From: Opitutaceae bacterium
GTDB taxonomy: Bacteria; Verrucomicrobiota; Verrucomicrobiia; Opitutales; Opitutaceae
Assembly: GCA_027482185.1 (NCBI GenBank)
Contig: JAIXWF010000022.1
Span: 1 to 64,000, forward strand
Direction: 5' to 3'
DNA: 64,000 bases
In this document: one piece after another, positions 1 to 64,000 of the stretch
Numbering within the stretch: position 1 is the stretch's first letter
Layout of the letters: the number at the start of each line of letters is the position of its first letter
Notes under the pieces: generated by a model
Seen by the model: only the letters and a program-made list of their open reading frames with translations
What the model was told of the DNA's origin: nothing
Database searches by the model: none
Made by a program: the position numbers and the translations under genes

Positions 1-95
<95 letters not shown>

Positions 96-159
96 GAGCG
101 CGGCTAGCTGAATTGCGCTTCTGACGACAGAATCAAATCCAGCTCCTTTCCGAGCCAGT

Positions 160-189
160 CCGGTCTCCGGTTTCCGCATTCCGGTCTCG
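160..189 (-). repeat. Inverted AGACCGG words facing the 1-95 array
   Basis: On the minus strand this reads as GAGACCGG, GAAACCGG and GAATGCGG variants, i.e. the words of 1-95 in inverse orientation, ending 2 nt beyond the TolC-like stop codon. Together with 1-95 it can form a long imperfect hairpin in a transcript of the minus-strand operon. Its use as a terminator is inferred. Confidence 0.7.
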
Positions 190-191
190 AA

Positions 192-1751
192 TCACTCGAC
201 CTTCAGGCCGCGGGCTTCGAGGGTGGTGCCGAGTTCGCGTTCGTAGGCGGCGCGGGCGCGGCGTTCGTCGGCGAGGGCGCGGGCGAGGCTGCTCTGCGCG
301 CCGGCCAAAATTTCCTGCGCCTGCAGGACGAGAAACGTGCTGCTCGTGCCGGCGGTGAATTTCTTTTGCTCGGCCTCGAGCGACTGCTGCGCGAGGTCGA
401 GGGCGCGGCGGGTGGCTTCGACGCGGAGGCGCGTGGTTTCGATCTGGCCGGCGGCGGCGGCGACGTCGACGGCGATGTCCTGTTCGGTGCGCACGAGGTC
501 GGCTTCGGCCTGGCGGACGGCGAGTTTCGCGGCGCGGGCGCGGCCGCGGCCTTCGGCGAACGTGAGCGGCACGCTGACGACGAGGCCGGCGGAGTAGGCG
601 CGGGAGTCGCGGTCGCGGACCTGGCGGCGCGCGGTGCCGAAATCGGGGTCGTCGCCGCCGTAGCCGTAGCTGCCGACGAAATCGACGCGCGGGAGCAGTT
701 GGTTTTGCGCGAGGGCCTGCGTGGCTTGGCGGCGCACGATGCCGAGGCGCGCGGCCTGGAAGTCGGGGCGCAGGGCGTAGGCGCGTTTGAGGTCGGCGGC
801 GGCGTCGACGGTGAGCGGGACGGCGGGTGGGAGCGGCTCCAGTTCGAGGGCGGCGCCGTCGAGCGGGAAGCTCGTTTCGCCGATGAGCTGGCGGAGGCGG
901 TGGTCGAGGTCGGCGGCGTTGCGTTGCGCGATGAGGACGGCTTCCTCGCGGCCGGCGAGGCGGGCGCGGGCCTGGAGGACGTCGGCGTCGGAGATCTGGC
1001 CGATGCGGTTGCGCGTTTCGTTTTGCGCGACGAGCTGGGCGGTGAGGTCGCGGGAGAGGCGGGCGATGCGGACGTTTTCGCGGGCCTGGAGGGCGCTGTT
1101 GTAGGCGAGGACGACGCCGGTGACGGTGTCGATGACGGTCTGGCGGTGCTGCCAGTCGGCGAGGGAGCGGTCGGCTTTGGCGATGCGGAGGGCGGCGAGG
1201 TTGGCGCCGAAGCCGAAGCCGCGGAGGAGGGGTTGGGTGACGGTGACGCCGCCGAAGGTGACGTAGCGGTCGGAGAAACGGTTGAAGGTGCCGCGCTGGT
1301 TTTCGGCGGTGGCGGCGAGCGAGTAGCTGAGGCCCCAGGGCGTGAGGCCGCCGAGGGCGAGGGCGGCGTCGTCGGTTTGGACGAGGGAATTGACGAGCGG
1401 GGCGCGGGTGACGGCGGATTCGGTTTCGCCGTAGGTGCGGCGGAACGTGAGGGCGGGGTCGAAGCGGCCGTACTCGGCGAGGACGTTGGCGCGGGCGATC
1501 TCGGGCGAGAAGGCGCTGACCTTGAGGGTTTGGTTTTTCTGCAGGGCGGCGCGGACGGCGTCGTCGAGCGTGAGGACGGCGGCGGCGGCGCGGGCGCCGA
1601 AAGCGAGCGTGACGAGTCCGAGGGCCAAGATCACGCGGCGCGCGGAGCGGGTGCGGCGGGCGGCGGTGGCGGCGACGGCGGGACCGCGCGGGCGGGGCGC
1701 GGTGGAAACGGCGGCGGGACGGCGGGACGGCGACGGACGGGCGGAGGCCAT
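192..1751 (-). CDS. TolC-family outer membrane efflux protein
   Basis: Predicted 519-residue outer membrane channel of type I or tripartite exporters. After an Arg/Pro-rich start, a hydrophobic stretch (ILALGLVTLAFGARAAAA, about residues 40-57) looks like a signal peptide. The mature part begins with LTLDDAVRAALQKNQTLKV, a typical first helix of the outer membrane efflux protein family, and a second repeat starts near RAYALRPDFQAARLGIVRRQ, as expected for the two-fold TolC repeat. The ATG at 1751 lies 16 nt after the ABC ATPase stop, so the two are probably cotranscribed. The reading frame stays open upstream through the ATPase, but that part is a shadow. No membrane-fusion protein or permease lies next to it, so its partner is unknown. 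Confidence 0.88.
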   Translation of the reverse strand: MASARPSPSRRPAAVSTAPRPRGPAVAATAARRTRSARRVILALGLVTLAFGARAAAAVLTLDDAVRAALQKNQTLKVSAFSPEIARANVLAEYGRFDPALTFRRTYGETESAVTRAPLVNSLVQTDDAALALGGLTPWGLSYSLAATAENQRGTFNRFSDRYVTFGGVTVTQPLLRGFGFGANLAALRIAKADRSLADWQHRQTVIDTVTGVVLAYNSALQARENVRIARLSRDLTAQLVAQNETRNRIGQISDADVLQARARLAGREEAVLIAQRNAADLDHRLRQLIGETSFPLDGAALELEPLPPAVPLTVDAAADLKRAYALRPDFQAARLGIVRRQATQALAQNQLLPRVDFVGSYGYGGDDPDFGTARRQVRDRDSRAYSAGLVVSVPLTFAEGRGRARAAKLAVRQAEADLVRTEQDIAVDVAAAAGQIETTRLRVEATRRALDLAQQSLEAEQKKFTAGTSSTFLVLQAQEILAGAQSSLARALADERRARAAYERELGTTLEARGLKVE

Positions 1752-1767
1752 GAGGGGGCGGACGGGA

Positions 1768-2439
1768 TTACTTGGCGTCGACCCGCATGCCGTCCTGGAG
1801 GCGGACGATGCGCGTGCCGTAGGCGGCGTTTTCGTGGGAGTGGGTGACCTGGACGATGGTGACGCCGTCGTCGCGGTTGAGCCGGCGGAAGAGTTCCATG
1901 ATCTCGCGGCCTTGGTCGGAGTGAAGATTGCCGGTGGGTTCGTCGGCGAGGATGAGGGCGGGTTTGGCGACAAGGGCGCGGGCGATGCCGACGAGCTGTT
2001 GCTGGCCGCCGGAAAGCTGGGCGGGGTAGAGGTCTTTTTTGCCGACGATGTGGAAGCGGTCGAGCAGGTCGCAGACGATGCTCTCGCGGTCTTTTTTCGG
2101 CGTGTCGCGGTAGGAGAGCGGGATCTCGAGATTCTCGTAGACGGTGAGGTCGTCGAGGAGGTGGTAGCTTTGGAAAACGAAGCCGAGCTGCTTTTTCTGC
2201 AGTTCGAAGCGCTGCTTTTTGTCGAGGCGATGGACGGCTTGGCCGCAGAGATGGTATTCGCCGGACCAGGCGGCGTCGTGGAGCCCGAGGATGTGGAGCA
2301 GCGTGGATTTGCCCGAGCCCGAGGGGCCCATGATCGACAGGAAATCACCCTCGGCGACCTCGAGGTCGATGTGGCGAAGCGCGTAGTAGGGGCCGCCCTT
2401 GAGCGGGTAGACGCGGTCGACGTGGCGGAGGGAAATCAC
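1768..2439 (-). CDS. ABC transporter ATP-binding protein (LolD/MacB type)
   Basis: A 223-residue ATPase subunit expected to bind ATP at the inner face of the membrane and drive a MacB/LolD-like permease. Walker A is GPSGSGKST (about residues 39-47), the signature is [15 protein letters not shown], Walker B is [11 protein letters not shown] and the switch histidine lies in VTHSHENA. The usual Arg after the QQQ of the signature is Leu here. Length is normal for the family. It stands between a tiny secreted peptide gene and a TolC-like gene on the same strand, with no permease gene nearby; either the permease is encoded elsewhere or the locus is degenerate. Confidence 0.92.
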
Positions 2440-2468
2440 GGGGCGGAAAAGAAGAAGGAAGAAAGCCG

Positions 2469-2568
2469 GGGACAGGATCGACCGGAGGGAGGCGGCGGAG
2501 GAACAGGACGGGGAGGGCCGGAGGTGAAAGGTGGAAGATTGGGAAAAGGGGAAAGCGGGAAACTGGAA
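2469..2568. repeat. Word repeats upstream of the ABC gene
   Basis: Holds a GGGACAGGATCGACCGG element followed by GGAGGGA (2469-2490), repeated exactly over 22 nt at 35016-35037, then a purine-rich run of GGGAAAGC/GGGAAACTGG words (2531-2568) like those at 19825-19865. It separates the ABC ATPase start from the small upstream gene. No gene is seen here. Confidence 0.75.
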
Positions 2569-2578
2569 GTACGGGGCG

Positions 2579-2791
2579 TTACATGAAGAGGTGGGCGGGG
2601 CGCGGGGTGCGGTCGCGGGTGTTGCGCTTGGCGTCGGGGCGCGCGGAGGGTGGGGCCGGGGCTTTTTCGGGGGCGGGGGCGCAGGCCGACAACATCGGCG
2701 CCGTGAACTTGGGGGCGGTGGCGGACGGGGCGACCTGATCGCGGGTCAGGGCGGCGGCGGGGAGGAACACGAGCAGCAGGAGGGTCTTCAT
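2579..2791 (-). CDS. Small predicted secreted peptide (70 aa)
   Basis: Starts MKTLLLLVFLPAAALTRD, a compact signal peptide with a likely cleavage near residue 14, followed by a Pro/Ala-rich, basic mature part ending PRPAHLFM. It has no family I recognise. It lies 139 nt upstream of the ABC ATPase on the same strand, with word repeats between. An exported small peptide next to an ABC/TolC pair would be attractive, but that is inference. Coding status is uncertain because GC-rich DNA gives many open frames; the signal peptide is the main support. Confidence 0.45.
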   Translation of the reverse strand: MKTLLLLVFLPAAALTRDQVAPSATAPKFTAPMLSACAPAPEKAPAPPSARPDAKRNTRDRTPRPAHLFM

Positions 2792-2893
2792 GGCGGGTGA
2801 GGCGGGAGCGAGGCGGAGAACGTGACGGGAAGCGCCACCGGTTTAGCAACGTGTGTGCCGGGTGGATTGCGGTTACGTAAACCGTTGCAGCGA

Positions 2894-2910
2894 ATAAATT
2901 AGAAATTTAT
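2894..2910. promoter_or_regulatory. AT-rich palindrome, candidate operator or promoter
   Basis: ATAAATT-AGA-AATTTAT is a perfect 7-bp inverted repeat in a roughly 25-nt AT-rich island, very unlike the surrounding GC-rich DNA. It lies about 105 nt upstream of the small minus-strand gene and could hold its promoter or operator. No -35/-10 pair can be assigned with confidence. Confidence 0.35.
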
Positions 2911-3324
2911 AGCCCGGCGATGAACCGAACCGGTACAGGGGCCGCAACCCGTTTGTGGAATAAGGGATTCCCGAAAATGGGACCGCGCGAAGGTACTTGC
3001 CGGGGCGAGAAACCGGATGGGGCGCCGTGGTGCAGCCGGCGGTGGGGCGGCAATCCGGACGTTTCGCCTCTCCGGCATCAGCGAAATCAGCGGTTCACGG
3101 TTTGGGAACTCCGAACTCCAAACCCCGAATCCCAAACTCCGAGAACCACAATCCCGAGGATTCTTAACCACGGATGAACGCTGATGGGCACTGATTCGGA
3201 GGGAAGCTGCGGAGATGGGCGGCGGAGAACGTGGTTTTCCTGCTTCGGATCGAAGGACGTGGGCCTCGGGCGCCGACGAGCGGCGCCCCTCCGCGAACGG
3301 AAAGGCGACACTAGAGTAGGGCAC
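2911..3324. other. Intergenic region without a credible gene
   Basis: Open frames here show no signal peptide, domain or plausible composition. The stretch contains GAACTCC/AACCCC words (3105-3146), a CACGGATGAACGCTGATGGG element (about 3170-3195) also found near 18165, 19930 and 23064, and a GGGCGCC/GGCGCCC hairpin with a 7-nt loop at 3268-3288. Confidence 0.6.
3105..3195. repeat. GAACTCC and CACGGAT word repeats
   Basis: Degenerate GAACTCC/AAACCCC/GAATCCC words are followed 20 nt later by a CACGGATGAACGCTGATGGG element. Both word types recur elsewhere in the window (48179-48242 and 54884-54920; 18165-18190, 19925-19968 and 23064-23194). Confidence 0.75.
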
Positions 3325-3383
3325 GCGGGAAATCGCCGGTTGACGGACCGGCGGGGGGCGCGCGAAGGTGCGCGCTTTCCCGC
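3325..3383 (+). promoter_or_regulatory. Potential three-way-junction RNA leader
   Basis: The 59 nt directly before the ATG at 3384 can fold into a compact three-way junction. P1 pairs GCGGGAAA (3325-3332) with TTTCCCGC (3376-3383). P2 is CGCCGGT/ACCGGCG with a 6-nt loop (3334-3353). P3 is GCGCGC/GCGCGC with a 6-nt loop (3358-3375). All three stems are perfectly paired and P1 ends at the base before the start codon. It could control translation, but GC-rich DNA pairs easily by chance and no known riboswitch class was recognised. Confidence 0.35.
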
Positions 3384-4614
<1,231 letters not shown>

Positions 4615-4618
4615 TCGA

Positions 4619-6082
4619 TCAGACCACGTCCGGAATAACGTACGGCGGCCGGGGGGCTTCGCGGAGGAGGAAGCGGGCGTGGGCGAGGGCGGCGGGGTTG
4701 TCGGTATCCAGTTTTGCGATGCCGTCGCCGGTAGCGTCGAGGTCGAGCCAGGGGCCGAGTTTGAAGGGTTGGGCGGCGGCATCGATGCCGTGGACGCCGA
4801 GGTGGGCCTGGAGCTCGCGCTGGATGCCTTGGGCGGCGGGGAAATCTTTCAGCGCGGTTTCGATCTTGGCCGGGGCGGCGGCTTTGCCGACGCGGTAGGA
4901 GATGTTGCCGTAGTGGCAGAGGGCGGCGCTGAGGTGGCCGGTCTCGACGGGGGCGGCGAGGTCGGCTTTGCGGCGCGAGCGGACGGCGGCGAAGAAGTTG
5001 GGCACGTGGCCCGCGCCGCCGTCGCCGGTGAACTTCTTGATCACTTTGCCGCTGCGGTCGTAGGCGGTGCCGCCGACGAGACCGGAGAGCGAGCCGCCCT
5101 CGCAGTGGGCGACGACGCCGACGCGCAGGCCGCCGTGCTGGTCCATGAAGTTGACGCCGGGTTTCGCGGGGAGGGCGCGGTGCTCGAAGATGAGCGGGAT
5201 CGACGCGTAGTCGTAGACGGCGACGTGGGTGTTGGGCGTTTCGGCGACATCGTCGATGCCGTAGCGGCCGCCGAAGCTGAGGATGCGGCGGGGCGAGCCG
5301 GCGTGTTTCGCGATGCGGAGGGCGATGTCGAGGACGTGGACGCCGTTGTTGCCGAGCTCGCCGTTGCCGGTGTCCCAGGACCAATGCCAGTCGTAGTGGA
5401 GCTGGTTGCGCTGCAGCGGGGCGACGGGGGCCGGGCCGCAAAAGCGGTCGTAGTCGAGATCGGCCGGGTACCACGGCAGCTTGTGCCCGATGGACGGGCG
5501 CAGGTTGTAGACGACGGCGCGGATGTGGTCGATTTTGCCCAAGCCGCCGCCGTGCAAAAACTGGATCGCTTCCGCGAGGCCGGTCTCGGAGCGGTAGTGC
5601 GTACCCACTTGTACGATACGGTTGTACTTGGTCGCGGCCTCGATCATCTTGCGGCCTTCCCAGACGGTGCGGGACATCGGTTTCTCGACGTAGACGTCCT
5701 TGCCGGCCTGGCAGGCCCATACGGTGAGCAGCGCGTGCCAGTGGTTGCTCGTGACGATCATGACGGCGTCGACGTCGTCGCGCGCGATGAGCGCGCGGGC
5801 ATCGGTGGTCTTGAACGGCGCGGGCCGGTCGGCCGGAATGAGGGCGGCGCCCTGGGCGAGCAGGGCGGGATCGACGTCGCAGAGGGCGGCGATGCGGACG
5901 CCGTCCATCTTCAGGATGTTCTTGAGATGGGGGACGCCCTTGCGGCCGAGGCCGATGAGGCCGAGGCGGATGGCGGAGTTGGCGCCCGCGGGTTGGGCGT
6001 GCACGGAAGGCCGGAAGGCGGACGCGAGGAGGGCGGTACCGGCGGCGAGGGAGGAGCGGCGGAGGAAAGTGCGGCGGTGCAT
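4619..6082 (-). CDS. Tat-exported Gfo/Idh/MocA family oxidoreductase
   Basis: A 487-residue NAD(P)-dependent oxidoreductase-like protein. It starts MHRRTFLRRSSLAAGTALLA, a twin-arginine signal. The Rossmann motif is RLGLIGLGRKGVPHL (about residues 39-53), followed by IAALCDVDPALL. The family signature AGKDVYVEKPMSRTVWEGRK holds the EKP lysine, and HGGGLGKIDHIRAVVYNLRP follows. The WHWSWDTGNGELGNNGVHVLD segment is typical of the secreted subgroup common in Planctomycetes and Verrucomicrobia. Length exceeds that of cytosolic relatives because of the signal and a C-terminal extension. The substrate is probably a sugar or polyol but is not determined by sequence. Confidence 0.9.
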   Translation of the reverse strand: MHRRTFLRRSSLAAGTALLASAFRPSVHAQPAGANSAIRLGLIGLGRKGVPHLKNILKMDGVRIAALCDVDPALLAQGAALIPADRPAPFKTTDARALIARDDVDAVMIVTSNHWHALLTVWACQAGKDVYVEKPMSRTVWEGRKMIEAATKYNRIVQVGTHYRSETGLAEAIQFLHGGGLGKIDHIRAVVYNLRPSIGHKLPWYPADLDYDRFCGPAPVAPLQRNQLHYDWHWSWDTGNGELGNNGVHVLDIALRIAKHAGSPRRILSFGGRYGIDDVAETPNTHVAVYDYASIPLIFEHRALPAKPGVNFMDQHGGLRVGVVAHCEGGSLSGLVGGTAYDRSGKVIKKFTGDGGAGHVPNFFAAVRSRRKADLAAPVETGHLSAALCHYGNISYRVGKAAAPAKIETALKDFPAAQGIQRELQAHLGVHGIDAAAQPFKLGPWLDLDATGDGIAKLDTDNPAALAHARFLLREAPRPPYVIPDVV

Positions 6083-6095
6083 GGGGGAGGGGGGA

Positions 6096-6179
6096 GCGGT
6101 CAGCTGTCAGCGGTCAGCGATCAGCTTGGGCCAGCGGCTGAAGGCTGACCGCTGATAGCTGATAGCTATCGGTGATAGC
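6096..6179. repeat. GGTCAGC-word inverted repeat
   Basis: GGTCAGCTGTCAGCGGTCAG and further words (6096-6125) face an inverse run GCTGACCGCTGATAGCTGAT and more (6143-6179) across a 17-nt spacer. It lies between the Hsp70 stop (6475) and the oxidoreductase start (6082) on the minus strand. Confidence 0.85.
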
Positions 6180-6260
6180 TTCCGAAGTAACCGAGCGGTG
6201 CGGTGGTGCAAGTGCGCGGAGAACTTCGGGCGTCAGCAGCTCGGGCTCAGTCTTTCCGGT

Positions 6261-6409
6261 CGCCGCAAAGAGTCGCAGAAGACGCAAAAGCTAGGACCAA
6301 CGAAATCCACCGGCAGCGGATGCGGTTGCACTCGGGGCGTGTAGGGACGGGACGGCGAAACACTCCTCTTGGCGCCGGTTTTTGCGCGTTTTGTGTCTTT
6401 TTGCGGCGA
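6261..6409. repeat. CGCAAAG-word inverted repeat
   Basis: CGCCGCAAAGAGTCGCAGAA and GACGCAAAAG (6261-6290) are mirrored by TTTTGTGTCTTTTTGCGGCG (6390-6409), 66 nt beyond the Hsp70 stop at 6475. With 6096-6179 this fills the 392-nt gap between the two genes, where I see no other feature. Confidence 0.75.
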
Positions 6410-6474
6410 TTGCTCTGTCGGGGCCGGGTTCGTTGTCGCTGCGGGAGGATTCTCCATGCTCAATGGTCCTCGGC

Positions 6475-9327
6475 TCAGAGCTTCAAACCAAGTGGCAAGG
6501 TGTCGCCGAGGGCGCGGGCGGCGTCGGCGGCTTCGAGGGCGACGACTTCCTCGACGAGGCGGAGCCAGCGTTCGGGGGCTTTGGCGGCGACGAGGGCGGC
6601 GGCGGTGCGGGTGCGGAGGTCGGCGTCGAGGTCGCGGGTGCGGTCGCCGGTGAGGCGCGCGAGTTGGACGGCGGCGAAGGCGGCGCCGTCGATGGCGCGG
6701 AGGTCGCGTTGCAGGAGCAGTTCGAGCCAGGCGGCGGCTTGGTCGGGGGCGACGGTGCGGTGGCCGCTGCCGTGGAGCGGCACGCGCGCGCCAAGGCGGC
6801 CGAGGGCCCAGGCCCAGGGGCCGGTGCCCGCGGCGCCGGGGGCGGAGAGGCGGGCGACGATCCAGGAACCGAGCGTGATTTTTTGCGCCGGCTCGAGGTG
6901 CTCGAGGGCGGCGGCGGTGCGGACCATTTCGTCGAGGCCTTCGGGTTGGACGCCCTTGGGCTTGGCGGCGGATTTGGCGCCGAGGGGCGGGATGCGGCGG
7001 GCGAGGTGCGGTTCGAGGAAACGCCAGATGGCCTGCTGTTGGTCGGGGGTGAGGCCGCCGGCGATGCGGCGCCAGAGGACCCAGAATTCGTTCCAGACGG
7101 AGGTTTCGCCGGGAAACGCGATCGGCTCGGCGAAGAGGGCGAAGCTCTGCGCGCACCGCCAGTCGTCGAGCGGATAGCCGAAGCCGGGGCGGAGGCCGTA
7201 GCCGAGGAAGCGGTAGAAGTTGCGCTCGTGAACGGCGGAGCGGCGGCGTTTTTTCGCGCCGGCGAAGAGTGTGCCCCAGAGCTCGCGGAGGAGCGGGGCG
7301 CTCCAGGTCTCGCGTTCGCCGAGCGCGGTTTCGAGGGATTCGCCGAAGCGTTTCACGTCGCGCGGATCGACGGTGCGCGGGGCCGGGCCGAAGACGCGGT
7401 CGACGAGATCGCGAACCTGGCCGAAGCTGGCGGGCATCGATTCGGTGACGGTGGCGTCGGGCCGCGCGGCCGCGCCGCGGAGATCGAATTCGAGGCGCCA
7501 GCGTTCATCGCCGACATTCGAGACGCACCAGAGTTCGAGCGTGCCGATTTCCGTGAGGGCGGAACGCAGGTGCACGGGCAACGTGCGGGCTTGGCCGGCG
7601 GCGGCGCGGAGCAGCGTGTGCAACGGCGGCAGGGCGCGGAAATCGTCGTCGAGGGCGACGACGGCGCCGGGGGCGTCGACGCGGTCGGACGACGTCGCGT
7701 AGAGCGGAAACTGCACCGGCTGGCCGAGCGTGAGCTGGAACGGGAGTTCGGTGAGGTCGAGGAGACGGCCTTCCTCGTGGCCGCGGGGGATGACGCAGAC
7801 GGCGCGGGGGGCGGAGGCGGCTTTTTCCGCGATGCCGACGTAGAGGGCTTGGGCGGCGCCGCCGCCGATGCGCCGGCCGAGACCGCGGCGGGCAAGCCCG
7901 TAGGCAGCGGCACCGCGGGCGACGGCGAGGTCGAGATGGTCGTGCGCGAGCAGCGGAATCGGCGGCTGGTCGGGCCACCAGGCGGAGACGACCTCGACGA
8001 GACGGCGGGCGAGGCGCGGGGAATTGAAAACGCCGCCGTTGAGGAGAATGGCGTCGGGGCGGGGGACCGGCGCCGGGACGGCGCCGGGAGTTGAAGGTTG
8101 AAGGTTGAAAGTTGAAGGAGCGGAGGAGCCGAGCGCGGTGCGGGCGGCGGCGGCGTGGCGGGCGAGGAAGGCGGCGAGGTGGCGCGTGATGGCGGGGTCC
8201 TGGGCGTAGGGGAGGCCGAGTTCCTGGAGGGCGGCGCGGGCGGCGCGGCGGGGGGCGGCGTCGGGGGTGCAGGCGGGGAAGAAACCCTCGACGATGAGCT
8301 GCTCGGCTTCCTCGCGCGTGAGTTCGGTCGAAAGCGCGGAGCCGATGAGACGGGAGCCGGAGCCGGCGAGGGCGAGGATGGCTTTGGTTTTCGGCGTCTC
8401 GCCGGGGGCGGATTCGGTGAGAAGGGATTCTTTGGCGGTGCGGGCGGCTTGGACGAGTTGGGTCCATTGCACGGCGTTGAGTTTGTGGCCGGCGGCGGCG
8501 AGGCGTTCCTCGGCGCGGCGGGCGAGGGCGGCGTCCATGTTGTCGCCGCCGAGCATGAGATGGTCGCCGACGGCGAGGCGCTTGAGGACGGGGCCGTCCT
8601 CGCCGACGCCCACGGAGACGAGCGTGAAATCGGTGGTGCCGCCGCCGACGTCGACGACGAGGACGAGGCGCACGCCGGCGAGCGTATCCGACAACGTGTG
8701 ACGGTGGCGCGCGGTGAAGGCGTAGAACGCGGCCTGCGGTTCCTCGACGAGGGTAAATTTTTCGAGGCCGGCCTGGCGGGCGGCGGTGACGGTGAGGGCG
8801 CGGGCGACTTCGTCGAAGGACGCGGGCACGGTGATGACGACCTCCTGGGCGGCGAGCGGGGCGTCGGGGTGGGCGGCGTCCCACGCGGCGGCGAGGTGGG
8901 CGAGCAGGCGGGCGGAGGCGTCGGTGGGGGAAAGTTTGGCGACCTCGGCCGGGGCGCCCCAGGGCAAGATGGGGGCGGTGCGGTCGACGCCGGCATGGCA
9001 GAGCCAGCTCTTGGCGGAGGCGACGAGGCGGCCGGGGATGCGGGCGCCTTGCCAGCGCGCGAATTCGCCGACGATGGGAGCGGGCGCGGCGGCGGCGGAA
9101 TTGCCGGAAGGGGAATCCCAGGGGAGCGCGGCGGCACCGGCGGCGAGTTCATGCGCGCCCGGGAGATAGAGGCAGGACGGCAGGAGCGGTTGCGCGGCGA
9201 CCTGGCCGGGGCGTTGGACCTGCGGGATCGGGAAATCGACGATCGGGGCGTCGGCGCCTGCGGCGAGATCGGCGGACGCGACGGCGCAATTGCTGGTGCC
9301 GAGATCGATGCCGACGGTGAAAGGCAT
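6475..9327 (-). CDS. Large Hsp70-family protein (DnaK-like N-terminus)
   Basis: A 950-residue actin-fold ATPase. The phosphate-1 loop is VGIDLGTSNCAVAS at the start; LVLVVDVGGGTTDFTLVSVG is phosphate-2 and LGGDNMDAALAR follows. The C-terminal half (about 560-950) is not the DnaK substrate domain; it resembles the extension labelled DUF3731 in related proteins (tentative). Residues near 406-416 carry APSTFNLQPST, a translated intergenic word repeat, just before RPDAILLNGGVF. The gene ends an operon-like set DUF2760-Hsp70-Hsp70, separated from the second Hsp70 by a repeat element. A chaperone-like role is inferred; client and partner proteins are unknown. Confidence 0.88.
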   Translation of the reverse strand: MPFTVGIDLGTSNCAVASADLAAGADAPIVDFPIPQVQRPGQVAAQPLLPSCLYLPGAHELAAGAAALPWDSPSGNSAAAAPAPIVGEFARWQGARIPGRLVASAKSWLCHAGVDRTAPILPWGAPAEVAKLSPTDASARLLAHLAAAWDAAHPDAPLAAQEVVITVPASFDEVARALTVTAARQAGLEKFTLVEEPQAAFYAFTARHRHTLSDTLAGVRLVLVVDVGGGTTDFTLVSVGVGEDGPVLKRLAVGDHLMLGGDNMDAALARRAEERLAAAGHKLNAVQWTQLVQAARTAKESLLTESAPGETPKTKAILALAGSGSRLIGSALSTELTREEAEQLIVEGFFPACTPDAAPRRAARAALQELGLPYAQDPAITRHLAAFLARHAAAARTALGSSAPSTFNLQPSTPGAVPAPVPRPDAILLNGGVFNSPRLARRLVEVVSAWWPDQPPIPLLAHDHLDLAVARGAAAYGLARRGLGRRIGGGAAQALYVGIAEKAASAPRAVCVIPRGHEEGRLLDLTELPFQLTLGQPVQFPLYATSSDRVDAPGAVVALDDDFRALPPLHTLLRAAAGQARTLPVHLRSALTEIGTLELWCVSNVGDERWRLEFDLRGAAARPDATVTESMPASFGQVRDLVDRVFGPAPRTVDPRDVKRFGESLETALGERETWSAPLLRELWGTLFAGAKKRRRSAVHERNFYRFLGYGLRPGFGYPLDDWRCAQSFALFAEPIAFPGETSVWNEFWVLWRRIAGGLTPDQQQAIWRFLEPHLARRIPPLGAKSAAKPKGVQPEGLDEMVRTAAALEHLEPAQKITLGSWIVARLSAPGAAGTGPWAWALGRLGARVPLHGSGHRTVAPDQAAAWLELLLQRDLRAIDGAAFAAVQLARLTGDRTRDLDADLRTRTAAALVAAKAPERWLRLVEEVVALEAADAARALGDTLPLGLKL
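8090..8118 (-). repeat. GTTGAAAG words inside the Hsp70 gene
   Basis: Four GTTGAAGG/GTTGAAAG words, read on the coding strand as CAACTTTCAACCTTCAAC. They are in frame and translate as STFNLQPST in a loop between a helix and the conserved NGGVF strand. The second Hsp70 gene carries the same word type at the same site (10131-10161). Confidence 0.9.
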
Positions 9328-9334
9328 GCTGGAA

Positions 9335-9456
9335 AGGACTAAGGGACCAAGGGTCTAAAGGACGAAGGGACCAAAGGACTAAGGGACCAAGGGACCGGGG
9401 AATGGGACCTATGGATGGGAAGTCCTTTGGTCTTTTGGTCCCTGGTACTTTGGTCC
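9335..9456. repeat. GGGACCAA-word inverted repeat
   Basis: Seven or more words such as GGACTAAGGGACCAAGGGTC (9335-9398) face the inverse run AGTCCTTTGGTCTTTTGGTC and further words (9420-9456) over a 21-nt spacer. It fills the gap between the stop of the upstream Hsp70 (9468) and the start of the downstream one (9327). Confidence 0.9.
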
Positions 9457-9467
9457 TCGCCTTGCGG

Positions 9468-11357
<1,890 letters not shown>

Positions 11358-11363
11358 GGCAGG

Positions 11364-11861
11364 TCAGAGTTCGACTTCGGCGGGCGCGATGACGCGGGCG
11401 TCGAGGGCGGAGGAGACGACGGGGAGCGAGACGGCGGCGGCGTACCAGCCGCGGTGTTTGAGGGTGCCGCGGAAGGGCGGCTGGCCGGTGACGTTGCCGG
11501 TGAGGCGGATGCGTTCGGCGCTGAAGCCGGCGGGGACGGTGACGGGATCGCCTTCGGTGCCGTCGAGGGCGGGCTCGAGCTTGAGGTACTGACGGAGGAC
11601 CTTGCGGCTGCCGGTGTGGACGACGCGGGCGGCGGCGCCGATGTCGGCGTCGGAGAAACCGGCTACGTCTTCCTCGAGGAAATCGACGAGGCGGCCCTCG
11701 CGCTGGAGCAAAGCGAGGAGACCGAGGGCGGTGGGTTCGGCGGCGGGGGCGGAGACCGATGCGGGAGCCACGAGTTTGGCGGCGAGGGAGGCGTCGCCGA
11801 GGACGCGGAAAGCGAGACCGAGGCGGGTGAAGAAGGACGGTGCGGCGGCGGGCGTGGTCAT
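11364..11861 (-). CDS. DUF2760-like protein
   Basis: 165 residues from the ATG at 11861 (MTTPAAAPSFFTRLGLAFRV); an ATG at 11882 would add seven residues. It has an Ala-rich linker and a C-terminal part with HTGSRKVLRQYLKLEP, PFRGTLKHRGWYAAAVSLP and a final ARVIAPAEVEL, which I recognise as DUF2760. Such proteins are typically encoded next to atypical Hsp70 genes, as here (6-nt gap). Biochemical role unknown; likely a partner of the two Hsp70 proteins. Confidence 0.8.
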   Translation of the reverse strand: MTTPAAAPSFFTRLGLAFRVLGDASLAAKLVAPASVSAPAAEPTALGLLALLQREGRLVDFLEEDVAGFSDADIGAAARVVHTGSRKVLRQYLKLEPALDGTEGDPVTVPAGFSAERIRLTGNVTGQPPFRGTLKHRGWYAAAVSLPVVSSALDARVIAPAEVEL

Positions 11862-11960
11862 GGGAACGGGACAGTGCAGCAAACGAATGCGGCGGATTCA
11901 ACGCGGCAAACGCGGGGCGCGGAGCTTGACGCGGGCGGCGCGGGCTCGCGAGCGTGCGGG

Positions 11961-12422
11961 GTGCCTTCGAAACCCATTCCCGGATCCAGCGGTGCGATTC
12001 TCGCGGAGCTGCCGTCGCCCTATCTGCCGCATCCCGCCACGGGCCTGCTGCACCTGCCGCGGTTTCTGGCGAAGATCCGCTATGTGAAGCAGAACGGGGC
12101 GTTGCCGCCGAGCTACGCGAAAAATTACAAGCGCGGGTGCGACCGTTTCCTGTGCCAGCACCTCGGGATCGAGCCGGTGGCGGTGGAAAAGATCGTCCTC
12201 GAGGCGGCGACGGAGGCGGAGGCGGAAGCGAAGCTGGCGGCGATTTTGCCGGCGGACGTGCGGGCGCCGCAGTGGAACCGGCGCTACGTGCAGATGGGCA
12301 TGACGACGGCCGGGGCGGATTTCCTGAAGGAGGCGCTGACGGCGATGGGCTGCGCGGACCGCGTCGGCGAAATCAAGAGCGTGCCGGACCTGATGGATTT
12401 CGACGAGGGAAGGCTGGAATAG
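11961..12422 (+). CDS. DUF5069-like protein
   Basis: 153 residues from a GTG at 11961 (VPSKPIPGSSGAILAELPSP). The segment GLLHLPRFLAKIRYVKQNGA and the following YKRGCDRFLCQHLGIEP look like the DUF5069 family, small soluble proteins of unknown role. It is divergent from the DUF2760 gene, with about 99 nt between starts, and convergent with the TRAP operon. The open frame extends far upstream, but that part is antisense to the Hsp70 genes and has no sensible composition. Confidence 0.72.
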   Translation: MPSKPIPGSSGAILAELPSPYLPHPATGLLHLPRFLAKIRYVKQNGALPPSYAKNYKRGCDRFLCQHLGIEPVAVEKIVLEAATEAEAEAKLAAILPADVRAPQWNRRYVQMGMTTAGADFLKEALTAMGCADRVGEIKSVPDLMDFDEGRLE

Positions 12423-12583
12423 GAAAACCGGAATGCGGAGACCGGAAACCGGAGGTGGCCAAAACCGGAATTGGGAAACCGGAAACCGGAGTGCTGACCG
12501 CTGACCGCTGACCGCCGACCGCTGCTCCGCTTCTCCGCTTCTCCGCTGCCGAAGCTTTCGGCTTAGCGCTTACCGCTTATGGC
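12423..12583. repeat. Mosaic of four word repeats between convergent genes
   Basis: In order: ACCGGAAACCGGA words (12423-12490), CTGACCG words (12493-12522), CTCCGCTT words (12524-12547) and GCTTACCGCTTATGGCTTAC words (12559-12592) that run into the TRAP permease stop. A short GAAGC-TTTC-GGCTT pairing sits near 12551-12563. Four word types in one gap suggest layered insertions. Confidence 0.85.
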
Positions 12584-14425
12584 TTACGGCTTCCCCGCAA
12601 ACACGCTCGGCAGCCACGTTGTGAGGGGCGGGAAGTAGGTGATCAGCAAGACGCCGACGAACATCACGGCGAGGGGCGGGAGGGTGGCGCGGGCGACTTC
12701 GGGGACGGAGCGGCGCAGGCGCGACGACGAGAGCAGGAGATTCAGGCCGAAGGGCGGGGCGAGGAAGCCGAGTTCCATGTTGGCCAGAAACAGAATGCCG
12801 AGGTGCACGGGATCGATGCCGAGGCGCAGGCCGATCGGAATGAGCAGCGGGGCGACGACGACGATGGCGGCGTAGATTTCGACGACGCTGCCGACGATGA
12901 TGAGGACGACGTTGAGCCCGAGAAGGAAGAGCCAGCGCGAGGAAATGTGTTCGAGGCTCCAGTCGGCGAGGGCGGCGGGTACCTGGGCGTCGATGAGGTA
13001 ATTGGTGAGGCCGAGGGCGACACCGAGGATCAGCAGAATGCCGCCGATGAGGAGGCCGGCTTCGGCCATGACGCGGGGCAAATCGCGGAAACCGAGGTCG
13101 CGGTGGATGACGACCTCGACGATGAAGGCGTAGGCGGCGGTGACCGCGGCGGCTTCGACCGGCGTGGCCCAGCCGCTGAAGAGCGCGACGAGCGAGACCA
13201 CGGGGATGAGCAATTCCCAGCGTGCGGCGACGAGGGCGGCGCGGGCCTCGGCGGGATCGAAACGTGCGCGCGGAGCGGCGGCGGTGCCGGCGGCGCGGAG
13301 ACCGCGGCGCGAGGCCCAGACGCCCCAGCCGGCGGTGAGGCCGATCAGCAGGAGACCGGGGAGCAGGCCGCCGAGGAACATCGTGGCGATGTCCACCTTC
13401 GCGATGATCGCGTAGAGAATGACAGGCAGGCAGGGCGGCAGGAGAATGCCGAGGGAGCCGGCGCCGGTGATGAGGCCGAGGGCGTCGCGGTCGGAGAGCT
13501 TGGCCGACAGCAACACGGGCATGAGCAGGCCGCCGAGCGCGAGAATCGTGACGCCGGAGCCGCCGGTGAAGGCGGTGAAGAAGGCGCAGATCAGGGCGGT
13601 GGCGATGGCGGGGCCGCCGGGGAACCAGCCGCTGAGCGCCTGGAACAGACGCACGAGCCGGCGTGAGGCGCCGCCCTCGGCCATGAAGTAGCCGGCCAAA
13701 GTGAAGAGCGGGAGGGCGGGCAACGCGGGATTGGTCACGAGCCCGTAGTGATCGATGGCGACGGCGGTGATGGGGACGTCGTGACCGGTGAAGAGAATGA
13801 GCGCGGCGCCGCCGAGGGCGGCGAAGATTGGCGCGCCGAGCAGGAGGGCAACCAGCAGGCCGCCGAGGGCGACGGGCACGGGGGCGAAAGCGCCGGCGGC
13901 GCCGAGGGCGAGCGCGGTGGCGAGGGTGAGGCAGCGGAGTTTAAGGGAAGGGCCGGCGTGCCACACGAGGCGGACGGCGATGACGCCGAAGCCGAGCGGC
14001 ATGGCGAGTTGCACGACCCAGAGCGGGATATTGTAGGCGAGGACGCCGCCGCCGCTGCGTTCCTCGAGAACGAAGCGCGTGCTGGCGACGGCGAGGAAGG
14101 CGCTGACGGCCGCGCCGGCGCCGGCGGAGAAGAGCTGGGCGACGGTGCGAGCGGAGCCGGCGAGCAGCGTGGGGGCGGCGGACAGCGCGAGTAGCCGGCC
14201 GTCGCGGGCGGCGCGCACGCCGCCGAGCATGCCGACGATGAGCGTGAGGTGGCGGAGAAACTCGGGGGCGCTGGGGATGCCGACGGAGAATTGGCGCAAC
14301 GCGATCTCGGCGAGAGGCAGCACGATCATCGTGCCGAGCAGGAGCGCGAGTGCGGTATTCTCGACGGCGAGGCGGCGGCCGCCGGCGGTGCCGGGGCCCG
14401 CGGCCGGTTCGGGGACCGGCAGCAT
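12584..14425 (-). CDS. TRAP transporter fused DctQ-DctM permease
   Basis: 613 residues, mostly membrane helices. Residues 1 to about 190 form a DctQ-like four-helix small subunit (LLGTMIVLPLAEIALRQFSV); the rest is a DctM-like large permease with ITGAGSLGILLPPCLPVILY and LGILFLANMELGFLAPPFGL, the hallmark of the family. Such Q-M fusions are known. The start ATG overlaps the upstream TatP stop as TGATG, so translation is coupled. It should take up an organic acid or similar solute using a Na+ or H+ gradient. The open frame continues upstream, but that part is a shadow of the TatP gene. Confidence 0.92.
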   Translation of the reverse strand: MLPVPEPAAGPGTAGGRRLAVENTALALLLGTMIVLPLAEIALRQFSVGIPSAPEFLRHLTLIVGMLGGVRAARDGRLLALSAAPTLLAGSARTVAQLFSAGAGAAVSAFLAVASTRFVLEERSGGGVLAYNIPLWVVQLAMPLGFGVIAVRLVWHAGPSLKLRCLTLATALALGAAGAFAPVPVALGGLLVALLLGAPIFAALGGAALILFTGHDVPITAVAIDHYGLVTNPALPALPLFTLAGYFMAEGGASRRLVRLFQALSGWFPGGPAIATALICAFFTAFTGGSGVTILALGGLLMPVLLSAKLSDRDALGLITGAGSLGILLPPCLPVILYAIIAKVDIATMFLGGLLPGLLLIGLTAGWGVWASRRGLRAAGTAAAPRARFDPAEARAALVAARWELLIPVVSLVALFSGWATPVEAAAVTAAYAFIVEVVIHRDLGFRDLPRVMAEAGLLIGGILLILGVALGLTNYLIDAQVPAALADWSLEHISSRWLFLLGLNVVLIIVGSVVEIYAAIVVVAPLLIPIGLRLGIDPVHLGILFLANMELGFLAPPFGLNLLLSSSRLRRSVPEVARATLPPLAVMFVGVLLITYFPPLTTWLPSVFAGKP

Positions 14426-15450
14426 CACTTCGCCGGGGCTTTGGCGGCGCGGTGGGCGGCGACTTCGGCGAGCACGCGGTCGAAGAGGTCGGCCGGCACC
14501 ATGGTGCCACGGATTTTCGGATACGCCTGCTCGGCGAGCGCCTGCCATTCGGCGGTGATCTCGGGCGTGACGGCGTGGACGACGAGGCCGCGTTTTTTCA
14601 TCGCGACGATGGCTTCGTCGTCTTCCTCGCGGGAGCGGCGGCGGACCTTTTCGCCGATGACGCCGGCGGACTTGAGCAATTCGGCGCGCAGGGCGGGGGC
14701 GAGTTGGTTCCAGGTGTCGGTGCGGACGATGGCGGCGCCGACGAGGGGCACCCAGGGTTGGTCGGCCATGTGGCCGGTGTAGCGCGTGTACTGGAGCGCG
14801 TTGGCGAGGAAGGGCGGGACGGGCACGACGCTGATCATGCCGGTGGAGAGCGACGGCAAAATCTGTTCGGTCTCGAGGCCGACGGGCTGGTAGCCGAGGC
14901 TGCGGAGGATCGTGAGGTGCTGCGGTTCGCCGGACCAGACGAACATCTTCATCGGCTTGAAGTCGGCGGGGCGGACGGCGGCTTCCTTGGAGAAATAGCG
15001 GACCCAGCCGGCGTCGGCCCAGAAGAGGACCTCGAAGCCCTTTTCGCGGAGGCGGCCCTCGAGGTCGCCGCGGATTTTTTCGCGCACGTGGTCGACTTCC
15101 TCCCAGCTGCGGAAGGCCATGGGCATGAGCTGCAGGGCGGTGGCGGAGCGGTCGATGGCGCCGAGGCCGACGGCGGAGAGGACGGCGGCGTGGATCTGTT
15201 TCGCGCGGAGTTTGCGGACGAGGAGGGCTTCGCCGTCGGCGGAGCCGGCGTAGACGGTGAGCTTCACGGCACCGGCGGACGACGTCGCCCACGTTTCCCG
15301 CATTTCCATGAGCCGCTGGTGGCCGGAGGTGCCGGCGGGCAAGATGGTGGCGAGTTTGATTTCGACCGGCGCGGCCTTGCCGGCCTCGGCCGCGAAGGCG
15401 GCGGAGGCGGCGAGCAGCGAAACGGCGAACAGGGCGGCGAGGCGGGTCAT
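14425..15450 (-). CDS. TRAP substrate-binding protein, DctP/TatP type
   Basis: 341 residues with signal peptide MTRLAALFAVSLLAASAAFA. The mature part has KLATILPAGTSGHQRLMEM, a DctP-like first strand, then FKPMKMFVWSGEPQHL. The family Arg that binds carboxylates should lie in this region but cannot be assigned by eye. It overlaps the TatT-like gene by 4 nt (ATGA) and the permease gene by 1 nt. Its partner TatT points to the TPR-protein-associated TRAP (TPAT) class, in which this protein may receive ligand through TatT. Confidence 0.88.
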   Translation of the reverse strand: MTRLAALFAVSLLAASAAFAAEAGKAAPVEIKLATILPAGTSGHQRLMEMRETWATSSAGAVKLTVYAGSADGEALLVRKLRAKQIHAAVLSAVGLGAIDRSATALQLMPMAFRSWEEVDHVREKIRGDLEGRLREKGFEVLFWADAGWVRYFSKEAAVRPADFKPMKMFVWSGEPQHLTILRSLGYQPVGLETEQILPSLSTGMISVVPVPPFLANALQYTRYTGHMADQPWVPLVGAAIVRTDTWNQLAPALRAELLKSAGVIGEKVRRRSREEDDEAIVAMKKRGLVVHAVTPEITAEWQALAEQAYPKIRGTMVPADLFDRVLAEVAAHRAAKAPAK

Positions 15451-16385
15451 TTGGCGGGTTCCGGAAGGGCGGGGAGAAACAGGTCGTCGATCCGTGCGAG
15501 CAGCCATCGGGCGCGGCGCTGGAGGACGAGATTCACGAGGCGATATTCGGGGGCGGCGTCGGGGTCGAGGGCCAAGGCCTGTTTGAGCAGAGCTTCGAAT
15601 TCGGCGCGGTTTTGCTGGGGGACACAGACGGCTTCGGCAAACGACACCCACGGGCCGGCCTGTTTGCCCTGGGCGAGGGCGACGGCGCGGTCGAAGTGGC
15701 GGCGAGCGCGGGCGGCGGCGTCGGCGGCGCCGCCGGGCCGGGCCATTTCGAACGTGATCAGAAAGGCGTGGATGGCGCCGCCGTCGAAGCCGGGATCGAG
15801 GGCGAGGGCGCGGTCGATGAGCGTTTCGACGAGGCTTTGGTCGGCGAGGAGGTCGGGGTTGTCCTTCGCGAGGGCGATGGCGGCGCCCCAGGAAGCGGCG
15901 GTCCAGTAGAGGAGCGGGACATCGGCGCGGGTCGCGAGGGCGGCGGCGGCGCGGGGATCGGCGCGGAATTTGGCGGACCAGCCGGCGTGGGCGACATCGA
16001 GGCCGCGGAGACCGTAGTCGCGGGCGCGGAGGTAGAGGCGGCGGGCGCGTTGGCGGAGGGCCTGGGCGGCGGCGAAGTCCTTGTCGGCGACCTCGTCTGC
16101 TTCCTGCTGGACGAAGGCGTACGCGTACTGGGTGAAGCCGCTGGCGGTGGCGAGGAGGAGGCCGCGGTGTTGGGGGCGGGAGGCGAGCAGGCTTTCCATC
16201 AGCTTGAGGCTGAAGGGGGCGGCGGCGGCGATGAGTTGGGGATCTTCGTCCGCGGAGAAGGCGGTGCCGCCGGCGGCGAGGGTGTCGCCGACCTGATCGA
16301 GAGCGGTGTTCTTCACGCTGGCGCAACCGGCCAGCAGCGCGGCGAGCGCGAGCGGCGGGAGGAGGCGGAAGCGGAAGGCGGACAC
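15447..16385 (-). CDS. TatT-like TPR lipoprotein of a TPAT TRAP system
   Basis: 312 residues from a GTG at 16385 (VSAFRFRLLPPLALAALLAG followed by the lipobox Cys). The protein is helical with TPR-like repeats, e.g. DKDFAAAQALRQRARRLYLR, LIDRALALDPGFDGGAIHAF and ARRHFDRAVALAQGKQ. This fits TatT (Treponema Tp0957), a TPR lipoprotein that partners a DctP-like binding protein. It starts the operon TatT-TatP-DctQM. The open frame continues to 16523, but that stretch is made of word repeats (RPIGPISLIRPIPIRPPP) and was excluded. Confidence 0.85.
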   Translation of the reverse strand: MSAFRFRLLPPLALAALLAGCASVKNTALDQVGDTLAAGGTAFSADEDPQLIAAAAPFSLKLMESLLASRPQHRGLLLATASGFTQYAYAFVQQEADEVADKDFAAAQALRQRARRLYLRARDYGLRGLDVAHAGWSAKFRADPRAAAALATRADVPLLYWTAASWGAAIALAKDNPDLLADQSLVETLIDRALALDPGFDGGAIHAFLITFEMARPGGAADAAARARRHFDRAVALAQGKQAGPWVSFAEAVCVPQQNRAEFEALLKQALALDPDAAPEYRLVNLVLQRRARWLLARIDDLFLPALPEPAK

Positions 16386-16473
16386 GGAGGGGAAGTTGAG
16401 GCGGCGGACGCGAAAATGCACGCCGGAGCGCGTGACTTTTTGGTGGAGCGGGGACTTGGGGGCAAGCGGCGGC

Positions 16474-16563
16474 GGGCGGATAGGGATGGGACGGATGAGA
16501 CTGATGGGACCTATAGGTCTCATATGTCCTATGGGTCCTATGGGACGGATAGGACGGATAGGT
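16474..16563. repeat. GGGACGGATAGG-word element with palindrome
   Basis: Words GGATAGGGATGGGACGGATG, then a perfect 12-bp palindrome GACCTATAGGTC (16508-16519), an ATGAGAC/GTCTCAT hairpin (16495-16523), then TCCTATGGG and GGACGGATAGG words. It lies just beyond the stop of the sulfatase gene (16573). The same word type is at 63808-63854. Confidence 0.85.
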
Positions 16564-16572
16564 CGTCGGAGA

Positions 16573-18054
16573 TCAGGGGGCGAGTTTGCGGATGTCGCCG
16601 GCGGGGCGGAGGCCGGAGCCTTTGGCGGCGGTGAGGCTGTCGCCGAGGTCGGCGCGGGCGGCGGCGGCGAGCTGTTGCAGGCGGGCGACGATGTCGGGGT
16701 GGGCCGCGGCGACCTCGCGGGTTTCGCCGGGATCGGTGCGGACGTTGTAGAGGGAGAGGCCGATGGTTTCGACGCGGTAGCCGTGGCGGCTGGCGATGCC
16801 GCGGATGCCGGAGTTCTCGATCGCCTGCGGTTTCATGTTGGCCCAATTCGACGGTTTGCCGCCGCGGCCGGGTTCGGCGGCGACGGTGAGGTAGTCGTGG
16901 GGGAGGTGCAGTTTCCAATCGCCGGCGCGCACGGCGTGGAGCTCTTCGCCGGAGTAGAAGAGAAATTCGCCGCGGCCCTTGGCGCCGGGGCGGCCTTCGA
17001 GCAGCGGCAGGACATCGGTGCCGTCGAGTTTCACGGCCGCGGGTGTCGCGCCGATCAGGCGCGTGAGTGTGACGTTGAGGTCCATCGTGGACCACGGTTC
17101 GTCGCTCGTGCGGCCGGCGGGCACACGGCCGGGCCAACGGACGAGGCAGGGGGAACGCATGCCGCCTTCGAACGTGGTGAGTTTGCCTTCGCGCAGCGGG
17201 CCGGCGGAACCGGCGTGTTCGCCGTAGGAGAGGAAGGGACCGTTGTCGGAGGTGAAGATCACGAGCGTGTTTTGCTCGAGGCCGAGTCGGCGGAGGGCGG
17301 CGAGGATTTCGCCGACGCCCCAATCGAGTTCCTGCACGACGTCGCCGTAGAGCCCGCGGCCGCTGCGGCCCTTGAATTTTTCGGAGGCGAAGATCGGCAC
17401 GTGGGGCATGACGTGCGGCAGGTAGAGGAAGAAGGGACGGTCGCGGTGGCGTTCGATGAAGCTGACGGCGCGTTCGGTGAAGCGGCGCGTGAAGTGGGCC
17501 TGGTCGGGATCGCGTTCGACGATGCGGTCGCCGTCGTAGAGCGGGAGCGAGGGGATGCCGCGCGTGACGGGGTGGAGCGGGCCGTTGTCGTTGGAATAGG
17601 GGATGCCGAAGAATTCATCGAAACCGCGGTTCGTCGGCCAAAAGGGAGCGTGGTGGCCGAGGTGCCATTTGCCGAAGGCGGCGGTGGCGTAGCCGCGCGT
17701 TTTGAAATGTTCGCCGAGCAATTTCTCGGCGGGGTGGATGCCGACGGGGCTCGTGTGGTTGAGGGCGCCGCTCATGTTGACGCGGTTGGGGTAGCTGCCG
17801 GTCATGAGCGCGGCGCGCGACGCGGTGCAGACGGCTTGGGCGACGTAGAAGCCGGTGAATTTGGTGCCGTCGCGCGCGAGGCTGTCGATCTGCGGCGTGG
17901 CGATGTCTTTGGCGCCGAAGCAACCGAGGTCGCCGTAGCCGAGATCGTCGACGAAGATCAGGACGACGTTGGGGGTGGCGGGGGCGGCGGCGCGGAGCGC
18001 GGGGAATGCGCCGAGGAGGAAGATCAGGAAAACGAAGAGGGAGCGGAGGGGCAT
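16573..18054 (-). CDS. Secreted sulfatase (arylsulfatase, S1 family)
   Basis: 493 residues with signal peptide (LFVFLIFLLGAFPALRAAAP). The metal site starts at NVVLIFVDDLGYGDLGCFG, and VCTASRAALMTG contains the C-x-A-S-R motif whose Cys76 would be converted to formylglycine by an anaerobic or FGE-type maturase encoded elsewhere. FGKWHLGHH and IFTSDNGPFLSYGEHAG are further family motifs. It likely removes sulfate esters from polysaccharides outside the cytoplasm. It is followed by DUF1501, DUF1549/1553 and a second sulfatase on the same strand, but large repeat gaps make one operon uncertain. Confidence 0.94.
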   Translation of the reverse strand: MPLRSLFVFLIFLLGAFPALRAAAPATPNVVLIFVDDLGYGDLGCFGAKDIATPQIDSLARDGTKFTGFYVAQAVCTASRAALMTGSYPNRVNMSGALNHTSPVGIHPAEKLLGEHFKTRGYATAAFGKWHLGHHAPFWPTNRGFDEFFGIPYSNDNGPLHPVTRGIPSLPLYDGDRIVERDPDQAHFTRRFTERAVSFIERHRDRPFFLYLPHVMPHVPIFASEKFKGRSGRGLYGDVVQELDWGVGEILAALRRLGLEQNTLVIFTSDNGPFLSYGEHAGSAGPLREGKLTTFEGGMRSPCLVRWPGRVPAGRTSDEPWSTMDLNVTLTRLIGATPAAVKLDGTDVLPLLEGRPGAKGRGEFLFYSGEELHAVRAGDWKLHLPHDYLTVAAEPGRGGKPSNWANMKPQAIENSGIRGIASRHGYRVETIGLSLYNVRTDPGETREVAAAHPDIVARLQQLAAAARADLGDSLTAAKGSGLRPAGDIRKLAP

Positions 18055-18055
18055 G

Positions 18056-18360
18056 GGGGAGGAAAGGCGAAAGGTGGAAGGCGAAGGGCGGAAGGGGAAC
18101 CACTAAGGGACACTCATTGGAGGGAATGAGGGGGAATGGGCGAGGGGTATGGGAGGAAGGGAACCACTGAATGGCGCTGATGGGCGCTGATGTCGGAACT
18201 CCGGAATGATGAGCGCAAGGTGAGGGATCGAGGAGATGGGGAGACAGGGTCGCGGGAGGGCGACCGGGGCGGCTCTCAACTCTTGAAGGGCGCTCTCACT
18301 GCGGGCGGGGCGGATGAGGAGACCGGCGTGGGCGACTCCCTGGCGCTCGCGGATACGGAT
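18056..18360. repeat. Repeat-rich intergenic gap
   Basis: GGAAAGGCGAAAGGTGGAAG words (18059-18100) and a CACTGAATGGCGCTGATGGG element (18166-18190) related to those at 3170, 19930 and 23064. The rest (18200-18360) shows no gene, hairpin or promoter that I can support. Confidence 0.65.
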
Positions 18361-19818
18361 CTAGGCGATCAGTTCTTTGATCACGGTGCCGCCGAATTGG
18401 CTGAGCTGCTTGAAGCGGCCGGCGTGGTAGAACGTGAGCTTGTTGTCGTCGAGGCCGAGGAGGCGGAGGAGCGTGACGTGCACGTCGCGCACGTGGTGGA
18501 CCTTGTCGACGGCGACCATGCCGGTCTCGTCGGTGGCGCCGATCGTGTGGCCGGCTTTCACACCGCCGCCGGCGAACCACAGCGTCATGGCGTTGGGATT
18601 GTGGTCGCGGCCGTAGGCGGTGCCGCCGCGGACGCCGTTGTCGGGCGTGCGGCCGAATTCGCCGCACCAGACGACGAGCGTGCTGTCGAGCAGGCCGCGT
18701 TGTTTCAGATCCGTGATGAGGGCGGCGATGGGTTGGTCGACGCCGCGGACGAGGTTGCCGTGGGCGCGTTCGATGTAGTCGTGGCTGTCCCAGGTGCCGT
18801 TGTACAACTGCACGAAACGCACGCCTTTCTCGACGAGCTTGCGGGCGAGGAGGCATTTGCGGCCGAAGGCATCGGTGGCGTCCTGGCCGATGCCGTAGAG
18901 CGCCTTGGTCTTTTCGGATTCGCCGGCGAGGTCGAGAGTCTCGGGGACCTGGGCCTGCATGCGGAACGCGAGTTCGTAGCTGTCCATGCGCGCGGCGAGT
19001 TCGTCGTGGCCGGGATACTGCGCGGCGTGGCCGGCGTTGAGGCGGGCGAGGAGATCGAGGTTGGCGCGTTGGCGTTCCGGCGTGACGCCGGCGGGCGGCG
19101 CGAGATCGAGGATCGGGGAACCCTTGGCGCGCAGGGGCGTGCCCTGGAAATTGGCGGGGAGGTAGCCGTTGCTCCAATTGGCGGCGCCGCCTTGGGGATA
19201 GGAAATTTCCGGGAGGACGATGAAGCCGGGGAGATCGCGGTTGAGCGTGCCGAGGCCGTAGTTGACCCAGGCGCCGATGCCCGGGTCGCCGCCGAAGCGG
19301 TTGCCGGTGTTCATCTGGTACATCGCGGTCGGGTGGTTGACGCTGTCGACTTGGCAACCGCGGTAAAAGCAAAGGTCGTCTGCGACGCGCGCGAGGTGTT
19401 CCCAGTTGGTGGCCATGTCGGCGCCGCTGCGGCCGACTTTGTGAAACGAGAACGGGCTGCGGACGTAGTAGCGTTTGCCGCTTTCCATCGCGGACTTTTG
19501 GCGGCCCTCGCGCGTGAATTCCTGCAGGTGCAATTTCTCGAGGAGCGGCTTCGGGTCGAACGTGTCGACGTGCGAAGGGCCGCCTTCCATCATCAGGAAA
19601 ATGCAGTTCTTCGCTTTGGCAGGAAAATGTGGCGAACTCGAGTTGGCGCTCGAGTTCGAGTTTTGAGTTTTGGGTTTTGAGTTTTGGGTTTCGGTCTGGG
19701 CGGCGAGGAGGGAGGTGAAGGCGACGCTGCCGAGGCTGGCGCCCAGGCTGTAGAGGAAATCGCGGCGCGTCGGGGCGTGGAGGGCGCGACCGCCGGCGCA
19801 GGGGAAAAACGAGGACAT
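18361..19818 (-). CDS. DUF1501 protein with in-frame word insertion
   Basis: 485 residues from the ATG at 19818. The N-terminus has THRRDFL-like PTRRDFLYSLGASLGSVAF, a Tat-type signal. The sulfatase-like DUF1501 core follows with CIFLMMEGGPSHVDTFDPKP, MNTGNRFGGDPGIGAWVNYG and VVWCGEFGRTPDNG. DUF1501 proteins are usually encoded next to a DUF1549/DUF1553 protein, as here, and are thought to be exported; their reaction is unknown. Residues 41-62 read QTETQNSKPKTQNSNSS, a translated word repeat between signal peptide and core. The frame stays open upstream to 19953, but through repeats. Confidence 0.9.
   Translation of the reverse strand: MSSFFPCAGGRALHAPTRRDFLYSLGASLGSVAFTSLLAAQTETQNSKPKTQNSNSSANSSSPHFPAKAKNCIFLMMEGGPSHVDTFDPKPLLEKLHLQEFTREGRQKSAMESGKRYYVRSPFSFHKVGRSGADMATNWEHLARVADDLCFYRGCQVDSVNHPTAMYQMNTGNRFGGDPGIGAWVNYGLGTLNRDLPGFIVLPEISYPQGGAANWSNGYLPANFQGTPLRAKGSPILDLAPPAGVTPERQRANLDLLARLNAGHAAQYPGHDELAARMDSYELAFRMQAQVPETLDLAGESEKTKALYGIGQDATDAFGRKCLLARKLVEKGVRFVQLYNGTWDSHDYIERAHGNLVRGVDQPIAALITDLKQRGLLDSTLVVWCGEFGRTPDNGVRGGTAYGRDHNPNAMTLWFAGGGVKAGHTIGATDETGMVAVDKVHHVRDVHVTLLRLLGLDDNKLTFYHAGRFKQLSQFGGTVIKELIA
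19643..19692 (-). repeat. AACTCAAAACCC words inside the DUF1501 gene
   Basis: GAGTTTTGGGTTTTGAGTTT words (plus strand) placed in frame just after the signal peptide coding region, giving TQNSKPKTQNS. The same word, as CAAAACCCAAAACTC, occurs between genes at 48252-48280. Confidence 0.9.
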
Positions 19819-19821
19819 CGA

Positions 19822-19968
19822 CGGAAAATGGGGAAAGCGGGAAAGCGGAAAATTGGGAAACGGCGGGAGGCGGGCCACTAAGGGAGGGGAAGGTGGGGGA
19901 ATGGATACTTTGAGACGGAAGCAGGGGAACCACTGATAGGCGCTCATGGGCACTGATGCCGGGGGGAG
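19822..19968. repeat. Word repeats between DUF1501 and DUF1549/1553 genes
   Basis: GGGAAAGCGGGAAAGCGG words (19829-19862) and an ACCACTGATAGGCGCTCATG element (19931-19968). No clear inverse arm was found. Confidence 0.7.
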
Positions 19969-19996
19969 CTGATGAAGCGCGGTGGTGCGGCGGGGG

Positions 19997-22966
19997 TCAG
20001 TGGAGGTAGACGAATTCGTTGGCGTTGAAGAGGACGAGGCAGACCTCGGCGAGGGCGCGGGTGCGGAGAGGGACGTCGGCGGGTTGGAGGTCGGGGACGA
20101 AGTCGGCGTAGGCGGGGAGCTCTTCGTGGAACGAGAATTTCTCGCCGGTGTTTTCCTCGACGGCGTCGCGGCGCACGGAGCGCGGCGGGCGCGAGACGGG
20201 GGGCGGCGCGGCGGGAAGTTGGGCCTGGGCGTTTTCCCAATGCGCGAGGCAGGCGGCGCGTTCGGCGGCGGTGGGTTTTCTGGAGAAAACGAGATCGAAG
20301 CAGCGGTCGACAGCGGCGGCGGCGGTGGTCGTTTCGCGGACGACGCGGGCGGCGAGGGCGAGGGCGCGGTGGTGGGAGGCTTGGCTGTTGAAGAGACTGA
20401 AGACCTGGGGCGTGACGACGGAGGCGTCGCGGCGTTCGCAGGAGAAATCGGGCGTGGGCTGGTTGAAGATTTCGAAGGCGGGATCGGGCAGGCCGCGGAG
20501 TTTGAGGGCGTAGAGACTGCGGCGGTGGCGTTGGGCGGGGAGGGGATTCGGCACCCAGGCGGCGGCGAAGGTGCCCATGACTTGGCGCGGCTGGAGGGCG
20601 GCCTCGAGGTTCATCTCGGGGCGGTTGGGGATGCCGCCGACGGCGGGGTTGAGTTCGCCGGTGGCGGCGAGCATGGCGTCGCGCATTTCCTCGGCGGAGA
20701 GACGGCGCGGTTGGAAAACGGCGTAGCTCGTGCCGGCGGGATCGAGGGCGGCGAGGCGGGTGCGGTCGGGGTGCACGGTGCTGCGGCGGAAGGCCTCGCT
20801 GGTAAGAATGAGACGGTGGAGGGCTTTGAAGCTCCAGCCGGAGGCGACGAATTCGGCGGCGAGCCAATCGAGGAGCTCGGGGTGCGTCGGTTTTTTGCCG
20901 GTGCCGCCGAAGTTGTTGGGATTGCCGGCGAGGGGTTGGCCGAAATGCCAGAGCCAGACGCGGTTCACGATGGCGCGCGTGGTGAGCGGATTGGCGGGGT
21001 CGGCGATCCAGTCGGCGAGGGCGCGGCGTCGGCCGGTGATTTCCGTGGGGATCGGCGTTTTTTGGATTTCACCGAGGACGCTGAGGACGCCGGGCTTCAC
21101 CTTTTCACCCGGGGAGAACGGATCGCCGCCGGTGAGAATGGCGGTTTCCTCGAGTTCGCCGGCGGTCAGGCGGTTGGCCGGCGGGCGTTGCGGGGCGTTG
21201 ACGGATTTCACGTCGGGCGTGCGGCCGTTGTAGACGGCGAGGGCGAAGGGTTCGTAGCGCTCGAGTTCCCAGCGCAGGCGTTCGAGGCCTTTGCGGGCGA
21301 CGCGTTCGTTGCCGTAATCCTCGGGGCTGAAGCCGACGAACTTCGGGGGGAATCGGTCCTCCGGGATTTTCTGCCGCAGCAAGATCGAGCGGGCGGCGTT
21401 GAAGACGCCGTTGAAGTCGCGGCGGTTGTTGGCGCCGCGTTCCTGCTTCTCGGCCTGGGCAACGGCGGCGTGCCACGGGGCGGGATCGAGTTTCTGCGCG
21501 GCGTACCACGTTTCCGCGGCGGCGAGCAGCTGGGTGTCGAGGCGCTGCAACGTGGCGACGTAGGCGGCGCGGCGGGGCTCGAGGTAATTCTTTTCCGCGA
21601 AGCCGGCGGTGTTTTCCTCCGGCAGGAACGCGGCGGGGCGCTCGGCGAGCTGCGTCGTGGCGAACACGGCCTGCAGCGCGTAATAGTCGCGCGTCGGGAT
21701 CGGATCGAATTTGTGGTCGTGGCAACGCGCGCATTGCAGCGAGTGGGCGAGGAAGGTTTCGCCGACGGCGTTGGTGACGTCGTCGAGGAAACGCTGGCGC
21801 GCGATCTTGGGGACTTCCATGCCGGTGAGTTCCCAGGGGCCCATGCGGAGGAAGCCGGTGGCGATCTGGAGTTGAGAGTTGGAAGTGGGGAGTTGAGAGT
21901 TGAGAGCTGAGGGTTGAGAGCTGGAGTCCGCGGAGTCGGCGGGCTCAGTGAGTTCGTCGCCGGCGATTTGTTCGCGGATGAAGCGGTCGTAGGGCAGATC
22001 GGCGTTGAAGGAGCGGACGACGTAGTCGCGGTAGCGCCAGGCGTTGCCGCGGTCGTAGTCGTTGGCGAAGCCGGCGCTGTCGGCGTAGCGGACGACGTCG
22101 AGCCAGTGCTGCGCCATGCGTTCGCCGTAGTGCGGGCTGGCGAGGAGGCGATCGATGGCATGGCGGATTGCGGATTGCGGATCGCGGATTGAATCGGCGG
22201 CGAAGGTTGAGATCTCTTCGGGCGTGGGGGGCAGGCCGGTGAGGGTGAAGGTGAGGCGGCGGAGGACGGTGCGGGCGTCGGCGGGCGGGGCGGGGTTGAG
22301 GCCGGCGGGGAGTTTGGCGGCGAGGAAGGAATCGATGGGATGAGCTGAAGTTGAGCGTTGAGCGTTGAGCGTTGAGAGCGCGGGAACGGGCGGGCGGACG
22401 ACGGGGCGGTAGCCCCAGAGGTCTTCGGGTTTGTAGGGGCGGTTGGTCCAATCGGCGGAGAGGCCGCCGCTGGTGCGGACGGTGACGCCGTCTTCGGCCG
22501 ACCAGGCGGAGGCGTGGGCGGCGGCGATTTCGCGGCGGCGAGTTTCGTCGGGCCAAGGGGCGCCGGCGGCGATCCAGGTTTTGAGCCAAGCGAGTTGGTC
22601 CGCGGAGAGGCGGTCGTTTTCCTTCGGCGGCATCGGCTCCCAATCGGGGTGGGTGCGCGTGGCGGCGAGAAAGAGCGGGCTGGCGTCGGGTTGGCCGGCG
22701 ACGAAGGCGGGGAGGGCGCTATCGCCGCCGAGCAAGGTGTCGGCGCGGGTGCGGAGATCGAGGCCGCCCTTGATTTTCGCTTCGTCGTCGCCGTGGCAGG
22801 CGAGGCATTTGTTTTTCAGCAACGGCCAGACGCGGCGGACGAAGTGGGCTTCGGCGTCGGCGGGGGAAGCGATGGCAACGTCGGCGGCGCCGACGGCCGG
22901 GGCCAAGCAAAGCGCGAGCAGGGCGGGCAGGAGCGCGGAGCGGAAGGCGGGGGCGGAGCGCTTCAC
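19997..22966 (-). CDS. Cytochrome c-like PSCyt1/DUF1549/DUF1553 protein
   Basis: 989 residues from a GTG at 22966 (VKRSAPAFRSALLPALLALC), a signal peptide. KNKCLACHGDDEAKIKGGLD gives one CxxCH haem site (residues 54-58) in a PSCyt1-type domain. DUF1549 follows (LTGLPPTPEEISTF, HYGERMAQHWLDVVRYADS, CARCHDHKFDPI with a second CxxCH), and DUF1553 is C-terminal (RAIVNRVWLWHFGQPL, LTSEAFRRS). Such proteins are found with DUF1501 proteins in Planctomycetes and Verrucomicrobia; a periplasmic redox role is likely but unproven. Three in-frame word insertions of different types lie at linkers (about residues 196-207, 257-270 and 345-368). Confidence 0.92.
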   Translation of the reverse strand: MKRSAPAFRSALLPALLALCLAPAVGAADVAIASPADAEAHFVRRVWPLLKNKCLACHGDDEAKIKGGLDLRTRADTLLGGDSALPAFVAGQPDASPLFLAATRTHPDWEPMPPKENDRLSADQLAWLKTWIAAGAPWPDETRRREIAAAHASAWSAEDGVTVRTSGGLSADWTNRPYKPEDLWGYRPVVRPPVPALSTLNAQRSTSAHPIDSFLAAKLPAGLNPAPPADARTVLRRLTFTLTGLPPTPEEISTFAADSIRDPQSAIRHAIDRLLASPHYGERMAQHWLDVVRYADSAGFANDYDRGNAWRYRDYVVRSFNADLPYDRFIREQIAGDELTEPADSADSSSQPSALNSQLPTSNSQLQIATGFLRMGPWELTGMEVPKIARQRFLDDVTNAVGETFLAHSLQCARCHDHKFDPIPTRDYYALQAVFATTQLAERPAAFLPEENTAGFAEKNYLEPRRAAYVATLQRLDTQLLAAAETWYAAQKLDPAPWHAAVAQAEKQERGANNRRDFNGVFNAARSILLRQKIPEDRFPPKFVGFSPEDYGNERVARKGLERLRWELERYEPFALAVYNGRTPDVKSVNAPQRPPANRLTAGELEETAILTGGDPFSPGEKVKPGVLSVLGEIQKTPIPTEITGRRRALADWIADPANPLTTRAIVNRVWLWHFGQPLAGNPNNFGGTGKKPTHPELLDWLAAEFVASGWSFKALHRLILTSEAFRRSTVHPDRTRLAALDPAGTSYAVFQPRRLSAEEMRDAMLAATGELNPAVGGIPNRPEMNLEAALQPRQVMGTFAAAWVPNPLPAQRHRRSLYALKLRGLPDPAFEIFNQPTPDFSCERRDASVVTPQVFSLFNSQASHHRALALAARVVRETTTAAAAVDRCFDLVFSRKPTAAERAACLAHWENAQAQLPAAPPPVSRPPRSVRRDAVEENTGEKFSFHEELPAYADFVPDLQPADVPLRTRALAEVCLVLFNANEFVYLH
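21866..21935 (-). repeat. GTTGAGAG words inside the DUF1549/1553 gene
   Basis: About eight GTTGAGAG/GTTGGAAG/GCTGAGGG words in frame, translated as SSSQPSALNSQLPTSNSQLQ between AGDELTEP and IATGFLRMG, inside DUF1549. Confidence 0.9.
22156..22197 (-). repeat. GCGGATT words inside the DUF1549/1553 gene
   Basis: GCGGATTGCGGATTGCGGAT words in frame, translated as SIRDPQSAIRHAIDR between the LPPTPEEI and LLASPHYGER motifs. The same word type lies at 48068-48095 (between genes) and 52172-52212 (in the paralogue). Confidence 0.9.
22346..22381 (-). repeat. GTTGAGC words inside the DUF1549/1553 gene
   Basis: GTTGAGCGTTGAGCGTTGAG words in frame, translated as ALSTLNAQRST, just before HPIDSFLAAKL. The paralogue at 51750-54863 has a different word type at the same site. 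Confidence 0.9.
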
Positions 22967-23063
22967 GGAGCGAGTCCGGCAGGGCCGGCGGCGGGATTCA
23001 AGAAACGGAATTGGGAAAACGGAATTCCCGAAACCCCAATCCGGCCAAGGAAAGGCTTTGGAA

Positions 23064-23194
23064 CCACGGATTTCACGGCCGGGCACGGATGATCGGTTTG
23101 CGGCAACGCCGACGTCGGTTGCTTCGGAGGCGAGAGCAGCACGGAAGAATGCGGCGGCAGTTTGAGGAATCCGTGCCATCGGTGAAATCCGCGG
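23064..23194. repeat. CACGGAT-word inverted repeat
   Basis: CCACGGATTTCACGGCCGGG plus CACGGAT (23064-23090) is mirrored by ATCCGTGCCATCGGTGAAAT plus CCGCGG (23169-23194), near-complementary over 26 nt. It lies 25 nt beyond the stop of the sulfatase gene (23219). The GAAACCCCAATCCGG stretch at 23030-23045 adds further words. No gene lies in the 252-nt gap. Confidence 0.85.
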
Positions 23195-23218
23195 TCGCCT
23201 CGAACGGCCCGATCGGGT

Positions 23219-24727
23219 TCACCGCCGTGCCGGCATGCCGCGGGTTTCGAGCAAGTGGCGCGCGGGATTGAAGTCGGGATTGGGTCCGGGGATCTCGGCG
23301 CCGGAGGCGGCGAGCCAGGCGCGGAGGCGTTGGCGGAGATCCGCGGCGCGTTGCGGCTCGGCGGCGGCGAGGTTGCGCGTTTCGCCGAGGTCCTCGCGGA
23401 GGTGGTACAGTTCGAGGCGGGCGCCGGGGACATAGCGGCCGTCGGGATCGAACCAGTCCCCGAAGAACTCGATGAGTTTCCAGTCGCCGTCGCGGATGAT
23501 GGCGCAGGGCGTGGCGCCCCAGCGCACTTCGTAAAATGGCAGATACCAAAACAGCGGGCGCACGGGAAACGGTTCGCCGCGCAACAGGGGCCCGAGGTCG
23601 CGGCCGTCGAGCTCGAGGCCGGCGGGTGCGCGGGCGCCGGCGGCGGCGAAGAGCGTGGGCAGCCAGTCGACGACGTGGACGGGGGTATCGGCGACGGTGT
23701 CGGGTTTGACGACGCCGGGCCAACGCACGACGCAGGGCACGCGGATGCCGCCTTCGTAGTGCGAACCCTTGCCGGCGCGGAGCGGGGCGTTGCTGAAGGC
23801 GCGTTCCTTTTCCGTCAGGCGCTCGGGCGTGGCGGACGCCGCGCCCACGTTGGCGGCGAGGAAGGGCGCGGGGTCGTACTGCGTGTCGATGCCGCCGTTG
23901 TCGGTGAGGAAAACGACGAGCGTGCGTTCGGCTTGGCCGAGACGTTCGAGGCCGGCGAGGAGACGGCCGACGGAGGTGTCGAGGTGCTCGATCGCGGCGA
24001 GGTAGGTCGCGTTGTGGAGGCCGTTTTCCGGGGCGCCGCGGGCGCGGTACTTCGCGACGAGATCGGGCGGGGCGGAAACTTTGCCGTGGATCGTGTGGTG
24101 CGAGAGGTAGAGGAACCAGGAGCGATCGCGGTGCGCGCCGATGAAGCCGAGGGCCTGGTCGGTGAGGTGGTCGACCCACTTGTCGCCCTCGTTCTGGGTG
24201 CCGGGACCGTTGGGCGCGGCGAAATCGAAACCGTAGTGGGTCGCGGCTTCCGGCTTTAGCCGCGTGTAGTCGCCGTCGGCGCCGGTGGTGAGGTGCCATT
24301 TGCCGGCGATGCCGGTGGCGTAGCCCGCGGCGCGGAGGCCCTTGGCCAACGTGAACGTGTCGCGGCCGAGTTGGTCGCGGAAAACGGGTTCGCGCAGGCG
24401 CGCGTGCGGGTAGCCGTAGCCGGGGATGACATGCCACATGCCGTTGCGCGGGGCATTGCGGCCCGTGAGCAACGCGGCGCGCGTGGGCGTGCACTGCGGG
24501 AGCACGTAGGCGGACGTGAGGCGGGCGCCCTCGGCGGCGAGCCGGTCGAGGTGCGGCGTGGCGACGAGTTTGTTTCCGAAGCAGGAGAGCGTCGCGTAGC
24601 CTTGGTCGTCGGTGAGGATGAAGAGGACGTTGGGTCGCGGAGGCGCGGCGGCGCGGAGGAGCGGCGCGCCGGTGCAGAGGAGAAGCCAGAACAAACTCAG
24701 CAGGCGGGGCGGAAGAAAGCGGGGCAC
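23219..24727 (-). CDS. Secreted sulfatase (S1 family)
   Basis: 502 residues with signal peptide (PPRLLSLFWLLLCTGAPLLRA). PNVLFILTDDQGYATLSCFG holds the metal-binding Asp pair and LPQCTPTRAALLTGRNAP holds C-x-P-x-R with Cys79 as the formylglycine site. GIAGKWHLTTG and VVFLTDNGGIDTQYDP are further active-site motifs. It differs from the sulfatase at 16573 in the C-terminal region (DWKLIEFFGDWF), so substrates probably differ. It is divergent from the SbcD-like gene; 110 nt separate the starts. Confidence 0.94.
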   Translation of the reverse strand: MPRFLPPRLLSLFWLLLCTGAPLLRAAAPPRPNVLFILTDDQGYATLSCFGNKLVATPHLDRLAAEGARLTSAYVLPQCTPTRAALLTGRNAPRNGMWHVIPGYGYPHARLREPVFRDQLGRDTFTLAKGLRAAGYATGIAGKWHLTTGADGDYTRLKPEAATHYGFDFAAPNGPGTQNEGDKWVDHLTDQALGFIGAHRDRSWFLYLSHHTIHGKVSAPPDLVAKYRARGAPENGLHNATYLAAIEHLDTSVGRLLAGLERLGQAERTLVVFLTDNGGIDTQYDPAPFLAANVGAASATPERLTEKERAFSNAPLRAGKGSHYEGGIRVPCVVRWPGVVKPDTVADTPVHVVDWLPTLFAAAGARAPAGLELDGRDLGPLLRGEPFPVRPLFWYLPFYEVRWGATPCAIIRDGDWKLIEFFGDWFDPDGRYVPGARLELYHLREDLGETRNLAAAEPQRAADLRQRLRAWLAASGAEIPGPNPDFNPARHLLETRGMPARR

Positions 24728-24837
24728 GATTCTCGCGGGGGTGCACTTGAGGTTTGTCGTCGGGCGGGAGCTTGTCGACGTTGCGTTCGCGCCGCCGCGG
24801 TCCCGACTTCCGGGGCGGCGGCGTAATCCCCTTTTCC

Positions 24838-26073
24838 ATGTTCCGCCTGATCCATTCCGCCGACTGGCAGCTCGGCGCCCGCTTCGCCCAATTCGGGGCG
24901 GCGGCGCCGCGGCTGCGCGCGGTGCGGCTGGAGACGCTGCGGCGCACGGTGGAGCTGGCGCGGACGCGCGAAGCGGATGCGTTGCTGATCGCGGGCGATC
25001 TCTTCGAGGACAACCAGGTCGACGACGCGCTCGTCGCCGCGACCGTGGCGGTGCTCGCGGCGGAGCCGGCGGTGCGGGTCTACGTGCTGCCGGGCAACCA
25101 CGACCCGTTCACGGGGCCGGATTGCGTTTGGCAACGGGCCGCGTGGCTCAAGGCGCCGCCGCACGTGCACGTTTTCCGCGCCGCCGGCACGGTCGAGCTC
25201 GCGCCGGGTGTGCACCTGCTCGCGTCGCCGTTGCACCAGAAGCAATCGACCACGGACCCGAGCTTGAAACTGGCGGAATTGGCTGCGGCCCTGCCGGCGG
25301 GGACGATCCGGATCGGGATGACGCACGGTTCGCCGGCGATCGAGGCGCGGCACAAGCCCGACGATTTCCCGATCGCGCTGCACGCGGCGACGCGCGCCGG
25401 TCTCGATTACCTGGCGCTCGGCCACTGGCACAACTGGCTCGCCGACACCGACGGCGGCAAGATGGTCATGCCGGGCACGCCGGAGCCGGACAACTTCGGC
25501 AACGACGCGAGCGGGCGCGTGGCGCTCGTCGAGTTCGACGGCCCGGGCCGGCCGGCGCGCGTGCAACCGCTGCCGGTGGCGACGCTGGCGTGGCGGAGTT
25601 TCGATTTCGATTTTCTCGCGGCGGACGCGGCGCGCGCGACTTTGGGCGCGGCGCTGGCGGAACTCGCGCCGGCCGCGGCACGCACGGTGGTGCGCGTGAC
25701 GCTGGCGGGGACGGCGTCGCCCGCCGCGGCCGCCGAGGTGCGCGCGTGGCTGGAGGCGAAGCTCGCGGATTTCGCCGTGCACCAACTGCGCGACGAGACG
25801 CGCGTTGCGTTGAGCGCGGTGGAGCTGGCGGACTTGCAGGCGCGGCATCCGATTCTGGCGCAGGTGCTGGCCGATGTGGACCGGCTCGAGGCGTTTGCCA
25901 ACGGCACGGTCGCGGGGGCGGCGGAGCCGGGGGCCGGCGCGGCGCCGCTGACGCTGGCCGAGGCGCAGGCCCTGCTCGCGCCGGCGAAGGTCGAGCTCGC
26001 GGCGCTGACGCCGCCCGTGCTGGCGCAGCTGCGGCGGACGCTGTTCCGGACCCTGCAGGAGGTCGCGAAATGA
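24838..26073 (+). CDS. SbcD/YhaO-like DNA repair exonuclease (metallophosphoesterase)
   Basis: 411 residues. Metal ligands are seen in order: FRLIHSADWQLG (D-x-H variant HSADWQLG), LLIAGDLFEDN, YVLPGNHDPFTG, IGMTHGS and LALGHWHNW. This is the Mre11/SbcD nuclease pattern; the closest layout is YhaO or SbcD. The start ATG at 24838 is followed at once by the first strand. It overlaps the next gene by 4 nt (ATGA), as expected for the nuclease and ATPase of one complex. A role in processing DNA ends or hairpins is inferred from the family, and it may matter in a genome rich in long inverted repeats. Confidence 0.9.
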   Translation: MFRLIHSADWQLGARFAQFGAAAPRLRAVRLETLRRTVELARTREADALLIAGDLFEDNQVDDALVAATVAVLAAEPAVRVYVLPGNHDPFTGPDCVWQRAAWLKAPPHVHVFRAAGTVELAPGVHLLASPLHQKQSTTDPSLKLAELAAALPAGTIRIGMTHGSPAIEARHKPDDFPIALHAATRAGLDYLALGHWHNWLADTDGGKMVMPGTPEPDNFGNDASGRVALVEFDGPGRPARVQPLPVATLAWRSFDFDFLAADAARATLGAALAELAPAAARTVVRVTLAGTASPAAAAEVRAWLEAKLADFAVHQLRDETRVALSAVELADLQARHPILAQVLADVDRLEAFANGTVAGAAEPGAGAAPLTLAEAQALLAPAKVELAALTPPVLAQLRRTLFRTLQEVAK

Positions 26074-28763
26074 TTCTGCACGCGATCGAACTCGCCTACG
26101 TCGGGCGCTTCCGCACGCCGGTGCGGCTCGGGCCTTTCGCGCCCGGGCTCAACGTGATCTCGGCGCCGAACGAGGCGGGGAAATCGACCCTGCTGCGCGC
26201 CGCCGCGCGGGGGCTGTTCGACCGGCACACGACGAAGAGCGACGAGATCAAGGCGCTGCAGCCCGCGGGCACGGACCTGGCGCCGTTTGTCGCGGTCGAG
26301 TTCGAGACGGCCGCCGGGCGTTTCCGGATCGAGAAAACGTTTCTCCAGACCCCGCGCAGCCTGCTGAAGGAATGGCAGGGCGGCGCGTGGCAGCCGGTCG
26401 CCGAAGCCGACCACGCTGACAAGCGGTTGCAGCAGCTGCTGCAATCGGGCCTGCCCGGCAAGGGCGCGACGAAACCGGAGCACTGGGGACTGCTCGGTTT
26501 CCTGTGGGCGCGGCAGGGCGAGCCCGCGGAGTGGCCCGGTCTGGAAGGCGCGGGACTCGGCGAAAAAATCCGCGCCCGCCTGGCGCGCGTCGAACTCGAT
26601 CCCGTGATCGCGCGCCTGCAGGCGCAGCTCGCCGCGACCGCCGACGCGCTGCTCACGGGCGGTGGCAAACCCAAGGTCGGCGGGGCATGGGCGACGGCGG
26701 AGGCGGATCTCGCCGCGCTCGAGACCGACCTCGCGGCGGTGCGGCGGACGCAGGCCGACCTCGACGAAATCCACCGGCGGTACCGTCAGGCCGACGCCGA
26801 CGTCGGCCGCCTCGAGCAGGAACACGCCGAGCGCCTGGCCGCGGCGGGGACCGCGCGGGAGCAGGCGGCGGCCGCGGAGCGGCTGCGGCACGATTTGGAA
26901 ACGCACCGCCGGGCCCTCGGGCCGGCGCAGGAACGCCTCGGGGCGGTGACGGCCGACGCCGACGCTGCGGCGCAGCGCGGGGCCGCGCTGGCGGCGGCCC
27001 GCGCCGCGCTGCGTCAGGCCGAAACGGATACGCAAACCGCGGCGCAGGCGCAGGCCGCGGCGCGGACGCGGCTGGAAACGGCGCAGGCGGCGCGGCCCGG
27101 CCGCGAGGCGGAGGTGGCCGCGCTGCGGGCGAAGCACCGGCGCGCGCAGGCCCTGCTGCGCGGGCGCCGGCTGGCCGAGGAAGCCGGGGCGCTCGACCGC
27201 CGGGTCGCGCAGGCGACGGCGCTCGCGGCGGAGACGGCGGAGCTGGCGGCGAAACTGGCGGCCCTGCCGGCGTTGACGCCGGCGAAACTCCGGCAGCTCG
27301 AGGAGCGCGCGGACGCGGTCCGCACCCTGCGCGCGCAGACGGAGGCGCTGGGCCTGACGGTGGAGCTGACGCCGGAGCGGGCGGCCGCGGTGGAAATCGG
27401 CGAGGGCGGCGCCGCGCCGCGGCGCGAGGAGCTGCCGGCGGGGGAGACGCGGCGGTTGCAGAGCCCGCAGGCGCTCGATCTGAGGCTGGCGGGCTGGGGC
27501 CGCGTGACCGTGCGGTCCGGGGCGCGGGATGCGCAGACGGCGGCGGCCGACCTGGCGCGGGCGGAAACGGCGTTGGCCGAGGCGCTCGCGGCGGCGGAGG
27601 TGCCGGATGTGGCGGCGGGCCGCGAGGCGTTGGCCGCGCGGCAGGAGCTCGCGCACCGGCTCAAGACGAAGGAGGCGGCGCTGGCGCCGCACCTCGGGGA
27701 GTTTGCCGATGCGGCCGCGTTGCAGGCGGCGGCGGCCGGCGCGGCGCGGCGCGCCGAGGCGCAGGCGGCGGCCGTGGCGGCCACGGCGGAAGAGCAGGCG
27801 CTCGGGTCGGCGGAATGGGAAGCGGCGGAGGCCGCGGCCGCGGCGGCGCTGCCCGGGGCGGAGCAGGCTTTGCAGGAGTTCGGCCGGCAGCTCGACGCGC
27901 TCGCGGCGGCCGAGCGGGCGGCCGGGGAACGGGTGGGCGCGGCGCAACTCGCCCTCGAGCGCGGCCGCGCGGCCGTGCGCACGCTGGAGGCGCAGATCGC
28001 GGACCTCGCGGCGCGGTATCCGGCCGGGTTGGACGCGGCGAAGCAGGCGGCGCAGCTGGCGTTCGCGCAGGCGGAGGCGCGGGTGGCCGCGACGACCTTG
28101 GCGTTGCCGCCGGAATTCGAGAAACTGCCGGAGCGGAACAAGCGCGCGGCCGCGGCGCTGCAGCAGATCGCGGACACGCTGACGGCCCGGCGGTCGGAGC
28201 GCGACGAAGCCAAGGGCAAACTCGAATCGCTCGGCGGCCAGGGGCTTTATTCGCGGGAGACGGAGCTGACCGACCGGCTCAACGAGGCGGCGTTGCGGCG
28301 CGACGCGGCGCGGACGCAGGCGTGGTGCGCGCGCCTGGCCCACGATCTGATCGACCGCCGCAAGCAGGCCGCGACGAAGGCGGTGCTGACGCCGTTGGAG
28401 GAACGGCTGACGGCGGCGCTGGCGGAGCTGAGCGGCGAGACGGGGCGGCGGGTCTTCCTCGACGAACAGCTGCAGATCGCGGGCGTCGGCCCGACGCGCG
28501 AGTCGGCGCATGCGTTCGAGCTCCTTTCGCAGGGCGCGAAGGAGCAGCTGTTGCTCTGCCTGCGGCTGGCGGTGGCGCAGGAACTGGCGGCGGACGAACC
28601 GCAGGTGCTCATCCTCGACGACGTGCTGGTGAACACGGATCCGGTGCGGCAGGAGCGGATCCTCGACGTGCTCGGCGCCGCGGCCGCGCGCCTGCAGATC
28701 GTGATTCTGACCTGCCACGACGACCGCTACCGCGGCACGGGGACGGTGCTGAAATTTGCCTGA
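26070..28763 (+). CDS. SbcC/YhaN-like AAA ATPase
   Basis: 897 residues. The N-terminus has LNVISAPNEAGKSTLLRAAA (Walker A, Lys38) and the C-terminus has LSQGAKEQLLLCLRLAVAQE (ABC-type signature) and QVLILDDVLVNTDPVRQERI (Walker B). Between lie two long Ala/Glu/Arg-rich coiled coils (about 200-420 and 500-760), the Rad50/SbcC architecture. The N-terminal NEAGKST form is typical of YhaN rather than SbcC. It forms an operon with the nuclease gene. The stop codon lies inside a hairpin (28758-28776). Confidence 0.9.
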   Translation: MILHAIELAYVGRFRTPVRLGPFAPGLNVISAPNEAGKSTLLRAAARGLFDRHTTKSDEIKALQPAGTDLAPFVAVEFETAAGRFRIEKTFLQTPRSLLKEWQGGAWQPVAEADHADKRLQQLLQSGLPGKGATKPEHWGLLGFLWARQGEPAEWPGLEGAGLGEKIRARLARVELDPVIARLQAQLAATADALLTGGGKPKVGGAWATAEADLAALETDLAAVRRTQADLDEIHRRYRQADADVGRLEQEHAERLAAAGTAREQAAAAERLRHDLETHRRALGPAQERLGAVTADADAAAQRGAALAAARAALRQAETDTQTAAQAQAAARTRLETAQAARPGREAEVAALRAKHRRAQALLRGRRLAEEAGALDRRVAQATALAAETAELAAKLAALPALTPAKLRQLEERADAVRTLRAQTEALGLTVELTPERAAAVEIGEGGAAPRREELPAGETRRLQSPQALDLRLAGWGRVTVRSGARDAQTAAADLARAETALAEALAAAEVPDVAAGREALAARQELAHRLKTKEAALAPHLGEFADAAALQAAAAGAARRAEAQAAAVAATAEEQALGSAEWEAAEAAAAAALPGAEQALQEFGRQLDALAAAERAAGERVGAAQLALERGRAAVRTLEAQIADLAARYPAGLDAAKQAAQLAFAQAEARVAATTLALPPEFEKLPERNKRAAAALQQIADTLTARRSERDEAKGKLESLGGQGLYSRETELTDRLNEAALRRDAARTQAWCARLAHDLIDRRKQAATKAVLTPLEERLTAALAELSGETGRRVFLDEQLQIAGVGPTRESAHAFELLSQGAKEQLLLCLRLAVAQELAADEPQVLILDDVLVNTDPVRQERILDVLGAAAARLQIVILTCHDDRYRGTGTVLKFA

Positions 28764-28776
28764 GCAAGGCTCAGGC
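28758..28776 (+). terminator. Hairpin over the SbcC-like stop codon
   Basis: GCCTGAGC-AAG-GCTCAGGC is a perfect 8-bp stem with a 3-nt loop; the TGA stop (28761-28763) is in the first arm. No T-tract follows, but a long GTTGAGAG inverted repeat does (28778-28902). Confidence 0.6.
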
Positions 28777-28777
28777 A

Positions 28778-28902
28778 GTTGAGAGAGCTTGGTTGAGAGT
28801 TGAGAGCCGAACGATGCGGTTACTCGGGCTGCGTGCGGCGGCCACGACTTCCGTTCCGCGGCGGATCGTTCTCTCAACTCTCAACTCTCAACTTCCAACT
28901 GC
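28778..28902. repeat. GTTGAGAG-word inverted repeat between convergent genes
   Basis: GTTGAGAGAGCTTGGTTGAG and following words ending in CCGAACGAT (28778-28814) face ATCGTTCTCTCAACTCTCAA and more (28864-28902). The arms are complementary over about 20 nt including the non-repeat GAACGAT/ATCGTTC part, so they form a true hairpin. It lies between the SbcC-like stop and the HDOD stop. Confidence 0.9.
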
Positions 28903-28925
28903 GTTCGCGGCGCAGCCGCGAACGC

Positions 28926-30548
28926 TCAGGCGGCGGCCGCGGTGTCGGTGGTGACGCCGGCGAGGATCTGGCGCACGAGGGCGAGTTGCGGCGCGGCGAG
29001 GTTCACGCGGCGGGGCGAACCCCAGCCGAGGAGCGCGATGGCGGTTGTCTTGGCGTCGAGGCGGAGCGGCACGAGCGCGACGGCCCGCGGGGTGACGGCG
29101 GCGGTACGCCACCAGGCCGGCAGGTAGGGTTGGATCGACGGCTCGCGCGTGTCATGCAGCACGACGACCTCCTGGCGGGCGAGGCAGACGCCGAAGACGC
29201 TGCGTTCGTCCGCGCGGACGGCGGCGTTGCCCTTCAGGGATTTCCACTCGGGGCCGGTGCCGGCAGTGAGGGTGAGCGAGGCGCCGCCGGGGAGGCGTTC
29301 GATGAGCCAGCAGGTGTCGGCCTGGGCGGCGTCGCGGGCGAGGGCGAGTGTGTTGGAAAGCGGGCTGGAGGCCTGGGCCGGGGCGGCGGAGGCGGCGAAG
29401 GCGCCGGCGCGCTCGAGGGCGGCTTCCCAAGGCTCGCCCGGCGGGGCTTCGGCCGGCGGCGGCTCGGGCGTTGCGGCGGCGGCGGGCTCGTCCGGCCAGG
29501 CGGGTGCGGCGACGGCTTCGGCGGCGGGTGTATCCGCGGCGGCTTCGGCGGCGGGGCGGGCCGCGGGCGGGGGCTCGGTGACCGGGGCGTGGTTGGGGTT
29601 GAGGTGGTAGGCGTGGACGCGGATGCGGCGGAGACCGGCCGTCGGCAATGAAGCGAGGCCGCTGACGGAGACGAAGTTTTGCAGGCGGTCGCCGGTCTTG
29701 AGCAGGGCGGGGGCGACGAGGCTCTCGGCGCCCGGAAAGATGCGATCGAAGGTCTTGGCGATCTCGCGCGAACGGTGGGCGTAGGCGTCGCAGCCCATGC
29801 CGGTATCGAGGGCGTTGCGGGCGAGGCGGCTGCCGAGTTCGGTGACGCAGAGCAGGCGCGTGTCGAAAGTCGTGGCGGTGCCGGCGAGGGATTCGGGAGC
29901 GCAGTCGCGGAGGGCGCGGGCGACTTCCTCGGGCAGTTTGGCGGCGGCGAGGAGCTTGCGGGTGAGCTCCATCGGCGTGAGGCCGAACAGACCGCGCCAG
30001 GCGATGTCCGCGGGTTTCGTTTTCAGCCGTTCGTGCGCGGCGCGCGTGTGTTCGATGGAGACGATGGGCAGAACGAGCTCGCCGAAGTGGCGGAGCGTGG
30101 CGCAGGCGAAGGCCACGTCGGGGTCGATGGTGCCGAGCTGTTCGGCGCAGCCTTGGGCGACGAGGCCGGACGTGAGGGCGAGGGCGGCGGCGTCGCGCTG
30201 CTCGGGATGGTTGCGGCCGCGGCCGTTTTTCTCGAGCAGGAGGAGCGAGACGGCGAGGCTGCGGATGCGGGTGAAACCGACGTGGTGGATGGCCTGCTGG
30301 ACCGTCGCGATCGGGGCGATGCCCGGATTGTGCGTGAGCGTGTTGGCGGCGGTGATGACCTTGGCGAGGACGGTGGCGTCCTTCTCAATCACCGCCGCGA
30401 GCTCGGAGAGGGAAACTTTGTAGATGTCGGTCGAGAGGGTCTCGATCAGTTCCAGCAACTCCGGCAAACCGGCGGCGGCGCCGGATTTCAGCGCCGTCTG
30501 GGCACGGTCGATGGTCTGTTGGGCCGAGAGGGGCGTCACGAAAGCCAA
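28926..30548 (-). CDS. HDOD-domain signalling protein with GAF-like C-terminus
   Basis: 540 residues from a TTG at 30548; a GTG at 30539 is an equally possible start. Residues about 15-235 form an HDOD domain (LPELLELIETLSTDIYKVSL, VQQAIHHVGFTRIRSLAVSL, ACATLRHFGELVLPIV), an HD-like module without the full HD metal site, used in bacterial signalling. An Ala/Pro/Glu-rich linker (about 330-395) leads to a GAF-like domain (TCWLIERLPGGASLTLTAG, VCLARQEVVVLHDTREPS). Target unknown. It stands alone between repeat elements. Confidence 0.82.
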   Translation of the reverse strand: MAFVTPLSAQQTIDRAQTALKSGAAAGLPELLELIETLSTDIYKVSLSELAAVIEKDATVLAKVITAANTLTHNPGIAPIATVQQAIHHVGFTRIRSLAVSLLLLEKNGRGRNHPEQRDAAALALTSGLVAQGCAEQLGTIDPDVAFACATLRHFGELVLPIVSIEHTRAAHERLKTKPADIAWRGLFGLTPMELTRKLLAAAKLPEEVARALRDCAPESLAGTATTFDTRLLCVTELGSRLARNALDTGMGCDAYAHRSREIAKTFDRIFPGAESLVAPALLKTGDRLQNFVSVSGLASLPTAGLRRIRVHAYHLNPNHAPVTEPPPAARPAAEAAADTPAAEAVAAPAWPDEPAAAATPEPPPAEAPPGEPWEAALERAGAFAASAAPAQASSPLSNTLALARDAAQADTCWLIERLPGGASLTLTAGTGPEWKSLKGNAAVRADERSVFGVCLARQEVVVLHDTREPSIQPYLPAWWRTAAVTPRAVALVPLRLDAKTTAIALLGWGSPRRVNLAAPQLALVRQILAGVTTDTAAAA

Positions 30549-30579
30549 TCATCGGCGCGGCGGCGGAAAGCTGTATGGG

Positions 30580-30661
30580 GAAAGCGGTAAGCTCTAAGCG
30601 GTAAGTTTCCGGGAGGCCTACGGCTGTCCGCTTACGGCTTAAAGCTTACCGCTCAAAGCTT
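30580..30661. repeat. GGTAAGC-word inverted repeat
   Basis: AAGCGGTAAGCTCTAAGCGG and more (30580-30606) face CCGCTTACGGCTTAAAGCTT and ACCGCTCAAAGCTT (30628-30661) over a 21-nt spacer, ending within 2 nt of the phosphoesterase stop (30663). A similar word lies at 12559-12592. Confidence 0.88.
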
Positions 30662-30662
30662 T

Positions 30663-31694
30663 CTACTTCTTCGCCGGCGGGGCCGGGATGGCGGGCAAGG
30701 GGTTGCCGGGGACGAGGAGGGGGCCGGCGAGGAAGACGCGGGGGGAGGCGGGGTCGACGGTGACAAGGACGGCGTGGAAGTCGCCGGCGCCGAAGGTTTC
30801 GAGGCGGGTGACGTTGGGCACGGGGTCGCCGTCGCGGCGCAGGCGGATACCGGGTTCGAGGCGGTAGCGGTGTTCGTCGGCGTGGACGAGCAGGACGGGT
30901 TTGCCGAAGGCGCGGGCCTCGGTTTCGAGGGCGGCAAGGACGGCGGTGAAGCCGGGGTCGTGGGTGGGGCCGCCGCGTTCGGAAACGGCGTTGGCCTGGA
31001 AGAAGAACGCGATCCCGGGGGCGGCGGTGCCGGTCGCCTCGGCGAACACGGCGCGGAGCCAGGCGACGTTGGCGGCTTCGCGGGCGCGCCATTCCTCGAC
31101 GGCGCCGGGGAACTTGGGCTGGTAGTTGTTGGCGCTGCCGACGAGATGGAGGGTGGCGAAGATCACGCCGCCGCGGGACCAGCGCGCGTTTTCGACGTAG
31201 GCGGCGAAGGCGGGATCGCGGCGCTGGGTGACGAGGTCGATGGGTTGCGCGCCGCGGCTGCGTTCGTCGGCGAAGAACGTGCGGCGGAGAAAGGCGAGGC
31301 GTTCCTGCGGCTCGTGGCCGGAGCGGTGGACGTCGGTCCATTCGTTGTCGCCGGGCGCGTAGACGAGCGCGGTGGCGAAGGTGTCGAAGTCGGCGCGGCG
31401 TTTGAGGTAGAGGGCGTCGGTCGCGTCCTCGTCGCCGCCGAAGATGTCGCCGAGGTGGACGGCAAAGGCGGGGCGGTGACGGTTGATTTCCGCGATGACG
31501 CGGGCGAAGCCTTCCTGGCTGCCCGGGAGGCGGCCGTAGGGCATGCAGCCGAGGGCGGCGAAGGTAAACCGGGCGGGCGGAGTCGCGGGCGGGGCCGACG
31601 GCGCCGCGGCCGGTGCGAACGAAGAAGCGGCGAGGGCGCAGAGGGCGGCGAGCAGGGCGCCGCAAAACCGGAAAGAGGCGGGGCGGGGGCGCAT
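30663..31694 (-). CDS. Secreted calcineurin-like phosphoesterase
   Basis: 343 residues from the ATG at 31694, with signal peptide RFCGALLAALCALAASSFAP. Motifs of the metallophosphoesterase fold: FTFAALGCMPYG, FAVHLGDIFGGDEDATDALY, YAPGDNEWTD (the GN/GD-NH/E motif) and LLVHADEHRYRLEPG. The first D-x-H motif appears altered (GCMPYG), as in some tartrate-resistant-like relatives, so catalysis needs testing. Substrate unknown. It is divergent from the site-2 protease gene (96 nt between starts). Confidence 0.78.
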   Translation of the reverse strand: MRPRPASFRFCGALLAALCALAASSFAPAAAPSAPPATPPARFTFAALGCMPYGRLPGSQEGFARVIAEINRHRPAFAVHLGDIFGGDEDATDALYLKRRADFDTFATALVYAPGDNEWTDVHRSGHEPQERLAFLRRTFFADERSRGAQPIDLVTQRRDPAFAAYVENARWSRGGVIFATLHLVGSANNYQPKFPGAVEEWRAREAANVAWLRAVFAEATGTAAPGIAFFFQANAVSERGGPTHDPGFTAVLAALETEARAFGKPVLLVHADEHRYRLEPGIRLRRDGDPVPNVTRLETFGAGDFHAVLVTVDPASPRVFLAGPLLVPGNPLPAIPAPPAKK

Positions 31695-31790
31695 GGCGGA
31701 CGGGATGCGGGAGCCTCGGCGCGGCGGGCGCCCGCTGCAACGGTTGGTTTTTGGTGGGCTTGCCGCGGGGTTTCCGGCCTGCTGGGCGCG

Positions 31791-32738
31791 ATGCTGCCTT
31801 CGTCGTCCGGCTCGTTTCCTCTTTTCCGCATTTTCGGGATCCAGGTGTACCTGCACTGGTGGTGGTTCCTGTTTGCCGTGGTGGAGCTGTCGGTGCGGCG
31901 GAATCCCTACTCGTCGATCGGCTGGAAGATCGCGGAGTACGTCGCGGTTTTCGTGATCGTGCTGCTGCACGAGTTCGGCCACGCGCTCGCGTGCCGTCAG
32001 ACCGGAGGCAAGGCCGACAAAATCATCCTCTGGCCCCTTGGCGGCGTGGCCTTCGTGCAACCGCCGCCGCGTCCGGGCGCCGAGCTCTGGAGCATAGCGG
32101 CCGGCCCGCTGGTCAACGTGCTGCTGATCCCGGTGATTGCGGGCGCGATCTGGGCGCGGGCGCAGTTCCAGATCGGCGACGCCTCCGTCGATGTGCGGGT
32201 CTTCCTCGGGGCGCTGTTTTGGATCAATCTCAGCCTCCTGATCTTCAATATGCTCCCCGTCTACCCGCTCGACGGCGGACAGATTCTGCGGTCGCTGCTG
32301 TGGTTCGGCGTGGGGCGGGCGCGCAGTCTGTATTTCGCCACGATTACGGGCTTTGTCGGCATTGCGGTGATTGCGGCCTACTTCATCTGGTCGAATCCCA
32401 ACCGCGCGCTCTTCGTGCTGCTGATGGGCGGCTTTCTGGCTTCGCAATGCCTCGCGAGTTTCCGGCACGCGCAGGCGCTCATGCAGCTCGAGAAACTGCC
32501 GCGCCATGCCGGCGTGAAATGCCCCGAGTGCGGCGAGCGTCCACCCGGCGGCCCGATCTGGGCCTGCGGCGCCTGCGGCAACCGGTTCGATCCGTTCTCG
32601 ACGCAGGGCGTCTGCCCGCATTGCGCGAACGTGCAGCCGACGATCCCGTGTCTGCATTGCGGCATCGCTTCGACGCGCGAGCGCTGGGGCATCGTGCGGA
32701 CCGGCGGCGCCGGGGCCCCGCCGGTGATCGATGTGTAG
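31791..32738 (+). CDS. Site-2 protease-like M50 metalloprotease with zinc ribbons
   Basis: 315 residues with about six membrane helices. HEFGH (60-64) is the zinc site in a membrane helix, and FNMLPVYPLDGGQILRSLL (153-170) supplies the third ligand in the N-x-x-P-x-x-x-LDGG motif. It would cut membrane-embedded substrates such as anti-sigma factors. The C-terminal tail carries several Cys pairs (CPECGE, CGACGN, CPHC, CLHCG), consistent with two tandem zinc ribbons facing the cytoplasm, an unusual addition. Confidence 0.88.
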   Translation: MLPSSSGSFPLFRIFGIQVYLHWWWFLFAVVELSVRRNPYSSIGWKIAEYVAVFVIVLLHEFGHALACRQTGGKADKIILWPLGGVAFVQPPPRPGAELWSIAAGPLVNVLLIPVIAGAIWARAQFQIGDASVDVRVFLGALFWINLSLLIFNMLPVYPLDGGQILRSLLWFGVGRARSLYFATITGFVGIAVIAAYFIWSNPNRALFVLLMGGFLASQCLASFRHAQALMQLEKLPRHAGVKCPECGERPPGGPIWACGACGNRFDPFSTQGVCPHCANVQPTIPCLHCGIASTRERWGIVRTGGAGAPPVIDV

Positions 32739-32740
32739 GG

Positions 32741-32862
32741 TGAGTTGAGAGTTGAGTGTTAGGAGTTGAGAGCGGAAACGCGCGGGTTCCGGACTCCTTT
32801 GACGAACGAAGCCTTTCCGTCGGTGGATCGGTCTCTCAACGCTCAACTCTCAACGCTCAACT
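32741..32862. repeat. GTTGAGAG-word inverted repeat
   Basis: GAGTTGAGAGTTGAGTGTTA and GGAGTTGAGAG (32741-32772) face CTCTCAACGCTCAACTCTCA and ACGCTCAACTG (32832-32862), starting 3 nt after the protease stop. Confidence 0.88.
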
Positions 32863-32960
32863 GCCGGTTCCGGCCCGGCGGACGCCGGCCGCATCAATTC
32901 CGGAACAAAGGAACTGGCCTCGCCGTCGCTCCGGAGCCAACAATCGTCTTCCTTCCCGCC

Positions 32961-34970
32961 GTGAGTTCCCTTCGCCGTTTCGTTCCCGCCCTGTTCCTCG
33001 CCGCCGCGTTGCTGCCATCCCTGCGCGCCCAGACCATCCCGACCGTCACCGCGCCGCTGCCCGCGCGTTCGCTCCTCGTCGGCGGCGCCGCCGCGACCGT
33101 CGACCTGCGCAACCACTTCGGTCTGCCCGGCGTGACCGGCCAAGTCGTCCAAATCGACACCGTCCTCGGGCGCTTCAACTTCGAGCTCTTCGACGACACG
33201 CCGCTCTCGAAGGCCAACTTTTTGGCCTACGTCGCCGCCGAGCGTTACAACGGCACGATCATCCACCGCAGTGTTTCCAGTTTCGTGATCCAGGGCGGCG
33301 GCTACTACGCGCGGACCACGTTCGACGCCGTCCCGAAGTTCGCGGCCGTGCGCAACGAGTACCGCCGTTCCAATCTCCGCGGCACCGTCGCCATGGCCAA
33401 GGTCGGCGGCAATCCCGACAGCGCGACCAGCGAGTGGTTCGTCAACCTCGCCGACAACTCCGCCAACCTCGACAACCAGAACGGCGGTTTCACCGTCTTC
33501 GCCCGCGTGCTCGGCTCCGGCATGAACGTCGTCGACGCCATCGCCGCCCTGCCGCGGTACAATATCAGCGGCACGGCGTTTTCCGAATTGCCGCTGCGGG
33601 ATGTCACCGCGTCCCAGACCAGCGTCGAGGTCCGGAACATGATCATCGTCAACAGCGTCACCGCCATCCCGGTCTACCCGCCGGCGACGCGCTCCGTCAT
33701 CACCTTCCTCGCGCAAAGTTCCAATCCCGCCGTCGCAACCGTCATCCTCAACGGCAGCACGCTCACTGTTTCCCCGCTCGGCCTCGGCTCCGCCACGATC
33801 ACGGTGCGCGCGACCGATACCAACAACGCGATCGCCGACGCCACCTTCGCCGTCGAGGTCACCGCCGGCATCGCCATCGTCACCCCGCCGCAGTCCCGCC
33901 ACGTCGCGCCCGGCACGGCCGCGACCTTCAGCGTGCTCGCGCAGAGCCCCGCCGCCCTGACGTATCAGTGGCGCAAGGACGGCGTCGCCATTCCCGGCGC
34001 CACCGGCGCCAGCTACACCATTCCCGCCGCGACCGCCGGCGACATGGGCTTTTACGCCGTCGCGCTCACCTCCGGCGGCGCGACCACGGTCACCGAGCCC
34101 GCCGCCCTCACCGTCAGCGTGCCCGGCACGAGCCGCCTCGTGAACGTGTCCACGCGCGGCAGCGTGCGCGCCGGCGAACCGCTTACCCCGGGCTTCGTGA
34201 TGCGCGGCACCGGCACCAAGAATCTCGTCGTCCGCGCTGTCGGCCCGACGCTCGGCGCCTTCGGCGTCGCCGGCGCCCTCGCCGACCCGAAGATGGACGT
34301 CATTCCCCTCGGCCAGAGCAACGTCATCCTCGCCAACGACGACTGGGGCACGGCCCCGGCGGCCGACGTCGTCGCCCTCGAGGCCCGCAGTGCCTCCGTC
34401 GGTGCCTTCGCGCTCACGCGCGGTTCCAAAGACGCCGCCGCCCTGGCCACGCTGCCGGTCAACGGCAGCGGCGGCTATACCGTGAGCATCACCCCCGCCG
34501 GCACCGCGACGGCCGGCACGGCGCTCGCGGAAATCTACGACGCCGACGGCCTCGCCGCCCCGGTGCGGCTGATCAACGTGTCGACGCTCGGCGCCGTGAC
34601 GGCCGACGGTCTCACCCCCGGTTTTGTGATCGGCGGCAGCGCCCCGAAACTGCTCCTCATCCGCGCCGTCGGTCCGGCCCTGAGCGGCGCGCCCTTCAAT
34701 GTCGCGGGTGCGCTCGAGGACCCGCAGTTGACGATCTTCCCGCTGGGCAAGGACTTCGCTGTCGCAACCAACAACGACTGGGGCGACGGCGGCCAGGCCG
34801 CGACCTTGCAAGCTGCGTTCGCCTCGGCCGGCGCCTTCGCGTTGCCCGCCGGCAGCAAGGATGCCGTCGTCTTGGTCCGCCTCCCGCCCGGCGCCTACAC
34901 CGCCGTCGCCTCGGGCGTCGGCGGCGCCATCGGCCGCGCCCTCGTCGAAGTCTACGATCTCGATCCGTAA
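32961..34970 (+). CDS. Secreted cyclophilin-Ig-like protein with C-terminal tandem repeats
   Basis: 669 residues from a GTG at 32961 with signal peptide SSLRRFVPALFLAAALLPSL. Residues about 30-235 are a cyclophilin-type peptidyl-prolyl isomerase (GRFNFELFDDTPLSKANFL, SSFVIQGGGYYA, WFVNLADNSANLDNQNGGFT). Next come a cadherin/BIG-like stretch and an immunoglobulin-like domain (LTYQWRKDGVAIPGATGASY). Two copies of a roughly 125-residue repeat follow (RLVNVSTRGSVRAG and RLINVSTLGAVTADG, each with NLVVRAVGPTLG or LLIRAVGPALSG). This C-terminal module is common in Opitutaceae secreted proteins. A cell-surface folding or binding role is inferred. Confidence 0.85.
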   Translation: MSSLRRFVPALFLAAALLPSLRAQTIPTVTAPLPARSLLVGGAAATVDLRNHFGLPGVTGQVVQIDTVLGRFNFELFDDTPLSKANFLAYVAAERYNGTIIHRSVSSFVIQGGGYYARTTFDAVPKFAAVRNEYRRSNLRGTVAMAKVGGNPDSATSEWFVNLADNSANLDNQNGGFTVFARVLGSGMNVVDAIAALPRYNISGTAFSELPLRDVTASQTSVEVRNMIIVNSVTAIPVYPPATRSVITFLAQSSNPAVATVILNGSTLTVSPLGLGSATITVRATDTNNAIADATFAVEVTAGIAIVTPPQSRHVAPGTAATFSVLAQSPAALTYQWRKDGVAIPGATGASYTIPAATAGDMGFYAVALTSGGATTVTEPAALTVSVPGTSRLVNVSTRGSVRAGEPLTPGFVMRGTGTKNLVVRAVGPTLGAFGVAGALADPKMDVIPLGQSNVILANDDWGTAPAADVVALEARSASVGAFALTRGSKDAAALATLPVNGSGGYTVSITPAGTATAGTALAEIYDADGLAAPVRLINVSTLGAVTADGLTPGFVIGGSAPKLLLIRAVGPALSGAPFNVAGALEDPQLTIFPLGKDFAVATNNDWGDGGQAATLQAAFASAGAFALPAGSKDAVVLVRLPPGAYTAVASGVGGAIGRALVEVYDLDP

Positions 34971-35379
34971 GCGCGAAGCGGTGGCCTTCCCGGCGGCAGG
35001 CTTGGTTTTTCGGTAGGGACAGGATCGACCGGAGGGATCGATCCGGGAGAAACAGGAGACGGCTTTTCCGAAAAGTAGGTCCAAACGACGATGGACCGGC
35101 GTGAACCCGTCCCTCCTGTAGATCCTCCGCCCCGTTCCCGTCTTTCCTGTCCTCCCCGAAAACCGTCCCGCCGGCTTTCCGTCCGCGAACAACTTCGCGT
35201 GTAACGCAACCCGCGCCGGCTCGTCTCGCTGGCGCGTGGGTCCCGGGCCGGCTGCCGGGGCTTGTGCGCGCTCTTTTTCCGTCCTATTCGCCGAAACCTT
35301 TGACGTATCCCGTCGGTTACTTGAGAACCCGCTCCCCGACCCGTTGCCGGAGCGGTATCCCCGGCCAACTCCTTTCGCT
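34971..35379. other. Intergenic gap with repeat element and possible promoter
   Basis: Apart from the repeat at 35015-35157, the stretch holds TTGACG (35300-35305), a fair -35 match upstream of the efflux operon start, without a clear -10. No gene is supported; the open frame starting 35236 is Pro-rich and non-signal-like before 35380. Confidence 0.5.
35015..35157. repeat. GACAGGATCGACC-word inverted repeat
   Basis: The direct arm (35015-35062) contains the 22-nt element also at 2469-2490. The inverse arm (35109-35157) reads CCTCCTGTAGATCCTCCGCC then CCGTCTTTCCTGTCC. Pairing is imperfect but extends over most of the arm length. It lies 45 nt beyond the cyclophilin-Ig stop. Confidence 0.7.
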
Positions 35380-36678
35380 GTGCTGCCCCTTCCTTTCCGT
35401 CTGTCCTTCGCCGCGTTCGTCCTGATCGCGGCGGTTTCCGGCTGCAACCGTTCCGCGTCCGCCGACGCCCCGGCCAAGCCCGCGGCGTCCGCTCCGGCGG
35501 CCGCGCCCGCCGTACCTGCAGCCCCCGCGGCAGCCTCGGCTACTCCGCCGGCCGGCGGAACCGCGGCAACGCCCGCCCCGGCACCGGCCGTCCCCCCCGC
35601 GCGCAAATCCGGCGATGCCGAACGCGAGCGCAATCGGCTGAGCTCGATCGAAAAGGCGCCGGTCGAGACCGCCGTCGTCGCCCGCGGTCCGATTTCCGCG
35701 TTCCTTTCCTTCAACACCACCCTCGAAACCGAGGCCATGGTCGACATCTACCCGCAAACCACCGGTCAGGTCGAAGCCCTGCTCGTCGAGGAAGGCCGCA
35801 TCGTGAAAGCCGGCGAGCCGCTGCTGAAGATCGAGGATTCGGAAATGCGGATCGATGCCGACGAAAGCCGCGGCAACTACGAGCAGCTGAAACGCAATTT
35901 CACCCGGACCGAGGACCTTTACGCGCGCAAGCTGATCAACAAGCAGGACTACGAGACCCAGGCCTACCAGCTCGAGCAGGCTCGGCTACGCTTCGAACGC
36001 GCCACGCTGCGCCATTCGTATACCACTGTGCGCGCGCCCTTCGACGGCGTCGTCGCGACCCGCGAAACCCAGGTCGGCGCCCGCGTCGCCACCGGCACCA
36101 AGCTGTTCTCGATGGTGAAGCTCGACGAGATCGTCGCGCGCGTCTTCGTGCCCGGCCGCTACCTGCCCGTCGTCGCCATCAACCAAAACGCGATCGTGAC
36201 CTCGGAATTCCTGCCCGACCGGGTCTTCAAGGGTTGGGTCAAACGCATCAGCCCCGTCATCGATCCGAAGAGCGGCACCTTCAAGGTCACCGTCGGCGTC
36301 CGCGGCGACCGCCCGGCCGAATTGCCGCCGGGGCTTTTCGTCGGCGTGCGCATCATCACCGACACGCGCGAGCAGGCCGTGCTGATTCCGAAACGCGCCG
36401 TCGTTTACGAGGGCGGCGAACGCTATGTCTTCACGGTCAAGAACGACGTCGCCACCAAGCGCAAACTGCAGGTCGGCTTCGAGGACCCGCAGCACGTCGA
36501 GGCCGTCCAGGGCATCGAGCCCGGCACCGAGGTCATCGTCGTCGGCCAGAACGGCCTGAAGGACGGCGCCCAGGTCCGCTCCGTCAACGCCCTCGCCCCG
36601 ATTCCGCTGCAGCCCGAGTCGGGCGCGACGCCGGAAACGCCCGCCGCTTCCGCCGCCCCCGCGGCGAAGAAATCCTGA
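35380..36678 (+). CDS. RND efflux periplasmic adaptor (membrane fusion protein)
   Basis: 432 residues from a GTG at 35380 (VLPLPFRLSFAAFVLIAAVS), with lipobox Cys in VSGCNR, so a lipoprotein. A long Ala/Pro-rich tether (about 27-80) follows. The barrel-sandwich hybrid starts at VDIYPQTTGQVEALLVEEGR and its second half is YTTVRAPFDGVVATRETQVG; helical hairpin QLKRNFTRTEDLYARKLINK; beta-barrel and membrane-proximal parts follow. It should link the two RND permeases downstream (30 nt, then ATGA overlap) to an outer membrane channel. The outer membrane TolC partner is not in this operon. Confidence 0.92.
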   Translation: MLPLPFRLSFAAFVLIAAVSGCNRSASADAPAKPAASAPAAAPAVPAAPAAASATPPAGGTAATPAPAPAVPPARKSGDAERERNRLSSIEKAPVETAVVARGPISAFLSFNTTLETEAMVDIYPQTTGQVEALLVEEGRIVKAGEPLLKIEDSEMRIDADESRGNYEQLKRNFTRTEDLYARKLINKQDYETQAYQLEQARLRFERATLRHSYTTVRAPFDGVVATRETQVGARVATGTKLFSMVKLDEIVARVFVPGRYLPVVAINQNAIVTSEFLPDRVFKGWVKRISPVIDPKSGTFKVTVGVRGDRPAELPPGLFVGVRIITDTREQAVLIPKRAVVYEGGERYVFTVKNDVATKRKLQVGFEDPQHVEAVQGIEPGTEVIVVGQNGLKDGAQVRSVNALAPIPLQPESGATPETPAASAAPAAKKS

Positions 36679-36708
36679 CCGCGCCCCGGCCGTCCGCCCC
36701 GCCGCCGC

Positions 36709-39700
36709 ATGAGTTCCCGCCCCCCCACGTTCCGGGTTTCGGATTCGTTCTATTCGTTCACCGTCACCCGGCCCGTCTCGATCCTCATGGTCGTGATGGC
36801 CGTGGTCGTCTTCGGCTGGGTCTCCAACCAGCGCCTCGCGCTCACGCTCATGCCCGACATGAGCTACCCGACGCTCACGGTGCGCACCGTCTACCCGGGC
36901 ACGGCTCCCGAGGAAATCGAGAGCGTCATCTCGCGCCCGCTCGAACAGCAGCTCGGCGTCATCCCGAAACTCGTTTCCATCAGCTCCGTTTCCAAGGCGG
37001 GGCAGTCCGACGTCACCCTCGAGTTCCAGTGGAAGACGGACATGGACCTCGTCGCCGCCGAGGTGCGCGAAAAGATCGACCGCCTCCGCCTGCCCGAAGG
37101 CGCGCAACGGCCGCTGCTGCTTCATTTCGATCCGTCCCTCGACCCCATCCTCCGCGTCGGCCTCTCGGGCCCGCAGTCGCTCTTCGAACTGCGGCACATC
37201 GCCGAGCAGGACGTGAAGCGCCGCCTCGAATCGCTCTCCGGCGTCGCCGCCGTGCAGGTCAAGGGCGGCCTCGAGGAGGAATTCCTCGTCGCCCTCGACG
37301 AAAGCAAACTCTCCAACCTCAAGCTCGACATCACGCAGATCGGCCAGCGCCTCCAATCGGGCAACGTCAACATGCCGGGCGGCAATCTGCGCGAGGGCCA
37401 GACCGAGTACGTCATCCGCACGCTGAACGAATTCCGCAGCATCGAGGAGATCGGCGCGCTCATCGTTTCCCGCAGCAACAACAGCGTCGACATCCGGCTC
37501 CGCGACATCGCCACCGTCACCCGTTACCACAAGGACCGCGAGGTCATCACCCGCGTCAACGGCCGCGAAAGCGTCGAGATCGAGATCTTCAAGGAAGCCG
37601 ACGCCAACATCCTCGTCGTCGCCGAGACGGTCCGCAACGCCCTCTTCGGCACACCCGAACAGCAGGCCTGGCTGCAGCGCGACCGCGAGGGCGGAAATGT
37701 CCCGGGCGCCGCCGGTGGCAAGGTGGCGAAAAGCGGCGCCGGCGCGTCCGGCCTGAACGTGCAGGCGATCGCCTCCGGCAAAGCCGACAGCAAGCGGACC
37801 ACGCCCGAAAAGAAAACGCCCAAGACCGACAAGCAGCGCACCGAAGCGCAGATCGAGGCGCGCAAGGCCGCGCAGGCCGCGGCGCAGGCCGAGATCGAGC
37901 GCGCCCGCCTCGCCGCGCAGGAACAGCTCACCCGCCGCGCGATGAACAATTTCATCGGCCAGCAGCTGCCGCCCGGCGCCACGATCGAACTGCTCTCCGA
38001 CCAATCCGTTTTCATCAAGAACTCGATCAACGAGGTGAAGGAAAACGGCATCTCCGGCGCCGCCATCGCCATCGCCGTCCTCTACCTGTTCCTCCGCAAT
38101 CTCGGCCAGACGATCATCGTCAGCCTCTGCATCCCGATCTCCGTCCTCGCGACCTTCGCGCCGATGTACATGGCCGATGTCTCGCTGAACATCATCTCCC
38201 TCGGCGGCCTCGCCCTCGGCATCGGCAACCTCGTCGACAACGCCATCGTCGTGCTCGAAAGCATTTTCCGCTGCCGCGAGGAGGGCGACGACCACGTCAC
38301 CGCCGTGGTGCGCGGCACCAGCGAGGTCGCCATGCCGGTCACGGCGTCGACGTTCACCACCGTCGCCGTGTTCTTCCCCATCGTCTTCGTCGAGGGCGTC
38401 GCCGGCCAGATGTTCGGCGACATGGCCCTCACGGTCGTGTTCTCGCAGGTCGCCTCGCTGATCGCCGCGCTGTTCTTGATCCCGATGCTCGCCTCGCGGC
38501 GCTTCGATTCCCCGCTCGGCGGCATGGCCGCCGGCACCGGCGACTACCTCCGCTTCGCGCCCGGCACCCGCCCGCTCGCCGTGCTCGCGACGCTCGGCGT
38601 CCGGCTCGGCTGGGCCGTGGTGCTCCTGCTGGCGGTCACCGCCAAAGCCGTCGCCGTCGTGCTCGGCGCCATCCTCTGGCCCCTGCTGCGCCTCGCCGCA
38701 CGGTCCCGGATCGCCCCTTGGGCCGCCTTCGAGGCCTGGGCCGCCGCCGACCGCTTCGGCCCCGTCGCCGGCGTCCGCGTCTGGCCCGGTCTGCTCTCGT
38801 TCTCCGCGCCGGCCAGCCTTGCCGCCGGGCTCGGCCGCGTCGGCCGCTGGCTCGCCGCCAAACCCTGGCGCTGGATCGGCCTGCTGGTCGTGCCCGGCCT
38901 CGCCGTCGGCGCCGTGCTGTGGTTCCGCCAAGGCGTGACGGTCCCGCCCGTCCCGCCGATTCCGTACGGCAGCTCCGCGTTGCCCGTCCTGAAGCCGTTC
39001 CACCTCGCCGTCTGGCACTGGCTCGTGATCCAGCCTTGGTGGTGGTTGGTCTTGCTGCTCGTGCCGGGCTCCGTGCCGCTCGGCCTCGCCGCCGCACGCG
39101 GGGCCATCGAGGCCGTGCTGCGCTGGCTTGGGACCGCGCTGCTCGTGCTGCTGCTCGCCGTCGCCTTGCTCGGCCTCGGCGGCTGGCGGGCCGCGAACGG
39201 CGTGGGCGGCGGCATCTTCGCCCGCGGCCTCAATGCGTTCGAGCGCGGCTACCAGGCCCTGCAGGGCTTCTATCCCGGCCTGATCGCGGGCGCGCTCCGC
39301 CACCGCTTCGCCGTGCTCGGCGGCTGCGCGACCGCGTTCTTCATCTGCTGGTTCTTCGTTGTTCCCCGCATCGGCAAGGAACTCATTCCCCAGGTCAGCC
39401 AGGGCGAATTCTTCCTCGATGTGACGCTGCCCATCGGCACGCCGCTCGAACGCACGGCGGAAACCGTCGCCAGGATCGATGCCGTCGTCCTTGCCCAACC
39501 CGAGGTCGAGCGCACCTCGCTCACCGTCGGCGCCGAGGAAGGCGCTTCGACCGCCGTCGACGCCGGCGAACACACGGCCCGCCTCAACGTGAAGCTCAAA
39601 TCCGGCCTCCGGCCCGACGCCGAGGGCCGCCTGATCGACCGCGTGCGCGCCCGTTTCGCCGATTTGCCGGAAGCCAAGCTCGAGATCGCCTACCCGACGC

Positions 39701-40827
39701 TCTTCAGCTTCCGCAATCCGATCGAAGTCGAGATCCGCGGCCACGATCTCGCCACCCTCAAGCGCCTCAGCCGCGAGGCCGAAGCCCTGCTCGCCGAATC
39801 CGTCCCCGGTCTCGTCGACGTGCGCTCCACTCTCCAATCCGGCCACCCCGAGATCCAGGTCGTCTACAAACGCGACCGTCTCGCCGAGTACGGCCTCAAC
39901 CTTCGCAGCGTCGCCGACCTCGTCCGCAACAAAGTCCAGGGCCGCACCGCCACCGAGTTCCGCAAGGAAGACCAGCTCATCGACATCGTCGTCCGGCTCC
40001 GCGAGCAGGACCGTTTCGGCATCGAGGAACTGCGCAACCTCATCGTGAATCCCAACGGCGCGGTGCCGCTCCCGCTCTCCGCCGTCGCCGACCTCACCAT
40101 CAACGAGGGCCCGAGCGAGATCCGCCGTGTCGACCAGCAGCGCATGGCGCTCATCACCGCCAACCTGCGCGACGCCGATCTCTCCACCGTCTCCCGCGAC
40201 ATCGTCACCGTTCTCAACACGATGGAATTTCCCGCCGGCTTCAGCTACGTCATCGCCGGCCAGAACAAGGAGATGCAGACCTCGCTCAACAGCCTGCTGC
40301 TCGCCTTCGGTCTCGCCCTCTTTCTCGTCTACATCGTCATGGCGAGCCAGTTCGAGTCTTTGCTCCAGCCGCTCCTCATCATGATCACCGTGCCGCTCGC
40401 CCTCATCGGCGTCGCCCTCACGCTCTGGATCGGCGGCATTCCCGTCAGCATCATGGTCTTCCTCGGCCTGATCATCCTCGCCGGCATCGTCGTCAACAAT
40501 GCCATCGTTCTGATCGACTACATCAATTTGCTCCGCGACCGCGGCGTCGAACTCTCCGAGGCCATCACCGAAGCCGGCCGCGCCCGGCTACGGCCGATTC
40601 TGATGACGGCGCTGACCACCGTCGTCGGCCTCATCCCGATGGCCTTCGGCGTCGGCGAGGGCGCCGAGATCCGCGCCCCGATGGCCGTCACCGTCATCGT
40701 CGGTCTCTCCGTCTCCACGTTGCTCACGCTCGTGGTCATCCCCACGCTCTACTACCTGTTCCCCGGCAAGCGCGGCGCCCCCACCGTGCCGCCCGTCGGG
40801 CTTGAACCGGCCCCCGCCGGCAAATGA
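36709..40827 (+). CDS. RND efflux permease with large extra membrane segment
   Basis: 1372 residues, about 330 longer than usual AcrB-type permeases. Family motifs: YPTLTVRTVYPGTAPEEIES at the start, GLALGIGNLVDNAIVVLESI in TM4 and VNNAIVLIDYINLLRDRGVE in TM10. Two insertions explain the length. One (about residues 311-414) is a charged, Lys/Glu/Ala-rich stretch with coiled-coil character ahead of TM2. The other (about 600-860) lies between TM6 and TM7 and has several new hydrophobic stretches (TLGVRLGWAVVLLLAVTAKA, WLVIQPWWWLVLLLVPGSVP, LLVLLLAVALLGLGGW). It is the first of two permeases in the operon. Substrate unknown. Confidence 0.9.
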   Translation: MSSRPPTFRVSDSFYSFTVTRPVSILMVVMAVVVFGWVSNQRLALTLMPDMSYPTLTVRTVYPGTAPEEIESVISRPLEQQLGVIPKLVSISSVSKAGQSDVTLEFQWKTDMDLVAAEVREKIDRLRLPEGAQRPLLLHFDPSLDPILRVGLSGPQSLFELRHIAEQDVKRRLESLSGVAAVQVKGGLEEEFLVALDESKLSNLKLDITQIGQRLQSGNVNMPGGNLREGQTEYVIRTLNEFRSIEEIGALIVSRSNNSVDIRLRDIATVTRYHKDREVITRVNGRESVEIEIFKEADANILVVAETVRNALFGTPEQQAWLQRDREGGNVPGAAGGKVAKSGAGASGLNVQAIASGKADSKRTTPEKKTPKTDKQRTEAQIEARKAAQAAAQAEIERARLAAQEQLTRRAMNNFIGQQLPPGATIELLSDQSVFIKNSINEVKENGISGAAIAIAVLYLFLRNLGQTIIVSLCIPISVLATFAPMYMADVSLNIISLGGLALGIGNLVDNAIVVLESIFRCREEGDDHVTAVVRGTSEVAMPVTASTFTTVAVFFPIVFVEGVAGQMFGDMALTVVFSQVASLIAALFLIPMLASRRFDSPLGGMAAGTGDYLRFAPGTRPLAVLATLGVRLGWAVVLLLAVTAKAVAVVLGAILWPLLRLAARSRIAPWAAFEAWAAADRFGPVAGVRVWPGLLSFSAPASLAAGLGRVGRWLAAKPWRWIGLLVVPGLAVGAVLWFRQGVTVPPVPPIPYGSSALPVLKPFHLAVWHWLVIQPWWWLVLLLVPGSVPLGLAAARGAIEAVLRWLGTALLVLLLAVALLGLGGWRAANGVGGGIFARGLNAFERGYQALQGFYPGLIAGALRHRFAVLGGCATAFFICWFFVVPRIGKELIPQVSQGEFFLDVTLPIGTPLERTAETVARIDAVVLAQPEVERTSLTVGAEEGASTAVDAGEHTARLNVKLKSGLRPDAEGRLIDRVRARFADLPEAKLEIAYPTLFSFRNPIEVEIRGHDLATLKRLSREAEALLAESVPGLVDVRSTLQSGHPEIQVVYKRDRLAEYGLNLRSVADLVRNKVQGRTATEFRKEDQLIDIVVRLREQDRFGIEELRNLIVNPNGAVPLPLSAVADLTINEGPSEIRRVDQQRMALITANLRDADLSTVSRDIVTVLNTMEFPAGFSYVIAGQNKEMQTSLNSLLLAFGLALFLVYIVMASQFESLLQPLLIMITVPLALIGVALTLWIGGIPVSIMVFLGLIILAGIVVNNAIVLIDYINLLRDRGVELSEAITEAGRARLRPILMTALTTVVGLIPMAFGVGEGAEIRAPMAVTVIVGLSVSTLLTLVVIPTLYYLFPGKRGAPTVPPVGLEPAPAGK

Positions 40828-43800
40828 GCGCGCCGGACCCCGAGCCGTCCCGGAAACGCGAGCCGTTCGCGTACGCCATCCCGCGTTTCGCCGTCGAGCG
40901 CCCGGTGACGATCGTGATGATTCTGGCCACGATCCTCGTCGTCGGCCTCATCGCGCTCGACCGCATCCCGCTCGCCCTTTTCCCCGAGGGCTACGAGGGC
41001 AACCAGCTCCACATCTCCGCGCGCTACCCCAACGCCTCGCCCCGCGACGTCGAGGAAAAGGTCACCCGCAAGATCGAGGACATGATCGGCACCGTGCCGA
41101 ACGTGAAGCGCCTCACCAGCTATTCGAGCAACGGCTACGCCTACGTGCGCGTCGAGTTCCAGACCGGCACCAGCCTGCGCGAGGCCTACGCGATGCTCAC
41201 CGACCGCATGGACCGCGTGAAACCCACGCTGCCCGACGACATCGACCGCATCGACGTCCGCCGCTACGACCAGAACGACCAGCCGATGATGAACCTCGTC
41301 GCCGCCGTGCCGCCGGGCATGGAGGACGCCGCGTACCGCCTCGACAACTTCGTCAAACCCGCCCTCCAGCGCATCGAGGGCGTCGGCAACGTCGAGATCT
41401 ACGGCACGCAGTCGCGCGAGGTGCAGATCGAGCTCCTCGACGACCGCCTGCGCAGCCATCGCATCGACGTCGGCGCGATGCTCTCCCTCCTGCGCAACCA
41501 GAACTTCGCCATCTCCGGCGGCTACGTCCGCGACGGCGGCCGCAAGATCTACGTCCGCTCGATGGGCAAGTTCACCGTCCTCGACGATATCGCCTCCCTC
41601 ATCGTCGATCCCGACCGCCGCCTTCGTCTCTCGGACGTTGCCCTCGTCCGTTTCCGGCCGCCGCGCCGCGAATGGGTCTACCGCGTCGACCGCCAGCCCG
41701 CCGTCGGCATCCAGGTCACGCGCGACTCCAGCGGCAACATCGAGCGCATCAGCCGAGAGGTCCGCACCACCTTGGTCGAGTTGCAGAAACTGCCCCAGCT
41801 GACGGGCATGACGTTCAACATTTTCTTCGACCAGGGCGTGCAGGTGAAGCAGTCGATCGACAACCTCACCGAGTCCGGGCTCTGGGGCGGCATTTTCGCC
41901 GCGCTCATCATCTACCTCTTCCTGCGCGCGCCGCGCATGACAGCGATCCTCACCCTCGCGATTCCCCTGTCGCTGCTCTGCACGATCGTCGTCCTCTTTT
42001 TCACCGGCTGGTCGCTCAACATCGCGACCATGATGGGCCTCTTGCTCGCCGTCGGCATGGTCGTCGACAACGCCATCGTCATCGTCGAAAACATCTACCG
42101 CCACCGGCAGGAGGGCGTGGAAGCCACGCGCGCCTCCATCGTCGGCGCCGGCGAGGTCGGCCTCGCCGTCGTGATGTCGACGTTCACCTCGATCGTCGTG
42201 TTTCTGCCGCTCATTCTGATGAAGGGCGGCGGCGACTTCTCCTTTTGGATGCTGCGCCTTGGCCTGCCCGTCATCGCCTCGCTGCTCGCCTCGCTCTTCA
42301 TCGCCCTTGTCTTCGTTCCTCTTGCCGCGCAGCGCCTGTCCCGCGGCCACCAGCACCGGGAATTCCGCGCCTTCGCCTGGCTGCGCGAACGCTACGAGGC
42401 CGCGCTGCGCTGGACCCTCAGCCACCGGATCGAGGCCCTCGTGGTCGTGATCGCCGCGATGTGGACGCTGCCCTACGCGCAGAAACAGATCCGCATGCCC
42501 ACCGGCGGCCTCGGCGGCAGCGGCGAGACGACGATGTGGTTCTTCTTCGAATTGCCCTCCGGCGGGACGCTGGAGCGCGCCGACGCTTTCTTCACCGAGG
42601 TCGAGACCTTCCTCGCCGCCAACGCCGCGCGTTACAACTTCGACCGCATCGAGACCCGTTTCACCTACAACAACGGCCGCATCCAGATCCGGCTCCGCGA
42701 CAACTCCGGCACCCAGTGGTACGTGAGCGGCTGGGAATCCTTCATCCGCACCGATCTCGTCCGCCGGATCGGCGGGCTCTTCGGCTGGGCGCCGCCGCCG
42801 CCGCCGATGGACCGCAACGACATCGAGACCGACTTCCGCGAGAAGTTCAAATTGCCCGCCGGCATCGTCCACCGCGGCCGCGGTGCCGGCGGCGGCGGTA
42901 CGCCCGATGCCGGCATGTCGCTCAACCTCTACGGCGAGGACACCGGCACGTTGCTCGGCCTCGCCGAGGAAGTCGTCCGCCGCCTCCGCGCCATCCCCGG
43001 CCTCATCGCCGTCGACATCGATACCGAACGCGGCGGCCAGGAACTCCAGGTGCAGCTCGACCGCGACCGCGCCCGCCGCCTCGGCGTCGACCCGCGCGCC
43101 GTCTCCAGCGGCATCGGCTACACCATGCGCGGCCAGGAAGTCGGCCGCTTCCCCGGGCCCGACGGCCGCGAGCTCCGCATCTTCGCCCAGCTCGGCGAGG
43201 CCGACCGCGCCGGCCTCGACGACGTGCGCAGCATGACCTTCCGCACCGACACCGGCATCGAGGTCCCCCTCGAGACCATCGCCGACCTCAACGTCTCCCG
43301 CACCCTCGGCCAAATCCGCCGCGAGGCCCGCCAGACCATGCTGCAGATCACGGCCCGCGCCCCGCGCGCCGACTCGCGCCGGCTCTTCGAGGCCGTCGAC
43401 AAGGCCCTCGCCGATTTCGAGATGCCCCGCGGCTACCGCTGGGACAAGGGCCGCGAATACCGCGACGCCTCCGAGCAGGAGAAGGCGATGATGTTCGCCG
43501 GCATCCTCGCCGTGACCTTCGTCTTTTTGCTGATGGGCCTGCTCTTCGAATCGTTCGTCCTGCCCCTCGCCGTCATCGTCGCCGTGCCCTTCGCCTACCT
43601 CGGCGTCGTGTGGACGCTCTACCTGACCGAAACCCCGCTCGATATGATGGCCCGCATCGGGATCGTCATCTTGGTCGGCGTCGTCGTGAACAACGCGATC
43701 GTCCTCGTCGACATGGCCAACCGCCTCCGCGCCGAGGGCATGTCGCGCTTCGATGCCCTCGTCGATGCCGGCAAACACCGTTTCCGGCCCATCATGATGA

Positions 43801-44078
43801 CGACGCTGACCACCGTCTGCGGCCTCATCCCCATGGCCGTCGGCACGTCCAAGGTCGTCGGCATGGCCTACGCCCCGCTCGGCCGCACGATGATCGGCGG
43901 CCTCGTCGCTTCCACCCTGCTCACGCTCCTCATCGTCCCGCTGTTCTACGTCGTGCTCGACGACCTGCGCGAGTACGCCTCCCGGGTCTGGGCCTCGATC
44001 TTCGCGAAACCGGCTGCCCCTGCCGCCACCCCCGCCGGCGGTCCCGGCGGCGCCGTCCGCGCCGATCGCCAGGACTGA
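40824..44078 (+). CDS. RND efflux permease
   Basis: 1084 residues, normal AcrB/HAE-type length. Motifs: YPNASPRDVEEKVTRKIEDM, VGMVVDNAIVIVENIYRHRQ (TM4) and GVVVNNAIVLVDMANRLRAE (TM10). It overlaps the previous permease by 4 nt (ATGA). The pair of different permeases with one adaptor resembles MdtBC-like heteromeric pumps, where both subunits assemble in one trimer; that is inference. The antisense frame on the other strand is open for more than 1100 codons but is a GC-rich shadow. Confidence 0.94.
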   Translation: MSAPDPEPSRKREPFAYAIPRFAVERPVTIVMILATILVVGLIALDRIPLALFPEGYEGNQLHISARYPNASPRDVEEKVTRKIEDMIGTVPNVKRLTSYSSNGYAYVRVEFQTGTSLREAYAMLTDRMDRVKPTLPDDIDRIDVRRYDQNDQPMMNLVAAVPPGMEDAAYRLDNFVKPALQRIEGVGNVEIYGTQSREVQIELLDDRLRSHRIDVGAMLSLLRNQNFAISGGYVRDGGRKIYVRSMGKFTVLDDIASLIVDPDRRLRLSDVALVRFRPPRREWVYRVDRQPAVGIQVTRDSSGNIERISREVRTTLVELQKLPQLTGMTFNIFFDQGVQVKQSIDNLTESGLWGGIFAALIIYLFLRAPRMTAILTLAIPLSLLCTIVVLFFTGWSLNIATMMGLLLAVGMVVDNAIVIVENIYRHRQEGVEATRASIVGAGEVGLAVVMSTFTSIVVFLPLILMKGGGDFSFWMLRLGLPVIASLLASLFIALVFVPLAAQRLSRGHQHREFRAFAWLRERYEAALRWTLSHRIEALVVVIAAMWTLPYAQKQIRMPTGGLGGSGETTMWFFFELPSGGTLERADAFFTEVETFLAANAARYNFDRIETRFTYNNGRIQIRLRDNSGTQWYVSGWESFIRTDLVRRIGGLFGWAPPPPPMDRNDIETDFREKFKLPAGIVHRGRGAGGGGTPDAGMSLNLYGEDTGTLLGLAEEVVRRLRAIPGLIAVDIDTERGGQELQVQLDRDRARRLGVDPRAVSSGIGYTMRGQEVGRFPGPDGRELRIFAQLGEADRAGLDDVRSMTFRTDTGIEVPLETIADLNVSRTLGQIRREARQTMLQITARAPRADSRRLFEAVDKALADFEMPRGYRWDKGREYRDASEQEKAMMFAGILAVTFVFLLMGLLFESFVLPLAVIVAVPFAYLGVVWTLYLTETPLDMMARIGIVILVGVVVNNAIVLVDMANRLRAEGMSRFDALVDAGKHRFRPIMMTTLTTVCGLIPMAVGTSKVVGMAYAPLGRTMIGGLVASTLLTLLIVPLFYVVLDDLREYASRVWASIFAKPAAPAATPAGGPGGAVRADRQD

Positions 44079-44148
44079 CGCTCCCCGCCGCGGCGGTCGC
44101 CCGCGGGATCCGTTTCCGCCCGCCTTCTCTTTTGCCCCCGTTGCCCCG

Positions 44149-44874
44149 ATGAAATCCCCGTTCACCCTGTTTTTGCTCGGCGCCGTGTGCGCCGCCGCCG
44201 CCCTTGCCCAGGACGCCGCGCCGAAGAAGAAGGCCGCCGCCCCGAAGGCCCCCGATCCCGCGTATGTCCAGATCACGGATACGCCGGGCCTGCCCCGCGT
44301 GCTCCTGCTCGGCGATTCCATATCGATCGGCTACACCCTCGGCGTCCGCGCCGCGCTGCAGGGCGTCGCCAACGTCCACCGCCCCGCCGAGAACTGCGGC
44401 GAAACCGTCCGCGGCCTGCGTTCCCTGGACAAGTGGCTCGGGACCGGGAAGTGGGACGTCGTCCATTTCAACTTCGGCCTCCACGACCTCAAGTACCTCG
44501 ATGCCGCCGGAAAGTACGTTCCGCCCGACCAGGGCAAACAGGTCGCCCCCGTCGCCGTCTACGAGGCCAACCTCCGCGAGCTCGTCGCGCGCCTCCGCCG
44601 CACGGGCGCGAAGCTCGTCTTCGCCACCACCACGCCCGTCCCGGAGAAATCCCAGGGCCGCGTCGCCCGCGACGAACTCGCCTACAACGCCGCCGCCGTC
44701 CGCGTCATGCGCGAGCTCGGCGTCGCCGTGAACGACCTCCACGCCGTCGTCACGCCGCACCTGGCTTCATGGCAGCGGCCCAACAACGTCCACTTCACCG
44801 ATGCCGGCTCCGCCGGCCTCGCCCAGGCGGTCGCCGCCGCCGTGCGCGCGCAGTTGCCGAAGCCCCAACCCTGA
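44149..44874 (+). CDS. Secreted SGNH/GDSL hydrolase
   Basis: 241 residues with signal peptide MKSPFTLFLLGAVCAAAALA. Block I is VLLLGDSISIGYTLG (nucleophile Ser), block III FNFGLHDLKYL and block V NNVHFTDAGSAGLAQA (Asp/His). It likely removes acyl groups from a carbohydrate or similar ester outside the cytoplasm. The GH109-like gene follows after 13 nt, so the two are probably cotranscribed. Confidence 0.9.
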   Translation: MKSPFTLFLLGAVCAAAALAQDAAPKKKAAAPKAPDPAYVQITDTPGLPRVLLLGDSISIGYTLGVRAALQGVANVHRPAENCGETVRGLRSLDKWLGTGKWDVVHFNFGLHDLKYLDAAGKYVPPDQGKQVAPVAVYEANLRELVARLRRTGAKLVFATTTPVPEKSQGRVARDELAYNAAAVRVMRELGVAVNDLHAVVTPHLASWQRPNNVHFTDAGSAGLAQAVAAAVRAQLPKPQP

Positions 44875-44887
44875 ACCCCTCCCTGCC

Positions 44888-46285
44888 ATGGCCCGTTTCT
44901 CCCGCCGCGATTTCCTCAAGACCGTTTCCACCGCCGGCGCCGCGTCGCTCGCACTCGCCGGTTCCTCCGCCCGCGGCGCCGCCCCGGCCACCTCCGCCGT
45001 GCCGCCGCGCACCGGCCGCAGCGTGCTCGGCCTGCGGGCGCCCAAGCTCGATGTCGTCCGCTGCGCCGTGATCGGCCTCGGCGCCCGCGGCGGCGGCACG
45101 TTGCGCGAATTGCTCGCCCTCGAGGGCTGCGAGGTCCGCGCCGTCTGCGATCCGCACGCCCCGAGCCTCAAGCGCGCCCTGGACAACGTCGCCAAAGCGA
45201 AGAAGTCCGCTCCCGCCGCGTACGGCGACGGCCCCGACGATTACAAGCGCCTGCTGGGGCGCGACGACCTCGACGCCGTCTTCATCTGCACGCCGTGGCG
45301 CGACCACACGCCCATGGCCGTCGCGACGATGCGCGCGGGCAAACACGCCTTCATCGAGGTGCCGGCCGCGATCACGGTCGCGGAGTGCTGGGAACTGGTC
45401 GACACCGCCGAAGCCACGCAGCGCCACTGCATGATGCTGGAAAACGTGAACTACGGCCGCGAGGAACTGATGGTTCTGCGCATGTGCCGCGAGGGGGTCT
45501 TCGGCGAGCTCATCCACGGCGAAGCCTCGTACCTCCACGACCTGCGTTCCCAGTCGAAACAGCTCGCCCACGGCACCGGCAGCTGGCGCATCCCGGAACA
45601 CGAGAAACGCGACGGCAACCTCTACACCACCCACGGTCTCGGCCCGGTCGCGCAGTACATGAACATCAACCGCGGCGACCGTTTCGCCCGGATCGTCTCG
45701 TTCAGCAGCCCGTCGCTCGGCCTGCCCGACTACGCGGCGAAGAATTTTCCCGCCGGCCACCCGCGCCGCACCGCCAACTATGTCTGCGGCGACATCAATA
45801 CCTCCATCATCAAGACCGCCCGCGGCCGCACCATTCTGCTCCAGCACAACACCACGAGCCCCCGGCCCTATTCGCGGCACAATCTGATCCAAGGCACGCG
45901 CGGCCTGTATTCGGGTTTCCCCGACCGCGTGTACATCGAGGGCCGCAGTCCCAAGGAGCACACCTGGGAGGATTCCGCGGAGGCGCTGGCGAAGTACGCG
46001 GCCGAATTCGAGCACCCGCTCTGGCGCAAGGTCGCGGAGGTCGCGAAGAACCTCGGCGACACCGCCCGCGGCCACGGCGGCATGGACTTCGTGATGCGCT
46101 ACCGGATCATCCAGTGCCTGCGCGAGGGGCTCCCGCTCGACCAGGATGTCTACGATGCCGCCGCGTGGAGCGTCGTCGGCCCGCTCAGCGAGCAATCCGT
46201 CGCGCAGGGCGGCATGCCGGCCGAAATCCCCGATTTCACCCGCGGCGCCTGGGAAACGGCGAAACCGCTCGGCATCGTGAGTTGA
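44888..46285 (+). CDS. Exported GH109-like glycosidase (Gfo/Idh/MocA fold)
   Basis: 465 residues. MARFSRRDFLKTVSTAGAAS is a Tat signal. The Rossmann motif is VIGLGARGGGTLRELL and the sequence CMMLENVNYGREELMVLRMC, HGEASYLHDLRSQSKQLAHG and NLYTTHGLGPVAQYMNINRG matches the GH109 alpha-N-acetylgalactosaminidase family. In GH109 the Tyr and His of this THG motif are important for the NAD-dependent reaction. Unlike other oxidoreductases of the superfamily it lacks the EKP lysine (IEVPAAITVAE). It probably cleaves terminal alpha-GalNAc; true specificity is untested. Confidence 0.85.
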   Translation: MARFSRRDFLKTVSTAGAASLALAGSSARGAAPATSAVPPRTGRSVLGLRAPKLDVVRCAVIGLGARGGGTLRELLALEGCEVRAVCDPHAPSLKRALDNVAKAKKSAPAAYGDGPDDYKRLLGRDDLDAVFICTPWRDHTPMAVATMRAGKHAFIEVPAAITVAECWELVDTAEATQRHCMMLENVNYGREELMVLRMCREGVFGELIHGEASYLHDLRSQSKQLAHGTGSWRIPEHEKRDGNLYTTHGLGPVAQYMNINRGDRFARIVSFSSPSLGLPDYAAKNFPAGHPRRTANYVCGDINTSIIKTARGRTILLQHNTTSPRPYSRHNLIQGTRGLYSGFPDRVYIEGRSPKEHTWEDSAEALAKYAAEFEHPLWRKVAEVAKNLGDTARGHGGMDFVMRYRIIQCLREGLPLDQDVYDAAAWSVVGPLSEQSVAQGGMPAEIPDFTRGAWETAKPLGIVS

Positions 46286-46412
46286 AGAACCGCCTGGGCC
46301 CGCGGCGACGAAGCGGTCGCGGGCAACCGGTCCGGCGGTGACGCGGTTTTCCCCTCCGCTTCGCAACTTTCAACTTCCCACCGCCGGGTCCCGCTGTGTC
46401 ACTCCCGCCGCC

Positions 46413-48065
46413 ATGCCCGCCGCCAACGCCAACATCGCCCGCCACCTCGGCCTCATGGCCGCGGCGCACCCGCAGCGGGCGGCGCTGAAGGTGCCGCGCG
46501 GGCGCACGCGCGGCGGCGACATCGACTACCTCGCGTTGAGCTTTGCGGAACTCGACGCCGAGGTCGCCGCTTGGTCCGCGCGTCTGGCCGCCGCCGGCGT
46601 CGGCCGCGGCGACCGCAGCCTCGTCATGGTCCGCCAGGGCCTGCCGTTGATCGCTTCGGTTTTCGCGCTCTTCCGCCTCGGCGCCGTGCCGGTCGTCATC
46701 GACCCGGGCATGGGCTTGAAGAGTTTCCTCGCCTGCGTCGCCCGCGCGCAGCCGACCGCGCTCGTCGGCATCCCGCTTGCCCGCCTCGTCAGCCATGTTT
46801 TCCGCCGGCCCTTCCGCTCCGTGAAGGTCCGCGTCGGCGCCAGCGGTGCGCTCACCGCCCGGCTCTCGGTCCCGGGCGCGCCCGCCGCCGCGGCGGTGCC
46901 GCTCGCGGCCAGTGCGGCCGACGAACTCGCGGCCATTCTCTTCACCTCGGGCTCCACCGGCGCCCCGAAGGGCGTGCGCTACGAGCACGGCATGTTCGAC
47001 GCGCAGGTCCGCCTCATCCGCGAGACCTACGGCATCGAACCCGGCGAAATCGACCTGCCGCTCCTGCCGATTTTCGCGCTCTTCAATCCCGCACTCGGCA
47101 TGACGACCATCGTGCCGGAGATCGATCCGAGCCGGCCCGCCGCGTTCAACCCGGCGCACATCGTCCAGGCCATTCGCCAGGAAAACGTCACCAACTCCTT
47201 CGGCTCGCCCACGCTCTGGCGCAAGATCGGCGACTATTGCCGGACGGAAAACATCGCGCTCCCGTCGCTGCGTCGCGTGCTCTGCGCCGGCGCCGCCGTC
47301 CCCGCCGCACTCTGGGAAAACGCGCGCGCGTTTCTGCCCTCCGGCCAATTGCACAGTCCCTACGGCGCGACCGAGGCCTTGCCCGTGGCGTCCGTCTCCT
47401 CCGCCGAAATCGCCGCCGACTCCGTGCGCGGCGCCTGCGTGGGCCGGCCCGTGCCGGGCGTCGACGTGAAGGTCGTCGCCGTGACCGACGGCCCGATCGC
47501 GACGGAAAACGACTTCGCCGAGGTTCCCGCCGGCGAGATCGGCGAGTTTGTCGTGCGCGGTCCCGTCGTCACGAAAGCCTACGACGGCCAGCCCGAGGCG
47601 ACGGCGCTCGCGAAGATCGCCCCGGCGCCCGGCGCGACGACGGGCCTGTGGCACCGCATGGGCGACTGCGGTTTCCGCGACGAAGCGGGCCGCCTCTGGT
47701 TCTGCGGCCGCAAGGCCGAGCGCGTCGAGACGGCCGCGGGCACGCTTTACACCGAGCCTTGCGAGCAGGTGTTTCGCCGGCATCCGCGCGTGACGCGCTG
47801 CGCCCTGGTCGGCGTCGGCGAGCCGGGCCGCCTGCGCGCGGCCCTCGTCGTCGAAGCCGCGGTGCCGACATCCGCGGAGGCCCGCGCCTTCGCCCGCGAG
47901 CTCCGCGCCCTCGGCACCGCGCACACGCACACCGCCGGAATCAAGATCTTCTATTTCCGCCCGATCTTCCCCGTCGACGTGCGCCACAACGCCAAGATCC
48001 ACCGCCTTACCCTCGCGAAATGGGCCCGCACGGCCAAGGGCTACGAGTCGGACCCGAAGAGATAG
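46413..48065 (+). CDS. oleC: OleC-like acyl-AMP ligase (beta-lactone synthetase type)
   Basis: 550 residues of the AMP-binding superfamily. ILFTSGSTGAPKGVRYEHG is the P-loop, and the flanking GMFDAQVRLIRETYGIEPGE and LPIFALFNPALGMTTIVPEI match the OleC group that makes beta-lactones in long-chain olefin synthesis. YGATEALPVASVSSAE and WHRMGDCGFRDEAGRLWFCG are the other adenylate motifs. In known clusters oleC sits with oleA, oleB and oleD; none is visible here, so it may serve another pathway or the rest lies elsewhere. The start ATG at 46413 follows TTTCAACTTCCC words. Confidence 0.8.
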   Translation: MPAANANIARHLGLMAAAHPQRAALKVPRGRTRGGDIDYLALSFAELDAEVAAWSARLAAAGVGRGDRSLVMVRQGLPLIASVFALFRLGAVPVVIDPGMGLKSFLACVARAQPTALVGIPLARLVSHVFRRPFRSVKVRVGASGALTARLSVPGAPAAAAVPLAASAADELAAILFTSGSTGAPKGVRYEHGMFDAQVRLIRETYGIEPGEIDLPLLPIFALFNPALGMTTIVPEIDPSRPAAFNPAHIVQAIRQENVTNSFGSPTLWRKIGDYCRTENIALPSLRRVLCAGAAVPAALWENARAFLPSGQLHSPYGATEALPVASVSSAEIAADSVRGACVGRPVPGVDVKVVAVTDGPIATENDFAEVPAGEIGEFVVRGPVVTKAYDGQPEATALAKIAPAPGATTGLWHRMGDCGFRDEAGRLWFCGRKAERVETAAGTLYTEPCEQVFRRHPRVTRCALVGVGEPGRLRAALVVEAAVPTSAEARAFARELRALGTAHTHTAGIKIFYFRPIFPVDVRHNAKIHRLTLAKWARTAKGYESDPKR

Positions 48066-48067
48066 AT

Positions 48068-48290
48068 TGGGGATTGCGAATTGTGGAATGCGGATTGTTC
48101 CAAGACCGGAATTCGGAGACCGGAGACCGGAAACCCGGCGGCGCGGGCAATGCCGTCTTTCCAATTTCCCATTTCCCCGAACTCCGAACTCCGAACTCCG
48201 AACTCCGAACTCCGAACTCCGAACTCCGAACTCCGAACTCCGCGCTGCCCTTTAACCCAAAACCCAAAACTCAAAACCCAGAACTCCCCG
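48068..48290. repeat. Mosaic of word repeats between convergent genes
   Basis: Words in order: GGATTGCGAATTGTGGAATG (48068-48095), AGACCGG-type (48105-48132), CCAATTTCCC (48158-48178), nine GAACTCC 7-mers (48179-48242) and CAAAACCCAAAACTC (48252-48280). The open frames here (ELRTPNSELRTPNSELRTPN and SEFGVRSSEFGVRSSEFGV) are repeat translations, not genes. Confidence 0.9.
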
Positions 48291-48330
48291 GAAACGGAAA
48301 CGAAAGCTACGCTTTCGTTTCCGCTTCCGG
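48288..48330. terminator. 20-bp hairpin at the TRIC gene stop
   Basis: CCGGAAACGGAAACGAAAGC pairs with GCTTTCGTTTCCGCTTCCGG across a 3-nt TAC loop, with one mismatch. The TRIC stop codon (48307-48309) lies at the loop, so the final codons AETKA* are in one arm. It sits between convergent genes and is a strong candidate for a bidirectional terminator. Confidence 0.75.
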
Positions 48331-48960
48331 CGCGGCGACCGCCGCCGTCCGCCAGTTGAAGATGATCGTGAGCACCCGGAAAACGAAGGTGAACGCGATC
48401 GCCGCGAAGGCCGCCGGCGTCGGTTCGAGATTCAGGTGCACGCTCAGGAAAACGAAGACCACCGCGCCGGCCACCGCGGTGAGCACGTAGAATTGGCCCG
48501 GTTTGAAGACGAGCGGCTCCTCGCGCACGATGATGTCGCGGAGCAAACCGCCGCCCGCGGCGTTGATCACGCCGACGAGCACCGCCGCCGGCACCGACAA
48601 ACCCGCGAGCAGTGCTTTCTGCGTGCCGAAGGCCGCATACGCCCCGAGCCCGAGCGCATCGATCAGCGCGACGAGCCGGTGGAACCGTTTCACGTGGTTG
48701 CCGAACAGCGCGCCCGTGATCGTCGCCGCGACAATCACCTGGATGTAACGCGCATCGGTCAGCAGCGGCGTTGCCGTCCCGCTCGGGATGAACACGCCGT
48801 CGCGGATCAATCCGCCGCCGATGCTCGAAACCAGCGCGAGAAAGAACACGCCCACGATGTCGTAGCCGCGTCGGATGCCCGCGAGCGCCCCCGTGAGCGC
48901 AAAGGCAAACACCGCCCCGAGATCGAACCACACCGGCAAGGTGAACACCGTGGCAGTCAT
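48307..48960 (-). CDS. Trimeric intracellular cation (TRIC)-type channel, UPF0126
   Basis: 217 residues, seven predicted helices in two repeats. Each repeat has the glycine-rich motif: VSSIGGGLIRDGVFIPSG and INAAGGGLLRDIIVREEPLV, as in the YadS/YicG/TRIC family of K+-permeable channels. Length is normal. Convergent with the OleC-like gene. Physiological ion and role are inferred from the family. Confidence 0.92.
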   Translation of the reverse strand: MTATVFTLPVWFDLGAVFAFALTGALAGIRRGYDIVGVFFLALVSSIGGGLIRDGVFIPSGTATPLLTDARYIQVIVAATITGALFGNHVKRFHRLVALIDALGLGAYAAFGTQKALLAGLSVPAAVLVGVINAAGGGLLRDIIVREEPLVFKPGQFYVLTAVAGAVVFVFLSVHLNLEPTPAAFAAIAFTFVFRVLTIIFNWRTAAVAAPEAETKA

Positions 48961-49049
48961 CGGACCGGTTGCTCAGACGGCTTCAGGCGCGGCTCAAATC
49001 GTGATTCTGGTTCGGGCATCGTCTCGGGATTAACCGCCCTTCGGCTGCT

Positions 49050-49086
49050 GTCTCTCAACCCTCAACTCTCAGCTCTCAACTCCCTG
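49050..49086. repeat. CTCTCAAC words
   Basis: CTCTCAACCCTCAACTCTCA and GCTCTCAACTCC run up to 12 nt before the asparaginase stop (49098). No inverse arm was found in the 137-nt gap. Confidence 0.8.
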
Positions 49087-49097
49087 CCCCCGGCCTC

Positions 49098-50099
49098 CTA
49101 ATACGCGAAAAACATCTCCTGCAGCGCCCGCGGGTCGCGCGTGCGCGTCAGGCCGAGCTGCAGCAGCACGCGGGCCTTGGCCGGATTGAGTTCGTCCGCC
49201 GCGATGAACCCGAGGGCATCGTCGTCGACCTCGATGTTGCGCTCGACCACGCCGCCGCCGGTGCGCGACGCGCGCACGACCGCGACGCCCGCCTTGGCCG
49301 CCTCCGCGCAGGCCGCGAGCGCCGCGGCGCCGAGGTTGCCGTCGCCCACGCCCGCGATCACGAGCCCGCGCGCGCCCGCCCGCACCGCCGCTTCCACGAG
49401 GTCGCGCCCCATGCCCGCGTACGCGTACACGATCTCGACCCGCGGCAGCGCCGTTGTGCCCGCCAAACTGAACTCCGACCGCAGCGTGTGCCGTCGCACC
49501 GGCGGGCCGTAGAGGTGGAGACGGCCGGCGTTGACGAGTCCGGCCAGCCCGCGGTGCGTGGCGCGGAACGTGCCGACCTGCGTGGTGTTGGTTTTCGAGA
49601 CTTCGCGCGCGAAGTGGATCTCGTCGTTGGCGACGACCAACACGCCGCGCCCGCCCGCCTGCGGCTGGGCCGCAACCGCGATCGCGTTGTACAAATTCAT
49701 CGGTCCGTCCGCGCTGATCGCCGTGGCCGGGCGCATCGCGCCGACGAGCACCACGGGTTTCTCCGACCTTACCGTGAGGTTCAGGAAAAACGCCGTCTCT
49801 TCCATCGTGTCCGTGCCGTGCGTGATCACCGCGCCCGCGATGTCCGGCGCGTCGAGCGCGGCCTGCGTGCGCGTCGCGAGCTTCAGCCACGTCGCCTCGT
49901 CCATGTCCTGCGAACCGAGGGCCGCCACCTGCTCGACCTCGAGCCGCGCCAGCGCCGCGACCTGCGGCACGGCCGCCAGCAATGCCTCCATCGAGAACGC
50001 CGCGGCCTTGTAGCCGCGCTGCGCCGGACTGGTCTGCGCGCCGGCGATGGTGCCGCCGGTGGCGAGCAAACGGAGACGGGGCAGGGTGGAATCGGCCAT
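49098..50099 (-). CDS. L-asparaginase, type II-like
   Basis: 333 residues. LRLLATGGTIAGAQTSPAQR (catalytic Thr in GGTIAG) and VITHGTDTMEETAFFL (Thr-Asp pair and Lys-like region) are the two asparaginase motifs, and SADGPMNLYNAIAVA and VSKTNTTQVGTFRATHRGL are type II-like. No signal peptide is seen, so it may be cytosolic despite type II-like sequence. It hydrolyses asparagine to aspartate and ammonia. Divergent from the oxidoreductase gene (174 nt between starts). Confidence 0.93.
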   Translation of the reverse strand: MADSTLPRLRLLATGGTIAGAQTSPAQRGYKAAAFSMEALLAAVPQVAALARLEVEQVAALGSQDMDEATWLKLATRTQAALDAPDIAGAVITHGTDTMEETAFFLNLTVRSEKPVVLVGAMRPATAISADGPMNLYNAIAVAAQPQAGGRGVLVVANDEIHFAREVSKTNTTQVGTFRATHRGLAGLVNAGRLHLYGPPVRRHTLRSEFSLAGTTALPRVEIVYAYAGMGRDLVEAAVRAGARGLVIAGVGDGNLGAAALAACAEAAKAGVAVVRASRTGGGVVERNIEVDDDALGFIAADELNPAKARVLLQLGLTRTRDPRALQEMFFAY

Positions 50100-50273
50100 G
50101 GCGTTGCGACGGAACTGAACGCAACGGCCGCGGACCGCAAGAAACGCCCGTCGCGGCCGCCCCGTCCCAGATCGCCTTTGACGACCGGAATCGGCCCGCC
50201 CACGTTGCGTTCGGTGGGCGGCGCCGCATTTTCGCCGCGGCCCGCCCCGGCTCCAACCCCGCTTCCGCCTGCC

Positions 50274-51620
50274 ATGAAGACCCCCCGCTTCTCCCGCCGC
50301 GCCTTTCTGCAACAGGGCGCCGCCGCCGCCCTCGTCGCCGGCCTCGCCGGCTGCCAAACCGCCGGCCCCGCCGTCAAACCGATGCCGCGCGCCGCGCGTC
50401 GCCTCGGGCCCAACGACCGCCCCGGCATCGCCCTCGTCGGCTGCGGCGGCCAAGGCACCAACGTCGCCCTCATGGCCGCCGCCCACGGCAACGTCATCGC
50501 CGTCTGCGACGTCGACTCCGCCCAGGCCGCCAAGGCCGCCGAGCGCCTCGCCGTCGACGGCCGCAAACCCGAGATCGTGTCCGACTTCCGCCGGCTGCTC
50601 GACCGCGACGACATCCACATCCTCGTCAACGGCACGCCCGACCACTGGCACACGCTCGTCAACCTTGGCGCCGCCCGCGCCGGCAAGGATGTCTATTCCG
50701 AAAAGCCGCTCACGCTCACGATCGACGAGGGCCGCGTGCTCGTGCGCGCCGTGCGCGAGAGCGGCATCGTCCTCCAGACCGGCACGCAGCAGCGCAGCTC
50801 CGCGCGTTTCCGCCAGGCCTGCGAGCTCGTGCGCAACGGCCGCCTCGGCAAATTGCAGGCCGCCAATGTCTGGCTGCCCGCCGGCCTGCGCGAAGGTCCC
50901 TTCCAGACCGCCGCCGTCCCCGAAACCCTGAACTGGGATTACTGGCTCGGGCCCGCGCCGAAGGTCGCCTACATGAAGGAACGCTGCCTCCGCACTTTCC
51001 GTTTCTGGTACGACTACTCCGGCGGCACGATGACCGACTGGGGCGCCCACCACAACGACATCGCCTACTGGGCCATCGGCCAAGTCGCGCCCCGCGAAGT
51101 CGCCTCCCGCGTCCTCGCCGCGCCGATCCCCGGCGGCTACGACGCCATCAGCGAATACGAGGTCAACTACACCTACGCCGACGGCACCAAGCTCAACATC
51201 TTCACCACCCGCGACGACAGCATCTACGGCGCGAAACTGAAACCCGACGGCCAGCGCAACGGCATCCGTTTCGAGGGCACCGCCGGTTGGATCTGGGTCA
51301 ATCGCGACGGCATCAAGGCCAGCGATCCGGAAATCCTGAAGGCTCCGCTCCCGGAAAACGCGGTCCGCCTCTACGAGAGCAAGAACCACATGGAAAACTT
51401 CATCGCCTGCGTGCGCTCGCGCAAAGATCCGATCTGCGATGTCGAGACCGGCCACCGCTCCGCCACCATGTGCCACCTCGGCGCCATCTCGCTGCGCACC
51501 GGGCACAGCCTCACCTGGGACGGCGCCGCGGAAAAGTTCGTCGGCGCCCACGCCGCCGAGGCCAACCGCTACGTGCGCCGCGAGATGCGCGCCCCCTACG
51601 ACTACAGTTTCGTCGCGTAG
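50274..51620 (+). CDS. Exported Gfo/Idh/MocA oxidoreductase (Tat lipoprotein)
   Basis: 448 residues. MKTPRFSRRAFLQQGAAAAL is a twin-arginine signal and LVAGLAGCQTA carries a lipobox Cys, so it may be a Tat-exported lipoprotein. GIALVGCGGQGTNVALMAAA is the Rossmann motif and AGKDVYSEKPLTLTIDEG holds the EKP lysine. WDYWLGPAPKVAYMKERCLR and GGTMTDWGAHHNDIAYWAIG are typical of the secreted group. A role in sugar or polyol oxidation is inferred. It precedes a DUF1549/1553-DUF1501 pair on the same strand. Confidence 0.92.
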   Translation: MKTPRFSRRAFLQQGAAAALVAGLAGCQTAGPAVKPMPRAARRLGPNDRPGIALVGCGGQGTNVALMAAAHGNVIAVCDVDSAQAAKAAERLAVDGRKPEIVSDFRRLLDRDDIHILVNGTPDHWHTLVNLGAARAGKDVYSEKPLTLTIDEGRVLVRAVRESGIVLQTGTQQRSSARFRQACELVRNGRLGKLQAANVWLPAGLREGPFQTAAVPETLNWDYWLGPAPKVAYMKERCLRTFRFWYDYSGGTMTDWGAHHNDIAYWAIGQVAPREVASRVLAAPIPGGYDAISEYEVNYTYADGTKLNIFTTRDDSIYGAKLKPDGQRNGIRFEGTAGWIWVNRDGIKASDPEILKAPLPENAVRLYESKNHMENFIACVRSRKDPICDVETGHRSATMCHLGAISLRTGHSLTWDGAAEKFVGAHAAEANRYVRREMRAPYDYSFVA

Positions 51621-51652
51621 CCCGCGTAGCCCGGAGCTTCAGCCCGGGCCTC
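51621..51652 (+). terminator. Candidate GC-rich hairpin after oxidoreductase
   Basis: CCCGG-AGCTTCAG-CCGGG-like pairing (51630-51647) with GCGTAGCCCGCGTAGCCCGG words starts at the stop codon. No T-tract. Weak support. Confidence 0.35.
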
Positions 51653-51749
51653 CCTCCGCCCCCCTTTCATCCTCCGCCTGGCCCTTTCGCTGCGTCTCCC
51701 GGTGAGATCCGGCATTTCGCGGCACAAATCCACCCCTTTCATCGTCCGC

Positions 51750-54700
51750 ATGACCGTCTCGCAGCGTCTCCCCTTCATCCTGGCGCTCCTCGCGCCCGCC
51801 GCGCCGCTCGCCGCCGCCGAGCCGAAGCTGTCCTTCAACCGCGATATCCGTCCGATCATGTCGGATACGTGCTTCCATTGCCACGGCTTCGACGCCAAGA
51901 CCCGCGAGGCCGGCCTGCGGCTCGACCTCCGCGAGGATGCGCTCAAGCCCACGAAGAACGGCGTCGTGCCCATCGTGCCCGGCAAGCCCGACGAGAGCGA
52001 AATCATCCTGCGCATCACCGATGCCCTCGACCCGATGCCGCCGGACGAAGCCCACAAGACGCTTACGCCGAAACAAAAAGAACTGCTCCGCCGCTGGGTC
52101 GCCGAGGGCGCCGTCTACGAACCGCACTGGGCCTACGCCGCCCTCGTCCGCCCCGCCGTCCCGACGGTCCGTCCGATCCGCAATCCCCAATCCGAAATCC
52201 GCAATCCGATCGACGCCTTCGTCCAGGCTCGCCTGGCCGAGAAACAAATCGCGCCGTCGCCCGTCGCCGCGCCCGCCGCCCTGCTGCGCCGGCTGTCCCT
52301 CGATCTCACGGGCCTGCCGCCGACCCCGGCCGAAGTGGACGCCTTCGTCGCCGCCTCCGCCCGCGATCCGGAAGGCGCCTACCGCGCCGAGGTCGATCGC
52401 CTGCTCGCCTCGCCGCACCACGGCGAACGCCTCGCCGTCTGGTGGCTCGATATCGCGCGGTTCAGCGACACCGTCGGGTTCCACGGCGACCAGAACCAGC
52501 GCATTTTCCCGTACCGCGACTACGTCATCGGCGCCTTCAACCGCAACCTGCCCTTCGACCGCTTCACCGTCGAGCAGCTCGCCGGCGACCTGCTCCCCGC
52601 GCCGACGCCCGCGCAGCGCGTCGCCACCGGCTACAACCGCCTCAACATGATGACCCGCGAGGGCGGCGCCCAGCCGCAGGAGTACCTCGCGAAGTACGGC
52701 GCCGAACGCGTGCGCTCCGTCGCCGCGGCCTGGTTCGGCAGCACCTTCGGCTGCGCCGAATGCCACGACCACAAATTCGATCCGATCAAGGCGAAGGACT
52801 TCTACGAACTGCAGTCCTTCTTCGCCGACGTGAAGCAGTGGGGCGTGTATTCCGATTACGGTTACACCAAGAATCCCGAGCTCGCCGGCTTCAACAACGA
52901 CTTCCCGTTCCCGCCCGAGATCGAGGTCGACAGCCCGTACCTCGCCGCCCGCCGCGACCGCGCCGAGGCCGCCCTGCGCGAGCAGGTCGCCGCCCTCCGC
53001 CGCCCGCCCGCCGACCCCGCGCCTTTCGCCGCCTGGACCGACTCCGCCCGCGCCCGCCTCGCCGCCGCGCCGGCCGGCTGGGAATTCCCCGCGCCCACGG
53101 CCGCCGTCCTGCGCGCCGGCAAACCCGCCGGCAACCGTACCGCGAGCGTGGCCGCCGACGGCACCGTTGCCCTCGGGCAGAATCTTGGCCGCCAGGAAAC
53201 GCTGCGCCTCGCATTCTCCGCCCTCGCCGGCCCGGTTGCCGCCCTGCGCCTCGAGCTGCCCGGCGATCCGGTCGGGGACGTTCCTTTCGAGAAAGCCATG
53301 GCCCGCGGCGCCGTTACCTTCGCCGCCGCCGTCCGCGGTGCCGACGGCAAGGAGCGCAAACTCGCCTTTGTCTTTGCCGACGCCACCGCCAAGTCGCCGC
53401 GCTACATCAACGGCGTCGAGCTCCACGGCGTGACCGGCGGTTGGAAACTCCCGCCCCTGCGCCCGGCCGAACCGCTCGCCGCCGTCTGGCTCCTGCGCGA
53501 ACCCTTGGCCCTTGCCGCCGGCGAAACGTTGCAGGTTACGCTCGGCGGCGATGCCGCGAAGGAATTCCGCCTCGGCGTCACTGCCTTGGGCGCCGGCCGT
53601 CCGCTTGAGGCCTCCGCCGCGCCGGTGATTGCCGCGCTCCATGCCGCCGCCCCGACCGATGCGCAGCGCGAGCTGCTCCTCGAAACGTGGCGCCTGAGCG
53701 CCGCGCCCGAGCCCGCCGCCGTCGCCGCCTACCACCGCGTCGCCGCCGAACTCCGCGACACGCGCCGCGGCCGCGCGTGGACCATGGTCACCGAAGCGAC
53801 CGAGCCGTTGCCCGTGCGCGTGTTGCCCCGCGGCAATTGGCAGGACGAATCCGGCCCGCTCGTGCTCCCGGCCACCCCGAGTTTCCTCCCCGGTCGCATC
53901 GAGAGCACGCCGGAGAAACGCCTGACGCGCCTCGACCTCGCGCGCTGGCTGATGTCCGCGGAGAACCCGATCACCGCCCGCGCCGTCGCCAACCGCCTCT
54001 GGGCCCTCTTCTTCGGCACCGGCCTCAGCGCCGTCGTCGACGACCTCGGCTCGCAGGGCGAATTGCCGTCGCACCCCGAATTGCTCGACTGGCTCGCCGT
54101 CGAGTTCCGGGAAAAAGGCTGGGATCTGCGCCACGTGATCCGGCTGATCGTCACGAGCCACACCTACCGCCAGGAGAGCCAGCTTCGGCCCGAGCTCCGC
54201 GAATCCGATCCCGCCAACCGCCTGCTCGCCTCGCAGAACCCGCGCCGGCTCGAGGCCGAATTCGTCCGCGACAACGCCCTCTTCATCGCCGGCCGCCTCG
54301 ACCTGCGCGACATCGGCGGACCCAGCGCCGCGCCGTATCAGCCCGACGGTTACTACGCCGCCCTCCAGTTCCCCGACCGCACCTACGTCGCCAGCGGCGC
54401 CGAAGCCCAATGGCGCCGCGGCGTGTACATGCACTGGCAGCGGACCTTCCTCCATCCGATGCTGGCCAACTTCGACGCCCCCGCGCGCGACGAATGCGCC
54501 GCCCAGCGCGTCGTCAGCAACACGCCCCAGCAGGCGCTCACGTTGCTCAACGACCCGACCTTCGTCGAAGCCGCGAAACTCTTCGCCGTGCGCGTCCACG
54601 CCGCCGCCGCGACCGATGCCGCGCGCCTCACGGAGGCGTTCCGCCTCGCCCTCGCGCGCGCGCCGAAACCCGCCGAACGCACCGCGCTCACCGCGCTGCT

Positions 54701-54863
54701 CGCCGCCCAGCGCGAGCACTACCGCGCCAACGTCGCCGACGCGCAGAAGGTCCTCGCCGTCGGCCTCGCCCCCGCGCCCGCCGGCGATCCCGCCGAACTC
54801 GCCGCGTGGACCAGCGTCGCCCGCGTGCTCCTCAACACCCACGAGGTCATCACCCGCTACTGA
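51750..54863 (+). CDS. Cytochrome c-like PSCyt1/DUF1549/DUF1553 protein
   Basis: 1037 residues from the ATG at 51750 (MTVSQRLPFILALLAPAAPL), a signal peptide. SDTCFHCHGFDAKTREAGLR is the PSCyt1 haem site (CFHCH at 41-45). DUF1549 follows (LTGLPPTPAEVDAFVAA, HHGERLAVWWLDIARFSDTV, CAECHDHKFDPIKAKDFYE with a further CxxCH), and DUF1553 is C-terminal (TARAVANRLWALFFGTGLSA, FREKGWDLRHVIRLIVTSHT). The in-frame word insertion RPIRNPQSEIRNP (about 143-154) lies where the paralogue at 19997 has a different word. A DUF1501 gene follows 72 nt later. Confidence 0.93.
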   Translation: MTVSQRLPFILALLAPAAPLAAAEPKLSFNRDIRPIMSDTCFHCHGFDAKTREAGLRLDLREDALKPTKNGVVPIVPGKPDESEIILRITDALDPMPPDEAHKTLTPKQKELLRRWVAEGAVYEPHWAYAALVRPAVPTVRPIRNPQSEIRNPIDAFVQARLAEKQIAPSPVAAPAALLRRLSLDLTGLPPTPAEVDAFVAASARDPEGAYRAEVDRLLASPHHGERLAVWWLDIARFSDTVGFHGDQNQRIFPYRDYVIGAFNRNLPFDRFTVEQLAGDLLPAPTPAQRVATGYNRLNMMTREGGAQPQEYLAKYGAERVRSVAAAWFGSTFGCAECHDHKFDPIKAKDFYELQSFFADVKQWGVYSDYGYTKNPELAGFNNDFPFPPEIEVDSPYLAARRDRAEAALREQVAALRRPPADPAPFAAWTDSARARLAAAPAGWEFPAPTAAVLRAGKPAGNRTASVAADGTVALGQNLGRQETLRLAFSALAGPVAALRLELPGDPVGDVPFEKAMARGAVTFAAAVRGADGKERKLAFVFADATAKSPRYINGVELHGVTGGWKLPPLRPAEPLAAVWLLREPLALAAGETLQVTLGGDAAKEFRLGVTALGAGRPLEASAAPVIAALHAAAPTDAQRELLLETWRLSAAPEPAAVAAYHRVAAELRDTRRGRAWTMVTEATEPLPVRVLPRGNWQDESGPLVLPATPSFLPGRIESTPEKRLTRLDLARWLMSAENPITARAVANRLWALFFGTGLSAVVDDLGSQGELPSHPELLDWLAVEFREKGWDLRHVIRLIVTSHTYRQESQLRPELRESDPANRLLASQNPRRLEAEFVRDNALFIAGRLDLRDIGGPSAAPYQPDGYYAALQFPDRTYVASGAEAQWRRGVYMHWQRTFLHPMLANFDAPARDECAAQRVVSNTPQQALTLLNDPTFVEAAKLFAVRVHAAAATDAARLTEAFRLALARAPKPAERTALTALLAAQREHYRANVADAQKVLAVGLAPAPAGDPAELAAWTSVARVLLNTHEVITRY
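52172..52212 (+). repeat. AATCCGCAATCC words inside the DUF1549/1553 gene
   Basis: GATCCGCAATCCCCAATCCG and AAATCCGCAATCCG in frame, translated as RPIRNPQSEIRNP just before IDAFVQARLAEK. Confidence 0.9.
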
Positions 54864-54883
54864 ACCGCTGGAGCCCCGCCCGC

Positions 54884-54920
54884 CCCAACTCCGAACTCCG
54901 AACTCCAAACCCCGAACTGC
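54884..54920. repeat. GAACTCC words between cotranscribed genes
   Basis: CCAACTCCGAACTCCGAACT, then CCAAACCCCGAACTG, in the 71-nt gap between the DUF1549/1553 and DUF1501 genes. Same word types as at 3105-3146 and 48179-48242. Confidence 0.85.
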
Positions 54921-54934
54921 GGTTTGTTTTCCCC

Positions 54935-56380
54935 ATGTTTTCCTTCGATCCCTCCGCCCACGCCCGCAGCGTCAACCGCCGCACTTTCCTGACGCAGAGC
55001 GCCTACGGTCTCGGCGGCATCGCCTTCGCGTTGCTGCAGCAGAAACTCGCCGCGGCCGGCGCCGCCCCCGGCAAATTGCCGCCGGGGTGGAACGGCGCCC
55101 TGCGCGAGGCCCATTTCCCCGTGCGCGCCAAGCGCGTGATTTTCCTCTGCATGGCCGGCGGTCCCTCGCAGCTCGAGACCTTCGACTGGAAACCGCAGCT
55201 CAAGGCGCTCGACGGGCAGCCGTTTCCCGAATCGTTCACCAAGGGCCAGCAGCTCGCGCAGCTGCAGAACACTGTGCTCAAGGCGCGCGGCAGTTTCACG
55301 AATTTCGCCCGCCACGGCCACGCCGGCATCGAGATCAGCGAACTCTTCCCGCACCTCGCCACCGTCGCCGACGATCTTTGCGTCGTCCGCTCGATGCAGA
55401 CCGAGCAGATCAACCACGACACCGCGCACGCGTTCATGAACACCGGCTCCATCATCAAGGGCCGGCCCAGCATGGGCTCGTGGCTGCTCTACGGCCTCGG
55501 CGCCGAGACGCAGGACCTGCCCGGCTTCATCGTGCTGAACTCCCAGGGCAAATACGGCCTCCAGCCGATCTCCGCGCGGCAATGGTCCAGCGGCGTCCTG
55601 CCCAGCCGTTTCCAAGGTATCCAATTCCAGTCGCGCGGCGACGCCGTCCACTACGTCGGCAATCCCGACGGCGTTTGCCAGAGCACGCAGCGGCTCGTCG
55701 TCGAGGAGATCAAGCGCATGAACGGCCTCCTCGCCGAGGAACGCGCCGATCCCGAAATCGCCACGCGCATCGCGCAGTACGAGATGGCGTTCAAGATGCA
55801 GAGCAGCGTGCCCGAGCTCACCGATTTCAAAAACGAACCTCAGGCCATGCTCGATCTCTACGGCATCAAGGAGCCGGGCGACGGCAGCTACGCGTCCAAT
55901 TGCCTGCTCGCCCGCCGCCTCGCCGAACGCGGTGTGCGCATGATCCAGCTCTACCACCGCGCCTGGGACCACCACGGCGATCTCGAGCCCGGCATGAAGG
56001 CCGGCGCCAAGGAAGTCGACCAGGCCACCGCCGCGCTCATCAAGGACCTGAAACAACGCGGCATGCTCGACGACACGTTGATTCTTTGGGGCGGCGAATT
56101 CGGCCGCACGCCGATGGGCCAGGGCACCGGCCGCGACCACCACATCCTCGGGTTCAGCGTCTTCATGGCCGGCGGCGGCGTGAAGGCCGGCCAAGTCTAC
56201 GGCGCCACCGACGAACTCGGCTACAAGGCCGTCGACCGCGTCGTCTCCGTGCACGACCTCCACGCCACGATGCTCGCCCTCATGGGCGTCGACCACCGCC
56301 GGCTCAACACGAAGTTCCAGGGCCTCGACGTCCGCCTCACCGGCATCGCCGGCGAGGTCGTCAAAGATCTCATCGCGTAA
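54935..56380 (+). CDS. DUF1501 protein
   Basis: 481 residues. The N-terminus (SVNRRTFLTQSAYGLGGIAF) is a twin-arginine signal. The sulfatase-like fold of DUF1501 shows in VIFLCMAGGPSQLETFDWKP, AFMNTGSIIKGRPSMGSWLL, LILWGGEFGRTPMGQGTGRD and HDLHATMLALMGVDH. It pairs with the DUF1549/1553 gene 72 nt upstream, as in Planctomycetes. No word insertion is present, in contrast to the paralogue at 18361-19818. Reaction unknown. Confidence 0.92.
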   Translation: MFSFDPSAHARSVNRRTFLTQSAYGLGGIAFALLQQKLAAAGAAPGKLPPGWNGALREAHFPVRAKRVIFLCMAGGPSQLETFDWKPQLKALDGQPFPESFTKGQQLAQLQNTVLKARGSFTNFARHGHAGIEISELFPHLATVADDLCVVRSMQTEQINHDTAHAFMNTGSIIKGRPSMGSWLLYGLGAETQDLPGFIVLNSQGKYGLQPISARQWSSGVLPSRFQGIQFQSRGDAVHYVGNPDGVCQSTQRLVVEEIKRMNGLLAEERADPEIATRIAQYEMAFKMQSSVPELTDFKNEPQAMLDLYGIKEPGDGSYASNCLLARRLAERGVRMIQLYHRAWDHHGDLEPGMKAGAKEVDQATAALIKDLKQRGMLDDTLILWGGEFGRTPMGQGTGRDHHILGFSVFMAGGGVKAGQVYGATDELGYKAVDRVVSVHDLHATMLALMGVDHRRLNTKFQGLDVRLTGIAGEVVKDLIA

Positions 56381-56483
56381 CGGCGCGCTCCGGCCCTGCT
56401 TTCGCGGGGAACGACCGGCTTGGCCGGCGGTCGGGTTCGCGGTCTGCCCCGGTGGACTCGGCGGCTACCGACGTTGCCCGGGA

Positions 56484-57530
56484 TCAGTTCCGCGGCTCGG
56501 CCGGACGGGCCGGCGCCGGGGTGGCGCGGCGCAACCGGATCTCGTTGCCGCGACGTTCGGCCGCGAGGTCGAAGTTGGTCTCGAGCAATTGCACGAGGGT
56601 CTCCGCATCGCCGATCCGGAAAGCGCCGCCCACGCTGAGCTGGGCGATCGCCGGATCCGCGATCACGAGCCGGTGCGGGCTGGTGCGGTTGAATTCGGCC
56701 ACGAGCTGTTCCAGCGGCGTGGGTCCGAGCTCGAGCCGTCGCTCCCGCCAGGCGAGCCGGCGTTCCATCTCGGGTGCGGCCACGGTTTCGGGCGGCGTCG
56801 GCACGGGGCGCGCCGCGGCGGTCGCGGCGATCCCGGTCACGACCATGAGTTGGCCCGCGACCAGCACGGGCGGAGTGTCCGTGGCCGCCGCGGCTCCGCC
56901 GAGCAGCGAACGGCCGTCGCGCGACTCCTGCACGTCGACGCGGCCGTGCGTCACGAGCACCTCCACGGCGTCGGCTCGCCGCCGGAGATTGAACGCCGTG
57001 CCGACCGCGCGCACCGCCACCCCGCCGATGCGCACGGTGAACGGCCGGCGCGCATCCGGCGCCACTTTGAAATGCGCTTCGCCGCGCACGAGATCGACCG
57101 ACCGCGCGTCCGGCCCGTAGACGACCGCCACTTCGCTGCCGGTGTTCAGCACGATCTCCGAGCCGTCGGGCAACGGCACGGTGCGCGCCGCGCCGGCTGC
57201 GGCGACCGCGACGGTCGCGAAATCCCGCGGCGCCGGACCGCGCCAGCCGAAAAATGTCCCGACGGCCAGCGCCGCGGCGGCCGCCAGCGCGAGCGCCGGC
57301 CGCCGCCAGCCCGGCCGGGCGCGTGCCACGGTCCGTTCCGGTTGCAACCCCGCCAGCCGGTCCAGCGACTGGGAGCAGCGTTCGAGGCGCGCAAACGCGT
57401 CCGCGTGCCGGCGATCCGCCAGCAGCCAGCGCTCGAAGTCCGCGCGTTGCGCGTCGCTCGGGCCGCCGTCTAGGGCGCCCAGCCACTCGGCCGCCTGGTC
57501 GTCGATGCTGCCGGAACGGCGCGCGCTCAT
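56484..57530 (-). CDS. FecR-family anti-sigma regulator
   Basis: 348 residues. The cytosolic N-terminus (AAEWLGALDGGPSDAQRADF, RHADAFARLE) is DUF4880-like and binds the sigma factor. One membrane helix follows (RRPALALAAAAALAVGTFFG, about residues 75-95). The periplasmic FecR domain has VPLPDGSEIVLNTGSEVAVV and FTVRIGGVAVRAVGTAFNLR; the C-terminus (LVAEFNRTSPHRLVIADPAI) resembles an STN/DUF4974 unit. It overlaps the sigma gene by 4 nt (ATGA). It would relay signals from the TonB receptor to the sigma factor. Confidence 0.92.
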   Translation of the reverse strand: MSARRSGSIDDQAAEWLGALDGGPSDAQRADFERWLLADRRHADAFARLERCSQSLDRLAGLQPERTVARARPGWRRPALALAAAAALAVGTFFGWRGPAPRDFATVAVAAAGAARTVPLPDGSEIVLNTGSEVAVVYGPDARSVDLVRGEAHFKVAPDARRPFTVRIGGVAVRAVGTAFNLRRRADAVEVLVTHGRVDVQESRDGRSLLGGAAAATDTPPVLVAGQLMVVTGIAATAAARPVPTPPETVAAPEMERRLAWRERRLELGPTPLEQLVAEFNRTSPHRLVIADPAIAQLSVGGAFRIGDAETLVQLLETNFDLAAERRGNEIRLRRATPAPARPAEPRN

Positions 57531-58078
57531 GACGCGACCCTCCGCCTCGGCCACTCGACCCCGCGCGCCTGCAGATAGTCCGCGCAGCGGCGGATCCCGT
57601 TGCCGACTTCGTAGTTCACCCGGCGCTCCGGCAGTCCGAGGCGGCGGGAAATCTCCCGGTGCGACAGCCCGTGGAATTTCCGCAAGGTGAGCACTTCGCG
57701 GCACTGCGGCGGCAAGGTCGCCAAAGCCTCGGCCAGCAACGCGAGCTCCTGGTCGAGGCACGCGGTCTCGGCGATCCCCGGCGCTTCGGCCGCCACCTGC
57801 GGCACCTCCTCGGCCGCATCGGTTGCAAACGGCGCGCTCCGTCGCCGCCGGAAAATATCCAGCGCGAGATTGCGCGCCACGGTGAACAGCGTCCCGCGCG
57901 CAAAACGGAAATTCCCCGCGGTGCGCCGGCGGAGCAGTTTCAGATACGACTCCTGCATCACGTCGTCCACCTCGCCCAGCGTGGGAAAACGCCGCTGCAG
58001 GTAGGCGCGGAGCGTGGGTTCGCAGGGTTGCACTTCCTCGGCGAACCACTGGGCGTGATCGGAGTTGGACGGGGGCAT
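57527..58078 (-). CDS. ECF RNA polymerase sigma factor (FecI-like)
   Basis: 183 residues. Region 2 is RFPTLGEVDDVMQESYLKLL and the next segment (FTVARNLALDIFRRRRS) is the 2.3-2.4 part; region 4 is LPPQCREVLTLRKFHGLSHR with the helix-turn-helix SRRLGLPERRVNYEVGNGIR. It directs RNA polymerase to promoters when released by the FecR-type regulator encoded downstream. The TonB receptor gene diverges, 156 nt away, and is the likely target. Confidence 0.94.
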   Translation of the reverse strand: MPPSNSDHAQWFAEEVQPCEPTLRAYLQRRFPTLGEVDDVMQESYLKLLRRRTAGNFRFARGTLFTVARNLALDIFRRRRSAPFATDAAEEVPQVAAEAPGIAETACLDQELALLAEALATLPPQCREVLTLRKFHGLSHREISRRLGLPERRVNYEVGNGIRRCADYLQARGVEWPRRRVAS

Positions 58079-58234
58079 GGCGGCCGCCGGTGTCGGGGCA
58101 CCGCATCGACTAGGTCCGTCGCCGCGAAATGCAAGGGCGCGCCCCGGTGACGGAAGTTTTTGGCGCTTTTTCCGGGCCGCGATTGTCAGACTGGTCGCCT
58201 CGCGCGTTGTAATCTTGGCCGTCCGTCCGATCCC

Positions 58235-61200
58235 TTGCGGCCCGGTATCCCCAAACTCCTCGTCTTGCTGTTCCCCTTCCTCATCGCTCCCGGGTTCGCC
58301 GGGCAGACGGCTGCTGCCTCGGCGGCTGCCGCGTCGGCCGCGGCGGACGCGGTTCCGGCGCCCGGGGCCGCGCAGCCGTTTGATATCCCGGCCGACGACG
58401 CCGTGGCGGCTCTCGGGCACTTCAACCGGCAGGCGGGCGTGTTGTTGATTTATCCCGGCGAGATCGTGGCCGGCGTGCGGACGCGCGCGGTGCAGGGTCG
58501 CCTCGTCCCTCTCGAGGCGCTCGCGCGGATGTTTCGCGGCACCGACATCGTCGCGGCCCGCGACGACCGCACCGGTGCGCTGCTGCTGCGGCGCCGCTCC
58601 GCCGCCCCCGATTCTTCCCACCCGCCCCCGATGAAACCCAAGCGCCCCCTCGGCCAACTCGCGAGCCTCCTCGCCTTCGCCCTCGCTCCGCAACTCCACG
58701 GCCAAGCCGCCGCCCCCGGCTCCGCCGCCGCGCCCGAAGAGCCGGCCGTCAAGCTCTCGCCGTTTGTCGTGCAGACCGATACCGACACCGGCTACGCCGC
58801 CACCAGCACGCTCGCCGGCAGCCGCCTCAATACGGACCTGCGCGACACCCCCGCCGCCATCTCCGTAATGACGCGCGAATTCCTCATCGATATCGGCGCG
58901 GTCAATGTCACCGAAGCCCTCGGCTACGGCCTCAATACCGAGAAGGATTTCTCCGACTTCACCGGCAACGGGCTCTACAGCAACGACCTCATCATCCAGA
59001 TGCGCGGATTCGTCGGCGCCTCGCTCGGCCGGAATTACTTCGGCTGGTTCGGCGCCCACGACAGCTACAACGTCGAGCGCCTCGATTTCTCGCGCGGCCC
59101 CAACTCCATCCTCTTCGGCGTCGGCGGCCCCGGCGGCATCGTCAACACCACGACCAAGCAGGCCCGCCTCGGCCGCGACCGCACCGAGGTGCAGGCCCGC
59201 GTCGCGAGCTGGGACGACTACCGCACGACCCTGGACGTCAACCGCACGCTCGGCAGGACGCTCGCGCTCCGCGTCAACGGCGTGTGGCAGGACAAAGCCT
59301 CCTGGCGCGACTTCGAATACCAGAAACGCCTCGGCGGCGCGCTTGCGCTCACGTTCCGTCCCTTCCGCCACACCACCGTCCGCCTCGATTCGGAGTATTC
59401 CGACATCAAGGAAAACAAAGCCCAGCCGTGGCCCGCCGCCGACCGCATCAGCCCGTGGCTCAACGCCGGCTCGCCGCTCTCGCAGACCTACGGCGCGGCC
59501 GTCGCGGGCACCGGCAACAACACCTCGCGCGCCCTGGTCTACGACCCGACCTCCGGCCTCGGTCCGATCTCCTACTTCGGCGGCCGCATCTCCAACAGCG
59601 GCCCCGTCGCGATCGGCCTCGCCAACAATCCCATCGCGATCACCGACGAAACCCTTTTGCCCCGCCGTTCCAATCTCGCCGGCCCCGCGTTCATGAGCGA
59701 CCAGTCGTTCTACAACTACGCGATCTTCCTCGAACAGCGCCTCGTCGAGAATCTCGACCTCGAGGCCGCCTTCAACCGCCAGCACGAGCGCCGCTACACC
59801 GTGCGCCCGATCGTGTTCGACGGCATCGCGCTCCGCGGCGATCCCAACGCCCTGCTCCCCGACGGCCGCCGCAATCCCAACGCCGGCCGCTACTACGTCG
59901 AGGGCAATGCCCAGGTCGAAAACCGCAACCAGATCCGCGACGACTTCCGCATCACCGCTTCCTACCAGCTCGATCTCACCCAACGCAGCCCATGGCTCGG
60001 CCGCCACCGCTTCGCCGCCCTGCTCGCGCGCCGCGACAACGAAAATGTCACCCCCGGCAACTATACCGAACGCAATCTCACGCCGCAGTTGCTCAACAAT
60101 CCCGCGATCTACCCCGCGGACCTCACCTCGGGCAACAACACCGTCGTCCGCCGCACCTACCTCGATTTCTCGAGCAGCGACCTCGACCGCCGCGGCCTCC
60201 ACGATATCCGCCTCCACCGGATCACCGGCCAGAACGGCGTGACCAGCGGCTTCATCCGCAACGCCGACAGCTCGCGCGACGAGTTGACCCGGCTCGATTC
60301 CACGATGGTGGCCGTGCAGAGCTCGTTCTGGAAGGATCGCCTCTGGCTCACGGGCGGCGTCCGCACCGACAAACAGCGCGCCTGGGGTTCCGGCGGCGCC
60401 ACGCAGGATCCGGTCACGCGCGTCTGGAGCCAGCGCGTCCGCAACGCGGGCTACACCTACAACGAAGGCAGCACGCGCACCTACGGCGGCGTGTTCCACG
60501 CGACGAAGTGGCTCTCGTTCTACTACAACAACTCCGGCAACTTTCTGCCCAACAGCCAGCGCAGCGATCTCATCGACGGCGGCCTGATCGGCAACCGCAA
60601 CGGCGAGGGCCAGGATGCCGGCATCAAACTCAGCCTCTTCGGCAACCGCATCAACGCGAACCTCGGCTGGTACGAGACCACCGACCAAAACCGCCAGACC
60701 GGCATCGATGCCGCCTGGACCAACCACGTGAACGCCATCTGGCGCACCCTGGGCCAACCGGGCCGGCAGATCAGCGTGTATGCCGACAGCCAGGATCTGT
60801 CCGGCGACGGCTACGAATTCGAACTCACCGCCAATATCACGCCCGAATGGCGCACGTCGTTCAATTGGAGCATCACGAAACAGATCACCGACAACGTCTC
60901 CCCGCGCACCGTCGCCTACATGGCCGCCCACCGCGCCACCTGGGAAGCCCGCGGCGCGCTCGATCTCGACCGCACCGGCACCGCGCTCACCGCGCCGACT
61001 GTGGCCGCCGCCCTCCAGAATGCCACCGTCATCGTCGACAGCCTGCTCGCCGGCAACGGCAACATCCGCCGCGGCCTGCGCGAGCAGTCCGGCAATCTGT
61101 TCACAAACTACAATTTCTCCCGCGACAGCCGTTTCCGGGGCTTCGGCCTCGGCGCCGGCGCCAACTACCGCGGCGACACCGTCATCGGCTACGACTCCTC

Positions 61201-61429
61201 GCAGCGCAACAGGCCCATCTACGGCAGCAGCCACATCCTCGTGAACGCGATGGTCCGCTACGCCCGCAAGATCACCGCCAAGAAGCTCGACTGGCGCATC
61301 CAGCTCAATCTCGACAACGCCTTGGGCGAAGACGAATTGCTCGTCACCGACGCGGACCAGACCCGCCCCTACCGCTTCGTTTATCTCACGCCGCGCCGCT
61401 GGAGCGTTTCGAACACCATCAGCTTCTGA
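58235..61429 (+). CDS. TonB-dependent receptor with N-terminal STN signalling domain
   Basis: 1064 residues from a TTG at 58235, giving signal peptide LRPGIPKLLVLLFPFLIAPG. An STN domain follows (FDIPADDAVAALGHFNRQAG, about 48-115), as in FecA-type transducers. Residues 133-155 (MKPKRPLGQLASLLAFALAP then QLHGQ) look like a second signal peptide with its own ATG at 58631, ahead of KLSPFVVQTDTDTGYAATST, the plug (LRDTPAAISVMTREFLIDIG) and a 22-strand-type barrel ending RWSVSNTISF. It may therefore be a recent fusion, or translation may start at 58631 to give a 932-residue receptor. Ligand unknown. Confidence 0.85.
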   Translation: MRPGIPKLLVLLFPFLIAPGFAGQTAAASAAAASAAADAVPAPGAAQPFDIPADDAVAALGHFNRQAGVLLIYPGEIVAGVRTRAVQGRLVPLEALARMFRGTDIVAARDDRTGALLLRRRSAAPDSSHPPPMKPKRPLGQLASLLAFALAPQLHGQAAAPGSAAAPEEPAVKLSPFVVQTDTDTGYAATSTLAGSRLNTDLRDTPAAISVMTREFLIDIGAVNVTEALGYGLNTEKDFSDFTGNGLYSNDLIIQMRGFVGASLGRNYFGWFGAHDSYNVERLDFSRGPNSILFGVGGPGGIVNTTTKQARLGRDRTEVQARVASWDDYRTTLDVNRTLGRTLALRVNGVWQDKASWRDFEYQKRLGGALALTFRPFRHTTVRLDSEYSDIKENKAQPWPAADRISPWLNAGSPLSQTYGAAVAGTGNNTSRALVYDPTSGLGPISYFGGRISNSGPVAIGLANNPIAITDETLLPRRSNLAGPAFMSDQSFYNYAIFLEQRLVENLDLEAAFNRQHERRYTVRPIVFDGIALRGDPNALLPDGRRNPNAGRYYVEGNAQVENRNQIRDDFRITASYQLDLTQRSPWLGRHRFAALLARRDNENVTPGNYTERNLTPQLLNNPAIYPADLTSGNNTVVRRTYLDFSSSDLDRRGLHDIRLHRITGQNGVTSGFIRNADSSRDELTRLDSTMVAVQSSFWKDRLWLTGGVRTDKQRAWGSGGATQDPVTRVWSQRVRNAGYTYNEGSTRTYGGVFHATKWLSFYYNNSGNFLPNSQRSDLIDGGLIGNRNGEGQDAGIKLSLFGNRINANLGWYETTDQNRQTGIDAAWTNHVNAIWRTLGQPGRQISVYADSQDLSGDGYEFELTANITPEWRTSFNWSITKQITDNVSPRTVAYMAAHRATWEARGALDLDRTGTALTAPTVAAALQNATVIVDSLLAGNGNIRRGLREQSGNLFTNYNFSRDSRFRGFGLGAGANYRGDTVIGYDSSQRNRPIYGSSHILVNAMVRYARKITAKKLDWRIQLNLDNALGEDELLVTDADQTRPYRFVYLTPRRWSVSNTISF

Positions 61430-61575
61430 GCCGGCCCACCGGGGTGCGGGGATGGCGTCGGGTACGAGGCGTGCGCGGCCTCGCCCGGAGGCCCGGTTTC
61501 CTCTCCGATTGCCTGCGGCCGCCGTCGTCGCTTGGTTCGCCGGGCGCTTCACGCTGTCCGTAGCCCCCCGTTGCC

Positions 61576-62484
61576 ATGACTGTATCTTTCGGCCGTTCCC
61601 TCCTCGCCGTCGCGGTCTGGGCGCTTTCCACCGCGGCGCCGGCGGCGGAGCCGGCGGAGAAAGCGGTTGCGCCGACATGGCCCGACCTCGCGTCCGTGCC
61701 GGCGGATCTCGTCGTGCCCGCGGTTGAATCCGCCGCCCCCGCCCCGGGCCGCCGCGTCTTCGCGACCACGCCCGGCTGGGAAGGCACCGCCGTCCGCCAC
61801 ACCGTCTATCTTCCCGCCGATTGGACCCCGGGGAAAAAATGGCCCGTGCTCGTCGAGTACCCGGGCAACGGCAACTACCGTAACAAATTCGGCGATACGT
61901 CCGACGGCACCCCCGAGGGTTGCCGCCTCGGCTACGGCGCGAGCGGCGGCCGGGGCTTCATCTGGATCGCGTTGCCCTTCGTGGCCGGAACCGGCGCGGC
62001 CCGGACCAACGCCGTCACGTGGTGGGGCGATGTCGCGGAAACGAAACGCTACCTGCTCGCCACGGTGCGCGACGTCGCGGCCCGTTTCGGCGGCGATCCG
62101 GCGCGCGTGATTCTGGCCGGGTTCTCGCGCGGCGCCATCGCGGCCAACTTCATCGGCCTGCACGACGACGAGGTTGCCGGCCTCTGGCGCGGCTTCATCT
62201 GCCACAGCCACTACGACGGCGTCAGCGAACGCTGGCCGTATCCCGACGCCGACCGTGCGTCGGCCTTGGCGCGCCTGCGCCGCCTCGGCGACCGGCCGCA
62301 GTGGATCAGCCACGAGGGCTCCGTAGCCGCGACGGAAACCTGGTTGCGCGGCACGGGCGTGCCGGGACGTTGGACATTCCGCGCGATTCCGTTCCGCAAC
62401 CATTCCCCCGATTGGGTGCTGCGCGATATTCCCGAGCGCCGCGACCTCCGCGCGTGGTTGGCGGAGATTGTAGCCACTCGATAA
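61576..62484 (+). CDS. Secreted alpha/beta hydrolase
   Basis: 302 residues with signal peptide (FGRSLLAVAVWALSTAAPAA). WPVLVEYPGNGNYRNKFGD is the early strand and loop; ILAGFSRGAIAANFIGLHDD holds the nucleophile elbow GxSxG with Ser184; a late His is in FRNHSPDWVLRD. It resembles PHB depolymerase/feruloyl-esterase-type secreted hydrolases. Substrate not predictable. Next gene downstream is the leader peptide of the threonine dehydratase gene. Confidence 0.8.
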   Translation: MTVSFGRSLLAVAVWALSTAAPAAEPAEKAVAPTWPDLASVPADLVVPAVESAAPAPGRRVFATTPGWEGTAVRHTVYLPADWTPGKKWPVLVEYPGNGNYRNKFGDTSDGTPEGCRLGYGASGGRGFIWIALPFVAGTGAARTNAVTWWGDVAETKRYLLATVRDVAARFGGDPARVILAGFSRGAIAANFIGLHDDEVAGLWRGFICHSHYDGVSERWPYPDADRASALARLRRLGDRPQWISHEGSVAATETWLRGTGVPGRWTFRAIPFRNHSPDWVLRDIPERRDLRAWLAEIVATR

Positions 62485-62507
62485 GTCCCGGCGGCCACAG
62501 GTCCGTT

Positions 62508-62542
62508 CTTTCAACCTTCACCTTTCACCTTTCAACTTCCCC
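62508..62542. repeat. TTTCAACC words
   Basis: TTCTTTCAACCTTCACCTTT and CACCTTTCAACTTCC, upstream of the leader peptide. No inverse arm. Confidence 0.75.
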
Positions 62543-62606
62543 CGCACCCGTGACCGACTGCGCGCTCGACAACGTGCGGTCCGGTTGTTCTCTTCCGACC
62601 ATTCCG

Positions 62607-62684
62607 ATGTCCATCCGCGCCATCATTATTGCCGCCATGATTATGATTCGCCTCGAATCAGGGCGGCGGCGCGTGACTGCATAA
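62607..62684 (+). CDS. Isoleucine-rich leader peptide of the threonine dehydratase gene
   Basis: 25-residue peptide starting MSIRAIIIAAMIMIRLE and ending GRRRVTA, TAA stop. Six of its first 14 residues are Ile, three in a row. Ile is the end product of the pathway begun by threonine dehydratase (62765), and a terminator follows 27 nt later. This is the layout of leader-peptide attenuators such as that of the ilvGMEDA operon of enteric bacteria. No Shine-Dalgarno is visible. Confidence 0.75.
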   Translation: MSIRAIIIAAMIMIRLESGRRRVTA

Positions 62685-62746
62685 CGAGAAACCAACAGTC
62701 ACTTTCAACCGAAGCCCTGAGCCGAAAGCTCAGGGCTTTTTGTTTT
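62658..62746 (+). promoter_or_regulatory. Transcription attenuator of the threonine dehydratase gene
   Basis: Three pairings are visible. The terminator is 62712-62746. A pause-type hairpin pairs GTGACTG (62673-62679) with CAGTCAC (62696-62702). TCAGGGC in the leader ORF (62658-62664) is identical to part of the terminator 3' arm and could pair with GCCCTGA (62714-62720) as an antiterminator. A ribosome stalled at the Ile codons would leave TCAGGGC free, giving expression when Ile is scarce. A ribosome at the stop codon would only just uncover TCAGGGC again, so the antiterminator is tentative. Confidence 0.6.
62712..62746 (+). terminator. Rho-independent terminator ahead of threonine dehydratase
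   Basis: AAGCCCTGAGC (62712-62722), 5-nt CGAAA loop, GCTCAGGGCTT (62728-62738): a perfect 11-bp stem, followed by the T-run CTTTTTGTTTT. It is the only classical intrinsic terminator I found in this window. Confidence 0.9.
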
Positions 62747-62764
62747 CCCGAATCGCCTTCCGCC

Positions 62765-63778
62765 ATGAATCCGCTCCCTGTCCCGACCCTCGGTCTTGCC
62801 GCTGTCGCCGCCGCCCGCCGCCGCTTGGCGCACGGGCTCCGGCTCACGCCGTGCGCGCCTGCGCCCGCCCTGACGGAGATTGCCGGAATGGAAATCCGGC
62901 TGAAGCGCGACGACCTCCAGCGCACCGGCTCCTTCAAGGAACGCGGCGCCCGCCACGCGCTGCTCTGCCTTTCGCCCGAGGAACGCGCCCGTGGCGTCGT
63001 TGCCGCTTCCGCGGGCAACCACGCCCTGGGCCTTGCCTACCACGGCGCCCAACTCGGATTGAAGGTGACCGTCGTCGTCCCTGCCAGCGCGCCCGCGGTG
63101 AAACTCGCCCGCTGCCGCAGTCTTGGCGCCGAGGTCGTTGTGTCCGGCGCCACCTTCGCCGCCGCCGAAGCCGAGGCGGCGGAGTTGGTGGCCGCGCGCG
63201 GGGCCACGCTGGTGCATCCCTTCGACGATCTGCGCGTCATCGCCGGCCAAGGCACGCTTGGGCTCGAGGTGCTGGAGCAGGCGCCGGACCTCGACACGAT
63301 CGTCGTGCCGGTCGGCGGTGGCGGCCTGATCGCCGGCGTGGCCACGGCCGTGAAAGCGTTGCGGCCGGACGTACGGGTCGTCGCGGTGGAGCCGGCCCAC
63401 GCCGCGGGCTTTGTCTCCGCCTACCTCGCGGGCGGGCCCGCGCCAGCGGCCTTGGCGCCGACCTTGGCCGACGGCCTCGCCGTCGCGCGCATGGGCGCGA
63501 ACACCTTCGCGCTGGCCGCGCCGCTGATCGACGACCTCGTGACGGTCACCGAGGAGGAACTCGCCCGCGCTATCGCGCTGCTCGCCCGCCGCTGCGGCGC
63601 CGTGGTTGAAGGGGCCGGCGCCGCGGCGCTCGCCGCCGCCGTGGCCGGCAAAGTGCGCGCCCGCTCCGCTGTCCTGGTCGTGAGCGGCCGCAATATCGAC
63701 CCGGCTGCGCACCGCGCCGTACTCGATGGTTGGTCCGATGCCGCCGCCGCAGCGCCACGCCTGGCCCGTGCCGCCTAA
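62765..63778 (+). CDS. ilvA: Threonine dehydratase (PLP-dependent), short form
   Basis: 337 residues. LKRDDLQRTGSFKERGARHA holds the PLP lysine (Lys58) and IVVPVGGGGLIAGVATAVKA the glycine-rich phosphate site; VAASAGNHALGLAY is the family loop. It would convert threonine to 2-oxobutanoate, the first step of isoleucine synthesis. The C-terminal ACT-like regulatory domain of long IlvA is absent, so allosteric feedback may be missing and the leader attenuator could supply the Ile control. A frame open from upstream exists, but it crosses the terminator and was excluded. Confidence 0.9.
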   Translation: MNPLPVPTLGLAAVAAARRRLAHGLRLTPCAPAPALTEIAGMEIRLKRDDLQRTGSFKERGARHALLCLSPEERARGVVAASAGNHALGLAYHGAQLGLKVTVVVPASAPAVKLARCRSLGAEVVVSGATFAAAEAEAAELVAARGATLVHPFDDLRVIAGQGTLGLEVLEQAPDLDTIVVPVGGGGLIAGVATAVKALRPDVRVVAVEPAHAAGFVSAYLAGGPAPAALAPTLADGLAVARMGANTFALAAPLIDDLVTVTEEELARAIALLARRCGAVVEGAGAAALAAAVAGKVRARSAVLVVSGRNIDPAAHRAVLDGWSDAAAAAPRLARAA

Positions 63779-63807
63779 AGCCACGTTACCGCGCCCAACG
63801 GTCGCTG

Positions 63808-63854
63808 TATCCGTCCCATAAGTCCCATAAGTCACATAGGACCCATAGGACCGC
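63808..63854. repeat. CCCATA-word repeat after threonine dehydratase
   Basis: CCGTCCCATAAGTCCCATAA then GTCACATAGGACCCATAGGA words, the same type as 16474-16563. All words share one orientation, so no strong hairpin forms. Confidence 0.8.
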
Positions 63855-63920
63855 TTTCCGCTTACCCCCGGCCCGCCTGCGGTGCGGTTTTTGGCTTTGT
63901 GTCCGGCCCGGCGAGGGCGC

Positions 63921-64000
63921 ATGACGCCCTCTCCCATGGAGCCTTCGTCCCAGCCGCCGCGCGACCCGCGTGATCCCCGCGACCCGCGGGAGCCGCGGCG
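63921..64000 (+). CDS. Start of a gene cut by the window edge
   Basis: An ATG at 63921 opens a frame (MTPSPMEPSSQPPRDPRDPR then DPREPR) that is still open at the window end. Pro/Arg/Asp repeats make it low complexity, and no family can be named. It could be the N-terminal linker of a larger protein. Confidence 0.4.
   Translation, partial: MTPSPMEPSSQPPRDPRDPRDPREPR

Follow-up and report, generated by a model that had tools for sequence, protein, structure and literature searches.

The leader region upstream of a short ilvA gene

The window (the whole 64-kb stretch of DNA analyzed here) contains a gene for a short threonine dehydratase, IlvA, preceded by the parts of a putative attenuator. 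All features lie on the plus strand:

62565–62571, plus strand: CTCGACA, tentative candidate for a −35-like element of the leader promoter
62607–62684, plus strand: 25-codon ORF of the leader peptide, MSIRAIIIAAMIMIRLESGRRRVTA, with Ile codons at positions 3, 6, 7, 8, 12 and 14
62616–62673, plus strand: protector (1:2) hairpin, CGCGCC/GGCGCG, GCCGCC/GGCGGC and TGATTCG/CGAATCA
62646–62648, plus strand: last Ile codon (codon 14), 9 nt 5' of the antiterminator
62658–62664, plus strand: antiterminator strand TCAGGGC, complement of 62714–62720
62673–62702, plus strand: GTGACTG/CAGTCAC, which may form a nested hairpin whose loop contains the stop codon (secondary, optional)
62711–62739, plus strand: intrinsic terminator, 5' arm core GCCCTGAGC at 62714–62722, 3' arm GCTCAGGGC at 62728–62736, T-run from 62737
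62765–63778, plus strand: ilvA, the putative regulated gene, short threonine dehydratase of 337 aa, PALP domain alone, no ACT

The window IlvA belongs to the threonine dehydratase family by similarity, yet it scored below the NCBIfam cut-offs of 25 listed families, and ACT-type NCBIfam models matched it without their C-terminal part. Immediately downstream of ilvA no second gene was apparent; a possible ORF start with PRDPR repeats lies at 63882–64000 and runs off the window. Upstream of the leader, an esterase-like gene (61576–62484) gave weak COesterase and PHA-depolymerase matches below the cut-offs.

The leader ORF opens with ATG at 62607 and ends with TAA at 62684, and it carries six Ile codons among its first 14, as the first-pass annotation of this DNA had reported. 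It thus contains a run of codons for the end product of the pathway in which ilvA (and, in relatives, cimA) is a structural gene. When 1004 start codons opening ORFs of 12–45 codons were examined on both strands of the 64-kb window, more than three Ile in any 12 codons occurred only at three nested starts of the leader ORF, with six. The ATT:ATC ratio was 4:2 in the leader ORF and 54:6 summed over 14 leaders, against 1:7 in ilvA, 4:6 in the esterase gene and 1:46 in a TonB receptor gene; the leader therefore favors what is the minor Ile codon in the three neighboring genes counted. No Shine-Dalgarno-like stretch was visible by eye upstream of the leader ATG. No sigma-70 consensus site was called before the leader and no clear promoter was found there; in an alignment of 14 upstream regions, several columns of the CTCGACA element reached 90% conservation or more.

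The intrinsic terminator, located between the leader and the structural gene, has a stem of 11 Watson–Crick pairs, AAGCCCTGAGC/GCTCAGGGCTT (12 counting one G–T), followed by TTTTTGTTTT, which confirms the earlier description of a perfect 11-bp terminator with a T-run and then ilvA. Four terminators were found in the region against 2.7 expected, a count not unusual in itself; a chance origin is ruled out because of the conservation upstream of ilvA described below, not because of the terminator count. TCAGGGC recurs in the terminator 3' arm and complements GCCCTGA of the 5' arm. It was invariant across 14 aligned leaders of the window's type (type 1, see below), and the 9-nt gap between the last Ile codon and TCAGGGC was kept in 13 of the 14, L032 having Met at codon 14. 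By sequence and folding model, pairing of TCAGGGC with the 5' arm would exclude the terminator, and a ribosome that had moved beyond the control codons would mask it.

The protector hairpin was predicted in most of the 14 type-1 leaders and would conceal TCAGGGC when the ribosome is absent. RNAalifold gave one-sided changes that keep its pairs; the inner helix had changed on both sides once, in L032, and was broken in L040 and L007. The nested hairpin was rejected as a second conserved element, as it beat shuffled spacers (p < 0.05) in just eight of 18 type-1 leaders, the window included.

Conservation of the leader among ilvA genes

Close IlvA relatives were collected from 57 relative genomes, at least 80 loci of a wider contig scan and 250 genomes of the family. 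In a tree of 64 rows, the short ACT-less enzymes formed one clade of 24 (support 99/94). Its neighbor was a clade of 17 (98/95) whose members are longer by about 85 residues at the C-terminus; 15 of them come from the window's family and two from Planctomycetota. Four long enzymes (L011, L017, L129 and L136) had ACT matches below the Pfam cut-off (best E 2e-5 to 1e-4) and passed TIGR01127 (threonine ammonia-lyase, one C-terminal domain). The frame of one short-clade member, L118, extends 84 residues further without an ACT match. In L033 and L115, a single in-frame TAG, real or an assembly error, interrupts an otherwise open short ilvA.

An Ile-rich leader followed by a terminator was found before all 24 ilvA genes of the short clade (18 type 1, five type 2 and one type 3); ortholog upstream regions contained a leader such as MSLRAVIIAAMIMILPESGRRRVTA and the terminator GCCCTGAGC..GCTCAGGGC. 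The search for this leader in relatives that the first-pass annotation had proposed thus bears out its conservation. By contrast, none of the family's 15 scanned sister genes with ACT was preceded by an Ile-rich leader with an ATG start (L017 scanned over only 212 nt upstream); the upstream ORF scan listed ATG starts only, and this negative therefore rests also on model R2 (see below), which found the window leader and none in 42 other loci, the long sister genes and the two Planctomycetota included. More distant short paralogs (37–41% identity) had no leader upstream. An exact-pattern search of 372 genomes of the order found only four, the pattern being too strict.

The three types have differing peptides and a common layout of Ile run, antiterminator 5–11 nt on (spacing determined by hand as 7 nt for L127 and L128), stop codon and terminator. 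Type 1 has the protector hairpin over TCAGGGC, the TCAGGGC/GCCCTGA antiterminator and the terminator. Type 2 (L008, L042, L125, L127 and L128) comprises MTSRNANARAMIIGMIIIRRRPGHGHIA and its kin, with an antiterminator around CCCGGG and the terminator GCCCCGGGC, and type 3 (L043) reads MGMMMIIIIPRAGVRTC with the antiterminator CGCCGGC. The three types thus differ in the antiterminator and, in step with it, in both arms of the terminator. Five of the 18 type-1 leaders (L007, L035, L037, L118 and L124) hold only three Ile codons, their run being interspersed with Met, Val, Leu or Thr.

This pattern bears on three other explanations. The esterase-like gene lies on the same strand, and about 230 nt separate its end at 62484 from the hairpin, so that the hairpin might be a mere terminator of that gene and the Ile-rich ORF accidental. 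However, leader and terminator remain with ilvA even at loci whose upstream sequences appear unrelated on inspection by eye, and three sequence types recur with one layout; we consider this explanation extremely improbable. SGRRRV is invariant in the 14 aligned type-1 leaders, as might be expected if the peptide itself were active, for instance by arresting its own ribosome as a nascent chain or as a small protein, and the ORF did not simply count codons. Yet the invariant codons also make the protector and antiterminator strands, and the peptide ends of the type-2, type-3 and cimA leaders differ, what they have in common being the Ile codons and the antiterminator, which leaves an acting peptide very unlikely. 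A riboswitch, T-box or protein-bound attenuator that reads Ile directly, the ORF being incidental, would likewise show a terminator–antiterminator pair ahead of an amino-acid gene. This is scarcely credible where start, stop, Ile codons and frame are all conserved, and no Rfam family scored above its gathering score in 61500–64000; the search of that interval for a T-box, riboswitch or Rfam leader gave one sub-threshold match, on the minus strand (E 1.2).

Leaders at cimA and their number per genome

A covariance model (R1) built from 14 type-1 leaders matched 68 of the 250 family genomes at E 0.01, and eight of 20 fetched weaker matches were Ile-rich leaders ahead of another gene, that for citramalate synthase (cimA). 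The one cimA product tested (L151) scored 688 bits against TIGR00977 (citramalate synthase, cut-off 450) and keeps the LeuA allosteric domain. The second R1 matches fetched in G000 (C2), G030, G367 and G453 (L162, L163, L164 and L167) had no Ile-rich ORF and were rejected as leaders, as were L153, L158 and L165; weaker second matches, beyond those fetched, occurred in G006, G070, G085, G341 and G415.

A cimA gene was detected at E 1e-150 in 200 of the family's 250 genomes. We sampled 108 upstream regions (the 30 nearest the query and 78 hand-picked), of which 107 were scored, one being without the motif. A leader with a terminator was found at 40 of the 107 cimA regions, at 0 of 20 in short-ilvA genomes versus 40 of 87 elsewhere (Fisher p 4.6e-5, uncorrected for relatedness or sample choice). 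The 20 short-ilvA genomes, among which G012 had only 40 nt upstream of cimA, span 11 genera, and the 40 cimA-leader genomes span 14; the comparison leaves out the short-ilvA genomes G414, and G006, G455 and G498 (no cimA at E 1e-150). Model R2 gave no match in the 20 cimA regions of short-ilvA genomes and added three cimA leaders that the script had missed (G252, G343 and G470). The cimA of the window genome (L198) had no leader by either script or R2. In the 35 of 40 cimA leaders that were modelled, the antiterminator begins 6–15 nt, mostly 8, past the last Ile codon. Judging from their like layout, the cimA leaders of other Opitutaceae probably do the same job as those of ilvA.

R2 was built from 21 cimA and four type-2 ilvA leaders, with no type 1. 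At E 1e-4 it matched 83 of the 250 family genomes, each exactly once, a count that includes the training leaders and that weak second copies could escape, about 13 candidates being scored per genome. The matches lay at cimA in 58 cases (54 assigned by coordinates, four by reading), at short ilvA in 23 (by coordinates), at a decayed ilvA in one (G449) and at an ilvA with two regulatory domains in one (G536). The window leader was the sole match of its genome at E 1e-4 (E 4.8e-10). A search of the order with R2 gave 14 matches among 273 genomes, all in the window's family. R2 also found E. coli ilvL (36.5 bits), and it missed L043 (type 3).

At the DNA level, type-2 ilvA and cimA leaders matched with a best E of 3e-19 (76% over about 120 nt); the score was 80.6 bits, and none of 50 codon-shuffled sets exceeded 31.9. 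In the leader tree the type-2 ilvA leaders adjoin cimA_L216 with weak support. This match and tree position suggest that ilvA and cimA, which are unrelated genes, probably came to bear the switch by copying or transfer between them. We do not claim the type-1 leaders, to which the window belongs, as proven homologs of the cimA leaders; R2 gave them 40–60 bits against 36.5 for ilvL, which is presumably convergent. We hold it an even chance that Opitutaceae carry one Ile attenuator cassette per genome, sitting in the course of evolution at one of two enzymes, citramalate synthase (pyruvate route) or an IlvA paralog whose ACT domain was lost (threonine route), that the site of Ile control has thereby shifted between two non-homologous entry enzymes, and that a transcriptional sensor has replaced allostery in the ACT-less branch.

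Several unusual loci were also seen. L148 (G449:C42, leader at 5984–6116, minus strand) is an ilvA copy with a shortened match and SSRERG for SFKERG, the Lys of which we take to be the PLP lysine; its GTG-start leader reads LLLVVVLII, with most Ile codons lost and the antiterminator and terminator kept, and gene and sensor appear to be in joint decay. L150 (G220:C115:11153-11276) is an apparent type-1 leader remnant with the stop lost and the terminator broken; the longest frame downstream is not ilvA-like, and the cimA of G220 (L277) had no leader by script. In L282 (G536:C47:2515-2645), the leader MRTASARLLATTTIIISPIPG and a terminator precede an IlvA of the biosynthetic kind (TIGR01124, 800 bits) that has two regulatory domains at its C-terminus, and the leader has a Thr-Ile run, as if substrate and product were both sensed. 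L149 (G523:C48) and L155 (G515:C104) are Ile-containing leaders with a terminator; the 110-aa protein behind the L149 leader bears a weak resemblance to IlvM, the small subunit of acetolactate synthase (18.6 bits, cut-off 68), and may be a further target. In L154 (G379:C6:2081723-2081861), a leader-like ORF, MKQNTATTIIMMTKANSPWAGGTRRND, and a terminator precede a 122-aa ORF that neither Pfam nor NCBIfam models matched at E 0.01.

Antiterminator pairing, proposed mechanism and known systems

Covariation was assessed in 65 leaders aligned to R2 (ilvA, cimA, one decayed, G536 and E. coli ilvL). The antiterminator was paired in 99.5% of 384 cells, and both sides had changed in 38 antiterminator cells against 6.7 in shuffles, a signal that dropped when the helix was slid. 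This covariation supports the helix but alone is no proof, because the alignment was fitted to the structure, changes are inherited within clades and CCCGGG is self-complementary. Against codon-shuffled ORFs, the helix gave p = 0.02 in the window, and it beat the shuffles (p < 0.05) in 14 of 18 type-1, one of six type-2/3 and 14 of 35 cimA leaders.

In the ribosome model, RNA from 13 nt past the P-site onward was free to fold. With the A-site at Ile14, predicted capture of the window 5' arm by TCAGGGC was 0.98; the score is zero by construction from codon 16, most of TCAGGGC being covered. In the six type-2/3 leaders, modelled without this zero rule, capture fell from 0.72–0.92 at the Ile run to 0.04–0.21 at the stop. 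The drop came one to four codons past the Ile run in these six and in three of four further type-1 leaders; in L123 (type 1), capture fell only from 0.65 to 0.25 and then rose again at codons 16–17 (0.66 at codon 17). Capture of the cimA arm dropped by more than 0.3 from the last Ile to the stop in 24 of 35 leaders and by 0.3 or less in 11. The E. coli ilvL control, with its terminator arm set by hand, gave 0.81 before the last Ile, 0.61 at it and 0.05 at the stop, with a bump of 0.51 at codon 24. The model favored the terminator nearly always in full-length RNA at equilibrium, so antitermination would have to be kinetic. The ribosome-free nascent state varied by species (predicted antiterminator 0.02–1.00).

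The joint change of antiterminator and terminator, along with the ribosome-position folding, supports the earlier suggestion that TCAGGGC, duplicated in the 3' arm, could act as an antiterminator, and with the conservation it argues for the proposed system of leader peptide, antiterminator and terminator as a whole. We give a probability of about 0.93 to a ribosome-mediated transcription attenuator that senses the charging of isoleucine tRNA. From the parts, their spacing, conservation and covariation, we infer transcription, stalling and a kinetic choice of fold as follows. Transcription would begin shortly before 62607, with a ribosome following. When Ile is ample, the ribosome would pass the Ile codons and cover 62658–62664 and the end of the ORF, the RNA at 62711–62739 would fold as the terminator, and ilvA would not be made. 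When Ile is scarce, the ribosome would stall at codons 6–14, opening the protector hairpin and leaving TCAGGGC just outside; TCAGGGC could then bind GCCCTGA while the 3' arm is still to be synthesized, and the polymerase would read through into ilvA.

The first-pass annotation also held that the leader replaces the missing allosteric domain. One part of this stands: the leader tracks the absence of ACT in this enzyme (24 of 24 ACT-less versus 0 of 15 ACT-bearing genes). Against replacement in general, the window genome has another, leaderless ilvA whose product bears an ACT domain (L136), G536 has its leader before an IlvA with two regulatory domains, and the L151 CimA keeps its LeuA allosteric domain. 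The window genome encodes a further paralog as well (L137), and in the set of 57 relative genomes six of eight short-IlvA genomes also carry the long form, by length and score. Because a leaderless ACT-bearing IlvA is present beside the short form, the switch would add an ilvA copy induced by Ile starvation and not be the only control of the cell.

The two branches offer a natural experiment, in which the ACT-less branch has the attenuator throughout our sample and the ACT-bearing sister branch has none. In other genomes a homologous switch lies on the alternative entry enzyme, cimA, and it was not seen on both. The spread of an attenuator between genes and RNA control standing in for allostery thereby become testable in cultured Opitutaceae.

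The mechanism itself is classical, here brought to a phylum without amino-acid cases in the literature searched. The first-pass annotation knew of no such attenuation for ilvA in Verrucomicrobia; in the open-licence literature searched, we found neither it nor this leader described, nor any amino-acid leader peptide from the phylum, and neither the phylum, the targets nor the one-per-genome pattern was reported there. The main text of two noncoding-RNA surveys and of one terminator survey contained neither "verrucomicrob" nor "opitut", and a paper on Akkermansia genomes refers to the leader peptide of erm(B), an attenuator of drug resistance.

The closest layout is that of the E. coli ilvL/ilvXGMEDA attenuator, with its Ile-rich leader, an antiterminator soon after the last Ile, a stop, an intrinsic terminator and branched-chain genes behind, and the capture profile in our simulation was the same except for the bump at codon 24. 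Unlike the window leader, E. coli ilvL also has Leu and Val codons and governs an operon, whereas the window-type run consists of Ile with some Met or Val and occurs in Verrucomicrobiota; the resemblance is likely convergent. The Corynebacterium ilvB-II uORF is also rich in Ile, Leu and Val and is followed by an antiterminator and a terminator before a branched-chain gene, but gene, phylum and sequence all differ here (PMC11109978). The hisS/hisZ attenuators of bacilli use His codons and precede other genes, and they resemble the present case as leader peptides in a phylum not previously known for one: before 2010, amino-acid leader peptides were known to the authors only in Proteobacteria and Actinobacteria, and they discuss the swapping of sensing systems (PMC2965389).
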